The notes under the pieces were generated by a model. The model was not told the origin of the DNA. It was given only the letters and a program-made list of their open reading frames with translations, and made no database searches. Shown here piece by piece: positions 1 to 48,885 of a stretch of 48,885 nt of DNA (position 1 is the stretch's first letter; each line of letters starts with the position of its first letter). The stretch comes from a virus, in the IMG/VR virus record IMGVR_UViG_3300049825_000491, positions 1 through 48,885 of that record, one strand, 5' to 3'. The translations under genes and the position numbers were made by a program.

Positions 1-270
1 GAATACACCTGAAAATAGGTTGTCCTGTCTGGCACGGAGAGCGAAACCCCGCGATACGGGCAACCGGAGCCACCTCCTGATGGGGTAATGTTCCTAGGCA
101 TGGGCAACCCCCAGCAGTTCAGCCTAGACGTATTTGTGCTGCCAGAAAACTCGGGAGAGGCGAGACGCCTAACAGGGAATGGCCTGCTGAGGTAGTTAAC
201 TGTTGGCTCTTTTTCGATTAACGTGTTTAACTTAGTGGCCCCAAATCGATCAATGGGCACGTTGATCGTC
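1..270. repeat. Terminal redundancy of a circular genome (left copy)
   Basis: This segment recurs at the right end of the window (48616-48885). The copies differ at position 86 (T here, C at 48701) and position 143 (C here, T at 48758). An ORF reads through the join in frame, so this is assembly overlap of a circular or circularly permuted molecule rather than a real internal duplication. The two differences suggest a mixed population or sequencing error. Confidence 0.93.
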
Positions 271-1439
271 CATTCTGCGTAGTGCTCGCCATAATTTCGT
301 ATCCCGCGATAAGCCCATCCAGGATAAAAAATAGGATTGGCCGGAAGGCAAGCAAAAACATCGGGATTAGTAGAGATTAGAGTTCTGGTTAGTGCGTTTC
401 CAGCCAGGTACTGAAAGCCATACTCAGGAGTGGAGCAGTTAAGATCGTAGGTTCCGGTCGAGGATCCGATTTGGTCGCTAGAATCTCCGTACAGCAAGGA
501 GAACTCTAGATGGATCGAGTAATCGAACCGAACGGAAGCCCTATCCTCATATGTTCTTGGCTCGCATGGGTCGGTACTTTCGTCCTTGATCCTCAAAGAG
601 GATCGGGTACACGTCTTCTGTCCGGCAGCGCTTGTGATAAGAGGATGAGCAAGGTAATGGGAGGATATAAGCGATCCGCTACCAGAGGACGATCCATTTA
701 GAATATTATGAAAATCAAAAACAACCCTACAATTTCCATTGCTCATCGACAAGCCTGACGGACTTTGTTCTTCCGTCAAGGGATCAATAAAACCTGAGGA
801 CGTGAGGAAGCTGTCGTAGGTCGCGACATAGGAGTTCTCCGGAGATGGTGCAGATCCGTACCCACCCCATGGTATTTCAGGCCTATCGGAATAGTAGATT
901 GCAGGGTCGGATCCAATGATCGAACTATTGACTGCGCTCCCCGCGAAAGGGAATGGAGAGATCACCCAAAAATTATTGTTAAGAAAAACATGTCTGCCCC
1001 ACCTAAATCGAGAATCTTGAGACATGCTCGGATCTGTTGGCGCGACAACAGGGAAATCCGTTCCCGAGATTTCAGAATAAGATCCGTCAGATCGATAGGC
1101 GACAAGATTGCCAAAATTAAAATAAATCATGACGGTCCAGTCTTCGCCGTCTAGCGAGGGAGTGATGATGGCATCTAGGATCTGAACCGCATTGGCCGGG
1201 CCCATCCAGGACAGATTGCCTTCTCTCAGGTAGTCCAGGATGATATAGTCTTGCTCGGTCCTGACGACTAGCAAGTACTTGCTGACAGAAGGATCGTAAT
1301 CCAGAAATAATTCAATAACTTTGCTGGCCGAATCCTCTTCTTTGATCCGCCTAGATCTTTGATGCAGCGAAGTTTCCGCAATCTTTCGAGACTGCGGAAA
1401 TAGTGACGCGACATCGATCTCAGGCTTTGACCCTAGCAT
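1..1439 (-). CDS. Unknown 637-aa protein, N-terminal 479 codons (continues across the junction)
   Basis: The frame starts at ATG 1439 behind a strong ribosome site (AAGGAGG, 10 nt upstream) and stays open to the window edge. It continues in the same frame from 48615 down to 48141, which gives 637 aa. It overlaps the end of the preceding gene by 20 nt. The composition is rich in Ser, Gly, Tyr and Asp with no long helices, coiled coils or membrane segments, which fits a beta-rich virion or adsorption protein. I recognise no domain. It lies between a gp10-like ORF and a holin-like ORF. The join is coding, so this is one gene and not two fragments. Confidence 0.85.
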   Translation of the reverse strand, partial: MLGSKPEIDVASLFPQSRKIAETSLHQRSRRIKEEDSASKVIELFLDYDPSVSKYLLVVRTEQDYIILDYLREGNLSWMGPANAVQILDAIITPSLDGEDWTVMIYFNFGNLVAYRSDGSYSEISGTDFPVVAPTDPSMSQDSRFRWGRHVFLNNNFWVISPFPFAGSAVNSSIIGSDPAIYYSDRPEIPWGGYGSAPSPENSYVATYDSFLTSSGFIDPLTEEQSPSGLSMSNGNCRVVFDFHNILNGSSSGSGSLISSHYLAHPLITSAAGQKTCTRSSLRIKDESTDPCEPRTYEDRASVRFDYSIHLEFSLLYGDSSDQIGSSTGTYDLNCSTPEYGFQYLAGNALTRTLISTNPDVFACLPANPIFYPGWAYRGIRNYGEHYAEWTINVPIDRFGATKLNTLIEKEPTVNYLSRPFPVRRLASPEFSGSTNTSRLNCWGLPMPRNITPSGGGSGCPYRGVSLSVPDRTTYFQVY

Positions 1440-1887
1440 TGACCTTTAGCCTCCTTATTTTAAGCCTTGCGATCACCTTCTCGCCCGCCACCGATTCGCC
1501 CCTATATTCGATATTTCCTCCGGCTTGCTGTGTTTTCTGTGCCGCCAGTAAACCAAAGTCTCTTGCTACTACCTGACGACCGTTGCCCCATGCCTTAAAT
1601 CCGCTCACAACCCTTGGAGCGTACCCATAGCCTTTCTTGCTTTTCGGATCCCACCAAACGGTAGTCTTACCTTTATGGGTTACGGATTGCTGAGATCTCT
1701 TTAGATCGCCAGACCAAATAATATCACCAGATTCGTTCGGGAAAATCCCGGGAGTGCTAATCACGTCCTGAGCTTCCTGCTCGTAGAACTCCGAGGAATC
1801 CTTAAATAGCGCTAGGGCTTGCTTTTGTGCGACTCGCGCGATTCGTGCCGCTATCTGTTGCGCTAGCTTTTTGGACTGGCTCTGCAT
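1420..1887 (-). CDS. Putative HK97 gp10-like neck/minor tail protein
   Basis: A 155-aa basic protein. Its N-terminus is a long amphipathic helix (about residues 1-35). The middle has the pattern W-S-G-D-L-K-R-S then a YAPRV stretch, resembling the 'TG-L-R-S ... YA--VE-G' signature of HK97 gp10-type tail-completion proteins. The resemblance is by eye and weak. The start has a good internal Shine-Dalgarno (AGGAGGAG about 10 nt upstream) lying inside the previous gene, so the 86-nt overlap with that gene is likely real. It is unusual that such a gene would lie on the strand opposite the virion module. Confidence 0.6.
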   Translation of the reverse strand: MQSQSKKLAQQIAARIARVAQKQALALFKDSSEFYEQEAQDVISTPGIFPNESGDIIWSGDLKRSQQSVTHKGKTTVWWDPKSKKGYGYAPRVVSGFKAWGNGRQVVARDFGLLAAQKTQQAGGNIEYRGESVAGEKVIARLKIRRLKVNARVKA

Positions 1888-2086
1888 CTTTCTTTTTCTC
1901 CTCCTGTGCGATCACTGCCTCTACTTCGTCAAAAGCAGAGATGTCCATACAACTTAGGCAGTACCCTGCCCCCGAGAGGATTTCTCGAATCTCTACGCTA
2001 TCGACTCCCGAGATGGCGGCAATGGACAGCAGATCGTGTCCCGTACTTGCCAGCATGTTAATTTGACCTAGCTTGTAGCTATCCAT
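1802..2086 (-). CDS. Hypothetical protein, 94 aa
   Basis: A small protein with an N-terminal helical part that looks helix-turn-helix-like (about residues 5-40) and a Lys/Ser/Thr/Ala-rich, probably disordered tail from about residue 65. It overlaps the upstream 70-aa gene by 8 nt and the downstream gp10-like gene by 86 nt, which indicates translational coupling in one operon from the promoter at 2311-2338. I do not recognise a family. Confidence 0.65.
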   Translation of the reverse strand: MDSYKLGQINMLASTGHDLLSIAAISGVDSVEIREILSGAGYCLSCMDISAFDEVEAVIAQEEKKKDAEPVQKASATDSGTNRASRTKASPSAI

Positions 2087-2291
2087 TCGCTTTCACCTTT
2101 GTTAACTTGATACTGCTACCGATATATCTCTGCGCTGCAACCAGATCGCCTTTGATATAAGTCTTAGGTTCTCCGTCCTTGTTTCTCAAGATCTTGCCAG
2201 TCTCGCGACTGAACTCGGAGACCAAAACCTTTCCACTGGGAAGAATTTCAACTAAGTACCTAACTATTGTATCCTGTCCTGATAGTTTCAT
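2079..2291 (-). CDS. Hypothetical protein, 70 aa, first gene of the 2.3-kb minus operon
   Basis: A small basic protein with a predicted beta-strand pattern (residues about 8-30) and no recognised domain. ATG 2291 is chosen because GGAG lies 6 nt upstream; a TTG three bases earlier is also possible. It is the first gene after a near-consensus promoter (TTGACA-16-TATAAT). The ribosome site forms one arm of an inverted repeat, so tight control is plausible. Confidence 0.7.
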   Translation of the reverse strand: MKLSGQDTIVRYLVEILPSGKVLVSEFSRETGKILRNKDGEPKTYIKGDLVAAQRYIGSSIKLTKVKANG

Positions 2292-2310
2292 CAAAAACTC
2301 CTTTCTTTTA

Positions 2311-2338
2311 ATTATAAGGAGTTTGATCGTTTTGTCAA
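2311..2338 (-). promoter_or_regulatory. Near-consensus sigma70-type promoter with flanking inverted repeat
   Basis: Read on the minus strand: TTGACA (2338-2333), 16-nt spacer, TATAAT (2316-2311). The repeat AAACTCC / GGAGTTT (2324-2318 and 2301-2295) flanks the -10 box and includes the Shine-Dalgarno of the next gene, which suggests an operator. Confidence 0.8.
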
Positions 2339-4347
2339 TGGCTCCGCCCTATCTGGTGGTAGATACCGTTAGACCATTTTTCTTTTTCCATCCTTTCTAC
2401 AGCAATACTTCTGAGTCCTCCCGCTCTGCATTTTGTTGTTGCTACCGTCCTTCGGTTGGACGACTGATCCTGTCCGAGCGGTGGCTTAACGGTCATCACG
2501 GACCAGCAAGGGGCCATTAGTCGGTTGCTGCCAGCAATGCCGCCTTGCTTGTTTTCGTGATGGGTTAGTATGATCGCGACTCCGTGCTTTTCTGCTAGCG
2601 CAGAAAGTCGATAGAGGTATTTTGCGATTGCTGCATCGTTCTCCGAGACGCCAGAATCTAGGCTGGCCGTACTAAGGGAGTCGATAACAAATAATTTTGC
2701 TTGCGGATTGTTTGCTAGCCATTCGTCAACCTTCGGAATGTGTCGCTCGAACGAGAAGATCGGCAAACGACTAACTTTGCTCAGTGGGATGCCTCGATCC
2801 TTCAGTCTCTGGATCGAGTCCCCAGCAAACTCGTCCTGAGCCGTAAACAACACCTCTCCAGACGTGAGAGGCTTGATACCAAGAAAGTTATCCCCTAGGG
2901 TGACCGATGCCATTAGATCGGCTATTAGCGTACTTTTGCCCGCTCTGCTGTCTCCCGTAAGCAAGGTAAGTCCTCCCTCTGCAATAAATCCAGGGACAAT
3001 CTGGGGGATGCCTTGGCCAGAGAATTGGTCAGTTTTGTCGATTGAATTTTGCTCCCTCTCTAGTCGCTCGATCTCGTCCGCTTCGTAAGATGCCAAGCCT
3101 TTTAGGAAAGCTCGCTCAGAAATCTTTAACTCCTCTTCGACGCACTCCAGATAAAGAAAAGCGGGCAAATTACCCTCCTCCTCTTTGACTCTCAAATACT
3201 CCTTATACAGCTCCTCCATTAGTTCTTCCTTTTTGTTTTTGCGATCACTCAACCCCTTTGCAAAAGCCGTTGCTAGCATTCGAGAGGTCGGTTCTTGAGT
3301 CTCAGATTCAGGTTCAATATCATGATCAAGGCTGGGTGGGTTCTTGTGAACAACTCTGTCTGCGATCATTGGGTTTTCTGTCTGTAGATAGGTGCCATGA
3401 TTGGCAGCGATCGCAGCCTTGGCATTGACGTAATCCAACCCCCTTGGTTGAGTTAGCGAGCCTGTCGCCTTAAAGTGCTGATAACTGAGTGCATTATGCT
3501 GCTCGTTGTTTGTGCAGGTAGGGCAAGCCCAAGACCAGACGCCATTAGCGTTTTTTTCGCACCAGAACGCGGAACCCGAATTGCTCTGATGTCCGGGACA
3601 ATAGCCCTTATATTTCGTCCCTCCGGCATGGACAAGCTTGTGCCCATCCCAATCAAATACACGAGTTGGATCGTCGCAACCCTGCTGCAACTGATCCTCG
3701 ATAGAGCCATGGAGCAATCCCATTGCCTGCTGTGGTGTATACGCAGGCATGGGCTGTCGTGGCTTCTTGAATAGAGATAGTGGATATTTTTCTAGTAGAT
3801 AGGCAAAATCTTCGACCGCATAGCGGGTAACTCCTCTCTCTGGTATCTTGAGGGCGACAGGGATGGGATCGGAGGGTCGGTAGGGAAATCCAGGGACGCG
3901 AAGCAACTGAGGGAGATCGCTTAATGTTGAGTCACTGCCAATATGCTCGGCTAGCGCTTTCTGGGTGTGCTCCCACAACGCCAGATCCTGGGTGGGGGTA
4001 TCTAGTAAATAATAAAAATGCACCGATTTCTTGCTGTGAACAGCGAAGGACGGATACGGCAGTCCCGATTCCCTCACCACTATTCGGTACTGATCCGCAA
4101 ACGATACAGGGTTACCGTCCTTGTCTGCGTCGATCTCCAAAAAGAACGCGGGACAGGATTGGACATTTTTCTTTAGGTATGCGCCGTTGACTGGGGTAAA
4201 GGTATTTTCGCTTCCAGAAGGGGTAGAGGATAGATCGCCATCCCTGATCCTACTAGGCGCGTTCTCCGTTTTGGGAGTGATGAACCTTATTAAGGGGGCT
4301 GAATGCCCTAGCAATTCAAAATATTTGGTCGTCTGTTCGCTGATCAT
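2335..4347 (-). CDS. Primase-helicase: AEP-type primase + zinc finger + RepA/DnaB-like ATPase
   Basis: A 670-aa replication protein combining RNA/DNA primer synthesis with DNA unwinding. N-terminal part: hydrophobic strand followed by EIDADKD (71-77), matching the DxD metal-binding motif of archaeo-eukaryotic primases, then SKKSVH (105-110), matching the sxH motif. Middle: Cys250, His253, Cys263, Cys275 and Cys278 form a likely zinc ribbon. C-terminal part: Walker A GDSRAGKS (465-472), Walker B LFVIDS (552-557) and THHENK (595-600), as in RepA-like hexameric helicases. It has its own TTGACA box upstream at about 4413. Family assignment is confident; details of primer type are not. It is probably the core of the phage replisome, since no polymerase gene is visible. 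Confidence 0.88.
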   Translation of the reverse strand: MISEQTTKYFELLGHSAPLIRFITPKTENAPSRIRDGDLSSTPSGSENTFTPVNGAYLKKNVQSCPAFFLEIDADKDGNPVSFADQYRIVVRESGLPYPSFAVHSKKSVHFYYLLDTPTQDLALWEHTQKALAEHIGSDSTLSDLPQLLRVPGFPYRPSDPIPVALKIPERGVTRYAVEDFAYLLEKYPLSLFKKPRQPMPAYTPQQAMGLLHGSIEDQLQQGCDDPTRVFDWDGHKLVHAGGTKYKGYCPGHQSNSGSAFWCEKNANGVWSWACPTCTNNEQHNALSYQHFKATGSLTQPRGLDYVNAKAAIAANHGTYLQTENPMIADRVVHKNPPSLDHDIEPESETQEPTSRMLATAFAKGLSDRKNKKEELMEELYKEYLRVKEEEGNLPAFLYLECVEEELKISERAFLKGLASYEADEIERLEREQNSIDKTDQFSGQGIPQIVPGFIAEGGLTLLTGDSRAGKSTLIADLMASVTLGDNFLGIKPLTSGEVLFTAQDEFAGDSIQRLKDRGIPLSKVSRLPIFSFERHIPKVDEWLANNPQAKLFVIDSLSTASLDSGVSENDAAIAKYLYRLSALAEKHGVAIILTHHENKQGGIAGSNRLMAPCWSVMTVKPPLGQDQSSNRRTVATTKCRAGGLRSIAVERMEKEKWSNGIYHQIGRSH

Positions 4348-4387
4348 GGAAAATCTCCGAAAACCCTGTCGCTTCGACTTAGTTTCC

Positions 4388-4418
4388 CTATGGTGGCATT
4401 GCTTGGCTAATTTGTCAA
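4388..4418 (-). promoter_or_regulatory. Possible promoter for the primase-helicase gene
   Basis: On the minus strand, TTGACA (4418-4413) is followed after 17-19 nt by a poor -10 (CACCAT or CCATAG). The -35 and position match the other early promoters; the -10 is weak. Confidence 0.4.
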
Positions 4419-4670
4419 GGAATCGATCCGCCTCTCGATTGTCTGGTTATATCTAGAGCGCCTGTCTAAGTGACAAAAAAGAACGCTTTCCTTGACCGAG
4501 AGCCAGCCATCGGTGTCTAGGGAGAAGTACCCGTCGCGAACTCGGCTAGCGATCTTGTCTCTTTTTTCTTTCGCGGGGAACTGCCGCACATTGACCCCGT
4601 TGCTCAAGAGATCGATCTGCGTCTTGATGATCTGCAACTGCGTAGATGGAGGCTCGTTAAGTAATCGCAT
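4407..4670 (-). CDS. Hypothetical protein, 87 aa
   Basis: A small basic, mostly helical protein with no recognised domain. Its ATG shares one base with the stop of the metallophosphoesterase gene (TAATG), so the two are translationally coupled. Its 3' end overlaps the -35 box of the promoter for the primase-helicase gene. Confidence 0.65.
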   Translation of the reverse strand: MRLLNEPPSTQLQIIKTQIDLLSNGVNVRQFPAKEKRDKIASRVRDGYFSLDTDGWLSVKESVLFCHLDRRSRYNQTIERRIDSLTN

Positions 4671-5986
4671 TAGATACCCATCCCATCAACGTCTAGCAAT
4701 AACTGGCGAGCGTTGTTACTGTGTCCAACGCAGTCTGCATGTAGCCAGCTACTTAGTCCCTTGGTATATCCAACGTCTTGATTGCGCGGCATCACTCCAA
4801 CGCCATAGGCGTGATCCTTCCATCCAGGAGTATGCCGATGCCCGGTAACGGTCGCAACCCCTAGCTTTGCTAGTCCCGCGACACTGGGCGACCTCGATCC
4901 GTTCGCCCCAAAATGGCCATGAAAAATCTCAACTCCCTTGGAGGAGGTCCAATTTTCCCTTGCGGAAGGGAAGTGCAGTCTAGCTAGATCGTGGTAGTAG
5001 TCTCGACTGATCGAATCAAAGATCAGAGCCTCAAACACCTTCCCCGGACCATGAGTAGCATAGGCGTTGAGCGCCCAAGCGAAGTCAATTAACTCCTCCC
5101 CACTCCCTGGTTTTTTCCAGCGTTCAATCCATTGAGATATGTGATCATGGTGATTGGAATTAAGGACGATCACATCATCCGCCCGACTAAACAGCTTTGT
5201 CAAGAATTTAGCAGCGGCTGTTATCTCGACTCTGAGGCTGTGCCCACCAACCCCACAAAAAGGGTTGTGGTGAGAGTATCGGTCGAAGTCGATTAGATCG
5301 CCCACCAACACACTTTTAGGGTGTAGCTTGTCCAGTAGCCCTAGCGCTCTGTCTAGGTGTGGCTTGTGAGCGCTAAGAGTGTGGATGTCGCTCAATACAA
5401 TATACTCAGGATCTACGTCTCGAACAAACCCGCTTGCATTGTAAACGCCCAAGACTGCATCATGGATCTCTTCCTTCTTCCACATCAAGTGACGCATGTG
5501 GAATTTATTGCTACCAGCTCCGTGCAGCAAGATCGCCCCCAGACAATGCCTATCTCTGCTGGTATGTCCCGCGACTGAATCGCTATAGTTTCCTGGGCAG
5601 ATCGCGGTAGTCGTGACGTTGACCGATGGCCACTTACTGCCAGATGGGACTACCGTGCAAATCGATTTGGCATGGGGGACGATATTTAGCGCATTACCAG
5701 TCTCTAGTAGCACAGTTAGGGGGTTGGCGCTGGTACAGCTAACGTGTCTGTCACCGTGGAAGATAGCCTTCCCCCCGTACAGTTCCAATCTTTTATTACA
5801 AATATAGGGCTTGGCGGATTCCGCGAAAACTAAATCTTGTTCTTGACCTGCTCTCCAGTATTTCCCGGTCCCTAGTAGCAGCTCTGCTCCAATGTCTTGA
5901 GCCATTGCCTGCAAGGCTTTCAGAAAGCCTTGATCGGGTTCCGTTTCTGGCAGAATGTAGGAGATTAGATAGCTGTTTGGAGACAT
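4670..5986 (-). CDS. Metallophosphoesterase resembling phage T5 A1 (host DNA degradation)
   Basis: A 438-aa calcineurin/Mre11-type metallophosphoesterase. Metal-ligand motifs appear in order: SDIH (199-202), VGDLIDFD (228-235), NSNHHDHI (276-283, the variant of GNHD), HGH (356-358) and GHRH (382-385). The roughly 190-residue N-terminal extension and the motif spacing resemble the A1 protein of phage T5, which is required for early breakdown of host DNA. That equivalence is an inference. It is first in its operon, starting about 22 nt after the start point of a promoter at 6015-6043. Other roles, such as phosphodiesterase or recombination nuclease, remain possible. Confidence 0.82.
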   Translation of the reverse strand: MSPNSYLISYILPETEPDQGFLKALQAMAQDIGAELLLGTGKYWRAGQEQDLVFAESAKPYICNKRLELYGGKAIFHGDRHVSCTSANPLTVLLETGNALNIVPHAKSICTVVPSGSKWPSVNVTTTAICPGNYSDSVAGHTSRDRHCLGAILLHGAGSNKFHMRHLMWKKEEIHDAVLGVYNASGFVRDVDPEYIVLSDIHTLSAHKPHLDRALGLLDKLHPKSVLVGDLIDFDRYSHHNPFCGVGGHSLRVEITAAAKFLTKLFSRADDVIVLNSNHHDHISQWIERWKKPGSGEELIDFAWALNAYATHGPGKVFEALIFDSISRDYYHDLARLHFPSARENWTSSKGVEIFHGHFGANGSRSPSVAGLAKLGVATVTGHRHTPGWKDHAYGVGVMPRNQDVGYTKGLSSWLHADCVGHSNNARQLLLDVDGMGI

Positions 5987-6014
5987 AAAAACTCGCAGAT
6001 AACAGAACCCTTTT

Positions 6015-6043
6015 AGTATGGCTCAGCTAGCCGCGAGTTGCAA
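6015..6043 (-). promoter_or_regulatory. Early-type promoter (TTGCAA-17-CATACT)
   Basis: On the minus strand TTGCAA (6043-6038), exactly 17 nt, then CATACT (6020-6015), leading into the A1-like gene. It has the same architecture as the promoters at 13111, 13693, 23260 and 47847. Confidence 0.7.
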
Positions 6044-6058
6044 GTATTTTTTGATCGA

Positions 6059-6340
6059 TTATTCAGGGATTTTTGTTAGCTTTGCGATCCACATGTCGGA
6101 TGGTTCGCTATAGTAATCTATTTCGATCACTCGATACCTGGTTAGGGTCGATGCTGAGCGAACCTCTATTCGATCCCCTCTCTCGACGTGCGATCTCTGA
6201 GAGGTCATGACCATAGCGATCGGGTCGAGGTTGTATTCGCACTCGAAAGAAAATGGTCCGTAGCGATGAGTCCTGCATCTTTTTTTGCCGATCAGCGAAA
6301 GTAGCAACTGAGGTAATAAACGAAAAAGGCTGGTGCTCAT
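6059..6340 (-). CDS. Hypothetical protein, 93 aa
   Basis: A small basic protein. The N-terminal 20 residues are hydrophobic with basic residues after them, and the C-terminal half is predicted beta (about residues 45-90), possibly an SH3-like or ASCH-like small barrel; this is only a guess. ATG 6340 is preferred because GGGA lies 6 nt upstream; a GTG at 6352 is the alternative. It follows the adenine methyltransferase directly and is probably co-transcribed. Confidence 0.62.
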   Translation of the reverse strand: MSTSLFRLLPQLLLSLIGKKRCRTHRYGPFSFECEYNLDPIAMVMTSQRSHVERGDRIEVRSASTLTRYRVIEIDYYSEPSDMWIAKLTKIPE

Positions 6341-6352
6341 CTGTTTTCCCAC

Positions 6353-6865
6353 TTAATGGTCAGTAATTCGATACGTTCGAGGCCCGAAGCGATAGTCGAA
6401 CTCTCGCGACATCTGGTCGTCGGCATTGATAAGATACAATCCGACCTGGAACATGGCGGAGGCTCCTTTTCCTTCCGGAGAGCAAAACTGGGTATATCCA
6501 TGGATTACTCTCGATCTGCTGGCAGCAGATATTAGGCGACGACACCATTCGACCCTAGGATCAAACTTTGCTAGCAGCAATACGGGGAATTCACTGCGCG
6601 CCGCCTTTTCTACCCACACAGGCATCGCCGAGAACGGAGGATTGACAAACGCAGGTAGACGCCAGTGCTGTTTTAGCCCGTCTTGCTGCTCGTCAAACTC
6701 TGCAATAGCTCCCGTCCTACCGCTGACTGGACCCACGCAGGGATCTAGGTACTCCTTCCCCAGAACAAACGGGAGGAGATCGATAATCCACTCCGGGGTT
6801 AGATGGGTATCGGTCCCACCATTTTTCGCCCCTTGCCGTCCCTGATGTAACTGCGCCACGCTCAT
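6353..6865 (-). CDS. Phage-type DNA N6-adenine methyltransferase
   Basis: A 170-aa protein of the small phage Dam class, which transfers a methyl group from S-adenosylmethionine to adenine. The N-terminus has the typical T-P-E-W-I-I-D-L-L start (about 23-31), LDPC (40-43) for cofactor binding, and the catalytic NPPF motif (75-78). The length matches the class. Target sequence cannot be read from the protein, but the genome is rich in GATC. A promoter of the early type lies just upstream, inside the end of the neighbouring cytosine methyltransferase gene, so the two methylases can be expressed separately. Confidence 0.87.
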   Translation of the reverse strand: MSVAQLHQGRQGAKNGGTDTHLTPEWIIDLLPFVLGKEYLDPCVGPVSGRTGAIAEFDEQQDGLKQHWRLPAFVNPPFSAMPVWVEKAARSEFPVLLLAKFDPRVEWCRRLISAASRSRVIHGYTQFCSPEGKGASAMFQVGLYLINADDQMSREFDYRFGPRTYRITDH

Positions 6866-6897
6866 CTGTTTACCTCAAAAAATCTTAACTTTTTACA

Positions 6898-6926
6898 ATA
6901 ATGGCTTCTCTTGATCAAGGCGTCAA
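6898..6926 (-). promoter_or_regulatory. Early-type promoter (TTGACG-17-CATTAT)
   Basis: On the minus strand TTGACG (6926-6921), 17 nt, CATTAT (6903-6898). It overlaps the 3' end of the cytosine methyltransferase gene and drives the adenine methyltransferase. Confidence 0.72.
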
Positions 6927-7919
6927 GAGGCTATCGCAGATCGCTTTCATCACGGGGGGCGAGACGCTATTGCCTATCCCTCTTATGTCGATCTTGATGT
7001 CTCCCGATAGTTGATAGCTGTCAGGAAACCCCTGCAGCCTAGCCATGCATCGACCGTCAAGAACGTAGAAGGTTTCTTTGTGCAAAATGTTCCAAAAATT
7101 AGATCTTCTTCCGCCTTTTAGATCGTCAGCCAGTGATGCCCTGATTGTTGGGGCGGGTTCGCAATCCGGAACCGCCCTAGGATGCTTGCCATAGTAGCCA
7201 ATCCGAGGAACTAGGTAGCTACCTAGTGGATCCACGAGATCGAGGGCAAGGAGTTGCCCCCTTGTGGGTTCACACGTTTTTAGCTGCGGAATTAGGTCTT
7301 CAATGGCGGAGAGCCATCCCTTTGGCTCGTGGGGCAATATGCTGATCTGAGGAGCTGTCTGTCCTAATGCGGATGCGATCAGAAACAGTCGCTCGCGATT
7401 TTGCGCTACTCCAAAATCCTTACTATTCAACACACGTTCCTGGATCGTGTATCCTAGGTTTTTGAGTAAATCCAGGAATTCGAGATAAACCGGAGCAGAT
7501 CTGTACGCGATCACATTTTCTAATATTGCAAATTCTGGCAGCAAGTCCGAGTACCAGTCGAATGTAGCCTTGAGCGCGTTCGCGTCGTCCGTCGATCCAT
7601 CCCTGTCCTTGTTCGCCAAGCTATATTGCTTGCAGCTTGGCGAGGACTGGATCACTAAGGGAGTCGATCTGCTTTTGTGCAGCAGGTACCGGCTTGACGC
7701 CACGGATTCGATATCCTGGACAATAAGTGTGCCGCCAAAATTGGATCTATATAGATCCGCAATTGGCTCGTCCCATTCGACCGCCAACGCCGGAGACATC
7801 CCGGCCTGCGACGCTCCTAACGTAGACCCTCCACACCCTGAGAAATGCGAAATCCATCCGTAGTTGCTCAATTTATTTACCACCTTGTTGTGAATATACC
7901 CACAAAACCAAACAATCAT
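6915..7919 (-). CDS. DNA (cytosine-5) methyltransferase
   Basis: A 334-aa C5-methyltransferase. Motif I FSGCGG (26-31) binds S-adenosylmethionine. The catalytic Cys96 lies in SPSCKQYS, a variant of the usual GPPCQ-FS. ENV (134-136) is motif VI, AQNRER (172-177) motif VIII, and GNSVSPP (316-322) motif X. All catalytic parts are present, so the enzyme is probably active. The target recognition region is roughly 190-290 and its specificity is unknown. ATG 7919 overlaps the stop of a 50-aa ORF (ATGA), supporting this start; a TTG at residue 17 with AAGGTGG upstream is an alternative. Likely role: self-protection against host restriction. Confidence 0.88.
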   Translation of the reverse strand: MIVWFCGYIHNKVVNKLSNYGWISHFSGCGGSTLGASQAGMSPALAVEWDEPIADLYRSNFGGTLIVQDIESVASSRYLLHKSRSTPLVIQSSPSCKQYSLANKDRDGSTDDANALKATFDWYSDLLPEFAILENVIAYRSAPVYLEFLDLLKNLGYTIQERVLNSKDFGVAQNRERLFLIASALGQTAPQISILPHEPKGWLSAIEDLIPQLKTCEPTRGQLLALDLVDPLGSYLVPRIGYYGKHPRAVPDCEPAPTIRASLADDLKGGRRSNFWNILHKETFYVLDGRCMARLQGFPDSYQLSGDIKIDIRGIGNSVSPPVMKAICDSLLTP

Positions 7920-8068
7920 GCATCAGCGATCGCAATATATTCTGCACCGATTAGGATATCTCCGTCAAGCCCGTATTTGTGCGTCTGGTTTTGGGTTCGC
8001 CTCCGCTCTGATCGCGGATCCAGGAGATGCGCAGGAAAACCATTTATCGTCGTCATTTGATTGCTCAT
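7916..8068 (-). CDS. Small ORF, 50 aa, coupled to the cytosine methyltransferase
   Basis: A 50-codon frame from ATG 8068 to a TGA that overlaps the ATG of the methyltransferase (ATGA). It is rich in Arg, Gln and Thr, with a polar N-terminus and a GDILIGAEY segment near the end. No family recognised. Support comes from the coupling and from the GATCGA-type promoter just upstream (8097-8125). Confidence 0.6.
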   Translation of the reverse strand: MSNQMTTINGFPAHLLDPRSERRRTQNQTHKYGLDGDILIGAEYIAIADA

Positions 8069-8096
8069 TTGATATACCCTATTCGCTTACTCATTT

Positions 8097-8125
8097 AATA
8101 TGCCCAGTTTTTTAGTGGATCGATC
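8097..8125 (-). promoter_or_regulatory. Second-type promoter (GATCGA-17-CATATT)
   Basis: On the minus strand GATCGA (8125-8120), 17 nt ending in AACTGGG, then CATATT (8102-8097). The same layout occurs at 31924-31952 and 32207-32235. It overlaps the stop of the helicase gene. Confidence 0.6.
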
Positions 8126-9878
8126 AAGTTGCGCGTTTGCCCGACAAATAATTTAAGCACTTCTGGATAGTGGCAGAGTACCGATCTGGTGGAGCGTCTG
8201 AAGATCCTGCGATCAGACCCTCAAGCCGCTGGATTACCGCAGGTTGATCTATGTTGGCCCACAGCCACTGTCGATACGACTGAGTATCCATCTCGATCCC
8301 AGGATCGAGCGGATCGAGATCAGGCAATACGATGTTTATATTTTTTTTGTGTCGGGTACAAGCAACATACTCAAGTCGCGCATATTTGATGTCTGATTGC
8401 GCCTTGTGATTAAGGCTCCGGAACCCACAGATCCATGTATTTTGTGCCTCCAAGCCCTTCGCTCTATGGATCGAGGTAAACACGATGTGCGGCTGTTTTT
8501 TGTTGGCTGAGACTAGCGTATTTTTTGCCTCCTGAGCGCTAGAGAAGCGATTGCTAAATGCGACAAAGCAGTCAGCGCGATCTTGTAGCTCCTTTCGCCG
8601 ATCTTCGCACTCTAAGAGAAAAGGTAGGTCGTTCGCCTTACTTTCACACTCTAGCGCGAGATGCTCGCAAGCGGAGCTAAAGTTTACTCCAGAGGATTCG
8701 ATCTTGTCGAGTTCTTTGAGCATTTTTGCTAGCACGTCCCGACCTTTGAGAACGCATTTTAGGCCACTCATTACGTGCCGCAGGTAGTGAGGCAGTATAT
8801 CGGAGTATTTTGCGCCCAGTACCATGTCGCCATAGCTCGCGAACCATTCAGGGTTAACTATCTGAACCTCTACCCCAGGCTTGTCCAGCCCGTGAATCTC
8901 GGGAACTCGCGCTCTAGCGAGTTCTAACGTACTGTCTGGGCATCTCCATGTCTTTGTTAGTGATCTCCTCTGGCATCCCCATCTCTCTTCAAGAAACTCA
9001 AAGTTTTCAATCCCTTGGGAGCCAGACAGATCACTGAAAATGGTTTGATTGTCGTCCCCAACTCCAATGACCTGTGAGTAGGGTAGCATCTCGTGAAGGG
9101 CGTCAAGAGCCGCCATTGCGGTATCTTGCAGCTCGTCTACACAGAGGACAGCTTCTGTCTTGTACTGAAGTTTTCCCTCTTTTGCGAGCATCTTGGGAAA
9201 CCACAAAAAATCTGCATAGTCCGTGACACCCTCTAAGCACTGCTTATAATTATCCTCGATCAGCCCTTCGATCTTGTTCTCAAAAACATCCCATCTTTCT
9301 TCTTTTAGTAGGCTGGGGTATTCTTCTCTTAGTCGAGTCAATCCACTTAGATCGGTGCAGCCACGAGATCGGAAAATCTCCCAGACTCTCTGTGTCGCAA
9401 CAAACGCTCCAATGCCGTGTTCCCTCAGTAGGTGGGTTGACTTGTTTGCTGTAGGAAATATTTTTAGTCCGGTCTGCTCGCCTAATTCGCGCATTAAGAG
9501 AGAGTGGATCGTGAGGACCGAAATACGGCTATCCGTAATGCGCTCCCTAAGTTCTTTGGCCATAGCATTGCTATAGACGCAATACGTGATCACGGTTCCA
9601 GTCAGATCTTTATAGCGATCAGACTCAAGTAGTAGCGGGAATAGCTCAACAAGTAGGCTGGTCTTCCCCGTACCCGCAAGAGCCTTGACCGTTACGTTAT
9701 TGCCACCCAGAACTAGATCTCGAATCTCGCAACCCTCTTGGGTCCAGTTATAGATTTTTGCCTTTTGATTCTCGATCTCGACGATATTATTGAGATCCTG
9801 TAACGGAGCGAATAGGTTGTTTTGTAGCAAAGATAAATCTTTGTCAATTATCGGAGAGAGAGCGTTTCGTTTTGCCAT
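8124..9878 (-). CDS. UvrD/Rep-like superfamily 1 DNA helicase
   Basis: A 584-aa 3'-5' helicase-type protein. Walker A ALAGTGKTS (66-74), motif II VDELQDT (246-252), motif III GDDNQTIF (273-280), motif V TSIHRAKGLE (about 480-490) and motif VI EYVACTRHKK (about 520) are all present. It lacks an obvious nuclease domain and is shorter than bacterial UvrD (about 720 aa). Likely roles are recombination-dependent replication or repair, with its neighbours the exonuclease, Sak4-like ATPase and resolvase. The start lies only 12 nt after a terminator hairpin and has no clear ribosome site, so expression probably depends on read-through and is low. Confidence 0.86.
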   Translation of the reverse strand: MAKRNALSPIIDKDLSLLQNNLFAPLQDLNNIVEIENQKAKIYNWTQEGCEIRDLVLGGNNVTVKALAGTGKTSLLVELFPLLLESDRYKDLTGTVITYCVYSNAMAKELRERITDSRISVLTIHSLLMRELGEQTGLKIFPTANKSTHLLREHGIGAFVATQRVWEIFRSRGCTDLSGLTRLREEYPSLLKEERWDVFENKIEGLIEDNYKQCLEGVTDYADFLWFPKMLAKEGKLQYKTEAVLCVDELQDTAMAALDALHEMLPYSQVIGVGDDNQTIFSDLSGSQGIENFEFLEERWGCQRRSLTKTWRCPDSTLELARARVPEIHGLDKPGVEVQIVNPEWFASYGDMVLGAKYSDILPHYLRHVMSGLKCVLKGRDVLAKMLKELDKIESSGVNFSSACEHLALECESKANDLPFLLECEDRRKELQDRADCFVAFSNRFSSAQEAKNTLVSANKKQPHIVFTSIHRAKGLEAQNTWICGFRSLNHKAQSDIKYARLEYVACTRHKKNINIVLPDLDPLDPGIEMDTQSYRQWLWANIDQPAVIQRLEGLIAGSSDAPPDRYSATIQKCLNYLSGKRAT

Positions 9879-9889
9879 AATTTTAGGGA

Positions 9890-9913
9890 TAAAAAAGGCG
9901 GATTAGATCCGCC
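9890..9913 (-). terminator. Intrinsic terminator between the SSB-like and helicase genes
   Basis: Perfect 7-bp hairpin GGCGGAT / ATCCGCC (9897-9903 and 9907-9913) with a 3-nt loop. Read on the minus strand it is followed by a run of six T. Confidence 0.85.
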
Positions 9914-9936
9914 TAGCGATTTTCTGGATATTTTAG

Positions 9937-10371
9937 TTAAAACGGGATGTCCGCCGAAGGCGTCGAGGCGGAGCTTTCCATCCATTTGATCGCGTACTGC
10001 CTACCTCCCTCGAACGTAGTGAAAGTAGCAGGCATCTGCTTAATTAAGTGGGCCAATGACTCTAGGTCTGTCGCGACGCTGGCCGCGCCTAAGCAGCGCT
10101 CAGAATCTTCGACCAGGCAAAGATCGGAAAACTTGGCTGTAACCAGACACCCCAGGGGTAGGGCAACTAAGTTTGTGTACGTTTTCCCGTTTGACTCAAC
10201 CTCCTCAATTGCCTGTCTTTGTCCCTCGAACATTGAGTCAAAGTCTCCGACATTACGAGCAAATACAGTATACTTTGCTGCGCCTACTGAGACCTCACAG
10301 ACTTGATATGCCTTACCTGCCTTGCTGGTCCCTTTTTTAATCTGCGTAACCGTTCCGACTTTAATTGTCAT
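9937..10371 (-). CDS. Single-stranded DNA-binding protein-like, OB fold
   Basis: A 144-aa protein. Residues 1-80 have the alternating strand pattern of an OB fold (VGTVTQIKKG, then KAYQVCEVSV, then a later YTNLVALPLG strand). The extreme C-terminus is SADIPF, matching the conserved DDDIPF tip of bacterial SSB that recruits repair and replication partners. The direct sequence match in the body is weak, so the tail is the main evidence. It ends at a strong terminator, which would give high, self-contained expression as expected for an SSB. Confidence 0.75.
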   Translation of the reverse strand: MTIKVGTVTQIKKGTSKAGKAYQVCEVSVGAAKYTVFARNVGDFDSMFEGQRQAIEEVESNGKTYTNLVALPLGCLVTAKFSDLCLVEDSERCLGAASVATDLESLAHLIKQMPATFTTFEGGRQYAIKWMESSASTPSADIPF

Positions 10372-10415
10372 TTTCGCAAATCCTTGATAAATTGATCAAC
10401 AAATCAATACTGACA

Positions 10416-10877
10416 TCAAAAATCTATTTTGTCCAGTAACTGGCAAATTATCTTGCTCTTGTCCTCTAGCGGATCGCACGATGCCGCCAGAATCATCACC
10501 CTGGGGGAGGATTTGTCGAACCCAAACAGGTCGCAACCGAATAGCCACTTATCCTGTATGTACAGCGCATCAGCCACACCTTTGCGGATATTCTCTGAGT
10601 CGCCATGATTCAGTTTTCCAAAATAAGACTTAACGATCAGGATTCCGTGACTCTCTTTCTCTGTCGTAAAAGGCTTTAGTCTTTTTCCGTCACAGAGTAA
10701 TTGATGCCCTCTGTTTTGAGCGCAAAACTGATCTATCAAATGTTGTTGCCAAGCATGGTAACGCTTGGCTCCTTTGCTAAATTTTGTCCCCTGAGTTTGC
10801 CGAAAGTAGGGAATAGGATTTCCTTTTGGATCCTCCATGTTTCCGTACACGGAAAGCTGAAAAAAATCTTTTACCAT
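10416..10877 (-). CDS. RusA-like Holliday-junction resolvase
   Basis: A 153-aa protein with the RusA pattern: G-D-x-E-N-I-R-K-G-x-x-D-A-L in the middle followed by D-x-W-L-F-G, supplying the acidic residues that bind metal and cut branched DNA. ATG 10877 is chosen because it overlaps the end of the exonuclease gene (ATGGTAA); a TTG at 10919 would extend it by 14 residues. In context it would resolve recombination intermediates made by the exonuclease and Sak4-like ATPase and trim branched DNA before packaging. Confidence 0.75.
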   Translation of the reverse strand: MVKDFFQLSVYGNMEDPKGNPIPYFRQTQGTKFSKGAKRYHAWQQHLIDQFCAQNRGHQLLCDGKRLKPFTTEKESHGILIVKSYFGKLNHGDSENIRKGVADALYIQDKWLFGCDLFGFDKSSPRVMILAASCDPLEDKSKIICQLLDKIDF

Positions 10878-11626
10878 GGGTGGACCTGCCCGATCGGACC
10901 CGAGGGCTTGCAGTGCCAATATTCAGGTGGATCGTCTTGTTGGGCAATATCAAAATACTCCCTTTTGAACAGTTCGCAATAGTATCGCATCTCCGTAAGG
11001 CTGTTGATTAGTTCGTCTGCATCAAAATTGGTGACAGACACCTTCTTTTCTGACTTAACCCAGTAATAGATCCGACCACTTACGATGCCTTCGTATGCCG
11101 CCGAATATAGCGCTAACTGCCTGAGATAGCCTTGGGCGTAGCATTTGGGTTTATACTTGCTCGTGGTCTTGTAGTCGCACAATAGGATCTCTCCTGGCTG
11201 GCAGACCTCCAGATCTGCCGTCCCCATTAACCAGAGATCTGGAGCCAAGACGGGAACTTCTGACGAGTAGTTTTGATCGGGGAAGTCCTTTTTTACCCGG
11301 CTCCAGAGGGCGACTGCTGACTCCATCGCTGGTTCAATACCTAGCTTCGCTGCTGCGTCAAGCTCGTCATGCATTGCTGTTCCAAAACAAAGCGCGTTAT
11401 CCCAGTTTTCCAGGGAGTTGATCGCCTCCCTGTGGGCGAGCGACGCCCTTGCCTCTAATGCAGCACGGTGAGCCAATAGATCCGCTTCCTTCGTCGGATC
11501 TTCGATCCTTTCTGCGTATTTGATAATGCTAGTAGCTCCCGGCGTCCAGATGCCGTCAGGAGTTTGATTAAATCGATACCCGTCAATGTGTTTGGCCATA
11601 ATCAAGTAGGGGCATTGCTGCCCCAT
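10871..11626 (-). CDS. PD-(D/E)XK (RecB/Cas4-like) exonuclease
   Basis: A 251-aa nuclease. FGTAMHDEL (about 81-89) supplies the His/Asp of motif I, Glu123 a possible further ligand, GTAD (135-138) the first catalytic Asp, ILLCDYKT (147-154) the D-x-K core, and Gln170 in YLRQLALY the QxxxY motif of the RecB family. The class resects double-stranded ends to make single strands for annealing. It precedes a RusA-like resolvase and follows a Sak4-like ATPase, a common phage recombination set. The start at ATG 11626 has AGGAG only 2 nt away, so MAKH (residue 10) is an alternative start. Confidence 0.82.
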   Translation of the reverse strand: MGQQCPYLIMAKHIDGYRFNQTPDGIWTPGATSIIKYAERIEDPTKEADLLAHRAALEARASLAHREAINSLENWDNALCFGTAMHDELDAAAKLGIEPAMESAVALWSRVKKDFPDQNYSSEVPVLAPDLWLMGTADLEVCQPGEILLCDYKTTSKYKPKCYAQGYLRQLALYSAAYEGIVSGRIYYWVKSEKKVSVTNFDADELINSLTEMRYYCELFKREYFDIAQQDDPPEYWHCKPSGPIGQVHPW

Positions 11627-11632
11627 CGCTCC

Positions 11633-12310
11633 TTACTGTAGTGCGTTGTAAAGCAGATCCCAGCCTTCCTCGATGCCTCCGAGCTTTAAGGTCTTGCAAT
11701 CGGATGCGCGGTTCTTCGCGTGAAAGTTTTCGGTTTTCTCGAAATGGATCACTCTCTCGCCACCAATAATGTCAAAGTATCCCTCAAAGTCGAGGTGCTT
11801 AACTAGCGTCTCGCCACTACTTCCGGGAGCCTTTGGACGAAGAACCATCTTGTCCCCGTCGGACTTTTCCGTGGAGTGCCCAATGATTAGGATGTTTACT
11901 CCCGCATCCCGTCCCGCAACAGTAAACCGCTTGAAATTGTCGCCGATCATTCCCCAACCCGCAGGAGTGGGAGAGCCGTCCTTAAAATTCTTCGGACAGG
12001 TTATCTTAAGTTCGTCGATCAACGCATCCACTAGGTCTTCTAGGGCGTCGAAGATCACCGTCTCATATTCCCCCCTAATCGCCTTAGCCATGACCTCCCT
12101 GACCTCTGGCCACTTGCGGACCTGCTGGACGGTTAAATCGGGGAACATCCCCCTTTTTTTGAAAAATTTAGTGCCATACTGCATGTCTGCGTAGAATGCG
12201 TTTTTCGCCCCAGCCGCACACGTGGTCTTGCCGACTCCGGGCGGGCCATAGATCAACCCAAATAAAGGGATTGCGTCGTCATTGATCTCATTCAGTTTTT
12301 TGGGTTGCAT
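11633..12310 (-). CDS. Sak4-like RecA-fold ATPase (phage recombinase, AAA_24)
   Basis: A 225-aa P-loop ATPase: Walker A GPPGVGKTT (22-30), then YADMQYGTKFF in the position of the RecA-core strand, Walker B VIFDAL (85-90), and IIGHS (about 142-146) as sensor-like strand. Length and motif order fit the Sak4/AAA_24 group, which binds single-stranded DNA and promotes annealing, usually next to an SSB and exonuclease as seen here. It has no long C-terminal RecA extension. Confidence 0.8.
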   Translation of the reverse strand: MQPKKLNEINDDAIPLFGLIYGPPGVGKTTCAAGAKNAFYADMQYGTKFFKKRGMFPDLTVQQVRKWPEVREVMAKAIRGEYETVIFDALEDLVDALIDELKITCPKNFKDGSPTPAGWGMIGDNFKRFTVAGRDAGVNILIIGHSTEKSDGDKMVLRPKAPGSSGETLVKHLDFEGYFDIIGGERVIHFEKTENFHAKNRASDCKTLKLGGIEEGWDLLYNALQ

Positions 12311-12311
12311 T

Positions 12312-12914
12312 TTAGTATCCTATGTATTCAGCGATTCTGTGGATAAAACCTTCGAGTTTTTCGTTCAGGTCCTCAAGGGGGTAGGTTAGGGTTAGCGCAT
12401 CTTTAGTGCCTGCGGGGGTTCGGTTGTCGCCCCCTCGCTTGACCGGATTCAGGCAGTTTAGGGCTACCTGGTAGCATTCGATGTCGTGGCCAAGGGCGAG
12501 TTCCCGAAGCCCAAGCAACTCCTCGCTATTAATAGCGTCTGTTGCCGCAACAGACCCGTCAGGCAGAGAGTTGAGCAGACCGACGGTCAGTCTTGCTGGC
12601 AAATCTGGACAAACCGCTCGCGGACACTCGATGAAGCGGATAATCGCCGCTCCAACTCCTTCGTTTTGACTCTTGGCGTATTCGTACTCCTCTAGCCCTC
12701 TGTGGTAGTCCTCCGAGAACCTAAAGCGGAGCAGAGCATCCATTCCCGTCAATACGTAGTCTGGGGCGACCCCCGAGGTAGCCAGTCCGAAGAGAGACTT
12801 AAAAACGCCACCAGTATCCAAGGGGACGGCATTTAACAGGCATTCCATAGCTGGATACCATGTGGTTGTTTTTCCGACCCCGGACGGGCCGGTGAGCACA
12901 ATAAGTTTTTTCAT
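12312..12914 (-). CDS. P-loop ATPase/kinase-like protein, 200 aa
   Basis: The N-terminus carries a textbook Walker A, GPSGVGKTT (residues 9-17). The remainder does not match a named nucleotide kinase by eye: it has FIECPRAVCPD (about residues 115-125) where a lid or partner-binding segment might be, and no clear DR motif. ATG 12914 is chosen because AGGAAG lies just upstream; the longer frame to 12980 lacks a ribosome site. Possible roles are deoxynucleotide kinase, RNA/DNA end kinase, or a diverged AAA ATPase paired with the next gene (2 nt downstream). Confidence 0.65.
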   Translation of the reverse strand: MKKLIVLTGPSGVGKTTTWYPAMECLLNAVPLDTGGVFKSLFGLATSGVAPDYVLTGMDALLRFRFSEDYHRGLEEYEYAKSQNEGVGAAIIRFIECPRAVCPDLPARLTVGLLNSLPDGSVAATDAINSEELLGLRELALGHDIECYQVALNCLNPVKRGGDNRTPAGTKDALTLTYPLEDLNEKLEGFIHRIAEYIGY

Positions 12915-12921
12915 TTTCTTC

Positions 12922-13080
12922 CTAGAAAAAAAGAAATGGATCATTACATTGCCAGATTTCGACGAGGCTCCCCCCATCATTCAGTACCTCTTGTCTTAGC
13001 GTAGCCTCGGATGCGTACTCGCGATAGTCGCAACCGTAGCCGTCCGACAGGATCGCGTAGCCGAACCATTTACCAGTCAT
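12922..13080 (-). CDS. Small ORF, 52 aa, first gene of the recombination operon
   Basis: A 52-codon frame from ATG 13080, rich in aromatic and acidic residues. Its TAG lies within the ribosome site of the kinase-like gene, showing tight packing. It begins about 24 nt after the expected start of the promoter at 13111-13139. No family recognised. Confidence 0.6.
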   Translation of the reverse strand: MTGKWFGYAILSDGYGCDYREYASEATLRQEVLNDGGSLVEIWQCNDPFLFF

Positions 13081-13110
13081 CTTGTTCGTCCCAAACTGCT
13101 CTACCCCCTA

Positions 13111-13139
13111 AGTATGGCTTTTCTTGGTCGAAGTGTCAA
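13111..13139 (-). promoter_or_regulatory. Early-type promoter (TTGACA-17-CATACT)
   Basis: On the minus strand TTGACA (13139-13134), 17 nt, CATACT (13116-13111), followed by TAGGGGGTAGAG, the same downstream box seen at 23289 and 47835. It drives the recombination operon. Confidence 0.82.
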
Positions 13140-13160
13140 GAAATTGGCTAGAGTTGCGGA

Positions 13161-13166
13161 TATAAT
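13161..13166 (+). promoter_or_regulatory. Consensus -10 (TATAAT) for the rightward genes
   Basis: A perfect TATAAT about 30 nt before ATG 13196. Its -35 position (about 13138-13143, poor match) abuts the -35 of the leftward promoter, so the two promoters are back to back. Confidence 0.55.
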
Positions 13167-13195
13167 AGAGATTGGGTAGATACTTAGAGGTGCTC

Positions 13196-13651
13196 ATGGG
13201 CTTTAGTCGATATCACGATCTTGTTCGTCGTGCTCATCTATCCACTCAGGTGTTTTTACCTGAGCTTGAAACAATTAATCTGGTGTTGCGCCTCGAATCT
13301 GGAGTGCCCGCAAACGAGGCAACTACGGGAAATCCCCATGGCGACACCCTTGTTTACTTGCATTACCGAGCGCGGATCGATCAAGAGCCGCAGGCTGTTT
13401 ATCAGGACGAGAGCGATAGTTTCTGGATACCCCTCAGTGCGCGATTGCAGTCGATCAGCCTCACCCTTTTGCCAGTTGTGGTCACCACGAGCCTAGGATC
13501 TATCACAATCCCGATAGGTTCCCATGTCATGGCCACTTATAAGGGGGTTGATGGCGTGTTTGTCCCCCTGGCGATACCAACAAACGCCTACGGGATTGAC
13601 GATACCGTAGGGGCGAGATTGATCGGGTCTTGGTCGAGCAGGGTTCGCTAG
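13196..13651 (+). CDS. Hypothetical protein, 151 aa
   Basis: ATG 13196 is chosen for the AGAGG just upstream; a TTG 24 nt earlier would lie at the transcript's start. Predicted mostly beta-strand after residue 75, ending in a Ser/Arg-rich tail. No domain recognised. As the first rightward gene, directly opposite the recombination operon, it could be a virion or a regulatory protein; neither can be decided from sequence. Confidence 0.6.
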   Translation: MGFSRYHDLVRRAHLSTQVFLPELETINLVLRLESGVPANEATTGNPHGDTLVYLHYRARIDQEPQAVYQDESDSFWIPLSARLQSISLTLLPVVVTTSLGSITIPIGSHVMATYKGVDGVFVPLAIPTNAYGIDDTVGARLIGSWSSRVR

Positions 13652-13692
13652 GTCTAGCGAGTTACTCCGTTTTGTTACGGCCAACAAATCGC

Positions 13693-13721
13693 TTGACGCC
13701 TTGGTCAAAAAAAGCCATACT
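13693..13721 (+). promoter_or_regulatory. Early-type promoter (TTGACG-17-CATACT)
   Basis: TTGACG (13693-13698), 17 nt, CATACT (13716-13721). It is followed by a leader of about 180 nt with no supportable gene before ATG 13909. Confidence 0.78.
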
Positions 13722-13908
13722 AGAGGAGCGCTCATCATAATGGCTTGCTCGGGAGGGTTGCACTCCGTCTGTACCGAGTAGATATCGAAAACAGTAGATA
13801 CGTCAGAAAAGCGCACAAGAACAGATCAACCCTTAGCTACGCGGAAGAGTCGTCCTGAGTGCATCAGGGCAGACAGTAAGAGCCGCCTTCCACTCAAAAA
13901 GAGTAGGA

Positions 13909-14127
13909 ATGCCCGATAAGCCAAAACGACAAAGATCGAGAGAAATTGAGACTCGACTCATCGCAAGGCTTGGGGAGATTGAGAGATTAGGGGATGCAGT
14001 GTGCGGGGTTTTGATGACTTTGGCCCCGCACTGCGCTAGACGCGGCGTGAAACGGCGGCGATGTCCCGACATCGATAAGATTGGCACCTACGCAATTGTA
14101 GATAGATGCCATGAAGAGGGAACCTAG
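13909..14127 (+). CDS. Basic 72-aa protein in a self-contained transcription unit
   Basis: Rich in Arg and Lys (18 or so of 72 residues), with an N-terminal basic helix (about residues 3-28) and a Cys-containing middle (Cys33, Cys43, Cys53, Cys68), so it may bind nucleic acid or zinc. AGTAGGA precedes the ATG. An early-type promoter lies 190 nt upstream and a terminator 42 nt downstream, making a complete one-gene unit placed just ahead of the head genes. Function unknown. Confidence 0.65.
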   Translation: MPDKPKRQRSREIETRLIARLGEIERLGDAVCGVLMTLAPHCARRGVKRRRCPDIDKIGTYAIVDRCHEEGT

Positions 14128-14168
14128 TTGGTGGACCTAGGAAGGAAAGACCACAGAAAGCAATCAAG

Positions 14169-14192
14169 AGCAGCGTTTAGGCGCTGCTTTTT
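14169..14192 (+). terminator. Intrinsic terminator after the 72-aa gene
   Basis: 7-bp perfect stem AGCAGCG / CGCTGCT (14169-14175 and 14182-14188) with a 6-nt loop followed by TTTTT. Confidence 0.88.
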
Positions 14193-14476
14193 GCTGCTCA
14201 TAAGCTTTTGTGGGTCAGAATTCTGTCTTTGATCTCTTAATAAAATACAAATCGTCCCCAATCCACAAAAATACTGAAAAACCTTGGATCCGTGAGGACG
14301 CCTACCAACCGGAAGCGTTAAGAGATCATCCCCCTGGTGTGTCTGTTTATTCTCGGCAAAATGGACCCATAAGGTGGGCTGATCGCCTAGGGCCAGTCCT
14401 TCCATCTTTAAGGATCTTGTAGCGGCTTGGCGCGCCCAAAGCGCGGCCTTAGCTTACGACGCAACGCAAGAGATCC
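14193..14476 (+). other. Intergenic stretch, no supportable gene
   Basis: Between the terminator and the head-gene promoter. A 70-codon frame from GTG 14210 to 14422 exists, but it has no ribosome site and lies right after a terminator, so I do not call it. A near-palindromic TTGGCGCGCCCAA lies at about 14435. Nothing else is apparent. Confidence 0.4.
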
Positions 14477-14506
14477 TTGCTCAATTTATCAAAAAGCTAC
14501 TACAAT
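14477..14506 (+). promoter_or_regulatory. Promoter of the head genes (TTGCTC-18-TACAAT)
   Basis: TTGCTC (14477-14482), 18 nt, TACAAT (14501-14506), about 28 nt ahead of the first head gene's GTG start. Confidence 0.65.
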
Positions 14507-14534
14507 GGGACTAGCGACAAAATGAGACATCTAC

Positions 14535-15431
14535 GTGCAACTATCCGGCTTCATCCTGAACACCTACCCAGCTCCTTACCGACTCGTAAACGGCAAGGAG
14601 CATTGCTTTGTGGTGCCCATTGAAGAACTTGCATTACTGGATGGGGCGACCTGGACGGTCACTAATGGGCACTCCGAGAATGGTGACACAAAAACCCAGG
14701 GGGAAGGTCAAATCATTGGAAAGACATCGCCGGGAAGGTTGAAAGGCAATTTCCTGCACGTTAACAACGTAGACATCTCAATTACCCCAGAATCGGGCTT
14801 CGCGGGGTCGGAGTTTAGCACTGTCTACGAGTGCGAAAAAGAAAGCATTACACCCTACTCCTGGATAGACCAGGAGGGAAGGATCGGGCAACCCGGAACC
14901 GAATACACGGTAGATCAGATCCACAGAGATCTACTGCCGATCAACGTTGCCCTTGTCAAGAATGGGCGCTACGGGAAAAACGTGAGCGCTCGTGAGTCGA
15001 GATCTGTTGTTTACAATAGCGCAATGAGCAAGAAAAAAGAGCTAGAAACTCCCGTACCTGCGGATACGGAAGTCGAACAGGAAGTGGTGATCAACGATGA
15101 AGGTGTATCCCCCGGTGAAGCGGTTCTAACCGCAGACTCTATTGCAGAATGCATTAAAGCGGCTCTGGCGCCCTTGATGGAGCGCATGGACACTCTGGAG
15201 ATGCAGTTTAATAAGATGTGCGAGTCCAACTCCGAAGAAACGCCCGCAAAAGAGGTCGCCGAAACTCCAAAGACCGAAGTCCTAACCCTAGACGCAGTTA
15301 AGGAGGCTATTGCTAACTCCATTAGCGAAACCCTTAAGGCCGCGTCGCTGGCCACCCCAAAAGAGCGTTCCTTGAACTCGGCAACCACCGACCCTTATAT
15401 CCAACTAGCTAAGCGTTGGGAGCAACAATAA
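14535..15431 (+). CDS. Putative head scaffold/capsid-assembly protein
   Basis: A 298-aa protein with two parts: a compact N-terminal domain (about 1-155) and an acidic, Glu/Ala/Thr-rich region (about 165-280) with a helical, coiled-coil-like stretch at 205-235 (MERMDTLEMQFNKM). Such a bipartite layout directly upstream of the cement-like and major capsid genes fits a scaffold or a scaffold joined to a head protein, but no protease triad is evident. Start is GTG 14535, 28 nt after the -10 box. Assignment rests mainly on position. Confidence 0.5.
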   Translation: MQLSGFILNTYPAPYRLVNGKEHCFVVPIEELALLDGATWTVTNGHSENGDTKTQGEGQIIGKTSPGRLKGNFLHVNNVDISITPESGFAGSEFSTVYECEKESITPYSWIDQEGRIGQPGTEYTVDQIHRDLLPINVALVKNGRYGKNVSARESRSVVYNSAMSKKKELETPVPADTEVEQEVVINDEGVSPGEAVLTADSIAECIKAALAPLMERMDTLEMQFNKMCESNSEETPAKEVAETPKTEVLTLDAVKEAIANSISETLKAASLATPKERSLNSATTDPYIQLAKRWEQQ

Positions 15432-15433
15432 TA

Positions 15434-15988
15434 ATGACAAGTTTTGGTTTTTCTGGTTACGAAGTAGATCGTCCTCCTGAGGGTTTTTATCCCCACCAAC
15501 CCGACGCGCAGACAAAGACTGCCGTCAACAAGTCCGCCTCTGGTATTCGCGCAGGAGTGGCCCTTAAGTTCTCCACCAGCCAATCTAGTGATTCCGCTTT
15601 CCCTGGGATGACTCCCTGCGTCGCTGCCGCTGACGTGGTTCGCGGCTACTCGGTGGCACCTCGCTGCAACTCATTACGAGTTACTAGCTTCCCGAATGTG
15701 CCCGAGATCGACAACCTTGACTCTTTTGGTAATCCTGTCTATCCCGTAAATGGACCGCTTAACTACCTCGATAGCGGAGTGATGTATATGCACTTTGAGG
15801 TATCCGCCTCTCCGGGTGACGCGCTGTTTCGCCGATTCGCTCCTAGTATCGCCACTCCTGCTCTCTCTTTGCTGGGCAGAATTCGCAAGGACGCGGACGC
15901 AGCAACAGCTGTTGCGGCTCCCGAACTGACATTGCTTGAACCCGTGAGAGCGGGTCAATCTGCTCGCGTTAAAATCCACATCGCCTAA
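15434..15988 (+). CDS. Putative capsid cement/decoration protein
   Basis: A 184-aa protein lying 2 nt after the scaffold-like gene and just before the major capsid gene, the usual place for capsid decoration (structural cement) proteins. The body is rich in small residues and beta-prone, with a C-terminal strand (ARVKIHIA) as in cement proteins whose last strand closes the fold. ATG 15434 is chosen over a TTG six codons earlier because of GGGAG upstream. Confidence 0.6.
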   Translation: MTSFGFSGYEVDRPPEGFYPHQPDAQTKTAVNKSASGIRAGVALKFSTSQSSDSAFPGMTPCVAAADVVRGYSVAPRCNSLRVTSFPNVPEIDNLDSFGNPVYPVNGPLNYLDSGVMYMHFEVSASPGDALFRRFAPSIATPALSLLGRIRKDADAATAVAAPELTLLEPVRAGQSARVKIHIA

Positions 15989-15993
15989 AAAGA

Positions 15994-16950
15994 ATGACCA
16001 CACACAACATTTGCGCGGCACTTGACCGCTATTCTGTCGCTACGGTTGACAAGATAGTTGAGAAGGTTTACGCCCCCTCCAACTTTGCTAATGGAAGCTT
16101 GATTCCTACTAATGCTGACGGAGTAGAGATTCCTATCAGCGTCGATCAGGTGGATGTAATTTCCGCGATTGCTCAAGGCGAAACCTCTCCGCAGAATCTA
16201 GACTCTCGGGATATTCCCGAGATGACGATCTCTATCGGGAAAGATACCTACAAAACATGGCATCTCCCTGTAAGTACCTCCTACAGCTTTATGCAGCTTG
16301 AGGCGATCAAGGATTTTACTGCGGCAGGCAGTCCAATCGGCGCGGATCTCCTGATTGATGGTCCCATGCGTTCTGGCATCGAAAACATTACGCGTGTCGC
16401 TAATCGGCTAGCGTTTTACGGCACATCTACCGTATCGGGACTGGTTACCGATCCGTCTGTTACGCCCGACAACTCCTCGGTCAATCTCTACTCGGCGACG
16501 GGCCAAGAGTTGGTTGATTTTATTGTCGCCGAGTACCATCAGGTATTGGTTGCCAACAACGTGGAGGACGACTTCGGCTATACGCCAAATTGTATTATCT
16601 TGCCTCGCGCTTTAGGCGCAAGATTGGCTGCTCAAGATCAAAACTTCAATGGTTTAACTCGGCTCCAGAGAATCATGAACGCTTGCCCAGGGGTGAGCAT
16701 TCACTTTACTGGTTTAGCTTCTGGCGTCAACCTTGAGAAATACGGCGTCCACGCCGCTGGAACAAATAAAGACGTGATGCTGATCTACCCGAAAGCTGAT
16801 TGGGCTGTTGGTCGCAAGGTTTCCCGAGTGCTACCTATTCCGACTAGCTACACCAAGGGCGTTTACTGGTCTGGCGTTATCCAAACAGTTTCTCAAACCT
16901 TTTGGAAGCAACCTGACTATGCTCGCATCGTTAAGTTCGCAAACCAATAG
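15994..16950 (+). CDS. Major capsid protein
   Basis: A 318-aa protein. Its length, its position after a cement-like protein and before small head-tail connectors, and motifs such as the central DTYKTWHLPVSTSY strand (near residue 90) and C-terminal Y-x-x-G-V-Y-W-S-G with VSQTFWKQPDYARI support a DUF2184-type HK97-fold capsid protein. It would form the shell around the packaged DNA. The assignment is by pattern; a structure prediction should show the HK97 fold with E-loop and spine helix. Confidence 0.78.
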   Translation: MTTHNICAALDRYSVATVDKIVEKVYAPSNFANGSLIPTNADGVEIPISVDQVDVISAIAQGETSPQNLDSRDIPEMTISIGKDTYKTWHLPVSTSYSFMQLEAIKDFTAAGSPIGADLLIDGPMRSGIENITRVANRLAFYGTSTVSGLVTDPSVTPDNSSVNLYSATGQELVDFIVAEYHQVLVANNVEDDFGYTPNCIILPRALGARLAAQDQNFNGLTRLQRIMNACPGVSIHFTGLASGVNLEKYGVHAAGTNKDVMLIYPKADWAVGRKVSRVLPIPTSYTKGVYWSGVIQTVSQTFWKQPDYARIVKFANQ

Positions 16951-16958
16951 GGGGTAGG

Positions 16959-17231
16959 ATGTCCGCAGTTGGCTTTACTTACAATCCCGCTCACGTTAAA
17001 TTTGCTAGGAAAGGTGTTGCTCCAATCTCCTTTGACGGAGTAGTACTAGAGATTGGGCATAACGAGCCTAATCCTGTATTCTCCGGCCACGCTTTTGATG
17101 AGCTAGTGATGAGGGGTGCAGTCATTCTCGATAAACCAGTCGAAGATCTTAAAGCTCTCTCTCCTTCCGAGGATCCTAAGGCTGCAGCTCCCGTTGGAAC
17201 CAAGGTCGCCAAGAATGGCACTCCTAAGTAG
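16959..17231 (+). CDS. Hypothetical head-region protein, 90 aa
   Basis: A small protein starting 8 nt after the capsid gene with GGTAGG before the ATG. The N-terminal two thirds are beta-rich; the C-terminal 25 residues are Lys/Pro/Ala-rich and probably disordered. It lies between capsid and the DUF4054-like gene, so a head completion or decoration role is plausible. No family recognised. Confidence 0.6.
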   Translation: MSAVGFTYNPAHVKFARKGVAPISFDGVVLEIGHNEPNPVFSGHAFDELVMRGAVILDKPVEDLKALSPSEDPKAAAPVGTKVAKNGTPK

Positions 17232-17649
17232 TATCGAACTAGTCGCCATATTCCCAGAGGTAGTAAACTATGCTGCGTCTGGGACGGAGATCGATTGGCT
17301 CCTGTCGCTTGCTGAGGAAGATCTGTTTCCTCCCTCCGCCTGGGGTACTCGTGCACCTAGGTTGATCGCCCTATTTGCTATGCACTCTCTGGAGTTAAAG
17401 AAGCAAATGGCCGATACAGCAGGAGGGACGATCCGAAGCATCTCCCTAGAGGACGAGAACTCTGAAGTATCGTTCAACCAGGTGAAGCAGTCAGATAACT
17501 GGCTAGACGACCTCAGTCGAACGCATTACGGACTACTGCTTAAGGCGTTACTAAATACCAGTAAAAAGCGTGTGTTTTCTGTTGGCAGATTTTCCAAAGG
17601 TCCGGCAATCCCGACCTGTGGTTCAACCGTTTTTCACCTAGGGTATTAA
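17215..17649 (+). CDS. DUF4054-like head-tail adaptor
   Basis: A 144-aa helical protein beginning S-I-E-L-V-A-I-F-P-E, then W-G-T-R-A-P-R-L-I-A-L-F-A-M-H-S near residue 50, resembling the DUF4054/gp6-like adaptor pattern in which a short N-terminal strand and several helices form a dodecameric ring under the portal. ATG 17215 overlaps the previous gene by 17 nt; an upstream in-frame extension to 17116 would overlap it more and is less likely. Confidence 0.65.
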   Translation: MALLSSIELVAIFPEVVNYAASGTEIDWLLSLAEEDLFPPSAWGTRAPRLIALFAMHSLELKKQMADTAGGTIRSISLEDENSEVSFNQVKQSDNWLDDLSRTHYGLLLKALLNTSKKRVFSVGRFSKGPAIPTCGSTVFHLGY

Positions 17650-18044
17650 TGCAGTCACTCCTTGCGACAAAGACGGACCTGATAGCGCTACTGAACGATC
17701 TCCTCGGGGAGTGGCAACTCCCCAATGTGACTGGTACGGTTCCCGCAATTGCTATCACGCCCGACCCGATTACTGGCGAGGTCTACCCACCCCCTGGTAC
17801 GGAGTTAACTCACGGTATTGAGGTAATTGTCAGGGTTAAGGGCGTCTCTTGTCCCGTCCTAGACGGAGCGCTAGAGGTTGCCATTGAGGCTGTTTTAGCT
17901 TGCCCCCTCAGTGCTTCTAGCGCACTATCCGCCGCGATCAAAGTGGCCAGCGATTCGGGCAAGTATCTAGTGACTGGATTGACCCCTTCAAACAATGGCC
18001 AGAGTCAAGTTTTCAAGCTAATTCGTTTCTTTTACGAGGTCTAA
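17649..18044 (+). CDS. Putative tail-completion (terminator) protein
   Basis: A 131-aa protein coupled to the preceding gene by TAATG. A helical N-terminus (1-22) is followed by a strand-rich body and a final strand ending RFFYEV, which fits the gpU/tail-terminator type that caps the tail tube. It lies between the head-tail adaptor and the tail tube gene, the expected place. Assignment is mostly positional. Confidence 0.55.
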   Translation: MQSLLATKTDLIALLNDLLGEWQLPNVTGTVPAIAITPDPITGEVYPPPGTELTHGIEVIVRVKGVSCPVLDGALEVAIEAVLACPLSASSALSAAIKVASDSGKYLVTGLTPSNNGQSQVFKLIRFFYEV

Positions 18045-18049
18045 TTTTC

Positions 18050-18748
18050 ATGGCTAATTGCGATATTCAGATCGGTCGCGGCACAAAAATCCGGATCGCC
18101 CCCATGGGTGGTACATGTGTCGAGCCGTTCGAGATCTCTATCACTACCGCAGCAGCGACCGTTCGTAGCGTTACTCCGACGACCGTCGCCGTTCCTGCCC
18201 TCCCTGCCAATACCTTCATCCCTGCTGGCGCATGGATTAAGGCGGTAAATCTTAATGGTACCGAATCTCTTTTGCAACTTACTGCTGATGCCGTAGCAGG
18301 TGCGACGACCCTCGCGGTTACCAATGTTCCCGTCGGGATTGCGTCGGGCGCGGTCATTAACTACCCACCTATTCTTGGCTCGCGAACCGCTGCCAACTTC
18401 ACCGACCAAGGCAACGAAGTTGAAATCTATACCTTCGACTCAGGCGGTTACTCTGAGGGCAAGGTTGCTACTCGCAAGGCGTCCATGGAGCTACCTGGTC
18501 GATACGATCAGCTGAATCCTGGTTTTCTAAACGCACGCGACGCCGCAACCAATGTCGGTTCATATGCGTTTTTGTGGGTCGAGTACTTGGCTCCTAGCTC
18601 CAATTACTCCAAGGGTCAGATTCGAAAAGGGATTGGCTCTTTCTCGACCTACAGCGAAAAAGTTGATGTACAGCAGATCACAATGAGCGACTTGACCTTT
18701 ACATTTAACGGCGCTCCTACCGTTATCGCTCCGGTTCTTGCAGTCTAG
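18050..18748 (+). CDS. Major tail tube protein
   Basis: A 232-aa beta-rich protein with a long central loop (about 45-105, rich in Val, Ala and Thr), followed by FDSGGYSEGKVATRKASMELPGRYD (about 128-152), a pattern common in siphovirus tail tube proteins. Ends with FTFNGAPTVIAPVLAV. It follows the tail-completion gene and precedes tail fibre and chaperone genes. No sheath gene follows, consistent with a non-contractile tail. Confidence 0.72.
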   Translation: MANCDIQIGRGTKIRIAPMGGTCVEPFEISITTAAATVRSVTPTTVAVPALPANTFIPAGAWIKAVNLNGTESLLQLTADAVAGATTLAVTNVPVGIASGAVINYPPILGSRTAANFTDQGNEVEIYTFDSGGYSEGKVATRKASMELPGRYDQLNPGFLNARDAATNVGSYAFLWVEYLAPSSNYSKGQIRKGIGSFSTYSEKVDVQQITMSDLTFTFNGAPTVIAPVLAV

Positions 18749-18764
18749 TTGACCGATTGAGTAT

Positions 18765-18780
18765 GGCGGGGAAACCCGCC
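18765..18780 (+). terminator. Hairpin after the tail tube gene (weak terminator or processing site)
   Basis: 6-bp stem GGCGGG / CCCGCC with GAAA tetraloop, no T-run. It may attenuate transcription or stabilise the tail tube mRNA. Confidence 0.5.
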
Positions 18781-18795
18781 CAAAGGTTTGTTTGA

Positions 18796-21039
18796 ATGGT
18801 TACTTCTGCTCAAATTAAATTAGCCCATGATGAGCTATACGATCCGCTAATTTCGAGTCAAGGCGCGGGACTCCAGCGCGTCGAGGCGGCATTATTAAAA
18901 ATTATCGCAGATCAAGGCCCAGGCAGTGGCGGACCTGGTGGCAGTACGCCGCCTTCTGCGATCACGGAGGGAATTAATAACGCAGCATTAAACGCTGCGT
19001 TGTTGCAACTCGCGACAGAGATCGGCCTATCTACAGATACAGCAACTCCTGTATCGAACGACTCGCAAGCATCCATAAAGGGCTTGCTTCGCAGGGTTTT
19101 GGATAAGAACGATGATATTATTTCTGGCAACGCAACAACGACTTCAACGCTCAATACGCTGATCCATGATGATCTTCTGAATTTATTGGATGCGCTTGCG
19201 GATCCTGCCACCAATACAACGCTATCCCAAATCAATTCAACCCTCTCCACTGGTGTGGTCCATCAAGACCTGCAAGCAATCCTGACAGAGTTGCAGGCGG
19301 CGACCACCGTAGATAACGGATCTCCGATCACTGGCGAGTCAATCCCGAGCGGATCCGGACCTATTGGCTGGCTTAGTTCGCTGAGGCAGAGGTCCGACCT
19401 ATTTAACTCGGCCATCGGAAATCCGGTGGACGCAGCAGCTACGGACGATACTGGTGCATTCTCGTTACTAAGCCTGACTAAGCGGGTTCTACAAAATCTT
19501 TCTGTCCTATTGTCGAGAACTCCTACCCTGGTCGGGGGGAGGCTTCCCGTAGACGGATCCGGTGTCACCCAGCCCATTCAGATCGCGGGCAATCTTCCTC
19601 CTTTTGAAAGTACTCCGAACGTCACCTTGTCGGGCTCTCTACCTGCGTTTGCCACTACGCCAACCGTAACGGTCGGCAACTCTTCAGTCCCTGTTACTGG
19701 CGATTTTTATCCCGCGACGCAGGCGATTTCAATTGATCAGTCTGGAGTTAGCAACCGAGTTGCGGCTACTCAGTCGGGTGCATGGAATATTGGCGATATC
19801 ACGGGAAGTATTCCACTTGGTCTTGGCGCATCTACCTCGGCAAATCAAGTAGAAATCAGGGATCGACTGGGGGGTCTTGCTGAGCCGACTCCCGCTACCG
19901 ACACGGGATCCAGCGGACTTAATGGACGCCTTCAGCGAGTTGCCCAAAACCTCACAGCCGTCGGCACGCTGCTCACGAATGGAGCGAGTCAGTTCGCCTT
20001 GCGATCTTCGGCCAAGGGTGCGTCTCTGTCTGGTGCCATTACTTCCACAAACTTAAGCGCCAACAAGGAAGCTCTGGACGTTTTGGATGGCGCGGACGTA
20101 GTTAGAAGCGCTGGCGCTGGTCCAAGGACGGCCTTGGGCGACAACATCCTACTTCCGGGCGGCGGAACTGCCTGGACAGATCTTTCTGCCGTGGGACCGA
20201 AGACTTGCGGCCATTTCTCCGTCAAGCTCGTTGGAGCCGCCTCCGTCACTGCGGGTCAGGTCATCTTCGAGGGAGCTGAGGACCCCCTAGGGGGAGGTGC
20301 GAATACACTGTCCCACGAAACTGGTATTGCGGTGTTCAGTAGCGCTGCGATTCCGATTCCGTCAAGCTCTATTGCGATTTTCCACGTCTTCAACCCGGGT
20401 TTCCGGTTTGTTCGCTGTCGAATTTCGACGGCATTCACGGGTACAACTCCGGGAGTCACGGCATCCGAGATCACGTATCGTCCAATCGCTTTTCCTAGCG
20501 GCACGACCAGGGTGAACATTGCGAATACTACTATCCCGACAAGTGTATCGGGAAACGTATCGGTCGTGGGAGCCGTAGCACACAGTTCAACCGACGCGGG
20601 AGGCCCAGTAAAGACCGGGGGGAGGGTCCGGACCGTCCAGGATACGACGCTAGTCAACAATGATCGCTCTGATACGATCATGACGACATCGGGAGCTACA
20701 GTAATCCACCCTTACGCCGTCCCCGAATTATGCTGGAGCCAGTCTGCGCTGAATGGGGGGGCATCTAACAGCGTCCAAGGACTTCCTGGCCTTGGCCTCT
20801 CCACTTATATTACAGGTATTTCTTGGTCCGCAGTTGGCGCGATCGCATCTCAAACTATCACCCTCAACAGTGGGGGTCCTCGGTGGCAGATTACCACAAA
20901 TGGAGTCGCGAACGACAGAGGCTCTGAGCAGTTCGCAGTCCCAATTAAATGTCCCGCAAACACCTCTCTTACTATCGATTTCTCGGTAGGAGCAGCAGGC
21001 AGTTTTCGATATAACCTACAAGGATTTACGGCACCCTAA
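18796..21039 (+). CDS. Large virion protein, fibre-like, 747 aa
   Basis: Helical N-terminal part (1-230) with repeating hydrophobic heptads (for example TLNTLIHDDLLNLLDALAD), then a Ser/Thr/Gly-rich beta region (about 250-350), and a compact C-terminal domain from about 600 with VRTVQDTTLVNN and a final beta sandwich-like part. This build (coiled-coil shaft, repeat region, globular tip) is typical of phage fibres or fibrillar structural proteins. It lies between tail tube and chaperone genes. No enzyme motifs. Confidence 0.62.
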   Translation: MVTSAQIKLAHDELYDPLISSQGAGLQRVEAALLKIIADQGPGSGGPGGSTPPSAITEGINNAALNAALLQLATEIGLSTDTATPVSNDSQASIKGLLRRVLDKNDDIISGNATTTSTLNTLIHDDLLNLLDALADPATNTTLSQINSTLSTGVVHQDLQAILTELQAATTVDNGSPITGESIPSGSGPIGWLSSLRQRSDLFNSAIGNPVDAAATDDTGAFSLLSLTKRVLQNLSVLLSRTPTLVGGRLPVDGSGVTQPIQIAGNLPPFESTPNVTLSGSLPAFATTPTVTVGNSSVPVTGDFYPATQAISIDQSGVSNRVAATQSGAWNIGDITGSIPLGLGASTSANQVEIRDRLGGLAEPTPATDTGSSGLNGRLQRVAQNLTAVGTLLTNGASQFALRSSAKGASLSGAITSTNLSANKEALDVLDGADVVRSAGAGPRTALGDNILLPGGGTAWTDLSAVGPKTCGHFSVKLVGAASVTAGQVIFEGAEDPLGGGANTLSHETGIAVFSSAAIPIPSSSIAIFHVFNPGFRFVRCRISTAFTGTTPGVTASEITYRPIAFPSGTTRVNIANTTIPTSVSGNVSVVGAVAHSSTDAGGPVKTGGRVRTVQDTTLVNNDRSDTIMTTSGATVIHPYAVPELCWSQSALNGGASNSVQGLPGLGLSTYITGISWSAVGAIASQTITLNSGGPRWQITTNGVANDRGSEQFAVPIKCPANTSLTIDFSVGAAGSFRYNLQGFTAP

Positions 21040-21041
21040 GT

Positions 21042-21299
21042 ATGATACTCTCAAAGGAGCTAACTGGAGTTACGATCAAAGGCATCGATTTTCCTCTCGA
21101 TTTAGTGGTTAACGTTTACGATCTCAATCTGTCGACTGACGGAATGACGGTCGATTACGAAATTCTTTTGAAAGGACAGAGAGCGACCCGGATCATGAAC
21201 GGGCAACTTACTATGTCAACGCCTCCGACGCTGACCGCAAGCGTTTCTGCACTATTTGACAAGATGCTACCTTCCGTAATCGCGAACATCGATGCATAA
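21042..21299 (+). CDS. Hypothetical protein, 85 aa
   Basis: A small beta-rich protein 2 nt downstream of the fibre-like gene, overlapping the next gene by 8 nt, so part of the same transcript. No domain recognised. Confidence 0.62.
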   Translation: MILSKELTGVTIKGIDFPLDLVVNVYDLNLSTDGMTVDYEILLKGQRATRIMNGQLTMSTPPTLTASVSALFDKMLPSVIANIDA

Positions 21300-21786
21300 C
21301 CCAAAAGATCCTATCCTCCGATCTGTTGACGGAGATCTGTACTCACTATCCGAACCCTACTCGGTGGATTTCGCCCTCTGGATCAAGAATCTGGAGTTCA
21401 CAATCCCTGAGGGGTTTGAGACAGATATCGCATCCGTCCCGTCTGTACTGAGGTGCGTCATGGATCGCGCGTCCCTTGGCTTGGTGGCTCCGCTCGTTCA
21501 TGATTACTTGTGTGATCGTCGAGGTAGATTGATTGCTCAGTCGGGCGATCTATTGTCAATCCACTGGTTCGACGTAAGCCTATTATTTCTAATGCTGCTC
21601 CGGATGGACGGCATTTCTTGGCCCAGGTCTTTAGCAGCTTTTTTGGCGGTCGTTCTCGGCGGGCCAAAGTGGCCCTTGACAAACCCATCAAGGCTCAGTC
21701 ATAGTGGATATGTTGCCACAAAGAAAGGACAATCCGATGACTATAGCCGAATACGTCAATACCATTTGCGCGGAATATCAATGTGA
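21292..21786 (+). CDS. DUF1353-family phage protein, 164 aa
   Basis: Contains the family pattern F-E-T-D-I-A-S-V-P-S (about 44-53) followed by P-L-V-H-D-Y-L (about 74-80); the conserved Asp, His and Asp suggest a metal-dependent enzyme, though no function is established for the family. A hydrophobic segment, SLLFLMLLRMDGISW (about 103-117), follows. The C-terminal 27 residues overlap the next gene and are probably not constrained. Usually encoded among phage structural or lysis genes. Confidence 0.72.
   Translation: MHNPKDPILRSVDGDLYSLSEPYSVDFALWIKNLEFTIPEGFETDIASVPSVLRCVMDRASLGLVAPLVHDYLCDRRGRLIAQSGDLLSIHWFDVSLLFLMLLRMDGISWPRSLAAFLAVVLGGPKWPLTNPSRLSHSGYVATKKGQSDDYSRIRQYHLRGISM
21676..21705 (+). 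promoter_or_regulatory. Early-type promoter inside the DUF1353 gene (TTGACA-18-CATAGT)
   Basis: TTGACA (21676-21681), 18 nt, CATAGT (21700-21705), placed to drive the acidic 75-aa gene. Confidence 0.62.
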
Positions 21787-21964
21787 TAGACGCGCAGAGA
21801 TGGCCATTGCAATTGTCTCTGTCCTAGAGCAGGACTCCATGGATGCGATTTATGATCACGGGTTTATGGAGGGCTATGATTGCGGTTTTGAGGACGCAGA
21901 GGGTTTTGATGCCGTAGAGGAAGCACCCGACGATGACGACGAGGATCTTTGGGTTTTAACATAA
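21737..21964 (+). CDS. Acidic 75-aa protein with own promoter and terminator
   Basis: Helical N-terminus (1-45), C-terminal 30 residues with about 16 Asp or Glu, ending DDDDEDLWVLT. Strong negative charge suggests DNA mimicry or binding to a basic host protein; this is speculation. ATG 21737 is preferred (AAAGGAC upstream) over an in-frame ATG 33 nt earlier that overlaps the DUF1353 gene more. It is one of several one-gene early units within the late module. Confidence 0.66.
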   Translation: MTIAEYVNTICAEYQCDRRAEMAIAIVSVLEQDSMDAIYDHGFMEGYDCGFEDAEGFDAVEEAPDDDDEDLWVLT

Positions 21965-21987
21965 AAGACTGGCGACAAGAGTCGAAG

Positions 21988-22022
21988 CCTGATACAATCT
22001 TGATGAACGTATCAGGTTTTTT
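21988..22022 (+). terminator. Strong terminator-like dyad with an embedded promoter -10
   Basis: Perfect 8-bp repeat CCTGATAC / GTATCAGG (21988-21995 and 22009-22016) followed by TTTTTT and immediately the ATG of the next gene. An extended -10 (TGATACAAT, 21990-21998) sits across the left arm. It may end the 75-aa transcript, be an operator on a new promoter, or both. Confidence 0.72.
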
Positions 22023-22637
22023 ATGTTTGCGATCCCGGAAAAAACAATCACCCAAATCGGTTCCGATGCCCTTGGATATCTAGACGTAGAAAAGAAGGGC
22101 TTTGTAACAGCGGGAGAGCGCTCCGCAATCTCCGTTGCCCTCGCAGAGCGCAAAACGGAAGACCAGCTATATCTTGAGGCGAGCAGCTTTTTATCTGATC
22201 GGACGGGTCTTCCGCAGGGTGACATACTAGATGTCTTGCGACATCCCGATACAGTCGCCGAGCAAACAAGGAGTCAAATCCTCAGCCATCCAGCCTTTCA
22301 GTCCTCGATCGAATCGAGCGAGTATCTGGCATTCGGGAAATACGCTAGACAAACCCAGTTGATCGAGCTGCATATCTTCTCCCTAGAGAGACTTGTCGTC
22401 CAAGACTTGGTTGAGTCCGTCAAGGATTTTAACGCATTTACCCAGGGGACGGAAGAGATTCAAGCCTTTTTCGGAGAAAAGCAATCAGTCTGTGGACTGG
22501 GATTGTCTGGGTTGTTAGATCATCTGTTCGCGTTTTATGTAAGCGAGTCAACCGGAGAGAATCAGCAACTAACAACGGAGCAGGGAAAATCGCTTTTTTT
22601 CTCAGATCTCCTCTTAGGCTCAAAAGATCTCGAATAG
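22023..22637 (+). CDS. Tail assembly chaperone (G-like), zero-frame product
   Basis: A 204-aa protein with mixed helical content, unlike any enzyme by eye. Its identity comes from context: between the tail tube and tape measure genes, followed by a second ORF in the -1 frame that is open back into this gene, with a slippery T TTT TTC at 22595-22601. That is the layout of lambda G/GT, whose two products hold the tape measure during tail assembly. The ATG comes right after a T-run with no Shine-Dalgarno, so translation may be from a near-leaderless transcript. Confidence 0.7.
   Translation: MFAIPEKTITQIGSDALGYLDVEKKGFVTAGERSAISVALAERKTEDQLYLEASSFLSDRTGLPQGDILDVLRHPDTVAEQTRSQILSHPAFQSSIESSEYLAFGKYARQTQLIELHIFSLERLVVQDLVESVKDFNAFTQGTEEIQAFFGEKQSVCGLGLSGLLDHLFAFYVSESTGENQQLTTEQGKSLFFSDLLLGSKDLE
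22595..22601 (+). promoter_or_regulatory. Predicted -1 ribosomal frameshift site (T TTT TTC)
   Basis: Zero-frame codons are CTT TTT TTC; a -1 slip at TTT TTC leads to CTC and an open frame to 23251, whereas the zero frame stops at 22637. A hairpin CTCGA / TCGAG about 28 nt downstream could stimulate it. Confidence 0.72.
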
Positions 22638-23251
22638 ATCTTGTCGAGAATAGGGCTTTTCTCCTCTCCGAATTTGGCCCTATCGACGAGCTTAAGAGTA
22701 TGACGGCCCTTGCTTCGACGCCAGAGGAGGATCTGTATGCGCTCATGAATTCCTGCCAGTCTAGGTACAGGCAAAGGCTCCAAGATCAGACCTACATACA
22801 AAGCTTGTCGGCATGGATGTTTGCTTGTGCTAACAGTGGGGAGCACAGCAAGCCGCAACTCTCCGACTACCAGCCATTTAGCAAAGGCAGACAAGCAAGG
22901 GCGGATTCGGTGGTGTTGAGTTTGCTTGCTGAATATTGGGATCTGGTACCAGGGTGGACAAGGGAGATGCTATCTGCTTCGGGAATTGACCTAACTAGGA
23001 GCCATTGGGATGGGCTAAGCAGATCCTCCCATCGAATCCTGGCCTGCCCGCAGTGCCTCTGCGTCGATCTGCACGGAGAGCATGGCGAGATTGCTGTCCA
23101 GATGATGGTAATCAATCCAGATCTGGACGAATTTCCCGAGGTTGCCAAGCTCTACCCTCTTGGAGGATCGGATTCCCTCGCAGAATTGCCGGGAGAAATC
23201 CTGTCGCGAATGTCTCTGAACGGGGAAATCGTCTCCTACGGACAACTCTAG
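22601..23251 (+). CDS. Tail assembly chaperone extension (T-like, -1 frame part of a 409-aa fusion)
   Basis: The -1 frame is open from the slippery site to 23251, adding 216 residues to the first 193 of the zero frame. An internal ATG at 22700 could give a separate 183-aa protein, but it lies 62 nt past the upstream stop without a good ribosome site. The T part is helical in the first 120 residues, with Cys-Pro-Gln-Cys at about residues 130-134 of the separate reading. The assignment as a chaperone rests on gene order and the frameshift signal. Confidence 0.68.
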   Translation, partial: LRSPLRLKRSRIDLVENRAFLLSEFGPIDELKSMTALASTPEEDLYALMNSCQSRYRQRLQDQTYIQSLSAWMFACANSGEHSKPQLSDYQPFSKGRQARADSVVLSLLAEYWDLVPGWTREMLSASGIDLTRSHWDGLSRSSHRILACPQCLCVDLHGEHGEIAVQMMVINPDLDEFPEVAKLYPLGGSDSLAELPGEILSRMSLNGEIVSYGQL

Positions 23252-23259
23252 CCAGTCTC

Positions 23260-23288
23260 TTGACATCTTTGTCGAGACAAGCCATACT
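23260..23288 (+). promoter_or_regulatory. Early-type promoter (TTGACA-17-CATACT)
   Basis: TTGACA (23260-23265), 17 nt, CATACT (23283-23288), then TAGGGGGTAGAGCGATTGG. Same core and leader as the promoter of the larger pentapeptide gene at 47847-47875. Confidence 0.85.
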
Positions 23289-23318
23289 TAGGGGGTAGAG
23301 CGATTGGAGATTACGGGC

Positions 23319-23918
23319 ATGCAATTCAGCGAAGTTTTTACCAAAGAAAAGTGCGGGAAACATTTACTTTGGCTGGTTAGCAACGGAGAGAAAGGAATCA
23401 GATTGGATCTGAACGATGCAGAGTTGAGTAATGCAGATCTGAGTTACGCAACCCTGAGTGACGCAGATCTGAGTAATGCGGATCTGAGTAATGCGGATCT
23501 GAGTTACGCGGATCTGAGTAATACAAACCTGAGTTATGCAAACCTGAGTTATGCAAACCTGAGGGAGGCAAACCTGAGTGAGGCAGATCTGAGCAATGCA
23601 GATCTGAGCAATGCAACTCTGGGTTATGCAAACCTGAGTGATGCAAACCTGAGTGATGCAGATCTGAGTGACGTAGATCTGGGATTCCTCCGGGTAGGTA
23701 ACAACAAAGAGCTTATCACCCTCCAGACTGGAGTATATCCAGCGGTGATCGCCAAAAACCTGGGAGTAGTTGCAATTGGCTGTCAGCAACATACGCTCAC
23801 GACGTGGGAGGGATTTACGGATGATGAGATCGACGAAATGGATAGCAAAGCCCTGGACTTCTGGAAGAACTGGAAGCATACGATCTTGAGTATTGCGAAA
23901 CACGGATCGCCTCAGTAA
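23319..23918 (+). CDS. Pentapeptide-repeat protein, 199 aa
   Basis: A short N-terminal helical part, then about 18 tandem pentapeptides of the A(D/N)LSx type (about residues 31-123), forming a right-handed quadrilateral beta helix, then a C-terminal domain (about 128-199) with [16 protein letters not shown] and IGCQQH. ATG 23319 is chosen for GGAG 9 nt upstream. It is a shorter paralogue of the 461-aa protein at 46431-47816, including the same promoter, leader and C-terminal domain. Some pentapeptide proteins mimic DNA and bind gyrase; function here is unknown. The sliding clamp gene follows on the same transcript. Confidence 0.88.
23400..23690 (+). repeat. 15-bp periodic repeat array in the pentapeptide gene
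   Basis: Tandem 15-bp units of the type GATCTGAGTRATGCA encode the pentapeptides. The DNA units are nearly identical, so the array can expand or contract by recombination or slippage. Confidence 0.85.
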
Positions 23919-23951
23919 TTCACTCGTCCTATCCCAGAAAAGAACGAAACA

Positions 23952-25052
23952 ATGCAATTCACCATCGACCAACAAGAATTCTCGGCCAAGCTTTCTGAAG
24001 TTCTGCCCTACGTATCGACTACGTCAAGCCATCCGATTCTCTCCACAATCCTCGTGACGTGCAAAGAAGGAGAGATCGAACTAATAGCGTTTGATCTGCA
24101 GAATTCCATCAGAACTAAGGCCACTGCCTTTGATTCGTCTAATGGCTCGGCATGTGTTCCAGGAAAATTGCTGCACGACATTGTGTCTAAGTTTCCTGCC
24201 GACGATCTGAAACTGTCCGCAAGTGGCAATCTTGTATCCATAAGCTGCGGATCGTCCTCTTGCCAGATCAGTTGCCTGCCTTGCGAGGACTTTCCTGAGA
24301 TGCCGCCACATGGCGACAATGATAGGATTGAATGCGAAGCAAAGGATCTCTCTCGCTCAATCGCATCCGCCTTGTACGCAGCAAGCACGGATGCGTCAAA
24401 ACAGATCTTATGTGGAGTCAATCTTCTGGCGAAGGATGGCAAGCTTACTGTTGCGGCCACAGACGGCCATCGTCTGGCTGTGGCGGATGCCATCCCTTTT
24501 GGTCAGCCACTAAACCTAACTCTTTCGCTCAAGTCCTCATTTCACCTGCTAAAATGCCTAGCTCGCTCCGAAACTGTGATAGTAGGCTATTCCGAAAAAT
24601 CCCCAAACATTTCTTTCTGTTTTGGTGATACCGTGCTATCCTTTCGGGTGCTGGACGGCCAATATCCCATGTATGCGCAGCTTATCCCAAGTCAATGGAA
24701 GCACTCGATAGTTGTCGATAGGGCGGCACTGACTCAAGCGATTGGGAGATCAAGTGTGTTCCTGGGGGCAGAAAGTTCATTGGTTGACCTGAGGTTTTCG
24801 GAGGGCAAGCTGGTTGTCGCCGTAACTCGTTCCACCTTGGGGCAGTTTAGCGAACCCATCGACGCGGAAAATCCTGGCCAGTACGAAGGGACCTTGACAT
24901 TTAATGTGAAATACCTTGCGAGCGCACTGAGTCATATTGATTGTGAGCGTGTTGTCATCAACATAAATAGCGCAACCACTCCTGTGACGATAGTGCCAGA
25001 GTCCGCCGTTGTACCGATCTCGCTAGTAATGCCTATTCAGGTAAGGCAATAA
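23952..25052 (+). CDS. dnaN: DNA polymerase III beta-subunit homologue (sliding clamp)
   Basis: A 366-aa three-domain clamp that matches bacterial DnaN along its length. Supporting motifs: an N-terminal HPILSTILVTC strand and then IELIAFDLQNSIR (residues about 27-55); VAATDGHRLAV (about 172-182), the classic DGHRLA signature; DGQYPMY (about 237-243), matching the conserved DGxFPDY; and a C-terminal PVTIVPES..PISLVMPIQV, equal to the usual VxP(M/L) tail. It looks most like cyanobacterial clamps (FDLxxxIRT), by eye. No phage polymerase is present, so it probably loads or tethers the host polymerase on phage DNA, or hijacks clamp-binding partners. It shares the early promoter of the pentapeptide gene. 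Confidence 0.92.
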   Translation: MQFTIDQQEFSAKLSEVLPYVSTTSSHPILSTILVTCKEGEIELIAFDLQNSIRTKATAFDSSNGSACVPGKLLHDIVSKFPADDLKLSASGNLVSISCGSSSCQISCLPCEDFPEMPPHGDNDRIECEAKDLSRSIASALYAASTDASKQILCGVNLLAKDGKLTVAATDGHRLAVADAIPFGQPLNLTLSLKSSFHLLKCLARSETVIVGYSEKSPNISFCFGDTVLSFRVLDGQYPMYAQLIPSQWKHSIVVDRAALTQAIGRSSVFLGAESSLVDLRFSEGKLVVAVTRSTLGQFSEPIDAENPGQYEGTLTFNVKYLASALSHIDCERVVININSATTPVTIVPESAVVPISLVMPIQVRQ

Positions 25053-25066
25053 TCCGGTTGTCTTGG

Positions 25067-25072
25067 TACAAT
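25067..25072 (+). promoter_or_regulatory. Extended -10 late-type promoter (TTGGTACAAT)
   Basis: TACAAT preceded by TGG (TGN extended -10), about 26 nt before the 180-aa gene. No TTGACA-like -35 is visible. Confidence 0.55.
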
Positions 25073-25097
25073 AGGCATAGACATTAACGGAACTATT

Positions 25098-25640
25098 TTG
25101 TCTACGATTTTTCGCGAACTACAGATAGCCTTGCCTACCCAGATCATTTCAGATCTGGGTATTCCTACGTCCGTGCTAGTCGTAGACGGACCCGATACAT
25201 TCCTGAGATTGCTGGTAGAGCCAGATAGATATGGTGGCACCTATAATCACTATCAGCAATCCTCCGTTATCAATGGATTTAATCGGGCGGTCATTCGTCC
25301 CGTGTCTCCACAGAGAAGGATCTCGATTGAGTGCAGAGAGTCCAGGTTGTTTGTGTATTTGGCGATCAAGAAGCTAGCGGAGCAATCGGCGATTGCTGCA
25401 TCCCTAGGCGAGACGCGGCAGCTCGTGAAGATCCGCGACGAATTGCTCCCTAGCTACTCCAGCTATTCTGCGCAGGTCAATAGCTCCGCTCCTGTTCGCA
25501 CGTATACGGAGAGGCTGGGAATTATTGACGCTAGCTCAATACAGATGTCTGGCACCCTAAATGTCTGCGGAATCCTGGACGTGTCTCTGGCGACTAGGAT
25601 TAGGTTTGATTTTATCCAGAGCACAGTAGAGGTATTATGA
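25098..25640 (+). CDS. Hypothetical virion-region protein, 180 aa
   Basis: Start at TTG 25098, about 20 nt after the expected transcript start, with ACGGAAC as a weak ribosome site. No ATG in frame fits better. Mixed alpha/beta with a helical middle (about 92-115) and a beta C-terminus. It is followed with ATGA overlap by a small membrane protein. No family recognised; a tail fibre chaperone or tail-tip protein is possible. Confidence 0.55.
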   Translation: MSTIFRELQIALPTQIISDLGIPTSVLVVDGPDTFLRLLVEPDRYGGTYNHYQQSSVINGFNRAVIRPVSPQRRISIECRESRLFVYLAIKKLAEQSAIAASLGETRQLVKIRDELLPSYSSYSAQVNSSAPVRTYTERLGIIDASSIQMSGTLNVCGILDVSLATRIRFDFIQSTVEVL

Positions 25641-25897
25641 TTACTTTTGGAGGCTTTAGCAAGGGGGTGATCGATAAGTTAGATAGTATCGAGGATCGAC
25701 TAACTCGAGTAGAGGAAACCGTTAAGCACGTTGACGATCAGGTAAAAACGACGGTTGGACTAGGAAGGAAAATAGGTGTCGGCCTAATTGTTTGGGCCAT
25801 TGCGTCCGGTGGACTAAAATTCGAGACATTATACAAATTAATACCAGGATTGAGCGAAACACAACAGCATGTCAACTTTCCCTTTAAGTCGAACTAA
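25637..25897 (+). CDS. Small coiled-coil membrane protein, holin/XhlA-like
   Basis: An 86-aa protein: charged heptad region (about 12-38, SIEDRLTRVEETVKHVDDQV) followed by one hydrophobic segment (about 45-62, KIGVGLIVWAIASGGLKF). This build is like XhlA/hemolysin-type accessory lysis proteins of phages, but it could also be a tail-anchored membrane protein. It overlaps the preceding gene by 4 nt and the fibre gene that follows by 29 nt. Confidence 0.6.
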   Translation: MITFGGFSKGVIDKLDSIEDRLTRVEETVKHVDDQVKTTVGLGRKIGVGLIVWAIASGGLKFETLYKLIPGLSETQQHVNFPFKSN

Positions 25898-28805
25898 TCC
25901 CGCAGTTGCCCCCGTCCTCTCTACAGCGGTCGGATCTACTACGGCAGGCGGAACGGTGTTTGTTAAGCTACTGGCCCAAAACCTTGCTGGCAACAGCTTG
26001 GGCGGCGACACTGCGAGTATTTCGTACGCAGTAGGTCAAGGCGTAGTCGTCGAGATTCCGGCGGCTTTCAGCTTGCCGGGAGAATACTTAGAGCGCTACG
26101 TTGTCGCGATCAGTCCGACTGGCGCGGCCGGAACCTTTATTCAGGCCGCTTGCGTCGAAGCTATCGACGGGTTTGATGACTACGTGTCGTTACCTATTTC
26201 GGTAGCTTTGTCCAGTGATCTCCAGCTAGGGTTCAACAGGGAGATCGCAACACCCTTGGTGTTGCCTGCGACTGCGCTTCTTGGTCAACTGGTAACAATC
26301 ACTTCACTAGGTGGGAGAGTCTTCCGATTCGAGAACTCATGGCCACTGCCTGCGAATGGTACATCAATAATTTCGGGGTCTGGCGGAGTATGGGTTGAAC
26401 ACAATGTCAATTCACTTAATCCGATTCCATCGTCGCTCACTGGTCCCAATGGGCAGGCTCAAAGCAACCTAGGAATTCAGTCTCCGCCAAAATTAATATC
26501 CTATCTCGGGACAGGAAACTACAGCAGACGATTCTATTATTCGATATCGTCTGACTCTGCGATTGATTTACTCTCTGGCACTCGAATCGGCTTGCAAGTA
26601 CTCGCAGACTCTAGTAACGTTACAAGTCGATTCTCCGGCAAGATTGAAGTCACTCTGTACGGTTACGCAAGGGCGGACGGGACCATAGATGATTCTATGG
26701 CCGTTTCTGCTCCCAACATCCTGTTTGACTACAATGCGGGAGCGCAAATAACGCTCCCGGTCGATCTCCCTGCTGGCAGTCAAGCGATCTATGCGGTCAA
26801 GATCCGATTCACCCAGGACGACTTTGCTCCATTGCAGGGAACGAGATCTTTGCTGATAAATCTATACGTGCAGAGCGAATCAGCAACAAAAGCGGATTTC
26901 AGTAGCCTGACCGGGAGCTATATTGGCTCTGGCGGTGATCGTCTTGTCGTAACCCCTGGGATTGGATTAAGTACGATTACCGGAAGTGGTCAACTCGTTC
27001 TCAATGGCTTTCAATCTCCCCTAAAGTCCCGACAAACAACTACGGGATATTCGGCCAACTCTCCGTTTGAACAAGCAGTGGCGGACGTTAACGGACAAGT
27101 CAGGAGCCAACTACCTACCTATAACGACGGACCAAACGACGCTCTGTTGGCCACGATTAGCACGTCTCCTTTGGAGGATGTCTTTAGCGCTGGCGCCATA
27201 ACGCTAGGCGCTCCTGGCGGCATTGTTGTCACAATCGATCATCCATGCGATTCGAGCGGGAACGGAACAATTCGCAACAGCTACCCTGATCGATGCGCAG
27301 GGAAAAATTATGGACGCTTTAACCCGACATTGATCAGGGTTTATCTTTCTAGCGGAGGAACGACCTACCGAGCTAACTACCTTCCCTTAGCTCAACCTAC
27401 TCAATCAGCTAGCGTCACTTCTCTTCCGTCCGTCACGCTAGCTAGCAACGCGCCTTCTCTTTCTGGGTTCTACGAGCCGGGAAATATCTCAGTCGCTCAG
27501 AGCGCGGGCAGTATTCCCGCTGGTACCTACACGATAGCCGTAGCTTATTCCTACGATGGATCAACGCCTTCTGGGATATCTCACAACGGGACGGTTCCCT
27601 TCCCGTCCACGGGAGGGCTAGCCTCATTACTTAGTGCAGCTCCGTCGTTTAACTCCATCACTCTGGACCCATCGGGTGTCCCTAACCCCCAGGGTGGCGC
27701 GATCTCTCTTTACAACAATGCTGGCCAGCTCTATCAGGTCATCAATGGTGTATCTAGCATTGTTGGCGCTGGTGGCAGTGGAGCGGTTTTTGCTTCGCCT
27801 CCGCTTAGCGGAAATGGGTTGGCTGGCAGTCCGCTAACTATCGACGTAAATGCTATCACTCTTGGACCTGACACTATCACGTCTAGCCAGTTAGCGGCCA
27901 ACTCGGTCGGAACATCTGAGCTTGCAGATAACTCAGTCACTAGCGCAAAAATCCAGGATGGGGCGATCACGGCTAGCGACGTTGCGGCAAACACTTTTGC
28001 GCCATTTACTCACACGCACATTGCAACTGACATTGGCGACTTTTCGGAGGCGGTTGACGACAGGGTTGCAGGGTTGCTTGTCGGCGGCAGTAATGTAACG
28101 CTTTCCTACAACGATACGGCAGGGACTTTAACGATCAACGCAGCGACCGTAGCTGGGGGAAGTGGCGTGACCGTATCCGAGGCGGACGGATCGCCCTCGC
28201 TCACTGCTAGTTCTATTATTTTTGACAACGGAACAGTAATCAATCAGGGTGGAGGGGTCGCCCGTGTAACAGCAGCGGGTCAGATCATGCCTGCATTTGC
28301 GGTTGGCACCTACATCCCTCTGGGCGTGGCAACGATGGCCACTCCGACAACTATATCAATAACCACAGGGGTAGATCGCTTTTTCCCGATCTGGATTGAT
28401 GCTCCCAGAACGATTGACGAGATCAGGGTCGAGGTGACAACCGTGCTTGCAGGTGGAACCGCAAGACTATCGATCTATGACTCTAGCCAGAATCTAGTTT
28501 TCGGATCGGCGACGTTTAGCGTTGCAACATTAGGCGCTGTAACGATCTCGGTATCGCCTAGTATTGCGCTCTCCAGAGGGTTTTACTATCTTGGCATCGC
28601 GTCCTCTGGCAATTGCTCCATAAGGGCGCTCCCGGTCACTTCTTTTCCCAGCTTACTAGGAACAAACCCCGCAATGGGTGCGGCCTTGTTGTATACCACT
28701 CTCCTGGTAACCCGTGCATACGCAGCGTTCCCGGCTACGCGACCAAGCGCAGGAGAGGTATTAAGCGCGGGAGTTATCCCCATCGCCCTAGGTAGGATCG
28801 CATAA
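25869..28805 (+). CDS. Tail fibre / receptor-binding protein, 978 aa
   Basis: A long, beta-rich protein of low charge. The N-terminal 160 residues may attach to the tail. Residues about 660-705 carry tandem degenerate repeats (SSQLAANSVGTSELADNSV, then SAKIQDGAITASDV), known from shafts of phage fibres. The C-terminal domain (about 810-978) resembles a jelly-roll-like tip and probably binds the host surface. A Ser/Gly-rich linker lies at 755-780. It ends one base into the portal start codon (TAATG). Confidence 0.72.
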   Translation: MSTFPLSRTNPAVAPVLSTAVGSTTAGGTVFVKLLAQNLAGNSLGGDTASISYAVGQGVVVEIPAAFSLPGEYLERYVVAISPTGAAGTFIQAACVEAIDGFDDYVSLPISVALSSDLQLGFNREIATPLVLPATALLGQLVTITSLGGRVFRFENSWPLPANGTSIISGSGGVWVEHNVNSLNPIPSSLTGPNGQAQSNLGIQSPPKLISYLGTGNYSRRFYYSISSDSAIDLLSGTRIGLQVLADSSNVTSRFSGKIEVTLYGYARADGTIDDSMAVSAPNILFDYNAGAQITLPVDLPAGSQAIYAVKIRFTQDDFAPLQGTRSLLINLYVQSESATKADFSSLTGSYIGSGGDRLVVTPGIGLSTITGSGQLVLNGFQSPLKSRQTTTGYSANSPFEQAVADVNGQVRSQLPTYNDGPNDALLATISTSPLEDVFSAGAITLGAPGGIVVTIDHPCDSSGNGTIRNSYPDRCAGKNYGRFNPTLIRVYLSSGGTTYRANYLPLAQPTQSASVTSLPSVTLASNAPSLSGFYEPGNISVAQSAGSIPAGTYTIAVAYSYDGSTPSGISHNGTVPFPSTGGLASLLSAAPSFNSITLDPSGVPNPQGGAISLYNNAGQLYQVINGVSSIVGAGGSGAVFASPPLSGNGLAGSPLTIDVNAITLGPDTITSSQLAANSVGTSELADNSVTSAKIQDGAITASDVAANTFAPFTHTHIATDIGDFSEAVDDRVAGLLVGGSNVTLSYNDTAGTLTINAATVAGGSGVTVSEADGSPSLTASSIIFDNGTVINQGGGVARVTAAGQIMPAFAVGTYIPLGVATMATPTTISITTGVDRFFPIWIDAPRTIDEIRVEVTTVLAGGTARLSIYDSSQNLVFGSATFSVATLGAVTISVSPSIALSRGFYYLGIASSGNCSIRALPVTSFPSLLGTNPAMGAALLYTTLLVTRAYAAFPATRPSAGEVLSAGVIPIALGRIA

Positions 28806-30073
28806 TGGCAACACAGTTAAATTCTCTACTCAATCTGGTCAAGGGCGTTGGAACTACTGGAGATTCGGAGGCGTACTATCAACTTAGGGGGTCGAGATTC
28901 CGTTCTTGGCCAGAGCTTGAGCAACTGTCTACCGAACCGCTAATCATGCGAGCGGTTTCGCTGCTTGCCGACGAGTGGCAGGATGCCCAGTTCTCGGTAT
29001 CCGCAGAGGATACGAGCGAGGCGGAACGTGCTACTCGGTCAATCCGCGCACTAATACCAGTTGTCCGAGACGCTTACCGCGCGTCGTTAATCTTTGGCGG
29101 CGCCGCCGTCGTCTCATCCGCAGACGGACCTAAGGCGATTGGGGCGGACGAATTAATCCCAAATACGGTGATCGGCGGTATTGGTAGTTACAACTACCTT
29201 GGGCAATACGTTGACGGCGTTATCGAGATACCAAAAGATCAGCTGGTCGTGATCGACGGACTGCCGCTAAGTCGAAGATTGAGACAGGCTAACCGAGGCT
29301 GGGGACTGAGCTATGTCGATACGATTGCGGATGCAATCGCACAGTACGAAGCTAGCAAATACAGCCTAATGCGGGCGCTACATAAATCCAACCTACTTGT
29401 GTACGGGATGGAGGGAATGGCAGATCTGATCGGCAGTGAGGATGATCGCGATTACCTGAGAGAGCACATATCGGACGTGGTTGCGGCGGTAGAGCAGGAA
29501 AATATTCTTGCGGTTGACTCAAAGTCTGCGTCTGCAACTTTTCTTCAGCGCAATCTAACGGGACTAAAGGAATTGCATGATGCTGCGATGGATGACGTAG
29601 TTGCCAAAACCGGACTAGCTTACTCGATCTTCTGGAACACCAAGGGAAAAACCGGCCTGGGGGCGGACGACTCCGAGACGCAGCATTACCACCAAAAGAT
29701 CGACGCAATCTGCGAAGGGCTGAAAGCAAAGATAGTAGAACTCGCAAAACTTTTGGGATCCTGGGACGATAGCTACACACTCAATTACACTCCGCTGCAC
29801 GTCGAAGATCAGAAGATCGCAGCGGAAACCAATAAAATCAATTCGGACTCGTCAACCAGCAAGCTAACTGCTATCACACAAGCCTGCAATGCGACAACCC
29901 CCCTAATAACGGTGGAGGAGGGCCGAGCGCTCCTAGGCATTACCACGGACAAGGCCAAGGCCGCAGACCAGATCGAGTCCTTGACGATTAATTCGGGACT
30001 GGACCCCTTGCAGTCGGATATCGGCGAGTGGCTAAAGGGCGATCCGCTGTTGGGTTTATTGCTCGGAGAGTAA
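28805..30073 (+). CDS. Portal protein (DUF1073-like)
   Basis: A 422-aa protein with the portal-type order: N-terminal wing (FRSWPELEQLSTEPLIMRAV, about 33-52), then a strand-rich region and KDQLVVIDG (about 140-148), a long helical stem, and the Y-S-I-F-W-N-T-K-G-K-T-G-L-G segment (about 272-285) that is characteristic of DUF1073 portals (equivalent to 'LFGxSPxGLNATGE'). It forms the dodecameric channel at the capsid vertex for DNA entry and exit. It is well separated from the capsid gene (12 kb), which is unusual. Confidence 0.8.
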   Translation: MATQLNSLLNLVKGVGTTGDSEAYYQLRGSRFRSWPELEQLSTEPLIMRAVSLLADEWQDAQFSVSAEDTSEAERATRSIRALIPVVRDAYRASLIFGGAAVVSSADGPKAIGADELIPNTVIGGIGSYNYLGQYVDGVIEIPKDQLVVIDGLPLSRRLRQANRGWGLSYVDTIADAIAQYEASKYSLMRALHKSNLLVYGMEGMADLIGSEDDRDYLREHISDVVAAVEQENILAVDSKSASATFLQRNLTGLKELHDAAMDDVVAKTGLAYSIFWNTKGKTGLGADDSETQHYHQKIDAICEGLKAKIVELAKLLGSWDDSYTLNYTPLHVEDQKIAAETNKINSDSSTSKLTAITQACNATTPLITVEEGRALLGITTDKAKAADQIESLTINSGLDPLQSDIGEWLKGDPLLGLLLGE

Positions 30074-30078
30074 GAGAC

Positions 30079-30099
30079 GGCGGCAGTCGATGCCGCCTT
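30079..30099 (+). terminator. Hairpin after the portal gene
   Basis: 7-bp stem GGCGGCA / TGCCGCC (30079-30085 and 30091-30097), 5-nt loop, only TT after it. Probable weak terminator. Confidence 0.6.
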
Positions 30100-30157
30100 A
30101 AAGCTGTTTGTGTAGTCTCGTGATCACTCATGCGGCCCAATTGTTGTTCAACTTTGG

Positions 30158-30163
30158 TAAAAT
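30158..30163 (+). promoter_or_regulatory. Extended -10 late-type promoter (TTTGGTAAAAT)
   Basis: TAAAAT preceded by TGG; the expected start point is at or next to ATG 30170. Confidence 0.5.
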
Positions 30164-30169
30164 GGGAGC

Positions 30170-30346
30170 ATGGTTAAAATACTATGCTCCTCTCTTTTAT
30201 TTAATGCTGCCTTGGCTGTGATCGCCTGCATCCCCGCAAGTTTGGCGTACAGTCCAGACATCTCTCTCGAATTCCTTCTCTTTTACATCGCGCTACTACC
30301 GAGTAACGTGGTTTTTCTACTAGCGGTGACGGACCATGTTGCTTGA
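30170..30346 (+). CDS. Small two-helix membrane protein, 58 aa (possible holin)
   Basis: A 58-codon frame with two hydrophobic segments, about residues 5-25 (CSSLLFNAALAVIACIPAS) and 34-53 (EFLLFYIALLPSNVVFLLAV), separated by a short polar turn. It overlaps the next gene by 11 nt. The promoter places the transcript start at about the ATG, so the message may be leaderless. Small size and two membrane segments fit a class II holin or antiholin, but no direct evidence ties it to lysis. Confidence 0.5.
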   Translation: MVKILCSSLLFNAALAVIACIPASLAYSPDISLEFLLFYIALLPSNVVFLLAVTDHVA

Positions 30347-30698
30347 CGAACTTTCCCTTAGGGGGATGATCAGGGAAATGAAGCTACAGATTCAACTGAT
30401 CAACGATCAGATTGAGTCCGTGGACAACGGAGAGGAAGACCTTGAACCTAGAGATGTTCGTGCTATCCTGAATAGCCTCGAACAGCGAAAGATCATGTAC
30501 TACGATCAGGTTCGCAAGTTTGTCGATAGCGAGGTCAAATTTCTCGCTACCTCTAGCCGAGTAACCGCAAGAGAGCAGATTGCTAGCGACCTGAGGAAAG
30601 TACAGGCAAGACTCAGGTCCGCGCTTGCTGACGCAGGAGCAAGTCAAGAGATCATCTCCCTTGCAGAAAGCGTTATCACGGACTCTTTGGCCGACTAA
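30336..30698 (+). CDS. Hypothetical coiled-coil protein, 120 aa
   Basis: Almost entirely helical with heptad patterns (about 8-35 and 48-95), charged and soluble. It lies between portal and minor head genes, where scaffold-like or small terminase-like proteins can occur. No DNA-binding motif evident, so I do not call it a terminase small subunit. Confidence 0.6.
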   Translation: MLLDELSLRGMIREMKLQIQLINDQIESVDNGEEDLEPRDVRAILNSLEQRKIMYYDQVRKFVDSEVKFLATSSRVTAREQIASDLRKVQARLRSALADAGASQEIISLAESVITDSLAD

Positions 30699-30889
30699 TC
30701 CAATCCCTCTAGCCATGCCAGCAGAATCCCACAGACCAAATCTGTCTGTGTAACGCCCGAAGACTGCGAAAGATCCTCTATTCTCGTCTTTAGCTTTGGT
30801 GGGATCCTGATGCGAAGGTCCGACCAACCCAGGTAAGGGCGTCCTCTCCCAGCGTTTTTTAGGTTTGGATAGTCTCTCGGTGCTGCCAT
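30695..30889 (-). CDS. Ribbon-helix-helix DNA-binding protein, 64 aa
   Basis: Residues about 25-60 fit the Arc/MetJ-type fold: a strand LRIRIPPKLK, then two helices (TRIEDLSQSSG and TQTDLVCGILLAWLEGL). Such proteins bind DNA as dimers via the strand. It is encoded against the late genes, and its -10 (TAAAAT, 30918-30913 on the minus strand) overlaps a TACAAT on the other strand at the start of the minor head gene. It could be a repressor or switch protein for late genes. Confidence 0.72.
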   Translation of the reverse strand: MAAPRDYPNLKNAGRGRPYLGWSDLRIRIPPKLKTRIEDLSQSSGVTQTDLVCGILLAWLEGLD

Positions 30890-30920
30890 TCTTTGCCCAA
30901 AGTCCTCCCCCTATTTTACA

Positions 30921-31532
30921 ATGCAGCAATACACTTTCGACCAAAAATCAGGGAGATACCGAGATCAAAACGGGTTTGTCCCAAAGCGCAAGATCGAGGC
31001 GTTCAAGAAGCGCGTCCAAAAAAAAGCCATAGCGGACGTCAAGGCTTCCAGTCAAAAATATCAAGACAAAGAGATCGGTCTAGAGCAATTGCAGCGCGAC
31101 ATTAGGGACGCAATTCGACGCGGCACGGTCGCAATCGCAGGCATCGAGTCAGGAGGTGTCTCGACACAAAACCCAACAATGCTGTCAGTAGGGAGACATC
31201 TACAGGTCCAGTACAAATATCTAGATCTCGTCTTCAATGGCCATCGATCTGGCAAGGTTTCTGACGCGCAATTGGCTAATAGGCTTGTCCGATATGCCTT
31301 CGACACGTCGCAGGGTAGCGCAATCGCCATACATGACCGAAATCAGACCTACTGTTATCGATCACTTGCCGACTGCGAACATTGTCCTGAGTGCATAAGA
31401 TACCATGCGATGGGCGTCAAAACAAAAGGCGAACTCCCACCGCCGGGAGTTCGCTGCGCTTGCACCAGCCGATGTAAGTGCACTATTTATTATTTTGAGA
31501 CACTGGAAGCGGCCGTTAAGGCTAGAGGATAG
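30921..31532 (+). CDS. Minor head protein (SPP1 gp7/MuF-like)
   Basis: A 203-aa protein with an N-terminal YTFDQKSGRYRDQNG stretch typical of small phage minor head proteins, a helical middle, and a C-terminal Cys-rich domain: C-E-H-C-P-E-C (about 153-159), LPPPGVRCACTSRCKC (about 172-187), close to the zinc-binding tail of gp7-like proteins. It follows the portal, as usual, and such proteins enter the head with it. Its ATG coincides with a -10-like TACAAT, so it probably depends on an upstream promoter. Confidence 0.72.
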   Translation: MQQYTFDQKSGRYRDQNGFVPKRKIEAFKKRVQKKAIADVKASSQKYQDKEIGLEQLQRDIRDAIRRGTVAIAGIESGGVSTQNPTMLSVGRHLQVQYKYLDLVFNGHRSGKVSDAQLANRLVRYAFDTSQGSAIAIHDRNQTYCYRSLADCEHCPECIRYHAMGVKTKGELPPPGVRCACTSRCKCTIYYFETLEAAVKARG

Positions 31533-31690
31533 TCATCAACTCTCCCTTCGCTCTCTAGTTTTGCTTTTATGCCTTGCGCAGTTTGTAGGCTCATGCCCAC
31601 AAACTCGCTCGTCTTGCTCGGATCTTTATAGCCTACCACTCGGTACCCGGAACCGGGTACCCACTCAATACCGTAATCTGGTGCGTACAT
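31490..31690 (-). CDS. Hypothetical protein, 66 aa
   Basis: A small protein with no recognised domain; beta hairpin predicted in the first 25 residues, helix at about 35-50. GGAG lies 10 nt before the ATG. The start is 3 nt after the stop of the upstream 64-aa gene, so the two form an operon. Its 3' end overlaps the convergent minor head gene by 43 nt. Confidence 0.55.
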   Translation of the reverse strand: MYAPDYGIEWVPGSGYRVVGYKDPSKTSEFVGMSLQTAQGIKAKLESEGRVDDYPLALTAASSVSK

Positions 31691-31693
31691 TGG

Positions 31694-31888
31694 CTAAAAC
31701 TCCGTGAGGACATAATCCATGGGAGCTAGGCTCATGATCTTTTGCACCCACCCAGATGTAGGAGCATTGGCGATCGGGGTGTCATCTTCAGCCGGGGAAA
31801 TAACAACCCACTCCCAGGCCTCCGAGTAAATGCGATTCATCGCCGCGCTCAATTCTGCGTAACTCTGTTCTTTGCTGATAGCGATCAT
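31694..31888 (-). CDS. Hypothetical protein, 64 aa
   Basis: A small acidic, mainly helical protein (SYAELSAAMNRIYSEAWEW at 8-26). No family recognised. It follows a GATCGA-type promoter (31924-31952). Confidence 0.58.
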   Translation of the reverse strand: MIAISKEQSYAELSAAMNRIYSEAWEWVVISPAEDDTPIANAPTSGWVQKIMSLAPMDYVLTEF

Positions 31889-31923
31889 GGTTGTGTACCT
31901 GTTTTGTTTTGCTTGATGTATTT

Positions 31924-31952
31924 AGTATGCCCAGTTCCTTGATGGGTCGATC
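31924..31952 (-). promoter_or_regulatory. Second-type promoter (GATCGA-17-CATACT)
   Basis: On the minus strand GATCGA (31952-31947), 17 nt ending AACTGGG, CATACT (31929-31924), AAATAC. Part of a direct repeat with 32204-32256. Confidence 0.62.
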
Positions 31953-31954
31953 AT

Positions 31955-32176
31955 CTAGCTGAAAAGATTTTCGATTGCAAGCAGATCCGCGTCGGATAGT
32001 CGAGGAACAAAAAACATGTCCTCAACTGCGGCCCACTCTTGCTCTGAGGTCGGAACCTGCACTCCGAATACAGCCTCGGCTTCCTGGTATTTAGCGGCTT
32101 CTAATGCCGCTAATTTTGCGAAGGCGCGGGGGCACTGGCATTTGATGGCCAAATCGATTCCGTTTAAGTGGCTCAT
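31955..32176 (-). CDS. Hypothetical acidic protein, 73 aa, flanked by repeats
   Basis: Helical and acidic with SEQEW at about residues 44-48 and ENLFS at the end. No family recognised. Its promoter (32207-32235) and the sequence at its stop codon are copies of each other (CTTTTCAG..TAG..TGATCGA), so the gene looks like a cassette inserted or duplicated between repeats. Confidence 0.6.
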   Translation of the reverse strand: MSHLNGIDLAIKCQCPRAFAKLAALEAAKYQEAEAVFGVQVPTSEQEWAAVEDMFFVPRLSDADLLAIENLFS

Positions 32177-32206
32177 GATTAACTCCTCGGTTGCTTTGAT
32201 ATTTTT

Positions 32207-32235
32207 ATTATGCCCGACTTTTTGATGGATCGATC
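32207..32235 (-). promoter_or_regulatory. Second-type promoter (GATCGA-17-CATAAT)
   Basis: On the minus strand GATCGA (32235-32230), 17 nt, CATAAT (32212-32207). Drives the 73-aa gene. Confidence 0.62.
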
Positions 32236-32328
32236 AGCTAACTGAAAAGTTTATCGACATTCCCGCAAACAATATCATTGAACAGGATATTGTTTAGACA
32301 AAAATATCTTGTTGCAAAAATAATCCAA
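32236..32328 (-). pseudogene. 3' remnant of a small minus-strand gene
   Basis: A minus-strand frame about 30 codons long ends KLFS-stop, like the NLFS-stop of the neighbouring 73-aa gene, with the same sequence around the stop. It has no start codon before an in-frame stop, so only the tail of a lost gene seems to remain. The match is short and could be a promoter repeat only. Confidence 0.4.
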
Positions 32329-32340
32329 CGATGTTATTAT
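32312..32340 (+). promoter_or_regulatory. Promoter of the structured RNA (TTGCAA-17-TGTTATTAT)
   Basis: TTGCAA (32312-32317), 17 nt, TATTAT (32335-32340) with TGT extended -10. Expected start near 32347. Confidence 0.72.
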
Positions 32341-32346
32341 TAAGAG

Positions 32347-32866
32347 AGAGCAGGAGCGATACCAAAAAGTGCGTGAGACTCGTCACTTAGTTGGATTAAG
32401 TCACAGCCTGTCAGCCATAAGTTCTGAGAGTATACTCAGACAAGCCTCTAGGGATGCCGAGAAAGACGTATAAGTAAAGGCAAGGTCTGTGGGTCATTTA
32501 GGCGAATAAGCGCCTATACGGGCTATAAAATAGCCGGGTGTGATAGCCCACCTAGCGATAGGTCGTAATGCAAACGTAAAACCCATATCTGCATCCTGCA
32601 AAAGTCAAGGAACTAGAAGCGTACTAGCGCATCTTTTTGTAAAAAAAGAAAGGCTAGGCGCTTTTTGGGATTAGCATCTTGGAATTAAATAAATTAGATA
32701 CTAGATACTAGGTACTTGCAGGTTTTGGTCGCCGTAAGGCAATAGACCAAACAACGCCCGAGTTGATAAGGGCTCAGCACCCTGGTTGGAGAGGATAGCG
32801 GGACGTATAACCGAGGCCGCTTTGGGCGTCCCCGGTAACCACATTTCGTAAGGGAGTAGAGTAATC
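32347..32866 (+). ncRNA. Large structured non-coding RNA candidate (~520 nt), class unknown
   Basis: No protein-coding frame is supportable, but stems abound on the plus strand: ACTTA/TAAGT (32385-32401), TCTGAG/CTCAGA (32423-32440), TAGGCG/CGCCTA (32499-32516), GGCTA/TAGCC (32521-32535), ACCTA-GCGA-TAGGT with a GNRA loop (32550-32563), and TTGGTC..GCC-GTAA-GGC..GACCAA with another GNRA loop (32725-32750). A GGGACG/CGTCCC pair closes a later domain (about 32800-32832). AGCGC..GCGCTTTTT near 32626-32665 may be a terminator or a domain end. The RNA has its own promoter and ends at the lysin ribosome site. It may be a GOLLD/ROOL/HEARO-like RNA, a ribozyme, a packaging RNA or a lysin leader. Confidence 0.65.
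32695..32715. repeat. Three tandem 7-bp repeats (TAGATAC, TAGATAC, TAGGTAC)
   Basis: Two perfect and one near-perfect copies in an A+T-rich joint between the two halves of the RNA candidate. TTGGAA (32679-32684) lies 17 nt before a TAGATA, so a second weak promoter is possible. Confidence 0.6.
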
Positions 32867-32867
32867 G

Positions 32868-33404
32868 ATGGCATTGAATTTTGGATTGACACCGCAACTG
32901 ATCAAGCGAGTAATTCCACAGGCGGATCTAGTCGCGGTAAAAGCAAACTACCCACTACTGGTAATCGAGTTATCCCTCCAAGGGGGAAGACGTCAATCAG
33001 TCCTAAACGCATTGGCAACGATCTCAGTCGAATGTCCGTCATTTATCCCGCAACGAGAGTATGGCAGCGAGTCCTATTTCCGTGAGCAGTACGGAGACGC
33101 ACTAGGTAGGTACGTCGATGGATTCCCGGAGTATGCGGGAAGGGGCCTGATCCAGTTGTCGTGGTGGGCTAATTACAAAAGATATGGCGAACTGATAGGC
33201 GTCGATCTGGAGAAGATACCAGACCTCGCGTTAAATCCTCAAATCGCTTGCAGAATACTTGCTCAATTTTTTAAGCAAAATAGATTGCTTGACGAGATAG
33301 ATCCTCACGCCGTCCGACAGGTCGTCAACGGCGGAGTCAATGGACTGGATGATTTTCTTGATGCGTATCATCAGTTCGATAAATTAATGATCCGCAATGG
33401 GTAA
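32868..33404 (+). CDS. Endolysin, GH19 (chitinase/lysozyme-like) family
   Basis: A 178-aa single-domain peptidoglycan hydrolase. Glu55 in VECPSF is in the place of the GH19 catalytic acid (usually HETxxF) and Glu64 in REYGS that of the second catalytic Glu. GRGLIQLS (91-98) and NYKRYG (102-107) are the family's best-known signature, and the length fits. The His before Glu55 is replaced by Val, as happens in phage members. AAGGGAG lies upstream of the ATG. It overlaps the terminase gene by 8 nt and directly follows the structured RNA, which could control when it is made. Confidence 0.85.
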   Translation: MALNFGLTPQLIKRVIPQADLVAVKANYPLLVIELSLQGGRRQSVLNALATISVECPSFIPQREYGSESYFREQYGDALGRYVDGFPEYAGRGLIQLSWWANYKRYGELIGVDLEKIPDLALNPQIACRILAQFFKQNRLLDEIDPHAVRQVVNGGVNGLDDFLDAYHQFDKLMIRNG

Positions 33405-34995
33405 ATATTTCTGGGATATCGATCATAATATCGTTGGGTCCGAATGGGCCAAGTTGCAGTTACAGGACTGGGCGGTACCGTTTCCTGAGTACAAGGATCG
33501 TCCGGTCGAATTCCTCTTTGACAAGCTCAATTTTGTCTGCACAAAAGAGCAGGCAGATATCTGCAATTCGGTTCGCGACAATCGAGTCACCAATGTCCAA
33601 GCTTCTCACGGGGTAGGAAAAACCGCCATCTCTGCTAGGCTCGCCCTCTGGTATCTGTTTGCGGTTGGTGGTCAAGTTGTTACGACCGCGCCAACCTTCC
33701 GGCAGGTTAAAAACCTGATCTGGAAAGAGATTAGATCGACTCACTCTAGGTTCAGCCAGATTCTCGGCGGCACCTGCAACACCCTCGATTTGTTTGTCAA
33801 CCCGTCGGTATTTGCGATTGGATTCAGTAGCTCTGATCACAACACAGATGCGTTTCAGGGGATGCACGCGGATTACTTTTTGTTTATCCAGGATGAGGCG
33901 AACGGCATCAGCCCCCTAGTTGATGACGGTTTTATTTCCTGCGCTACCGGGGAAAACAATAGGATACTGCGAGTAGGTAATCCTGTCTGCCCCTACACGC
34001 CGTTTTACTACTCCTGTCAACAGTCATCCACTCGATTGTCCTGCTGGGGACATCCTAATGTTTCTTGGGCCTATCAGGTGGGTCCTGACGGAACCCATAG
34101 GCTCAAGCCTGACATAGCTGTTCAGATAATATCTCCTCAGGGGGATGTAAAGCCTCAGGACGAATGGCCAGCCGAGCTACCACGAGATCTTATTCCTGGA
34201 GCTGTTTCAATTTCCTGGATCGAAGGTATTCGCAAGTCCAGAGGAGAAGGCACTGCGTACTGGCTAGGCCGGGTCGAGGGGATTTTTCCGGTAGACTCGA
34301 CAGACTCGTTATTTCCGATAGCGACACTCCATAGGATTAGGGATAAATCCATTTCTAGTCGGTCCGAATTACTGGAGTTGCACAAAAACAAATCTTTATC
34401 GGTCGGCCTGGATTGCGGCGATGGAGGGGATGATTCGGCTATATCCATACTGCGCGGCCATTTGGTTGTCCATTGCGAACTACTCCCTACTGTTGGCGAC
34501 GGGTATGATGGTGATCGCCTGTCAGCCAGGACAAAAGAGCTACAGGCTGAGTATGGCGAGTTTGGAGCGGTCGCTTACGATGCGTCTGGCGTCGGTAGCT
34601 GGCTTGATGGTCCGCTCAAATCCTGGTTTAAGGGACGCGTTCATCGTATCAAGTGGGGCGAGGCCGCTAGTAAGAAGCAAGACTACGGGAATCTGAAGGC
34701 CGAACAATTTGACGAACTGGCCAAGCTCCTCAAGGGGGATGATTTCGAGGGCGGTTTCTTGTGCTCAGAAGAGTCATGGAATGCACTACTAAAAGAATTC
34801 GCGTCCATTACCAGAAGAGATGTTCGCGACGGCTCCAAGATGTATTTGGTTTCCAAGAAAGAGCTAAGAGAAAAGCTGGGCCACTCTCCTGACCTGCTCG
34901 ATTCGCTGGTCCTCGCTTACTCGATTCCGCTCGGCATTACTAGCGGGAAGGTTGGTTCTCGCGACTGGATAGCAGCAACTCGGAAGAGCAGATAG
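33397..34995 (+). CDS. terL: Terminase large subunit
   Basis: A 532-aa DNA packaging motor. ATPase half: ASHGVGKT (69-76) is Walker A, FLFIQDEAN (160-168) Walker B with catalytic Glu, and RVGNP (about 191-195) motif III/C. Nuclease half: VGLDCGDGGDD (335-345) with the first Asp of the RNase H-like site, VAYDAS (near 390) the second, and HSPDLLDSLVLAYS (about 499-512) the third, with the usual D-x-x-D-(A/S)-L pattern. No adjacent small-subunit gene is recognised. It is translationally coupled to the lysin. Confidence 0.92.
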   Translation: MGKYFWDIDHNIVGSEWAKLQLQDWAVPFPEYKDRPVEFLFDKLNFVCTKEQADICNSVRDNRVTNVQASHGVGKTAISARLALWYLFAVGGQVVTTAPTFRQVKNLIWKEIRSTHSRFSQILGGTCNTLDLFVNPSVFAIGFSSSDHNTDAFQGMHADYFLFIQDEANGISPLVDDGFISCATGENNRILRVGNPVCPYTPFYYSCQQSSTRLSCWGHPNVSWAYQVGPDGTHRLKPDIAVQIISPQGDVKPQDEWPAELPRDLIPGAVSISWIEGIRKSRGEGTAYWLGRVEGIFPVDSTDSLFPIATLHRIRDKSISSRSELLELHKNKSLSVGLDCGDGGDDSAISILRGHLVVHCELLPTVGDGYDGDRLSARTKELQAEYGEFGAVAYDASGVGSWLDGPLKSWFKGRVHRIKWGEAASKKQDYGNLKAEQFDELAKLLKGDDFEGGFLCSEESWNALLKEFASITRRDVRDGSKMYLVSKKELREKLGHSPDLLDSLVLAYSIPLGITSGKVGSRDWIAATRKSR

Positions 34996-34997
34996 GG

Positions 34998-35003
34998 TAC
35001 AAT
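34998..35003 (+). promoter_or_regulatory. Late-type promoter -10 (TACAAT) for the tape measure gene
   Basis: TACAAT (34998-35003) in GGGTACAATTAGG, 24 nt before ATG 35027, partly at the end of the terminase gene. No clear -35. Confidence 0.5.
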
Positions 35004-35026
35004 TAGGTCATTACACAGGTACAAAC

Positions 35027-38000
35027 ATGGCAGCTTCAGCCCTCTCTGGATACTCGGACGACAGTTTAGATTTAGACATTCAGCTAACCGCTGACACGTC
35101 CAGCCTAGAGAGGGAGCTAGACAATCTGACGAGCCGAGAGATCGGGGTTAATGGCACTCGCACGACACCGACTAGCTCTGATCAAGATATCGAAATAGAT
35201 CTAAGCGGAACGTTCTCGAAGGAACTTGGGAAGCAGATCGAGAAGGTTCAAAAAGACCTTCAAGGCGGTAACTTGTTGGGCGGTTTTTCTACTGCGTTAG
35301 CTGGTCCAGTCAAGGCAGCTCTTAAGGCTCTGAGTCTGCCAACCTCTACGATATCGGGAGCGATTGGGACAATCACTCGCGGCGCTTTTCAAGAGGTCGG
35401 TCACACGATTACTCACGAATTCGCCAAGTCCGCCACGGCTGGAATCTTTGAACCATTTGCCCAGATATTTGGTAGCGGAGGAGAAATAGGAAATGCGCTA
35501 GGAAAAACCCTAGGGAGTGGAATCAAGAAGTTTGCCGATGACTTCTATAAGACAAGTACGGGCGCTCTTGATTATGTCGAATCTCTCGCGTCTGGATCTG
35601 CGGACTACACTCAGATCTCGGGAGCTATTCAGGCATTTTTTCAGGTTCAAGGCGCAGGACTGTCTGAAGAAATGCGTCTCTACAATGATGTGATTACCCT
35701 GCTGTTCTCCGAGAAGAATGTCAAGAGTTACATCAAGCCAGCAGCTCCGACGCTTGCCGAGCAGGCAAAAGCTGCCAAGTCTAGCATCTCAAAAACTCAA
35801 AACGCAATAGCCGAAACGTTCTCCCCTGACGAAGTGGAAGAGATCCGGGCGGCAAGATCGGCTGAGCAGAAAAGCGCAAAAAAAAGACGAAAGCAGCTTG
35901 CGCAACCGGAACGGCTGGAGGTGATCGCAGAACAATATCGCTCCATCCAAAAAGAGGCAGACTACTCCCTTAATGGAGAGAGTCGTTTTGCGGAGGTAGA
36001 GAAAGCCCTTGCTAAGAAGATCGACGAGACCCAAGAATTGGCAGACGGATATCGGGAGGCGCTCAAGGAGTTAGCAGCAAACCCAACCCGGGAGAATAGA
36101 TCGGAGGTTACCGAGTTGCGGCGATCCGAGGTTTTGCCTCCGCTAGAGAAAGCCGCTCTTGATAAGTCAACGTCGTTGGCCGAGCAACAGGCAGTCGTAT
36201 CGCGACTCAGGAAAGAAATGGAGGATGGACCAAAGATCTTCTCCGATCGCAGTCAGTCGTCTTCCGCCAGACTAGCCGCAGCTTCCGCTAGTGACAAAGC
36301 AAGGAGATCCCTCCCAGCTGCCGAGGTCGAGCTTAACGCTCGGATGGTCAATTCGGCCAAGGCTAATACAGCATTAAAGGCTCAGCAGTCGAAAGAATTA
36401 AGTCAAGCGGAAGCCGAGGCTTTTCTTGCTCAGAAAGTTGCGATCGCAGACAAACAGAAGCTCCTTGCCGAGAAAAAGCTTGCCGAGCAACAAGAATTGG
36501 TGGCTCAGATCCGCGCATCCAGGGAACTACAAAACCAAAAGCTAAAGGTTTTAAGCGAAGAAAGGAAGTATCTCCAAGGGGGTAGCGAAAAACCCTATTT
36601 GACGGCCAAGATCGCCGCAACTCAGTCCGTGCGTGCAGACAAGGAGACGCAAAAAAACAAGCTTGTCGATGCAGGTGACGAGTCAGGATTGAAAGTTATA
36701 GACAAGGAAATTGAGTCTCTAGAGAAGGAGATAGCCAAACTAACCAATGCACTCGCAGACGCGGATCAGATCCCTAAAGGGATTGAGACTCAAATGCAGC
36801 GCATCGAAAAAGCGTTGGGCGTTGTGTTTGCAGAGAAACCTGAGCTTATTGACTCCACTGCCAGGCTAGAGCAGTCGGGCGCGAACGCCTCAGTCAGTCA
36901 GACCGGACGCTCTATTTCGCTCTCCAGGGAGTTGCTATCAAAGGCCAGTGCCGACACCCTGGATGATAGCGACATCGAGGTAGTCCGGGAGGAGTTGATT
37001 CATTTCCTGCAAGTCAGCGGGCAACTGGGCGATAACTTTGCTATATCATCTCAAGAACTGGCCAAGGTATCAGACGAGTTGCAGCAATACATCGGGATTG
37101 CGTCTGACGATGCAATTAAATTAGAGGCGCAGGCCAAGGTCCTTAGAGATCGAGTGGGAGATAGTGCCGAGGCTGACGATCTGGGCGATAAGATTGCAAA
37201 ATCGGATTACAATCCTGCATTTAACCCGGGCCTAAGGGAGCGCGCCAAAGCGCTTGGTCCCGAGGCGTATCAAAAAGTTGATGACCTACTCAAGAAGTCT
37301 GAAGCAAGCAAGCATCAAGCCCAACTGATCTCGTTAAGCAGAAAATCGGGCGTCGATACCAACAACACCCAGATCGGAGAGGCGAATCAACTACTTCGGA
37401 GCGCAGTCAAGGATCAGAAGCTAGCCTATGCATTTATCAAGGATCTGACGATAGCTCAGCAGAGCAAGTCAGAAGAAGAGGGAATCGGATCTAGTTCGGT
37501 CGCTATCGCACAGCTTTCCGCTGACGCGTTAGAAGGGTCTACCCGACTAGAGCAGTTTGCTGATGCGGTATCGACAGCTACCACTAATCTGACGGCGCTG
37601 GTGGGTGCCATTGCGGCATCCCCTCAGTTACGAGCGGTCGCAAGGGGCACTTTGGCCACGGCAAAACAGGCAGGCAAAGCGGCATATGGAGCCGCCGAGT
37701 TCGGAGAGAAAGCGGCATTCTCGATGATTCCAGGTGCTGCGCTCGCAAGAAAGCCGATCAAGGCAGTAATGCAAGCAACCGTCCTACCCGGCGCTGCACT
37801 TGCCGGAATTTCTGCGATCAACCCTGCCATTGGAGGTGCGTTGACTGTAGGGAGTCAGGCGATCAGTCACGGACTGGCTCCCGTGACGGACATGGTAATC
37901 GGGCACCTTGGCCATGTCGTTGGCCAAGTTGTTGATCACGCCCTGCCAGGCTTTGTAAAGACCGGAGCGCTTCAAGGGATTGGGAATACCATCCAATCCG

Positions 38001-41000
38001 GGGTAGTAGAAAGCTTCGAGCTTACAGCTCGTGCGGGTGCGGCTGTTTTGAGAAACAATGCCGCCAAAGGCATTGAGCTAGGCGGCATTGGTTTTGCTGC
38101 TCAACGTATTGCTAGCGGCGTGGTGAGCACGGGTAGAGACGCGATCACAAGCGCGGTGGGCAAGGTTAATCCTAAGGCCAAAGCGGCGATCCTTAGAAGG
38201 CAAGGCATTGTAGAGGTATCTGCATCCCCATGGGAGGATGGAGACGATCTAAATAGCCTCAAATCTAGGGCCGCAGACGCTGTCCAGAAAGCCAAAACAA
38301 CTATCACCTCGGAGATCGAGAAAGCGCTTGATAGCGGAGCTATTGGGGATGCTCTGGTCGCTGGAGCATCAACCGTCGCGTCTGTTAGTACAGCCGGGTA
38401 CGGTCCGGTGGCTCAGGCTATCGCGGAAATTACCGCCACCATCGTTGCAAGGGGTGCTACAAATGCCGCAGCGATCGCTTTGGAGCGATCTAGAATAGCA
38501 AAGAATCTTCCTAGGTTATCTCCCATGTTAGGAAGGGACTTGGGGGATAAGCTCACCGGGGATATTTCTGGGTTCCTGTTGGGCAAGGTCGCCATGGGAG
38601 CGACAGGAAGCGGACTAGCTAGCGCTGGTGCAGGAATGGCTCTGGTACCTCAAATCCAAGCCATTAGGAAGAATATGCTTGGGCAACTCTCTGGAGATGA
38701 TCTATTCAGCCTTAGCCCCGAAAATGTGGCCGCGATAAAGGCAAGTGAGCAGGCACTAAGAGAAATAGAAGAATCAATCCAGAGAATCATCTCACTAGAG
38801 GAGGAATACGAAGCGTCTCTTAAAAGGGTTGAACAGCAGACTGTATCGGTAGAGCACTCCAATCGAGAGCGATTAAAGGAGTCAACCAAGGCTCAACTCA
38901 GGGAGACGGAGATCTCGAAGGCAATCCTTGAAAGAGATTATGGGCAGCAGAAGGCTGCTGAGCTTAAAAACGCTTTTGTTATTGGCGGCAGGAGAGACCC
39001 TAAGCTACTGCGAGACGCAGAGACTTACAGTAAAATGGCGCAACGCGCGGTACCGAACGCAGAAAGCAAAACAGAGGACGAGTACTACAGAGACTATCAG
39101 AGAGAGGAATCCAGAAAAAAACGAATCGGAAAAGCCGCAAGAAAAGACGAGATCGCGGATGAGATCGCTAAACTAAAAAACGGTTTTGTTATCGGTGGTC
39201 GAGTTGACAAAAACCTGATTTCTTCAATCGCGATTTTAAACGAAGAACTAGATCTGCTCAACGGAAAAAAGAATCAGGCATCGGAGCCAGTATCTTTCAG
39301 GATCTCGCTAGTCAAGAGCGAAGACCTCGGTCAATTCAAATTGCGACAGCCAGAAAAGGATCGTCAACTGCTACCGCAGAGAAGTTTGTCTATTGCGGAT
39401 AGGCTGCAATCTGTCCTCAGCAATACGCCTGTTATTGGCCCTGCATTACAGCTAATCCCGGAAAGCTGGATAAACGTACTCAAGGGGCAAGTTAACAAGA
39501 TTGTCAGAGGCGTGATTGCGCCACTAAAGGCGAGCATCGCTCAAGATGGTATATTGGGCACTATCAAAAAAATTGCCCCCAAGATCATTCCGCTTGCTAT
39601 TGCGCTCACTGCAACAGTAGTCGCCTTCAAGGTTACCGAATCAGCAAAGGCTGCATTGCAAAAAAATGCCACCATTGACGCTACACTTTCTGGGGTCAGC
39701 GGAAGCACAAGGAATGCCATTAAATCGTCTGGCAGCGACCTATCTAAGCAAGGTGTTGACCGAACCACTCAAGCCACTGCGCAGGCTAGCTTTGCCGCCG
39801 CAAACCAGGCATTCGGCTTAAGCGAGTCGTCCAGCATAAAGCAACTAGACGAGTTCCTCCTTTCCGCCAAAAAGAGAGGCATGACGGACGATGCTGCGAG
39901 CGGCGTGCTGACTGCGCTTAGTCAAGTCCGAGAAAAAGGGCTGTACACCGAGGAGCTGCAGCAAATACAGGAGCGCCTACCCGGAGCAAGGGGGTTAGCA
40001 GCTAAGGCGGCTGGAGTAGACCCCAGGAACCTGGGGAAAGCCGTAGAATCCGGGTCTATCGACTCGGAAGCTTTTGTTAAAAACTTTTTATCCGAGTTCG
40101 CAGGACAGACGCGGATCTCTGACTCCACAAAGAACCCTGAAATCGTAGACAGTAAATTAGGGGCTGCGGCCGACAAGGTAGCTCTCGCGATTGGAGGCAA
40201 CCTTGCGGGCGCAATCGTTTATCTCAAAAACGTAACGGCGGATGCCATTAATACGATGGGGCCAGTAATTCCACTGCTGGGCGCGATAGCTGGCTCTGGC
40301 CTGATGGTGGGAACTGTCATGGCAGGTAGCGCGACCCTTGGGTTAATTGGTTTTATTACCGGGCTAACGCGAGCACAAGTCGCGATGCAGGGTCTAGCCC
40401 TGGCCAGTAGCGGATTAATGACGATAGTCCGCGCAGTCCCCCAGTTGCTTTTGTTGGCCGCTGGATTCCAGGCTGTGAGCGGCGCCATACAAATGATTGA
40501 CGGCACGGCGGCTATTAAGCAGTTGAGAGAGCTGAGGGAGGCAACAGACCGACTCACGGAAGCAGAGCGCAAGCGCAATGGAAATAAACCCGCGAAAACC
40601 GAGGGAGTAAATTACCTTGGTAGATCCGGGGAGAAATTGCTTAAACTTGATCTGGTCGGAGCGGCAACAACTGCGCTCGGTAGTGCAACACTCAACGCGC
40701 TGGGCGGAAGAGTTGGGAAGGCGTACAACTATGATCGTGACGGGAAAAAGATGTCAGGCTTCCAAGACTCCCTATTCCTGTCTTCTGATCAACTAGGAGC
40801 CAGACAAGAGATTGACGAAGCAAAGAAAGGCATGGACTCTCAGAAGAGAAATATAGAGTCCGCCAACGTCATTATTGACAAGGCCAGAAAGGGACAAGCC
40901 ACCGAAGCGGACAAGGAAGCAGCCACGGAGATCGCCAAGAAACTTAAGGCGTTCCAAGGTGCCATCGAGATGATGGACCCTGATCTACTGGCTGAAGAGC

Positions 41001-42808
41001 CTGAGTTGCTGCGATTCGCAAAATCACTGACAGACATTGCTGATCAATTAGAAGGCAATGATGTTACGCAGCGGATTCAAAAAGCCATTCAGGGTTTAAC
41101 GGCGTCGCTAGAAAACGGACAAAGATCTCTGACGCTGGCGACCTCTCAATTGGGTCTGGACGTGGCCAAGGCGGACCAAAGGAAGGAGTCTTCTCCCTTG
41201 GAGAAAGCAATCGCCCAGTCCGCACTATCCGACAAAAAAACATCCAGAGCGCGGGATCTTACTTCCCTGGCAAACATCAAGGAAGATATCCTGATCAACG
41301 GCGCTGGAAAGCTCAAGACTGGCGATGCACTCAAGAAGGCTCAGGACGAAATTCTATCCCTCAAGGCCGAGGCTCTTCAGAGCTTAACCGAAGTTGCTCA
41401 AGTAGAGGCTACGATTGCTCAAGAGATGAGGAAGCAGGCACTATTCAGGCAAGACCTGAGCAGATCCGGCCGGGACGCATTTATTGAGAGGGATAGCAAG
41501 ACCTCTCAAGGTGCGATCACAAGGATGACCGCGCTAGATCCTGGCAACTTGCCCGAGCACTCGGACGTAATGACTCAATCCAGTGAGTTAGCGGCACAGA
41601 ATAGCCGACTGCGGGCACTAAGAGCTAATCTGTCGGAGATACAGTCTAACTACGCTCAGGGACTGATTGACGCGGATCAGCTAGAGCAACAGTCTGGACA
41701 GGCTCGGATTGCAATCGCAGACAAAGAGTCTGAGATTCGCGAGCAAGCGGCCAATTTGCTGATCTCGAAAGAGAAGGTCAGACGCGCTGAAGTTACTCGG
41801 ATCCTCAGTATCGAAAAAGAAATCTCCGCAATGGTGGCAGATCGGAACGACTCCCTGTTATCGAAAAGATCTGATCAGATCGGCAGGCAAGCCGATAGCG
41901 GAACACAGCAAAACACTCTGTCTAGCGCCTCTGCTCAAGGAAAGCTTTCTGGCATCGAGAGTATCCGCTCGATCTACGATCAAGTGAAAGACGCCACCGT
42001 AAAATCAATTGGGGCAATCTACAATCGCTTAAAGTCCCTTGGTGGCGACACTTCGGTGCTGGGACTAGGGCGGTTCGGATACAGGGACGATCGCAGCGGA
42101 CGTGACATTGAAGTCCAGTCGGCCAATGCTAGTTACGAACTCAGCAGGAAGCAGTTCACCCTTGAGGTGGACCTGTTTAACCTCAAAAAAGCAGCACTCG
42201 ATCAGGAGTTGAAGAAGCAGGAAATCTTGCTTGGGATTGAGGAGAAGAAAGCTCGGCTACTCAATAGCCGAGCAATATCTGAAGCGCAGGCCGAGGGCGA
42301 AATTGCGAAGGAGTCAGGAGACAAGAAAGGCGAAGTTCTCGCCAAGATAAAGCTGGGGTTTGCGCTGCAAGATAGGAGCTTAATTGACACTGAGTTTAAG
42401 GAAAAAAGAATACTACTAAAGGGGGACGGAATTGTTAAAGGGTTTCAGTCCAAGGCCGAAGGTGCGCAACTAGCTGATAAACTCAAGGGCGATGTCGTCA
42501 GGAATGCTGATGGGCTAGTAATTAGCAAAAAGGGCAGGGATCCGAACAGCACGAACTTTAGGGATTTTGATAGCAGTCGTGTCAATAATCTTGATAAGCT
42601 AATTGATAGGCTCATTCCAAAATCGGTTGACTTCAATCCTCAGCTCCCTAGAGAAAATGGCAACAGTAAGCCACTTTCCGCTTATGGCGAGGTTAAAATT
42701 GAGATGATCAACAACTTCCACGGTTCAGACCCAAATCAAGGCATGGATGTATCGCGGAAAATCGCAGACGCTATCAAGGCAAACATGAAAGGATTGGTGG
42801 GTAATTGA
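35027..42808 (+). CDS. Tape measure protein, 2593 aa
   Basis: The largest gene (16% of the genome). Long charged helices rich in Ala, Glu, Lys and Gln dominate about residues 230-700, 1250-1450 and 1900-2450, with hydrophobic stretches around 880-1000, 1170-1220, 1500-1530 and 1745-1830 that may insert in membranes during DNA entry. A tape-measure N-terminal-like part is at about 1530-1720 (GLYTEELQQIQERLPGARGL). Near 650 the sequence VVREELIHFLQ looks like a zinc peptidase helix missing its first His. By the usual 0.15 nm per residue the tail would be about 390 nm. An internal repeat (FVIGGR) occurs near 1315 and 1390. Confidence 0.9.
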   Translation: MAASALSGYSDDSLDLDIQLTADTSSLERELDNLTSREIGVNGTRTTPTSSDQDIEIDLSGTFSKELGKQIEKVQKDLQGGNLLGGFSTALAGPVKAALKALSLPTSTISGAIGTITRGAFQEVGHTITHEFAKSATAGIFEPFAQIFGSGGEIGNALGKTLGSGIKKFADDFYKTSTGALDYVESLASGSADYTQISGAIQAFFQVQGAGLSEEMRLYNDVITLLFSEKNVKSYIKPAAPTLAEQAKAAKSSISKTQNAIAETFSPDEVEEIRAARSAEQKSAKKRRKQLAQPERLEVIAEQYRSIQKEADYSLNGESRFAEVEKALAKKIDETQELADGYREALKELAANPTRENRSEVTELRRSEVLPPLEKAALDKSTSLAEQQAVVSRLRKEMEDGPKIFSDRSQSSSARLAAASASDKARRSLPAAEVELNARMVNSAKANTALKAQQSKELSQAEAEAFLAQKVAIADKQKLLAEKKLAEQQELVAQIRASRELQNQKLKVLSEERKYLQGGSEKPYLTAKIAATQSVRADKETQKNKLVDAGDESGLKVIDKEIESLEKEIAKLTNALADADQIPKGIETQMQRIEKALGVVFAEKPELIDSTARLEQSGANASVSQTGRSISLSRELLSKASADTLDDSDIEVVREELIHFLQVSGQLGDNFAISSQELAKVSDELQQYIGIASDDAIKLEAQAKVLRDRVGDSAEADDLGDKIAKSDYNPAFNPGLRERAKALGPEAYQKVDDLLKKSEASKHQAQLISLSRKSGVDTNNTQIGEANQLLRSAVKDQKLAYAFIKDLTIAQQSKSEEEGIGSSSVAIAQLSADALEGSTRLEQFADAVSTATTNLTALVGAIAASPQLRAVARGTLATAKQAGKAAYGAAEFGEKAAFSMIPGAALARKPIKAVMQATVLPGAALAGISAINPAIGGALTVGSQAISHGLAPVTDMVIGHLGHVVGQVVDHALPGFVKTGALQGIGNTIQSGVVESFELTARAGAAVLRNNAAKGIELGGIGFAAQRIASGVVSTGRDAITSAVGKVNPKAKAAILRRQGIVEVSASPWEDGDDLNSLKSRAADAVQKAKTTITSEIEKALDSGAIGDALVAGASTVASVSTAGYGPVAQAIAEITATIVARGATNAAAIALERSRIAKNLPRLSPMLGRDLGDKLTGDISGFLLGKVAMGATGSGLASAGAGMALVPQIQAIRKNMLGQLSGDDLFSLSPENVAAIKASEQALREIEESIQRIISLEEEYEASLKRVEQQTVSVEHSNRERLKESTKAQLRETEISKAILERDYGQQKAAELKNAFVIGGRRDPKLLRDAETYSKMAQRAVPNAESKTEDEYYRDYQREESRKKRIGKAARKDEIADEIAKLKNGFVIGGRVDKNLISSIAILNEELDLLNGKKNQASEPVSFRISLVKSEDLGQFKLRQPEKDRQLLPQRSLSIADRLQSVLSNTPVIGPALQLIPESWINVLKGQVNKIVRGVIAPLKASIAQDGILGTIKKIAPKIIPLAIALTATVVAFKVTESAKAALQKNATIDATLSGVSGSTRNAIKSSGSDLSKQGVDRTTQATAQASFAAANQAFGLSESSSIKQLDEFLLSAKKRGMTDDAASGVLTALSQVREKGLYTEELQQIQERLPGARGLAAKAAGVDPRNLGKAVESGSIDSEAFVKNFLSEFAGQTRISDSTKNPEIVDSKLGAAADKVALAIGGNLAGAIVYLKNVTADAINTMGPVIPLLGAIAGSGLMVGTVMAGSATLGLIGFITGLTRAQVAMQGLALASSGLMTIVRAVPQLLLLAAGFQAVSGAIQMIDGTAAIKQLRELREATDRLTEAERKRNGNKPAKTEGVNYLGRSGEKLLKLDLVGAATTALGSATLNALGGRVGKAYNYDRDGKKMSGFQDSLFLSSDQLGARQEIDEAKKGMDSQKRNIESANVIIDKARKGQATEADKEAATEIAKKLKAFQGAIEMMDPDLLAEEPELLRFAKSLTDIADQLEGNDVTQRIQKAIQGLTASLENGQRSLTLATSQLGLDVAKADQRKESSPLEKAIAQSALSDKKTSRARDLTSLANIKEDILINGAGKLKTGDALKKAQDEILSLKAEALQSLTEVAQVEATIAQEMRKQALFRQDLSRSGRDAFIERDSKTSQGAITRMTALDPGNLPEHSDVMTQSSELAAQNSRLRALRANLSEIQSNYAQGLIDADQLEQQSGQARIAIADKESEIREQAANLLISKEKVRRAEVTRILSIEKEISAMVADRNDSLLSKRSDQIGRQADSGTQQNTLSSASAQGKLSGIESIRSIYDQVKDATVKSIGAIYNRLKSLGGDTSVLGLGRFGYRDDRSGRDIEVQSANASYELSRKQFTLEVDLFNLKKAALDQELKKQEILLGIEEKKARLLNSRAISEAQAEGEIAKESGDKKGEVLAKIKLGFALQDRSLIDTEFKEKRILLKGDGIVKGFQSKAEGAQLADKLKGDVVRNADGLVISKKGRDPNSTNFRDFDSSRVNNLDKLIDRLIPKSVDFNPQLPRENGNSKPLSAYGEVKIEMINNFHGSDPNQGMDVSRKIADAIKANMKGLVGN

Positions 42809-45249
42809 TATTAATTTTCGCGGATCCTCTCTACTTGCTGGGGAATGGCTCAATCGTCCCGCATCAGTCAATCACGGGATCCGGCAGTCTAGTGGTTCCT
42901 CTGGCGCAGTCAGCTACTACGATCCTGAGCTCCGATCTGGTCCCCTATGGGGGTACAGCTGCGCCGTCAAGCGTAACCATTAATGGGGTTACCTACGGAT
43001 CGAGTGTGATCGTCTTTGACCCCGCAAGATCTCGGATCAGAATACCAGAGCCGCAGACCGGGACCGCAATAATCAACAGTCAAGCGCTGCCATGCTTGGA
43101 TCTGTCTGGCATGGGTAGAGAGTATGTGGTCAATTCGTTCGAGTTGTCGCGCGAGCTGTCTGGGCATCCTAGCCTAAGTTTTGAGTTATTGGTTCCGATG
43201 TCTGAATACGCTTCTCAGGTCGCTAATTTTGCACCTGGAAGGCGACTTTCTGTTGGGGGGATAGGTTTTGCTGTCTCATCCCTGGACGTAACCCAAGGCG
43301 TGTTTTCTGCCACGATGGGGATGTCTCTGATCCGAGTATCCTGTGTTGGTCGTTGGTCGCAATGCCTGACTCCTGCCGCATATGCAGATATTCGGTATCC
43401 CGGTATCTCGGTTGCACGGATTGACGCGATCGCCGCAAGATCGGGTTGCGTTCTGGACATTCCAACTATCTCGGTCGTCGTCCCCAGGGATTTACCTGGC
43501 AGCTCTGCCTATGACTGGGCGAGTACCATGGATGGCCATGCATTAGCGCGTCGTTCGGTCCCTTTTTGGAGCGACTCAGGCAAGGTTTATTTTAAGCCTA
43601 TCGGGTTCGACATGCCAGTTACTTGGATCCTTACCGAGAACGATCTAGTTGGTGGTATATCGATCAATTACGCCACCCCCTACCTGTGGAGTAGCAATCG
43701 CCCCACAAGTTCCCTGATTGCGCCTAGGCCATTAAGCCAAATAACTGACATCAATCTAATTGCGCCACTACCAGGTGAGCCTGTCCTTGCGCCTAGGCCA
43801 CGGCCAACCTATCTCCACACAGGGAGCCTATTAACTGGTGAGTATGGGGCAACCGAGGCTGAATTTACTAACTACCAATGGCTCAATGCACTGGGAGCGG
43901 GAACCAGCTTTATCCCGAGATCGCGGACAATCCTGACCTCAACATCGGGATCTAATGCATTGCCATCCTGGGCGTCGGGCAAAGTCAAAAATCTGTCGGC
44001 ATCCCATGACGCGACTGGATACACGCAGACAAAGACAATTTCTCAGACCCAGGATGGACTACCCCTTTTCGATGATCAAGAGATTTGGGGGTTTGCTATC
44101 CCTGCTGACGGACTAAACACTCCAGCGGCCAACTACTGGCAGGTAGTAGAAAAAAGGACAACGACTTACTCCTATGGCAAGTATGGCTATCTACTCGGCT
44201 CCACAACTCAGGGATACAAGCTACTGAGATTCGAGACACCTAGCTCAAAGAAAAAAGCGGTCGATCTAAACAAGCCTGAAAACATCAAGAAATATAGTTT
44301 CTCGACAGTACCGCTTTCAGGGGGGCGATCAATTACCCTAAAATCAATCGCCAACGCATACGGCGATCAATCCGAGCCAATTGGTACGTACACCGATGTC
44401 AATGGTGCAACGCAATACGACCCCACATATGTACCAAGTTTCTTTGCGCAAAAAGAGCAGACCCTTGAGATTGCCTACGAATCAGCCAGTAACCCAAAAG
44501 AGGGTCTTCCTGATTTAATCAAAGGAAAAGAGTCTCGCACCGAGAAAGAGATTGCAGTAAAACCTAGTCAGGTCCAATATTATTCTGGTGGCCTATCTTC
44601 CGCCCAGATAAAGGGGCTAAAAAGACAGGATGAGCGGTATACGGAATACGCAAACGAATATCAGTCCGAAGGTTCTGGATTCGATGGGGTCGCACAAAGC
44701 ACCAGTACAACCGAATACCAGGGTAGGCCATCGGAGGCGGCAAGATTGCCAGCGCTTTTCCAAAATGCAGCGGATCTTGGAGAGGGAAATAGTCCCGTTT
44801 TATTTAGCAATCTATTCAGCGGCTTACTGATTAAGTCCGAGGGCTACGACGGGGTGAATACTGGCAGCACTAGCTACCCACAAGCTGAGACAATTAATCA
44901 GGTTTACGCGAGCGCTGAAACCGATTATTTACTAAAAAACATTCAGCAGGCTAGCACGATTAATTTCTCGTTAATGGGTCCAACGGCGATCACCGAAGGT
45001 GACCGACTAAAATTAACCGTCCAAGGTTTGATTTATGATGGGATTGTTTCGTCTGTTCGCATTTCTGGAACGGTTCAAGCAACCGAAAAATTGCAGATAA
45101 CAAGCGAAATTGTATTGGCCCTATTACCAGAATATCGGGCCACGCAATACACGTTCTTGCAGAACTCGCAGTTTTCGGGCCTGGGCGCGAACGAGGAAAT
45201 TGAGGGACTGAGCCTTAACGTGATCGTGAGCAACCGATTAAGTGGATAG
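42805..45249 (+). CDS. Tail-tip / baseplate hub-like protein, 814 aa
   Basis: It directly follows the tape measure, where the distal tail and hub proteins normally are. Residues about 105-330 (GREYVVNSFELSRELSG, then a SFELLVP strand and later LIRVSCVGRWSQCL) resemble the hub domains of late-control gpD/gp27-type proteins. The C-terminal part (about 690-790) contains MGPTAITEGDRLKLTVQGLIYDG, which also fits an OB- or hub-type domain. Start is TTG 42805, coupled with the tape measure stop (TTGA) with GGTGGG upstream. It ends ahead of a hairpin. Confidence 0.68.
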   Translation: MILIFADPLYLLGNGSIVPHQSITGSGSLVVPLAQSATTILSSDLVPYGGTAAPSSVTINGVTYGSSVIVFDPARSRIRIPEPQTGTAIINSQALPCLDLSGMGREYVVNSFELSRELSGHPSLSFELLVPMSEYASQVANFAPGRRLSVGGIGFAVSSLDVTQGVFSATMGMSLIRVSCVGRWSQCLTPAAYADIRYPGISVARIDAIAARSGCVLDIPTISVVVPRDLPGSSAYDWASTMDGHALARRSVPFWSDSGKVYFKPIGFDMPVTWILTENDLVGGISINYATPYLWSSNRPTSSLIAPRPLSQITDINLIAPLPGEPVLAPRPRPTYLHTGSLLTGEYGATEAEFTNYQWLNALGAGTSFIPRSRTILTSTSGSNALPSWASGKVKNLSASHDATGYTQTKTISQTQDGLPLFDDQEIWGFAIPADGLNTPAANYWQVVEKRTTTYSYGKYGYLLGSTTQGYKLLRFETPSSKKKAVDLNKPENIKKYSFSTVPLSGGRSITLKSIANAYGDQSEPIGTYTDVNGATQYDPTYVPSFFAQKEQTLEIAYESASNPKEGLPDLIKGKESRTEKEIAVKPSQVQYYSGGLSSAQIKGLKRQDERYTEYANEYQSEGSGFDGVAQSTSTTEYQGRPSEAARLPALFQNAADLGEGNSPVLFSNLFSGLLIKSEGYDGVNTGSTSYPQAETINQVYASAETDYLLKNIQQASTINFSLMGPTAITEGDRLKLTVQGLIYDGIVSSVRISGTVQATEKLQITSEIVLALLPEYRATQYTFLQNSQFSGLGANEEIEGLSLNVIVSNRLSG

Positions 45250-45255
45250 GCAAAA

Positions 45256-45276
45256 CCCTCCCCAAAAAGGGGAGGG
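45256..45276. terminator. Bidirectional terminator between convergent gene clusters
   Basis: 8-bp perfect stem CCCTCCCC / GGGGAGGG with a 5-nt A loop. Minus strand read-out is followed by TTTTG; plus strand has no T-run. It ends both the late module and the minus lysis-side cluster. Confidence 0.8.
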
Positions 45277-45319
45277 TAGAGCAACAGTAGATAGTTTGTC
45301 TAACTTGCTGGGTAGGTCT

Positions 45320-45649
45320 TCACCCGTGTGACAAAAAAGTTCCGCATTGCAAAAGAGTGTGTCTGTAGATTTTTTGGCTAGAATTCATCAGGGTAAGCTC
45401 GAACACAGGCTCGCCGATAACCGACTGGATGCAGTGGATGGTAACATCAGGGTCGTCCAAACTGTACGCACTAGCGCCCAAATGCCTCAGCTCGTCGGTG
45501 ACTCCCAAGTATTTTGCGTACCAGTGGATCTGTAAGCTATAGTCGCTATGGGTGCCCGACCACCGGAAGCCTAGCTGATCAGAAATCTCGTCCCTCAGCC
45601 TTGCTAATTCCCTTTTCTCCAGTTCATGCCGAAATGCAAATTCCTCCAT
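45320..45649 (-). CDS. Hypothetical protein, 109 aa
   Basis: Starts ATG 45649 with AAGGAG 8 nt upstream, one base after the peptidase's stop. N-terminal helix (EEFAFRHELEKRELARLRDEI, about 2-22), then mixed alpha/beta. No family recognised. Last gene of its cluster, close to the convergent terminator. Confidence 0.65.
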   Translation of the reverse strand: MEEFAFRHELEKRELARLRDEISDQLGFRWSGTHSDYSLQIHWYAKYLGVTDELRHLGASAYSLDDPDVTIHCIQSVIGEPVFELTLMNSSQKIYRHTLLQCGTFLSHG

Positions 45650-45650
45650 C

Positions 45651-46268
45651 TTACATCTCCTTCTTAATTTCAGTAGGTACGCCGTCAACTGCGGTCACAA
45701 ACCTAGCCCATCCCGATTTTGGGCCTTGATCCACAAAGCAGTGATTGAGCCAATTAAACGAAAGAGCTTCGTCTTTTCCTGCCAGCCCACCAACCTCTAT
45801 CCATTGATCGCTAGTTCCATCCCGGAAGCCATAGGGATTGTGAGCCATAAAGCCTTTTTCGTTCCTCCCGACAAACAGAATCATGTGACCACCAGTTTTG
45901 TAGGCGGTGCCTGCGAGCACAGGAACCCCCATGTATAGGGAATGGCTGCAATCATCGAGAGATGCGGAGTAGCTAAAGTAAGATTCAATTCCCAGCGATC
46001 TTAACGCCTTCGTAATGGCATCATGATCGGTCGTGTCGCCATAAGGGGCCAGCGCGTCTTGCATCCCATTCGCAATATCTTTATACCCAGGCCAGAGAGA
46101 GGGATTGAGGTATTTTGCAAGCATCGCGGCGCATGTGAGATTGCATTGTCTCCAGCCCTCGCCTTGCCCTTTATTTGGACTGTTGTCTACCTGTGAGTTA
46201 AACGGAGCATCCAGAACGAAATCATGAGTCTTTGGGCGATTGGGATAGGAGGTAATCAGTTCGGTCAT
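45651..46268 (-). CDS. C39-like cysteine peptidase/amidase, possible second lysin
   Basis: A 205-aa papain-fold protein of the C39_2 type. Pattern: APFNSQVDN (21-29) then WRQCNLTCAAML (39-50) with Cys42 as likely nucleophile and Gln26 or Gln41 as oxyanion residue; GHMILFVG (127-134) with His128; HNPYG (143-147) with Asn144 or Asp150 as third residue. Related proteins act as peptidoglycan peptidases in phages, or process proteins. Neither a signal peptide nor a cell-wall binding domain is visible. It is coupled by ATGA to the gene before it. Confidence 0.7.
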   Translation of the reverse strand: MTELITSYPNRPKTHDFVLDAPFNSQVDNSPNKGQGEGWRQCNLTCAAMLAKYLNPSLWPGYKDIANGMQDALAPYGDTTDHDAITKALRSLGIESYFSYSASLDDCSHSLYMGVPVLAGTAYKTGGHMILFVGRNEKGFMAHNPYGFRDGTSDQWIEVGGLAGKDEALSFNWLNHCFVDQGPKSGWARFVTAVDGVPTEIKKEM

Positions 46269-46456
46269 CTTCTTTTGCTCAGAGTGCTGATAGTTTGCTT
46301 GGGTGGAATGTCGATCTTGATCGTGCCGTCCGGCTTCTTGATGGATAGGATCGATCCGTTTACTTCGATTTTCGCGGATCGCCGCTCGATAGCGATCCGT
46401 GCCTGTTCGCCGAGTTGCCTTGCTATCTCGTTAATGTTTATCAAAGCGATTGACAT
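46265..46456 (-). CDS. Hypothetical protein, 63 aa
   Basis: Helix at residues about 6-27, then two beta strands (KIEVNGSILSIKKPDGTIKIDI), a small alpha-beta build. ATG 46456 overlaps the pentapeptide gene by 26 nt and its TGA overlaps the peptidase ATG, so it is translated in the chain. No family recognised. Confidence 0.6.
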   Translation of the reverse strand: MSIALININEIARQLGEQARIAIERRSAKIEVNGSILSIKKPDGTIKIDIPPKQTISTLSKRR

Positions 46457-47816
46457 GCCTCGCAATATTTAGGATCGTGATTTTCCAGTCTCTCCAGAAA
46501 TTTAAAGCGTCTCCGTGCATCTCGCCGATCACTTCGTCCGAGAAATTCTCCCAATCGGCAATAGTGTGTTGCTGACATCCGATTGCGATTACTCCCAGAT
46601 CTCGAAGGATGGCGACTGGATAGACTCCCGTTTGGATGGTTAAGATCTCTCGGTCGTTGCCAGCGGAAAGAAAGGTTAGATCTGCGCCACTCAGATCTGC
46701 GCCACTCAGATCGGCACCACTCAGATCTGCATTACTCAGATCTGCATCTCTCAGGACTGCGTTTCTCAGAGCCACGTTGCTCAGATCTGCATTACCAAGA
46801 TCCGCCTCGCTCAGGTCTGCATCGCTAAGATCTGCGTTACTCAGATCTGCATTGCCCAGAGTTGCGCCACTTAGATCTGCATGACTTAGGATTGCATTGC
46901 TCAGGCCTGAGTTACTCAGATCTGCACCACTCAGATCTGCACCACTCAGATCGGCATAACTCAGGACTGTGCCACTCAAAACTGCATTACTCAGATCTGC
47001 ATCTCTCAGGACTGCGCCACTTAGAGCTGAGTTACTCAGATCTGCACCACTCAGATCTGCACCACTCAGATCGGCACCACTCAGGACTGTGCCACTCAAA
47101 ACTGCATTACGCAGATCCGCTTTTGTCAGGACTGCGCCACTTAGAACTGAGTTGCGCAGATCTGCATAGTTCAGGCCTGCGTTACTCAGATCCGCGTTGC
47201 TCAGATCCGTGTTTCTTAGGACTGCATTCCTTAGGATTGAATTGCTCAGGACTGCACCACTCAGATCGGCACCACTCAGATCGGCACCACTCAGATCTGC
47301 ATAACTTAGGATTGCACCACTCAAAACTGCATTACGCAGATCCGCTTTTGTCAGAACTGCATTACTAAGATCTGCCTCGCTCAGGTCTGCATAGTTCAGC
47401 GCTGCATTACCCAGATCCGCGTTACTCAGATCCGTGTTTCTTAGGACTGCATTCCTTAGGATTGAATTGCTCAGGACTGCACCACTCAGATCGGCATGGC
47501 TCAGATCTGCGTCGCTTAGGTCTGCATCACTTAGGTCTGAGCCACTCAAAACTGCATTACGCAGATCCGCTTTTGTCAGAACTGCATCACTTAGAGCTGA
47601 GTAACGCAGGTCTGCATAGTTCAGCGCTGCATTACCCAGATCCGCGCTGCTCAGTCTTGCACCACTTAGATCGGCATGGCTCAGATCTGCATCGCTTAGG
47701 TCTGAGCCACTTAGGTCCGTGTTTCTCAGGACTAACCCACCCCCTTGGGTGTGGGTGCTCAACCGGCGTAAGTGGCTCTCATACTTCTCTTTTGTGAAAT
47801 CCGTACTGAACTGCAT
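46431..47816 (-). CDS. Large pentapeptide-repeat protein, 461 aa
   Basis: Residues about 25-390 are about 70 tandem pentapeptides of type A(D/V)LSx, which form a long, negatively charged beta helix, about as long as 18 turns. A C-terminal domain (about 392-461) with TIQTGVYPVAILRDLG and IGCQQH, then FWRDWKITI, is shared with the shorter paralogue at 23319-23918. ATG 47816 is chosen for GGAG 9 nt upstream, as in the paralogue. Early-type promoter at 47847. Such helices can mimic B-DNA and inhibit gyrase or restriction enzymes; that role is unproven here. The repetitive DNA makes copy number prone to change. Confidence 0.9.
   Translation of the reverse strand: MQFSTDFTKEKYESHLRRLSTHTQGGGLVLRNTDLSGSDLSDADLSHADLSGARLSSADLGNAALNYADLRYSALSDAVLTKADLRNAVLSGSDLSDADLSDADLSHADLSGAVLSNSILRNAVLRNTDLSNADLGNAALNYADLSEADLSNAVLTKADLRNAVLSGAILSYADLSGADLSGADLSGAVLSNSILRNAVLRNTDLSNADLSNAGLNYADLRNSVLSGAVLTKADLRNAVLSGTVLSGADLSGADLSGADLSNSALSGAVLRDADLSNAVLSGTVLSYADLSGADLSGADLSNSGLSNAILSHADLSGATLGNADLSNADLSDADLSEADLGNADLSNVALRNAVLRDADLSNADLSGADLSGADLSGADLTFLSAGNDREILTIQTGVYPVAILRDLGVIAIGCQQHTIADWENFSDEVIGEMHGDALNFWRDWKITILNIARHVNRFDKH
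46675..47770 (-). repeat. 15-bp periodic repeat array in the large pentapeptide gene
   Basis: Tandem 15-bp units such as (minus strand) GATCTGAGTGGTGCA, with longer higher-order copies: blocks beginning near 46981, 47101, 47332 and 47560 share 30-60 bp of near identity. This suggests repeat growth by unequal exchange. Confidence 0.85.
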
Positions 47817-47846
47817 TTTCGTAATCTCCAATCGCTCTACCCCTTA

Positions 47847-47875
47847 AGTATGACTTTTCTCGGTCAAGTCGTCAA
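47847..47875 (-). promoter_or_regulatory. Early-type promoter (TTGACG-17-CATACT)
   Basis: On the minus strand TTGACG (47875-47870), 17 nt, CATACT (47852-47847), then TAAGGGGTAGAGCGATTGG: nearly the same as at 23260-23305. Confidence 0.84.
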
Positions 47876-47883
47876 GGGATCGA

Positions 47884-48141
47884 CTAAAACTGTTTATTCC
47901 GTCCGGGCAGTCCCTTGGGGGTATAAAACTCGTGCGTATCGTCCTCCGAGTATCTGAGCAGCAGGGTGCTGGCGTACCCGCTTAGGGCAATTAAGACGGT
48001 CCATGCATCTCGCCTACTCAAGGGGGACGATCCTGTCACCGCTTTTTCTAGGACTGGCGAGCATGTCGCGATAGCTGCGCTTGCGGCCAGTATTAGGACT
48101 CGACTCGTGAATAGGTTTTTAGTAGCCTCAAGTGGCAGCAT
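47884..48141 (-). CDS. Small two-span membrane protein, holin-like, 85 aa
   Basis: Residues about 14-32 (VLILAASAAIATCSPVL) and 47-65 (AWTVLIALSGYASTLLLRY) are membrane segments, followed by a polar tail with YTPKGLPG. The size, two spans and charged C-terminus fit a holin. AGGAG lies 7 nt before ATG 48141, whose A is also the last base of the TGA of the 637-aa gene. Two other small membrane proteins (25637 and 30170) are competing holin candidates, so I cannot say which one acts in lysis. Confidence 0.7.
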   Translation of the reverse strand: MLPLEATKNLFTSRVLILAASAAIATCSPVLEKAVTGSSPLSRRDAWTVLIALSGYASTLLLRYSEDDTHEFYTPKGLPGRNKQF

Positions 48142-48885
48142 CAAACGTCTCCTAGGTAGATTGTGGATAAACTTGTGGGGTAAAGATTGATCAGTCCTTT
48201 ATTGTTGGACGCGTTCCCGAGTGTCTGATGCAGGGTTGGTTGCAATTCAATCTGTTCTGCCGGGATTGTTGCCAGATCTCCGGTTATTAGCGCGGTTGCG
48301 GTGATCGCCGTAGTGTAAAGCGCTCTGCGATATTCGACGCCAGACCCCGCCGAGGTCAGTGCAGTCCGACAAAAAGGGAGAACAGAGAGCGTGGGCCAGG
48401 AGGCTAGGTTGGACTCGATAGACTCTCCTAGCGCGGTTGACTCGTAGATAGCAAAGGACTCGACGTTGGGCGAGTAGGTAGGCAGGTGATCGGATACCAC
48501 GACGCAGGTTGCGTCATAGGCGATACCAGGCTGTACATCCTTCTCCCGGCGGGGGTGAATGCTCCCAATTCTGGTTACAGCATCGCTTGAGCCTCCCAAG
48601 AAATGAGGGTAGATCGAATACACCTGAAAATAGGTTGTCCTGTCTGGCACGGAGAGCGAAACCCCGCGATACGGGCAACCGGAGCCACCTCCTGATGGGG
48701 CAATGTTCCTAGGCATGGGCAACCCCCAGCAGTTCAGCCTAGACGTATTTGTGCTGCTAGAAAACTCGGGAGAGGCGAGACGCCTAACAGGGAATGGCCT
48801 GCTGAGGTAGTTAACTGTTGGCTCTTTTTCGATTAACGTGTTTAACTTAGTGGCCCCAAATCGATCAATGGGCACGTTGATCGTC
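48141..48885 (-). CDS. C-terminal part of the 637-aa unknown protein (bases beyond 48615 repeat the window start)
   Basis: The last 158 codons (48615-48141) complete the gene that starts at 1439. The part between 48616 and 48885 is the second copy of positions 1-270; two differences change Gly to Ser and Thr to Ala in the protein. The C-terminal part is Ser/Thr/Ala-rich, beta-prone, and ends YLGDV. It is coupled to the holin-like gene that follows. Confidence 0.85.
   Translation of the reverse strand, partial: TINVPIDRFGATKLNTLIEKEPTVNYLSRPFPVRRLASPEFSSSTNTSRLNCWGLPMPRNIAPSGGGSGCPYRGVSLSVPDRTTYFQVYSIYPHFLGGSSDAVTRIGSIHPRREKDVQPGIAYDATCVVVSDHLPTYSPNVESFAIYESTALGESIESNLASWPTLSVLPFCRTALTSAGSGVEYRRALYTTAITATALITGDLATIPAEQIELQPTLHQTLGNASNNKGLINLYPTSLSTIYLGDV
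48616..48885. repeat. Terminal redundancy of a circular genome (right copy)
   Basis: Second copy of bases 1-270 with differences at 48701 and 48758. Removing one copy gives a circle of about 48,615 bp. Confidence 0.93.

Follow-up and report, generated by a model that had tools for sequence, protein, structure and literature searches.

The window analyzed here, meaning the whole stretch of DNA examined, corresponds to one virus record of IMG/VR and has 48,885 bp. Its two ends overlap (1 to 270 against 48616 to 48885, with 268 of 270 positions identical), so that the genome is effectively complete at ∼48.6 kb, and the two mismatches in the overlap suggest population variants. Protein matches point to a cyanobacterium as the host: the portal matches Synechococcus phage S-CBS4, the product of the ORF at 30921 to 31532 matches the same phage and also Cylindrospermopsis phages, and the product of 42805 to 45249 matches Nodularia phages. 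The cyanobacterial palindrome GCGATCGC is present in 6 copies in the window against 0.8 expected. GATC occurs 511 times, ∼2.7-fold the expectation from length alone, and two DNA methyltransferase-like proteins are encoded on the minus strand (6353 to 6865 and 6915 to 7919). Also on the minus strand is the gene for a large pentapeptide-repeat protein (46431 to 47831; Pfam Pentapeptide, E of 2.1e-104), several PHROGs of which are matched by a second, smaller protein encoded at a distant position on the plus strand (23304 to 23918).

The region of interest precedes a block of plus-strand genes encoding a lysin, the terminase large subunit, a 2593-aa protein of tape-measure size with no family match and a further 814-aa protein (Table 1). 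No small terminase subunit was recognized near the large subunit, between 30000 and 35000. A related terminase gene in one cyanobacterial prophage is directly preceded by a 160-aa ORF that, judging by this position, is probably the small subunit.

An interval of ∼690 nt, 32177 to 32867, separates a minus-strand ORF, which starts at 32176, from the start codon of the lysin gene (32868); it is bounded by complete genes with no interrupted gene on either side. It has no credible coding frame, the longest being 67 aa and stops being scattered in all six frames, and it is the sole gap of at least 200 nt when the window is crudely tiled with ORFs. The preliminary description had reported a stretch without a gene at 32347 to 32866, just before the lysin and terminase genes, and both the absence of a frame and the position (lysin ATG at 32868, terminase at 33397) bear this out. 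Around the other end of the interval, a block of ∼60 to 75 bp is duplicated (31905 to 31980 and 32187 to 32262) upstream of the small minus-strand ORFs at 31694 to 31888 and 31955 to 32176, and is probably a repeated promoter.

Table 1. Features of the non-coding region and of the genes that follow it (positions are those of the window; structural features of the RNA are predicted)
Feature	Position	Strand	Remarks
Perfect 10-bp inverted repeat AAACAATATC-9-GATATTGTTT	32267..32295		Between divergent minus-strand genes and plus-strand promoter
Sigma70-like promoter TTGCAA-17-TATTAT	32312..32340	+
5' segment of putative transcript	32347..32411	+	Short hairpins, low to moderate probability
Compact 377-nt domain	32412..32788	+	Closed by long-range 6-bp helix 32412-32417/32783-32788
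Perfect 6-bp hairpin TCTGAG-AGTATA-CTCAGA	32423..32440	+	p 0.94
Perfect 6-bp hairpin TAGGCG-AATAAG-CGCCTA	32499..32516	+	p 0.98
Perfect 6-bp hairpin GGCTAT-AAA-ATAGCC	32521..32535	+	p 0.95
5-bp hairpin with GCGA (GNRA) tetraloop	32550..32563	+	p 0.89
Long composite hairpin (7+5+7 bp) with GUAA (GNRA) cap	32616..32664	+
A/U-rich linker with three tandem 7-bp repeats TAGATAC/TAGATAC/TAGGTAC	32684..32717	+	Repeats at ∼32697-32717
10-bp hairpin with AAUA bulge and GUAA (GNRA) tetraloop	32724..32751	+	p 0.93-1.0
3' hairpin GGACGT.../...GCGTCC	32793..32840	+	p 0.73-0.94
Shine-Dalgarno region of lysin gene, CGTAAGGGAG	32847..32867	+
GH19-like endolysin gene	32868..33404	+	phrog_181, E 5.8e-23; directly downstream
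Terminase large subunit gene	33397..34995	+	phrog_2, E 1.5e-23

The region is a real non-coding, hairpin-rich stretch whose sense strand bears GNRA loops. We counted six perfect hairpins of at least 5 bp that do not overlap, in agreement with the six or more perfect stems reported before, against 2.2 ± 1.4 in dinucleotide shuffles, where this number was reached in 6 of 300. Perfect hairpins of at least 6 bp number 4 against 0.6 in shuffles (reached in 0 of 300), although this count is not unique to the region since 13 of 373 genome windows equal it. Where two GNRA tetraloops had been noted, we found three (GCGA at 32555 to 32558, GUAA at 32639 to 32642 and GUAA at 32734 to 32737), with 0.3 in shuffles (1 of 300). 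They account for 3 of the 10 tetraloop stems on the plus strand, which is the sense strand of the lysin and terminase genes, and none of those on the minus strand is GNRA; two GNRA loops on stems of at least 5 bp are found only in genome windows that overlap the region. The tandem 7-bp repeats of the preliminary description are also present, in a linker whose first part (32684 to 32700) is predicted to be mostly unpaired. The enrichment of A at unpaired positions is the same as in shuffles.

Folding of the full 528 nt is moderate compared to shuffles (z = −2.68, antisense z = −2.84). When the genome was tiled in 260-nt windows, the 5' half ranked 3rd of 187 on each strand, with some coding windows equal or better, and folding energy alone is therefore suggestive rather than decisive. 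The predicted structure centers on the compact domain of Table 1, inside which an 11-bp helix (32536-32549/32770-32782) would span 247 nt and a 6-bp helix (32595-32600/32717-32722) 128 nt, with pair probabilities of 0.6 to 0.98 for most helices. This domain has a z of −4.26 (a stability reached by 0 of 120 shuffles; antisense z = −3.82) and ranks first of 101 same-length genome windows, both values being biased upward because its ends, 32412 and 32788, were chosen from the fold. The length of ∼520 nt originally given for the RNA was not retained, since the compact fold is confined to this domain and no terminator was found before the lysin gene. A structured RNA is the most economical reading of the excess of hairpins, the sense-only GNRA loops and the stable domain closed by a long-range helix; to that extent the initial proposal stands, while the only moderate z of the whole region and the lack of a homologue weigh against it.

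Upstream of the domain, the inverted repeat at 32267 to 32295 looks like the operator of some regulator. The TTGCAA-17-TATTAT promoter named in the preliminary description is present, but it is one of four promoter-like sites in 801 nt where 1.3 are expected by chance from shuffles, making it weak on its own, and an alternative overlapping site just upstream (TAGACA-18-AATAAT, 32295 to 32324) scores better (10/12). At the other end, a sequence scan revealed no terminator-like site between the predicted RNA domain and the lysin gene.

We searched for relatives of the region using nhmmer, blastn, covariance models and patterns, and no homologue was found across phages, plasmids, 386 cyanobacterial genomes and IMG/VR, collections from which near-identical records were possibly left out; the gathering of homologues by nhmmer that had been proposed thus yielded none. 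By blastn there was no similar DNA among 50,697 phage and 72,556 plasmid records, and matches in the 386 cyanobacterial genomes were all either short and A/T-rich or attributable to chance. Four pattern scans of IMG/VR with 15- to 16-mers returned no extended match, and those matches examined closely lay in coding sequence. A covariance model of 32420 to 32564 matched strongly only itself among the related loci fetched, and its two weak matches in the 386 cyanobacterial genomes (E of 0.004 and 0.03 per genome) are at chance level. The segment 32427 to 32450 matches the ribonucleotide reductase gene of S-CBS4-like cyanophages at 22 of 24 bases (E of 0.012; L085:914-937), probably by chance, as the match falls in a conserved coding motif, PQTSLYYS, that occurs once per homologous gene.

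The closest terminases found are ∼40% identical and belong to two cyanobacterial genomes (39 to 41%) and a set of IMG/VR contigs. A terminase-seeded profile scan of IMG/VR gave 80 loci, the closest ∼40 of them at 35 to 42% identity and none with the lysin or the RNA, and a family alignment of the ORF at 30921 to 31532 led to 80 loci at ∼30% identity, again none with the RNA region. Likewise, no homologue of the region was seen in 45 virus records searched over their full length and linked to this phage by their terminase or head protein, and the terminase and lysin used as single-protein baits in IMG/VR recovered no relative. Lysin homologues in cyanobacterial genomes look like host enzymes, being mostly contained in longer open frames (241 to 763 codons), and the RNA region is absent from ten short lysin-homologue loci in these genomes. 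The segment comprising lysin and leader appears peculiar to this phage lineage, given its absence from the related loci. Among related IMG/VR phages, a conserved 258-nt non-coding gap is observed shortly upstream of the terminase (∼4318 to 4575 in L116 and related loci).

Comparison with Rfam covariance models placed the region in no family, either at the gathering score over the whole window or relevantly at E ≤ 5 over 32150 to 32950; weak matches to the plastid psbA 3'UTR and mir-338 are on the opposite strand and at chance level. We consider the region to be probably an orphan structured RNA leader, outside every recognizable family. More specifically, the reading that we favor, tentatively and at slightly under an even chance, is that it forms the structured leader of the lysin-terminase-tape-measure transcript and possibly also a stable RNA of its own. 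The sequence has the features of a late-operon leader, with a promoter-like site upstream, the strand of the operon and no terminator before the first gene. Further support comes from its being the only gap of at least 200 nt, from the excess of hairpins and GNRA loops, from the z of the domain (−4.26) and from the Shine-Dalgarno sequence and ATG downstream. The leader reading is weakened by the lack of a homologue, by an antisense z of −3.82, by the 260-nt coding windows that fold as well or better, and by the terminase relatives at ∼40% identity, which have no similar region near the terminase.

We infer the transcription, the cis action and the regulatory role of such a leader alike from the arrangement and predicted fold of the locus. 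Transcription of the plus strand would start near 32331 to 32347, and the RNA would fold into the 377-nt multibranched domain, in which a long-range helix connects two predicted, nested six-way junctions and three arms are capped by GNRA loops. With no terminator in between, the transcript would then continue as the lysin-terminase-tape-measure mRNA. Action in cis is the most likely, the leader setting the timing or the level of expression of the lysis, packaging and tail operon, possibly through recruitment of a factor for anti-termination or RNA stability, or through a delay before ribosomes gain access; a processed, stable form of the RNA may exist too. The leader RNAs of phage late operons, such as lambda 6S/qut and HK022 put, have a classical length of ∼70 to 200 nt. 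The cyanophage RNA resembles them in being non-coding and in its place after a promoter and ahead of a late lysis, packaging and tail operon, but it is much longer and more branched, and this phage has no identified anti-terminator protein.

GOLLD (RF01998) and ROOL (RF03087) RNAs are characterized by homo-oligomeric cages, which kissing loops and A-minor contacts hold together, and they are commonly, though not universally, found close to tRNA genes. A trans-acting, stable and ornate RNA of this kind, possibly self-assembling and merely located upstream of the lysin gene, is in our view an unlikely identity for the region. GOLLD and ROOL are large structured phage RNAs in which structured regions are combined with a flexible linker, disordered in the case of ROOL, and the level of GOLLD rises at lysis (PMC12286853). 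The cyanophage RNA is likewise phage-borne, large and non-coding, with ∼380 to 520 nt, GNRA-capped arms and two structured halves separated by an A/U-rich, variable-looking linker. However, it shows no covariance-model similarity to either family at the gathering score or at E ≤ 5, contrary to the GOLLD or ROOL identity first put forward; ARAGORN detects neither single tRNA genes nor a tRNA island in the window; the unpaired segments offer no Watson-Crick loop-loop pairing of at least 5 nt; the RNA has no 3' terminator of its own and is placed as a lysin leader; and it is shorter than the many GOLLD members that exceed 800 nt. The phi29-type packaging RNA, also suggested initially, is not supported, the Phage_pRNA model giving no match at the gathering score or at E ≤ 5. 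Here too the RNA is carried by a phage whose genome encodes a packaging ATPase, with no small terminase gene recognized, but the cyanophage has a full-length phrog_2-type terminase large subunit and not the phi29 gp16 system.

The main rival that does not involve RNA is a DNA element, in which a terminase cos/pac site would be combined with control of a late promoter, the repeats binding proteins and the RNA fold being a by-product; we judge this rather improbable. In tailed phages, cos and pac sites lie beside the terminase genes in repeat-bearing non-coding DNA, and the region is similarly non-coding, adjoins packaging genes and bears both inverted repeats and the tandem 7-bp repeat. The two strands of the region hardly differ in excess folding energy, and several relatives have a gap of 210 to 260 nt upstream of their terminase genes. 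Against a DNA site are the concentration of GNRA loops on one strand, hairpins with loops of 3 to 8 nt, which are atypical of spaced operator repeats, and the predicted foldable domain closed by a long-range helix. The contig ends (1 to 270 and 48616 to 48885) lie away from the candidate cos/pac region at 32.2 to 32.9 kb.

It is distinctly improbable that the region is an unconstrained spacer or a decayed insert whose moderate folding arose by chance and was noticed because it was looked at. The whole-region z of only −2.7, the genome windows that match its count of longer hairpins (13 of 373) and the conservation found nowhere in the searches made would all fit such a spacer, whereas the region stands out by each of several measures that are in part independent, and a 690-nt spacer would be rare in a phage with no other gap above 200 nt. 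A diverged mobile or catalytic RNA (group I or II intron, HEARO/IscB-type guide RNA, CRISPR or transposon RNA), for which the ornate fold and GNRA loops might speak, is hardly credible: neither the intron nor the HEARO (RF02033) identity raised earlier has a model match at E ≤ 5, the neighbors are lysin, terminase and small unknown genes with no IscB/IsrB ORF, the region lies between complete genes, and, as the preliminary description had observed, no intron-flanked exon or nuclease ORF adjoins it, the adjoining genes searched also lacking a maturase or RT.

To our knowledge, few large structured phage RNAs have been described, and most of these have no assigned function. There is some chance, which we put as low, that the region is the first member of a class of large structured phage RNAs distinct from GOLLD, ROOL, OLE and HEARO, produced at the time of lysis or packaging and with a role in packaging itself or in lysis timing. 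If real, the structure would be an orphan large structured RNA in a cyanophage, and from its place directly ahead of the lysin and terminase genes a part in packaging or in the timing of lysis can be proposed.
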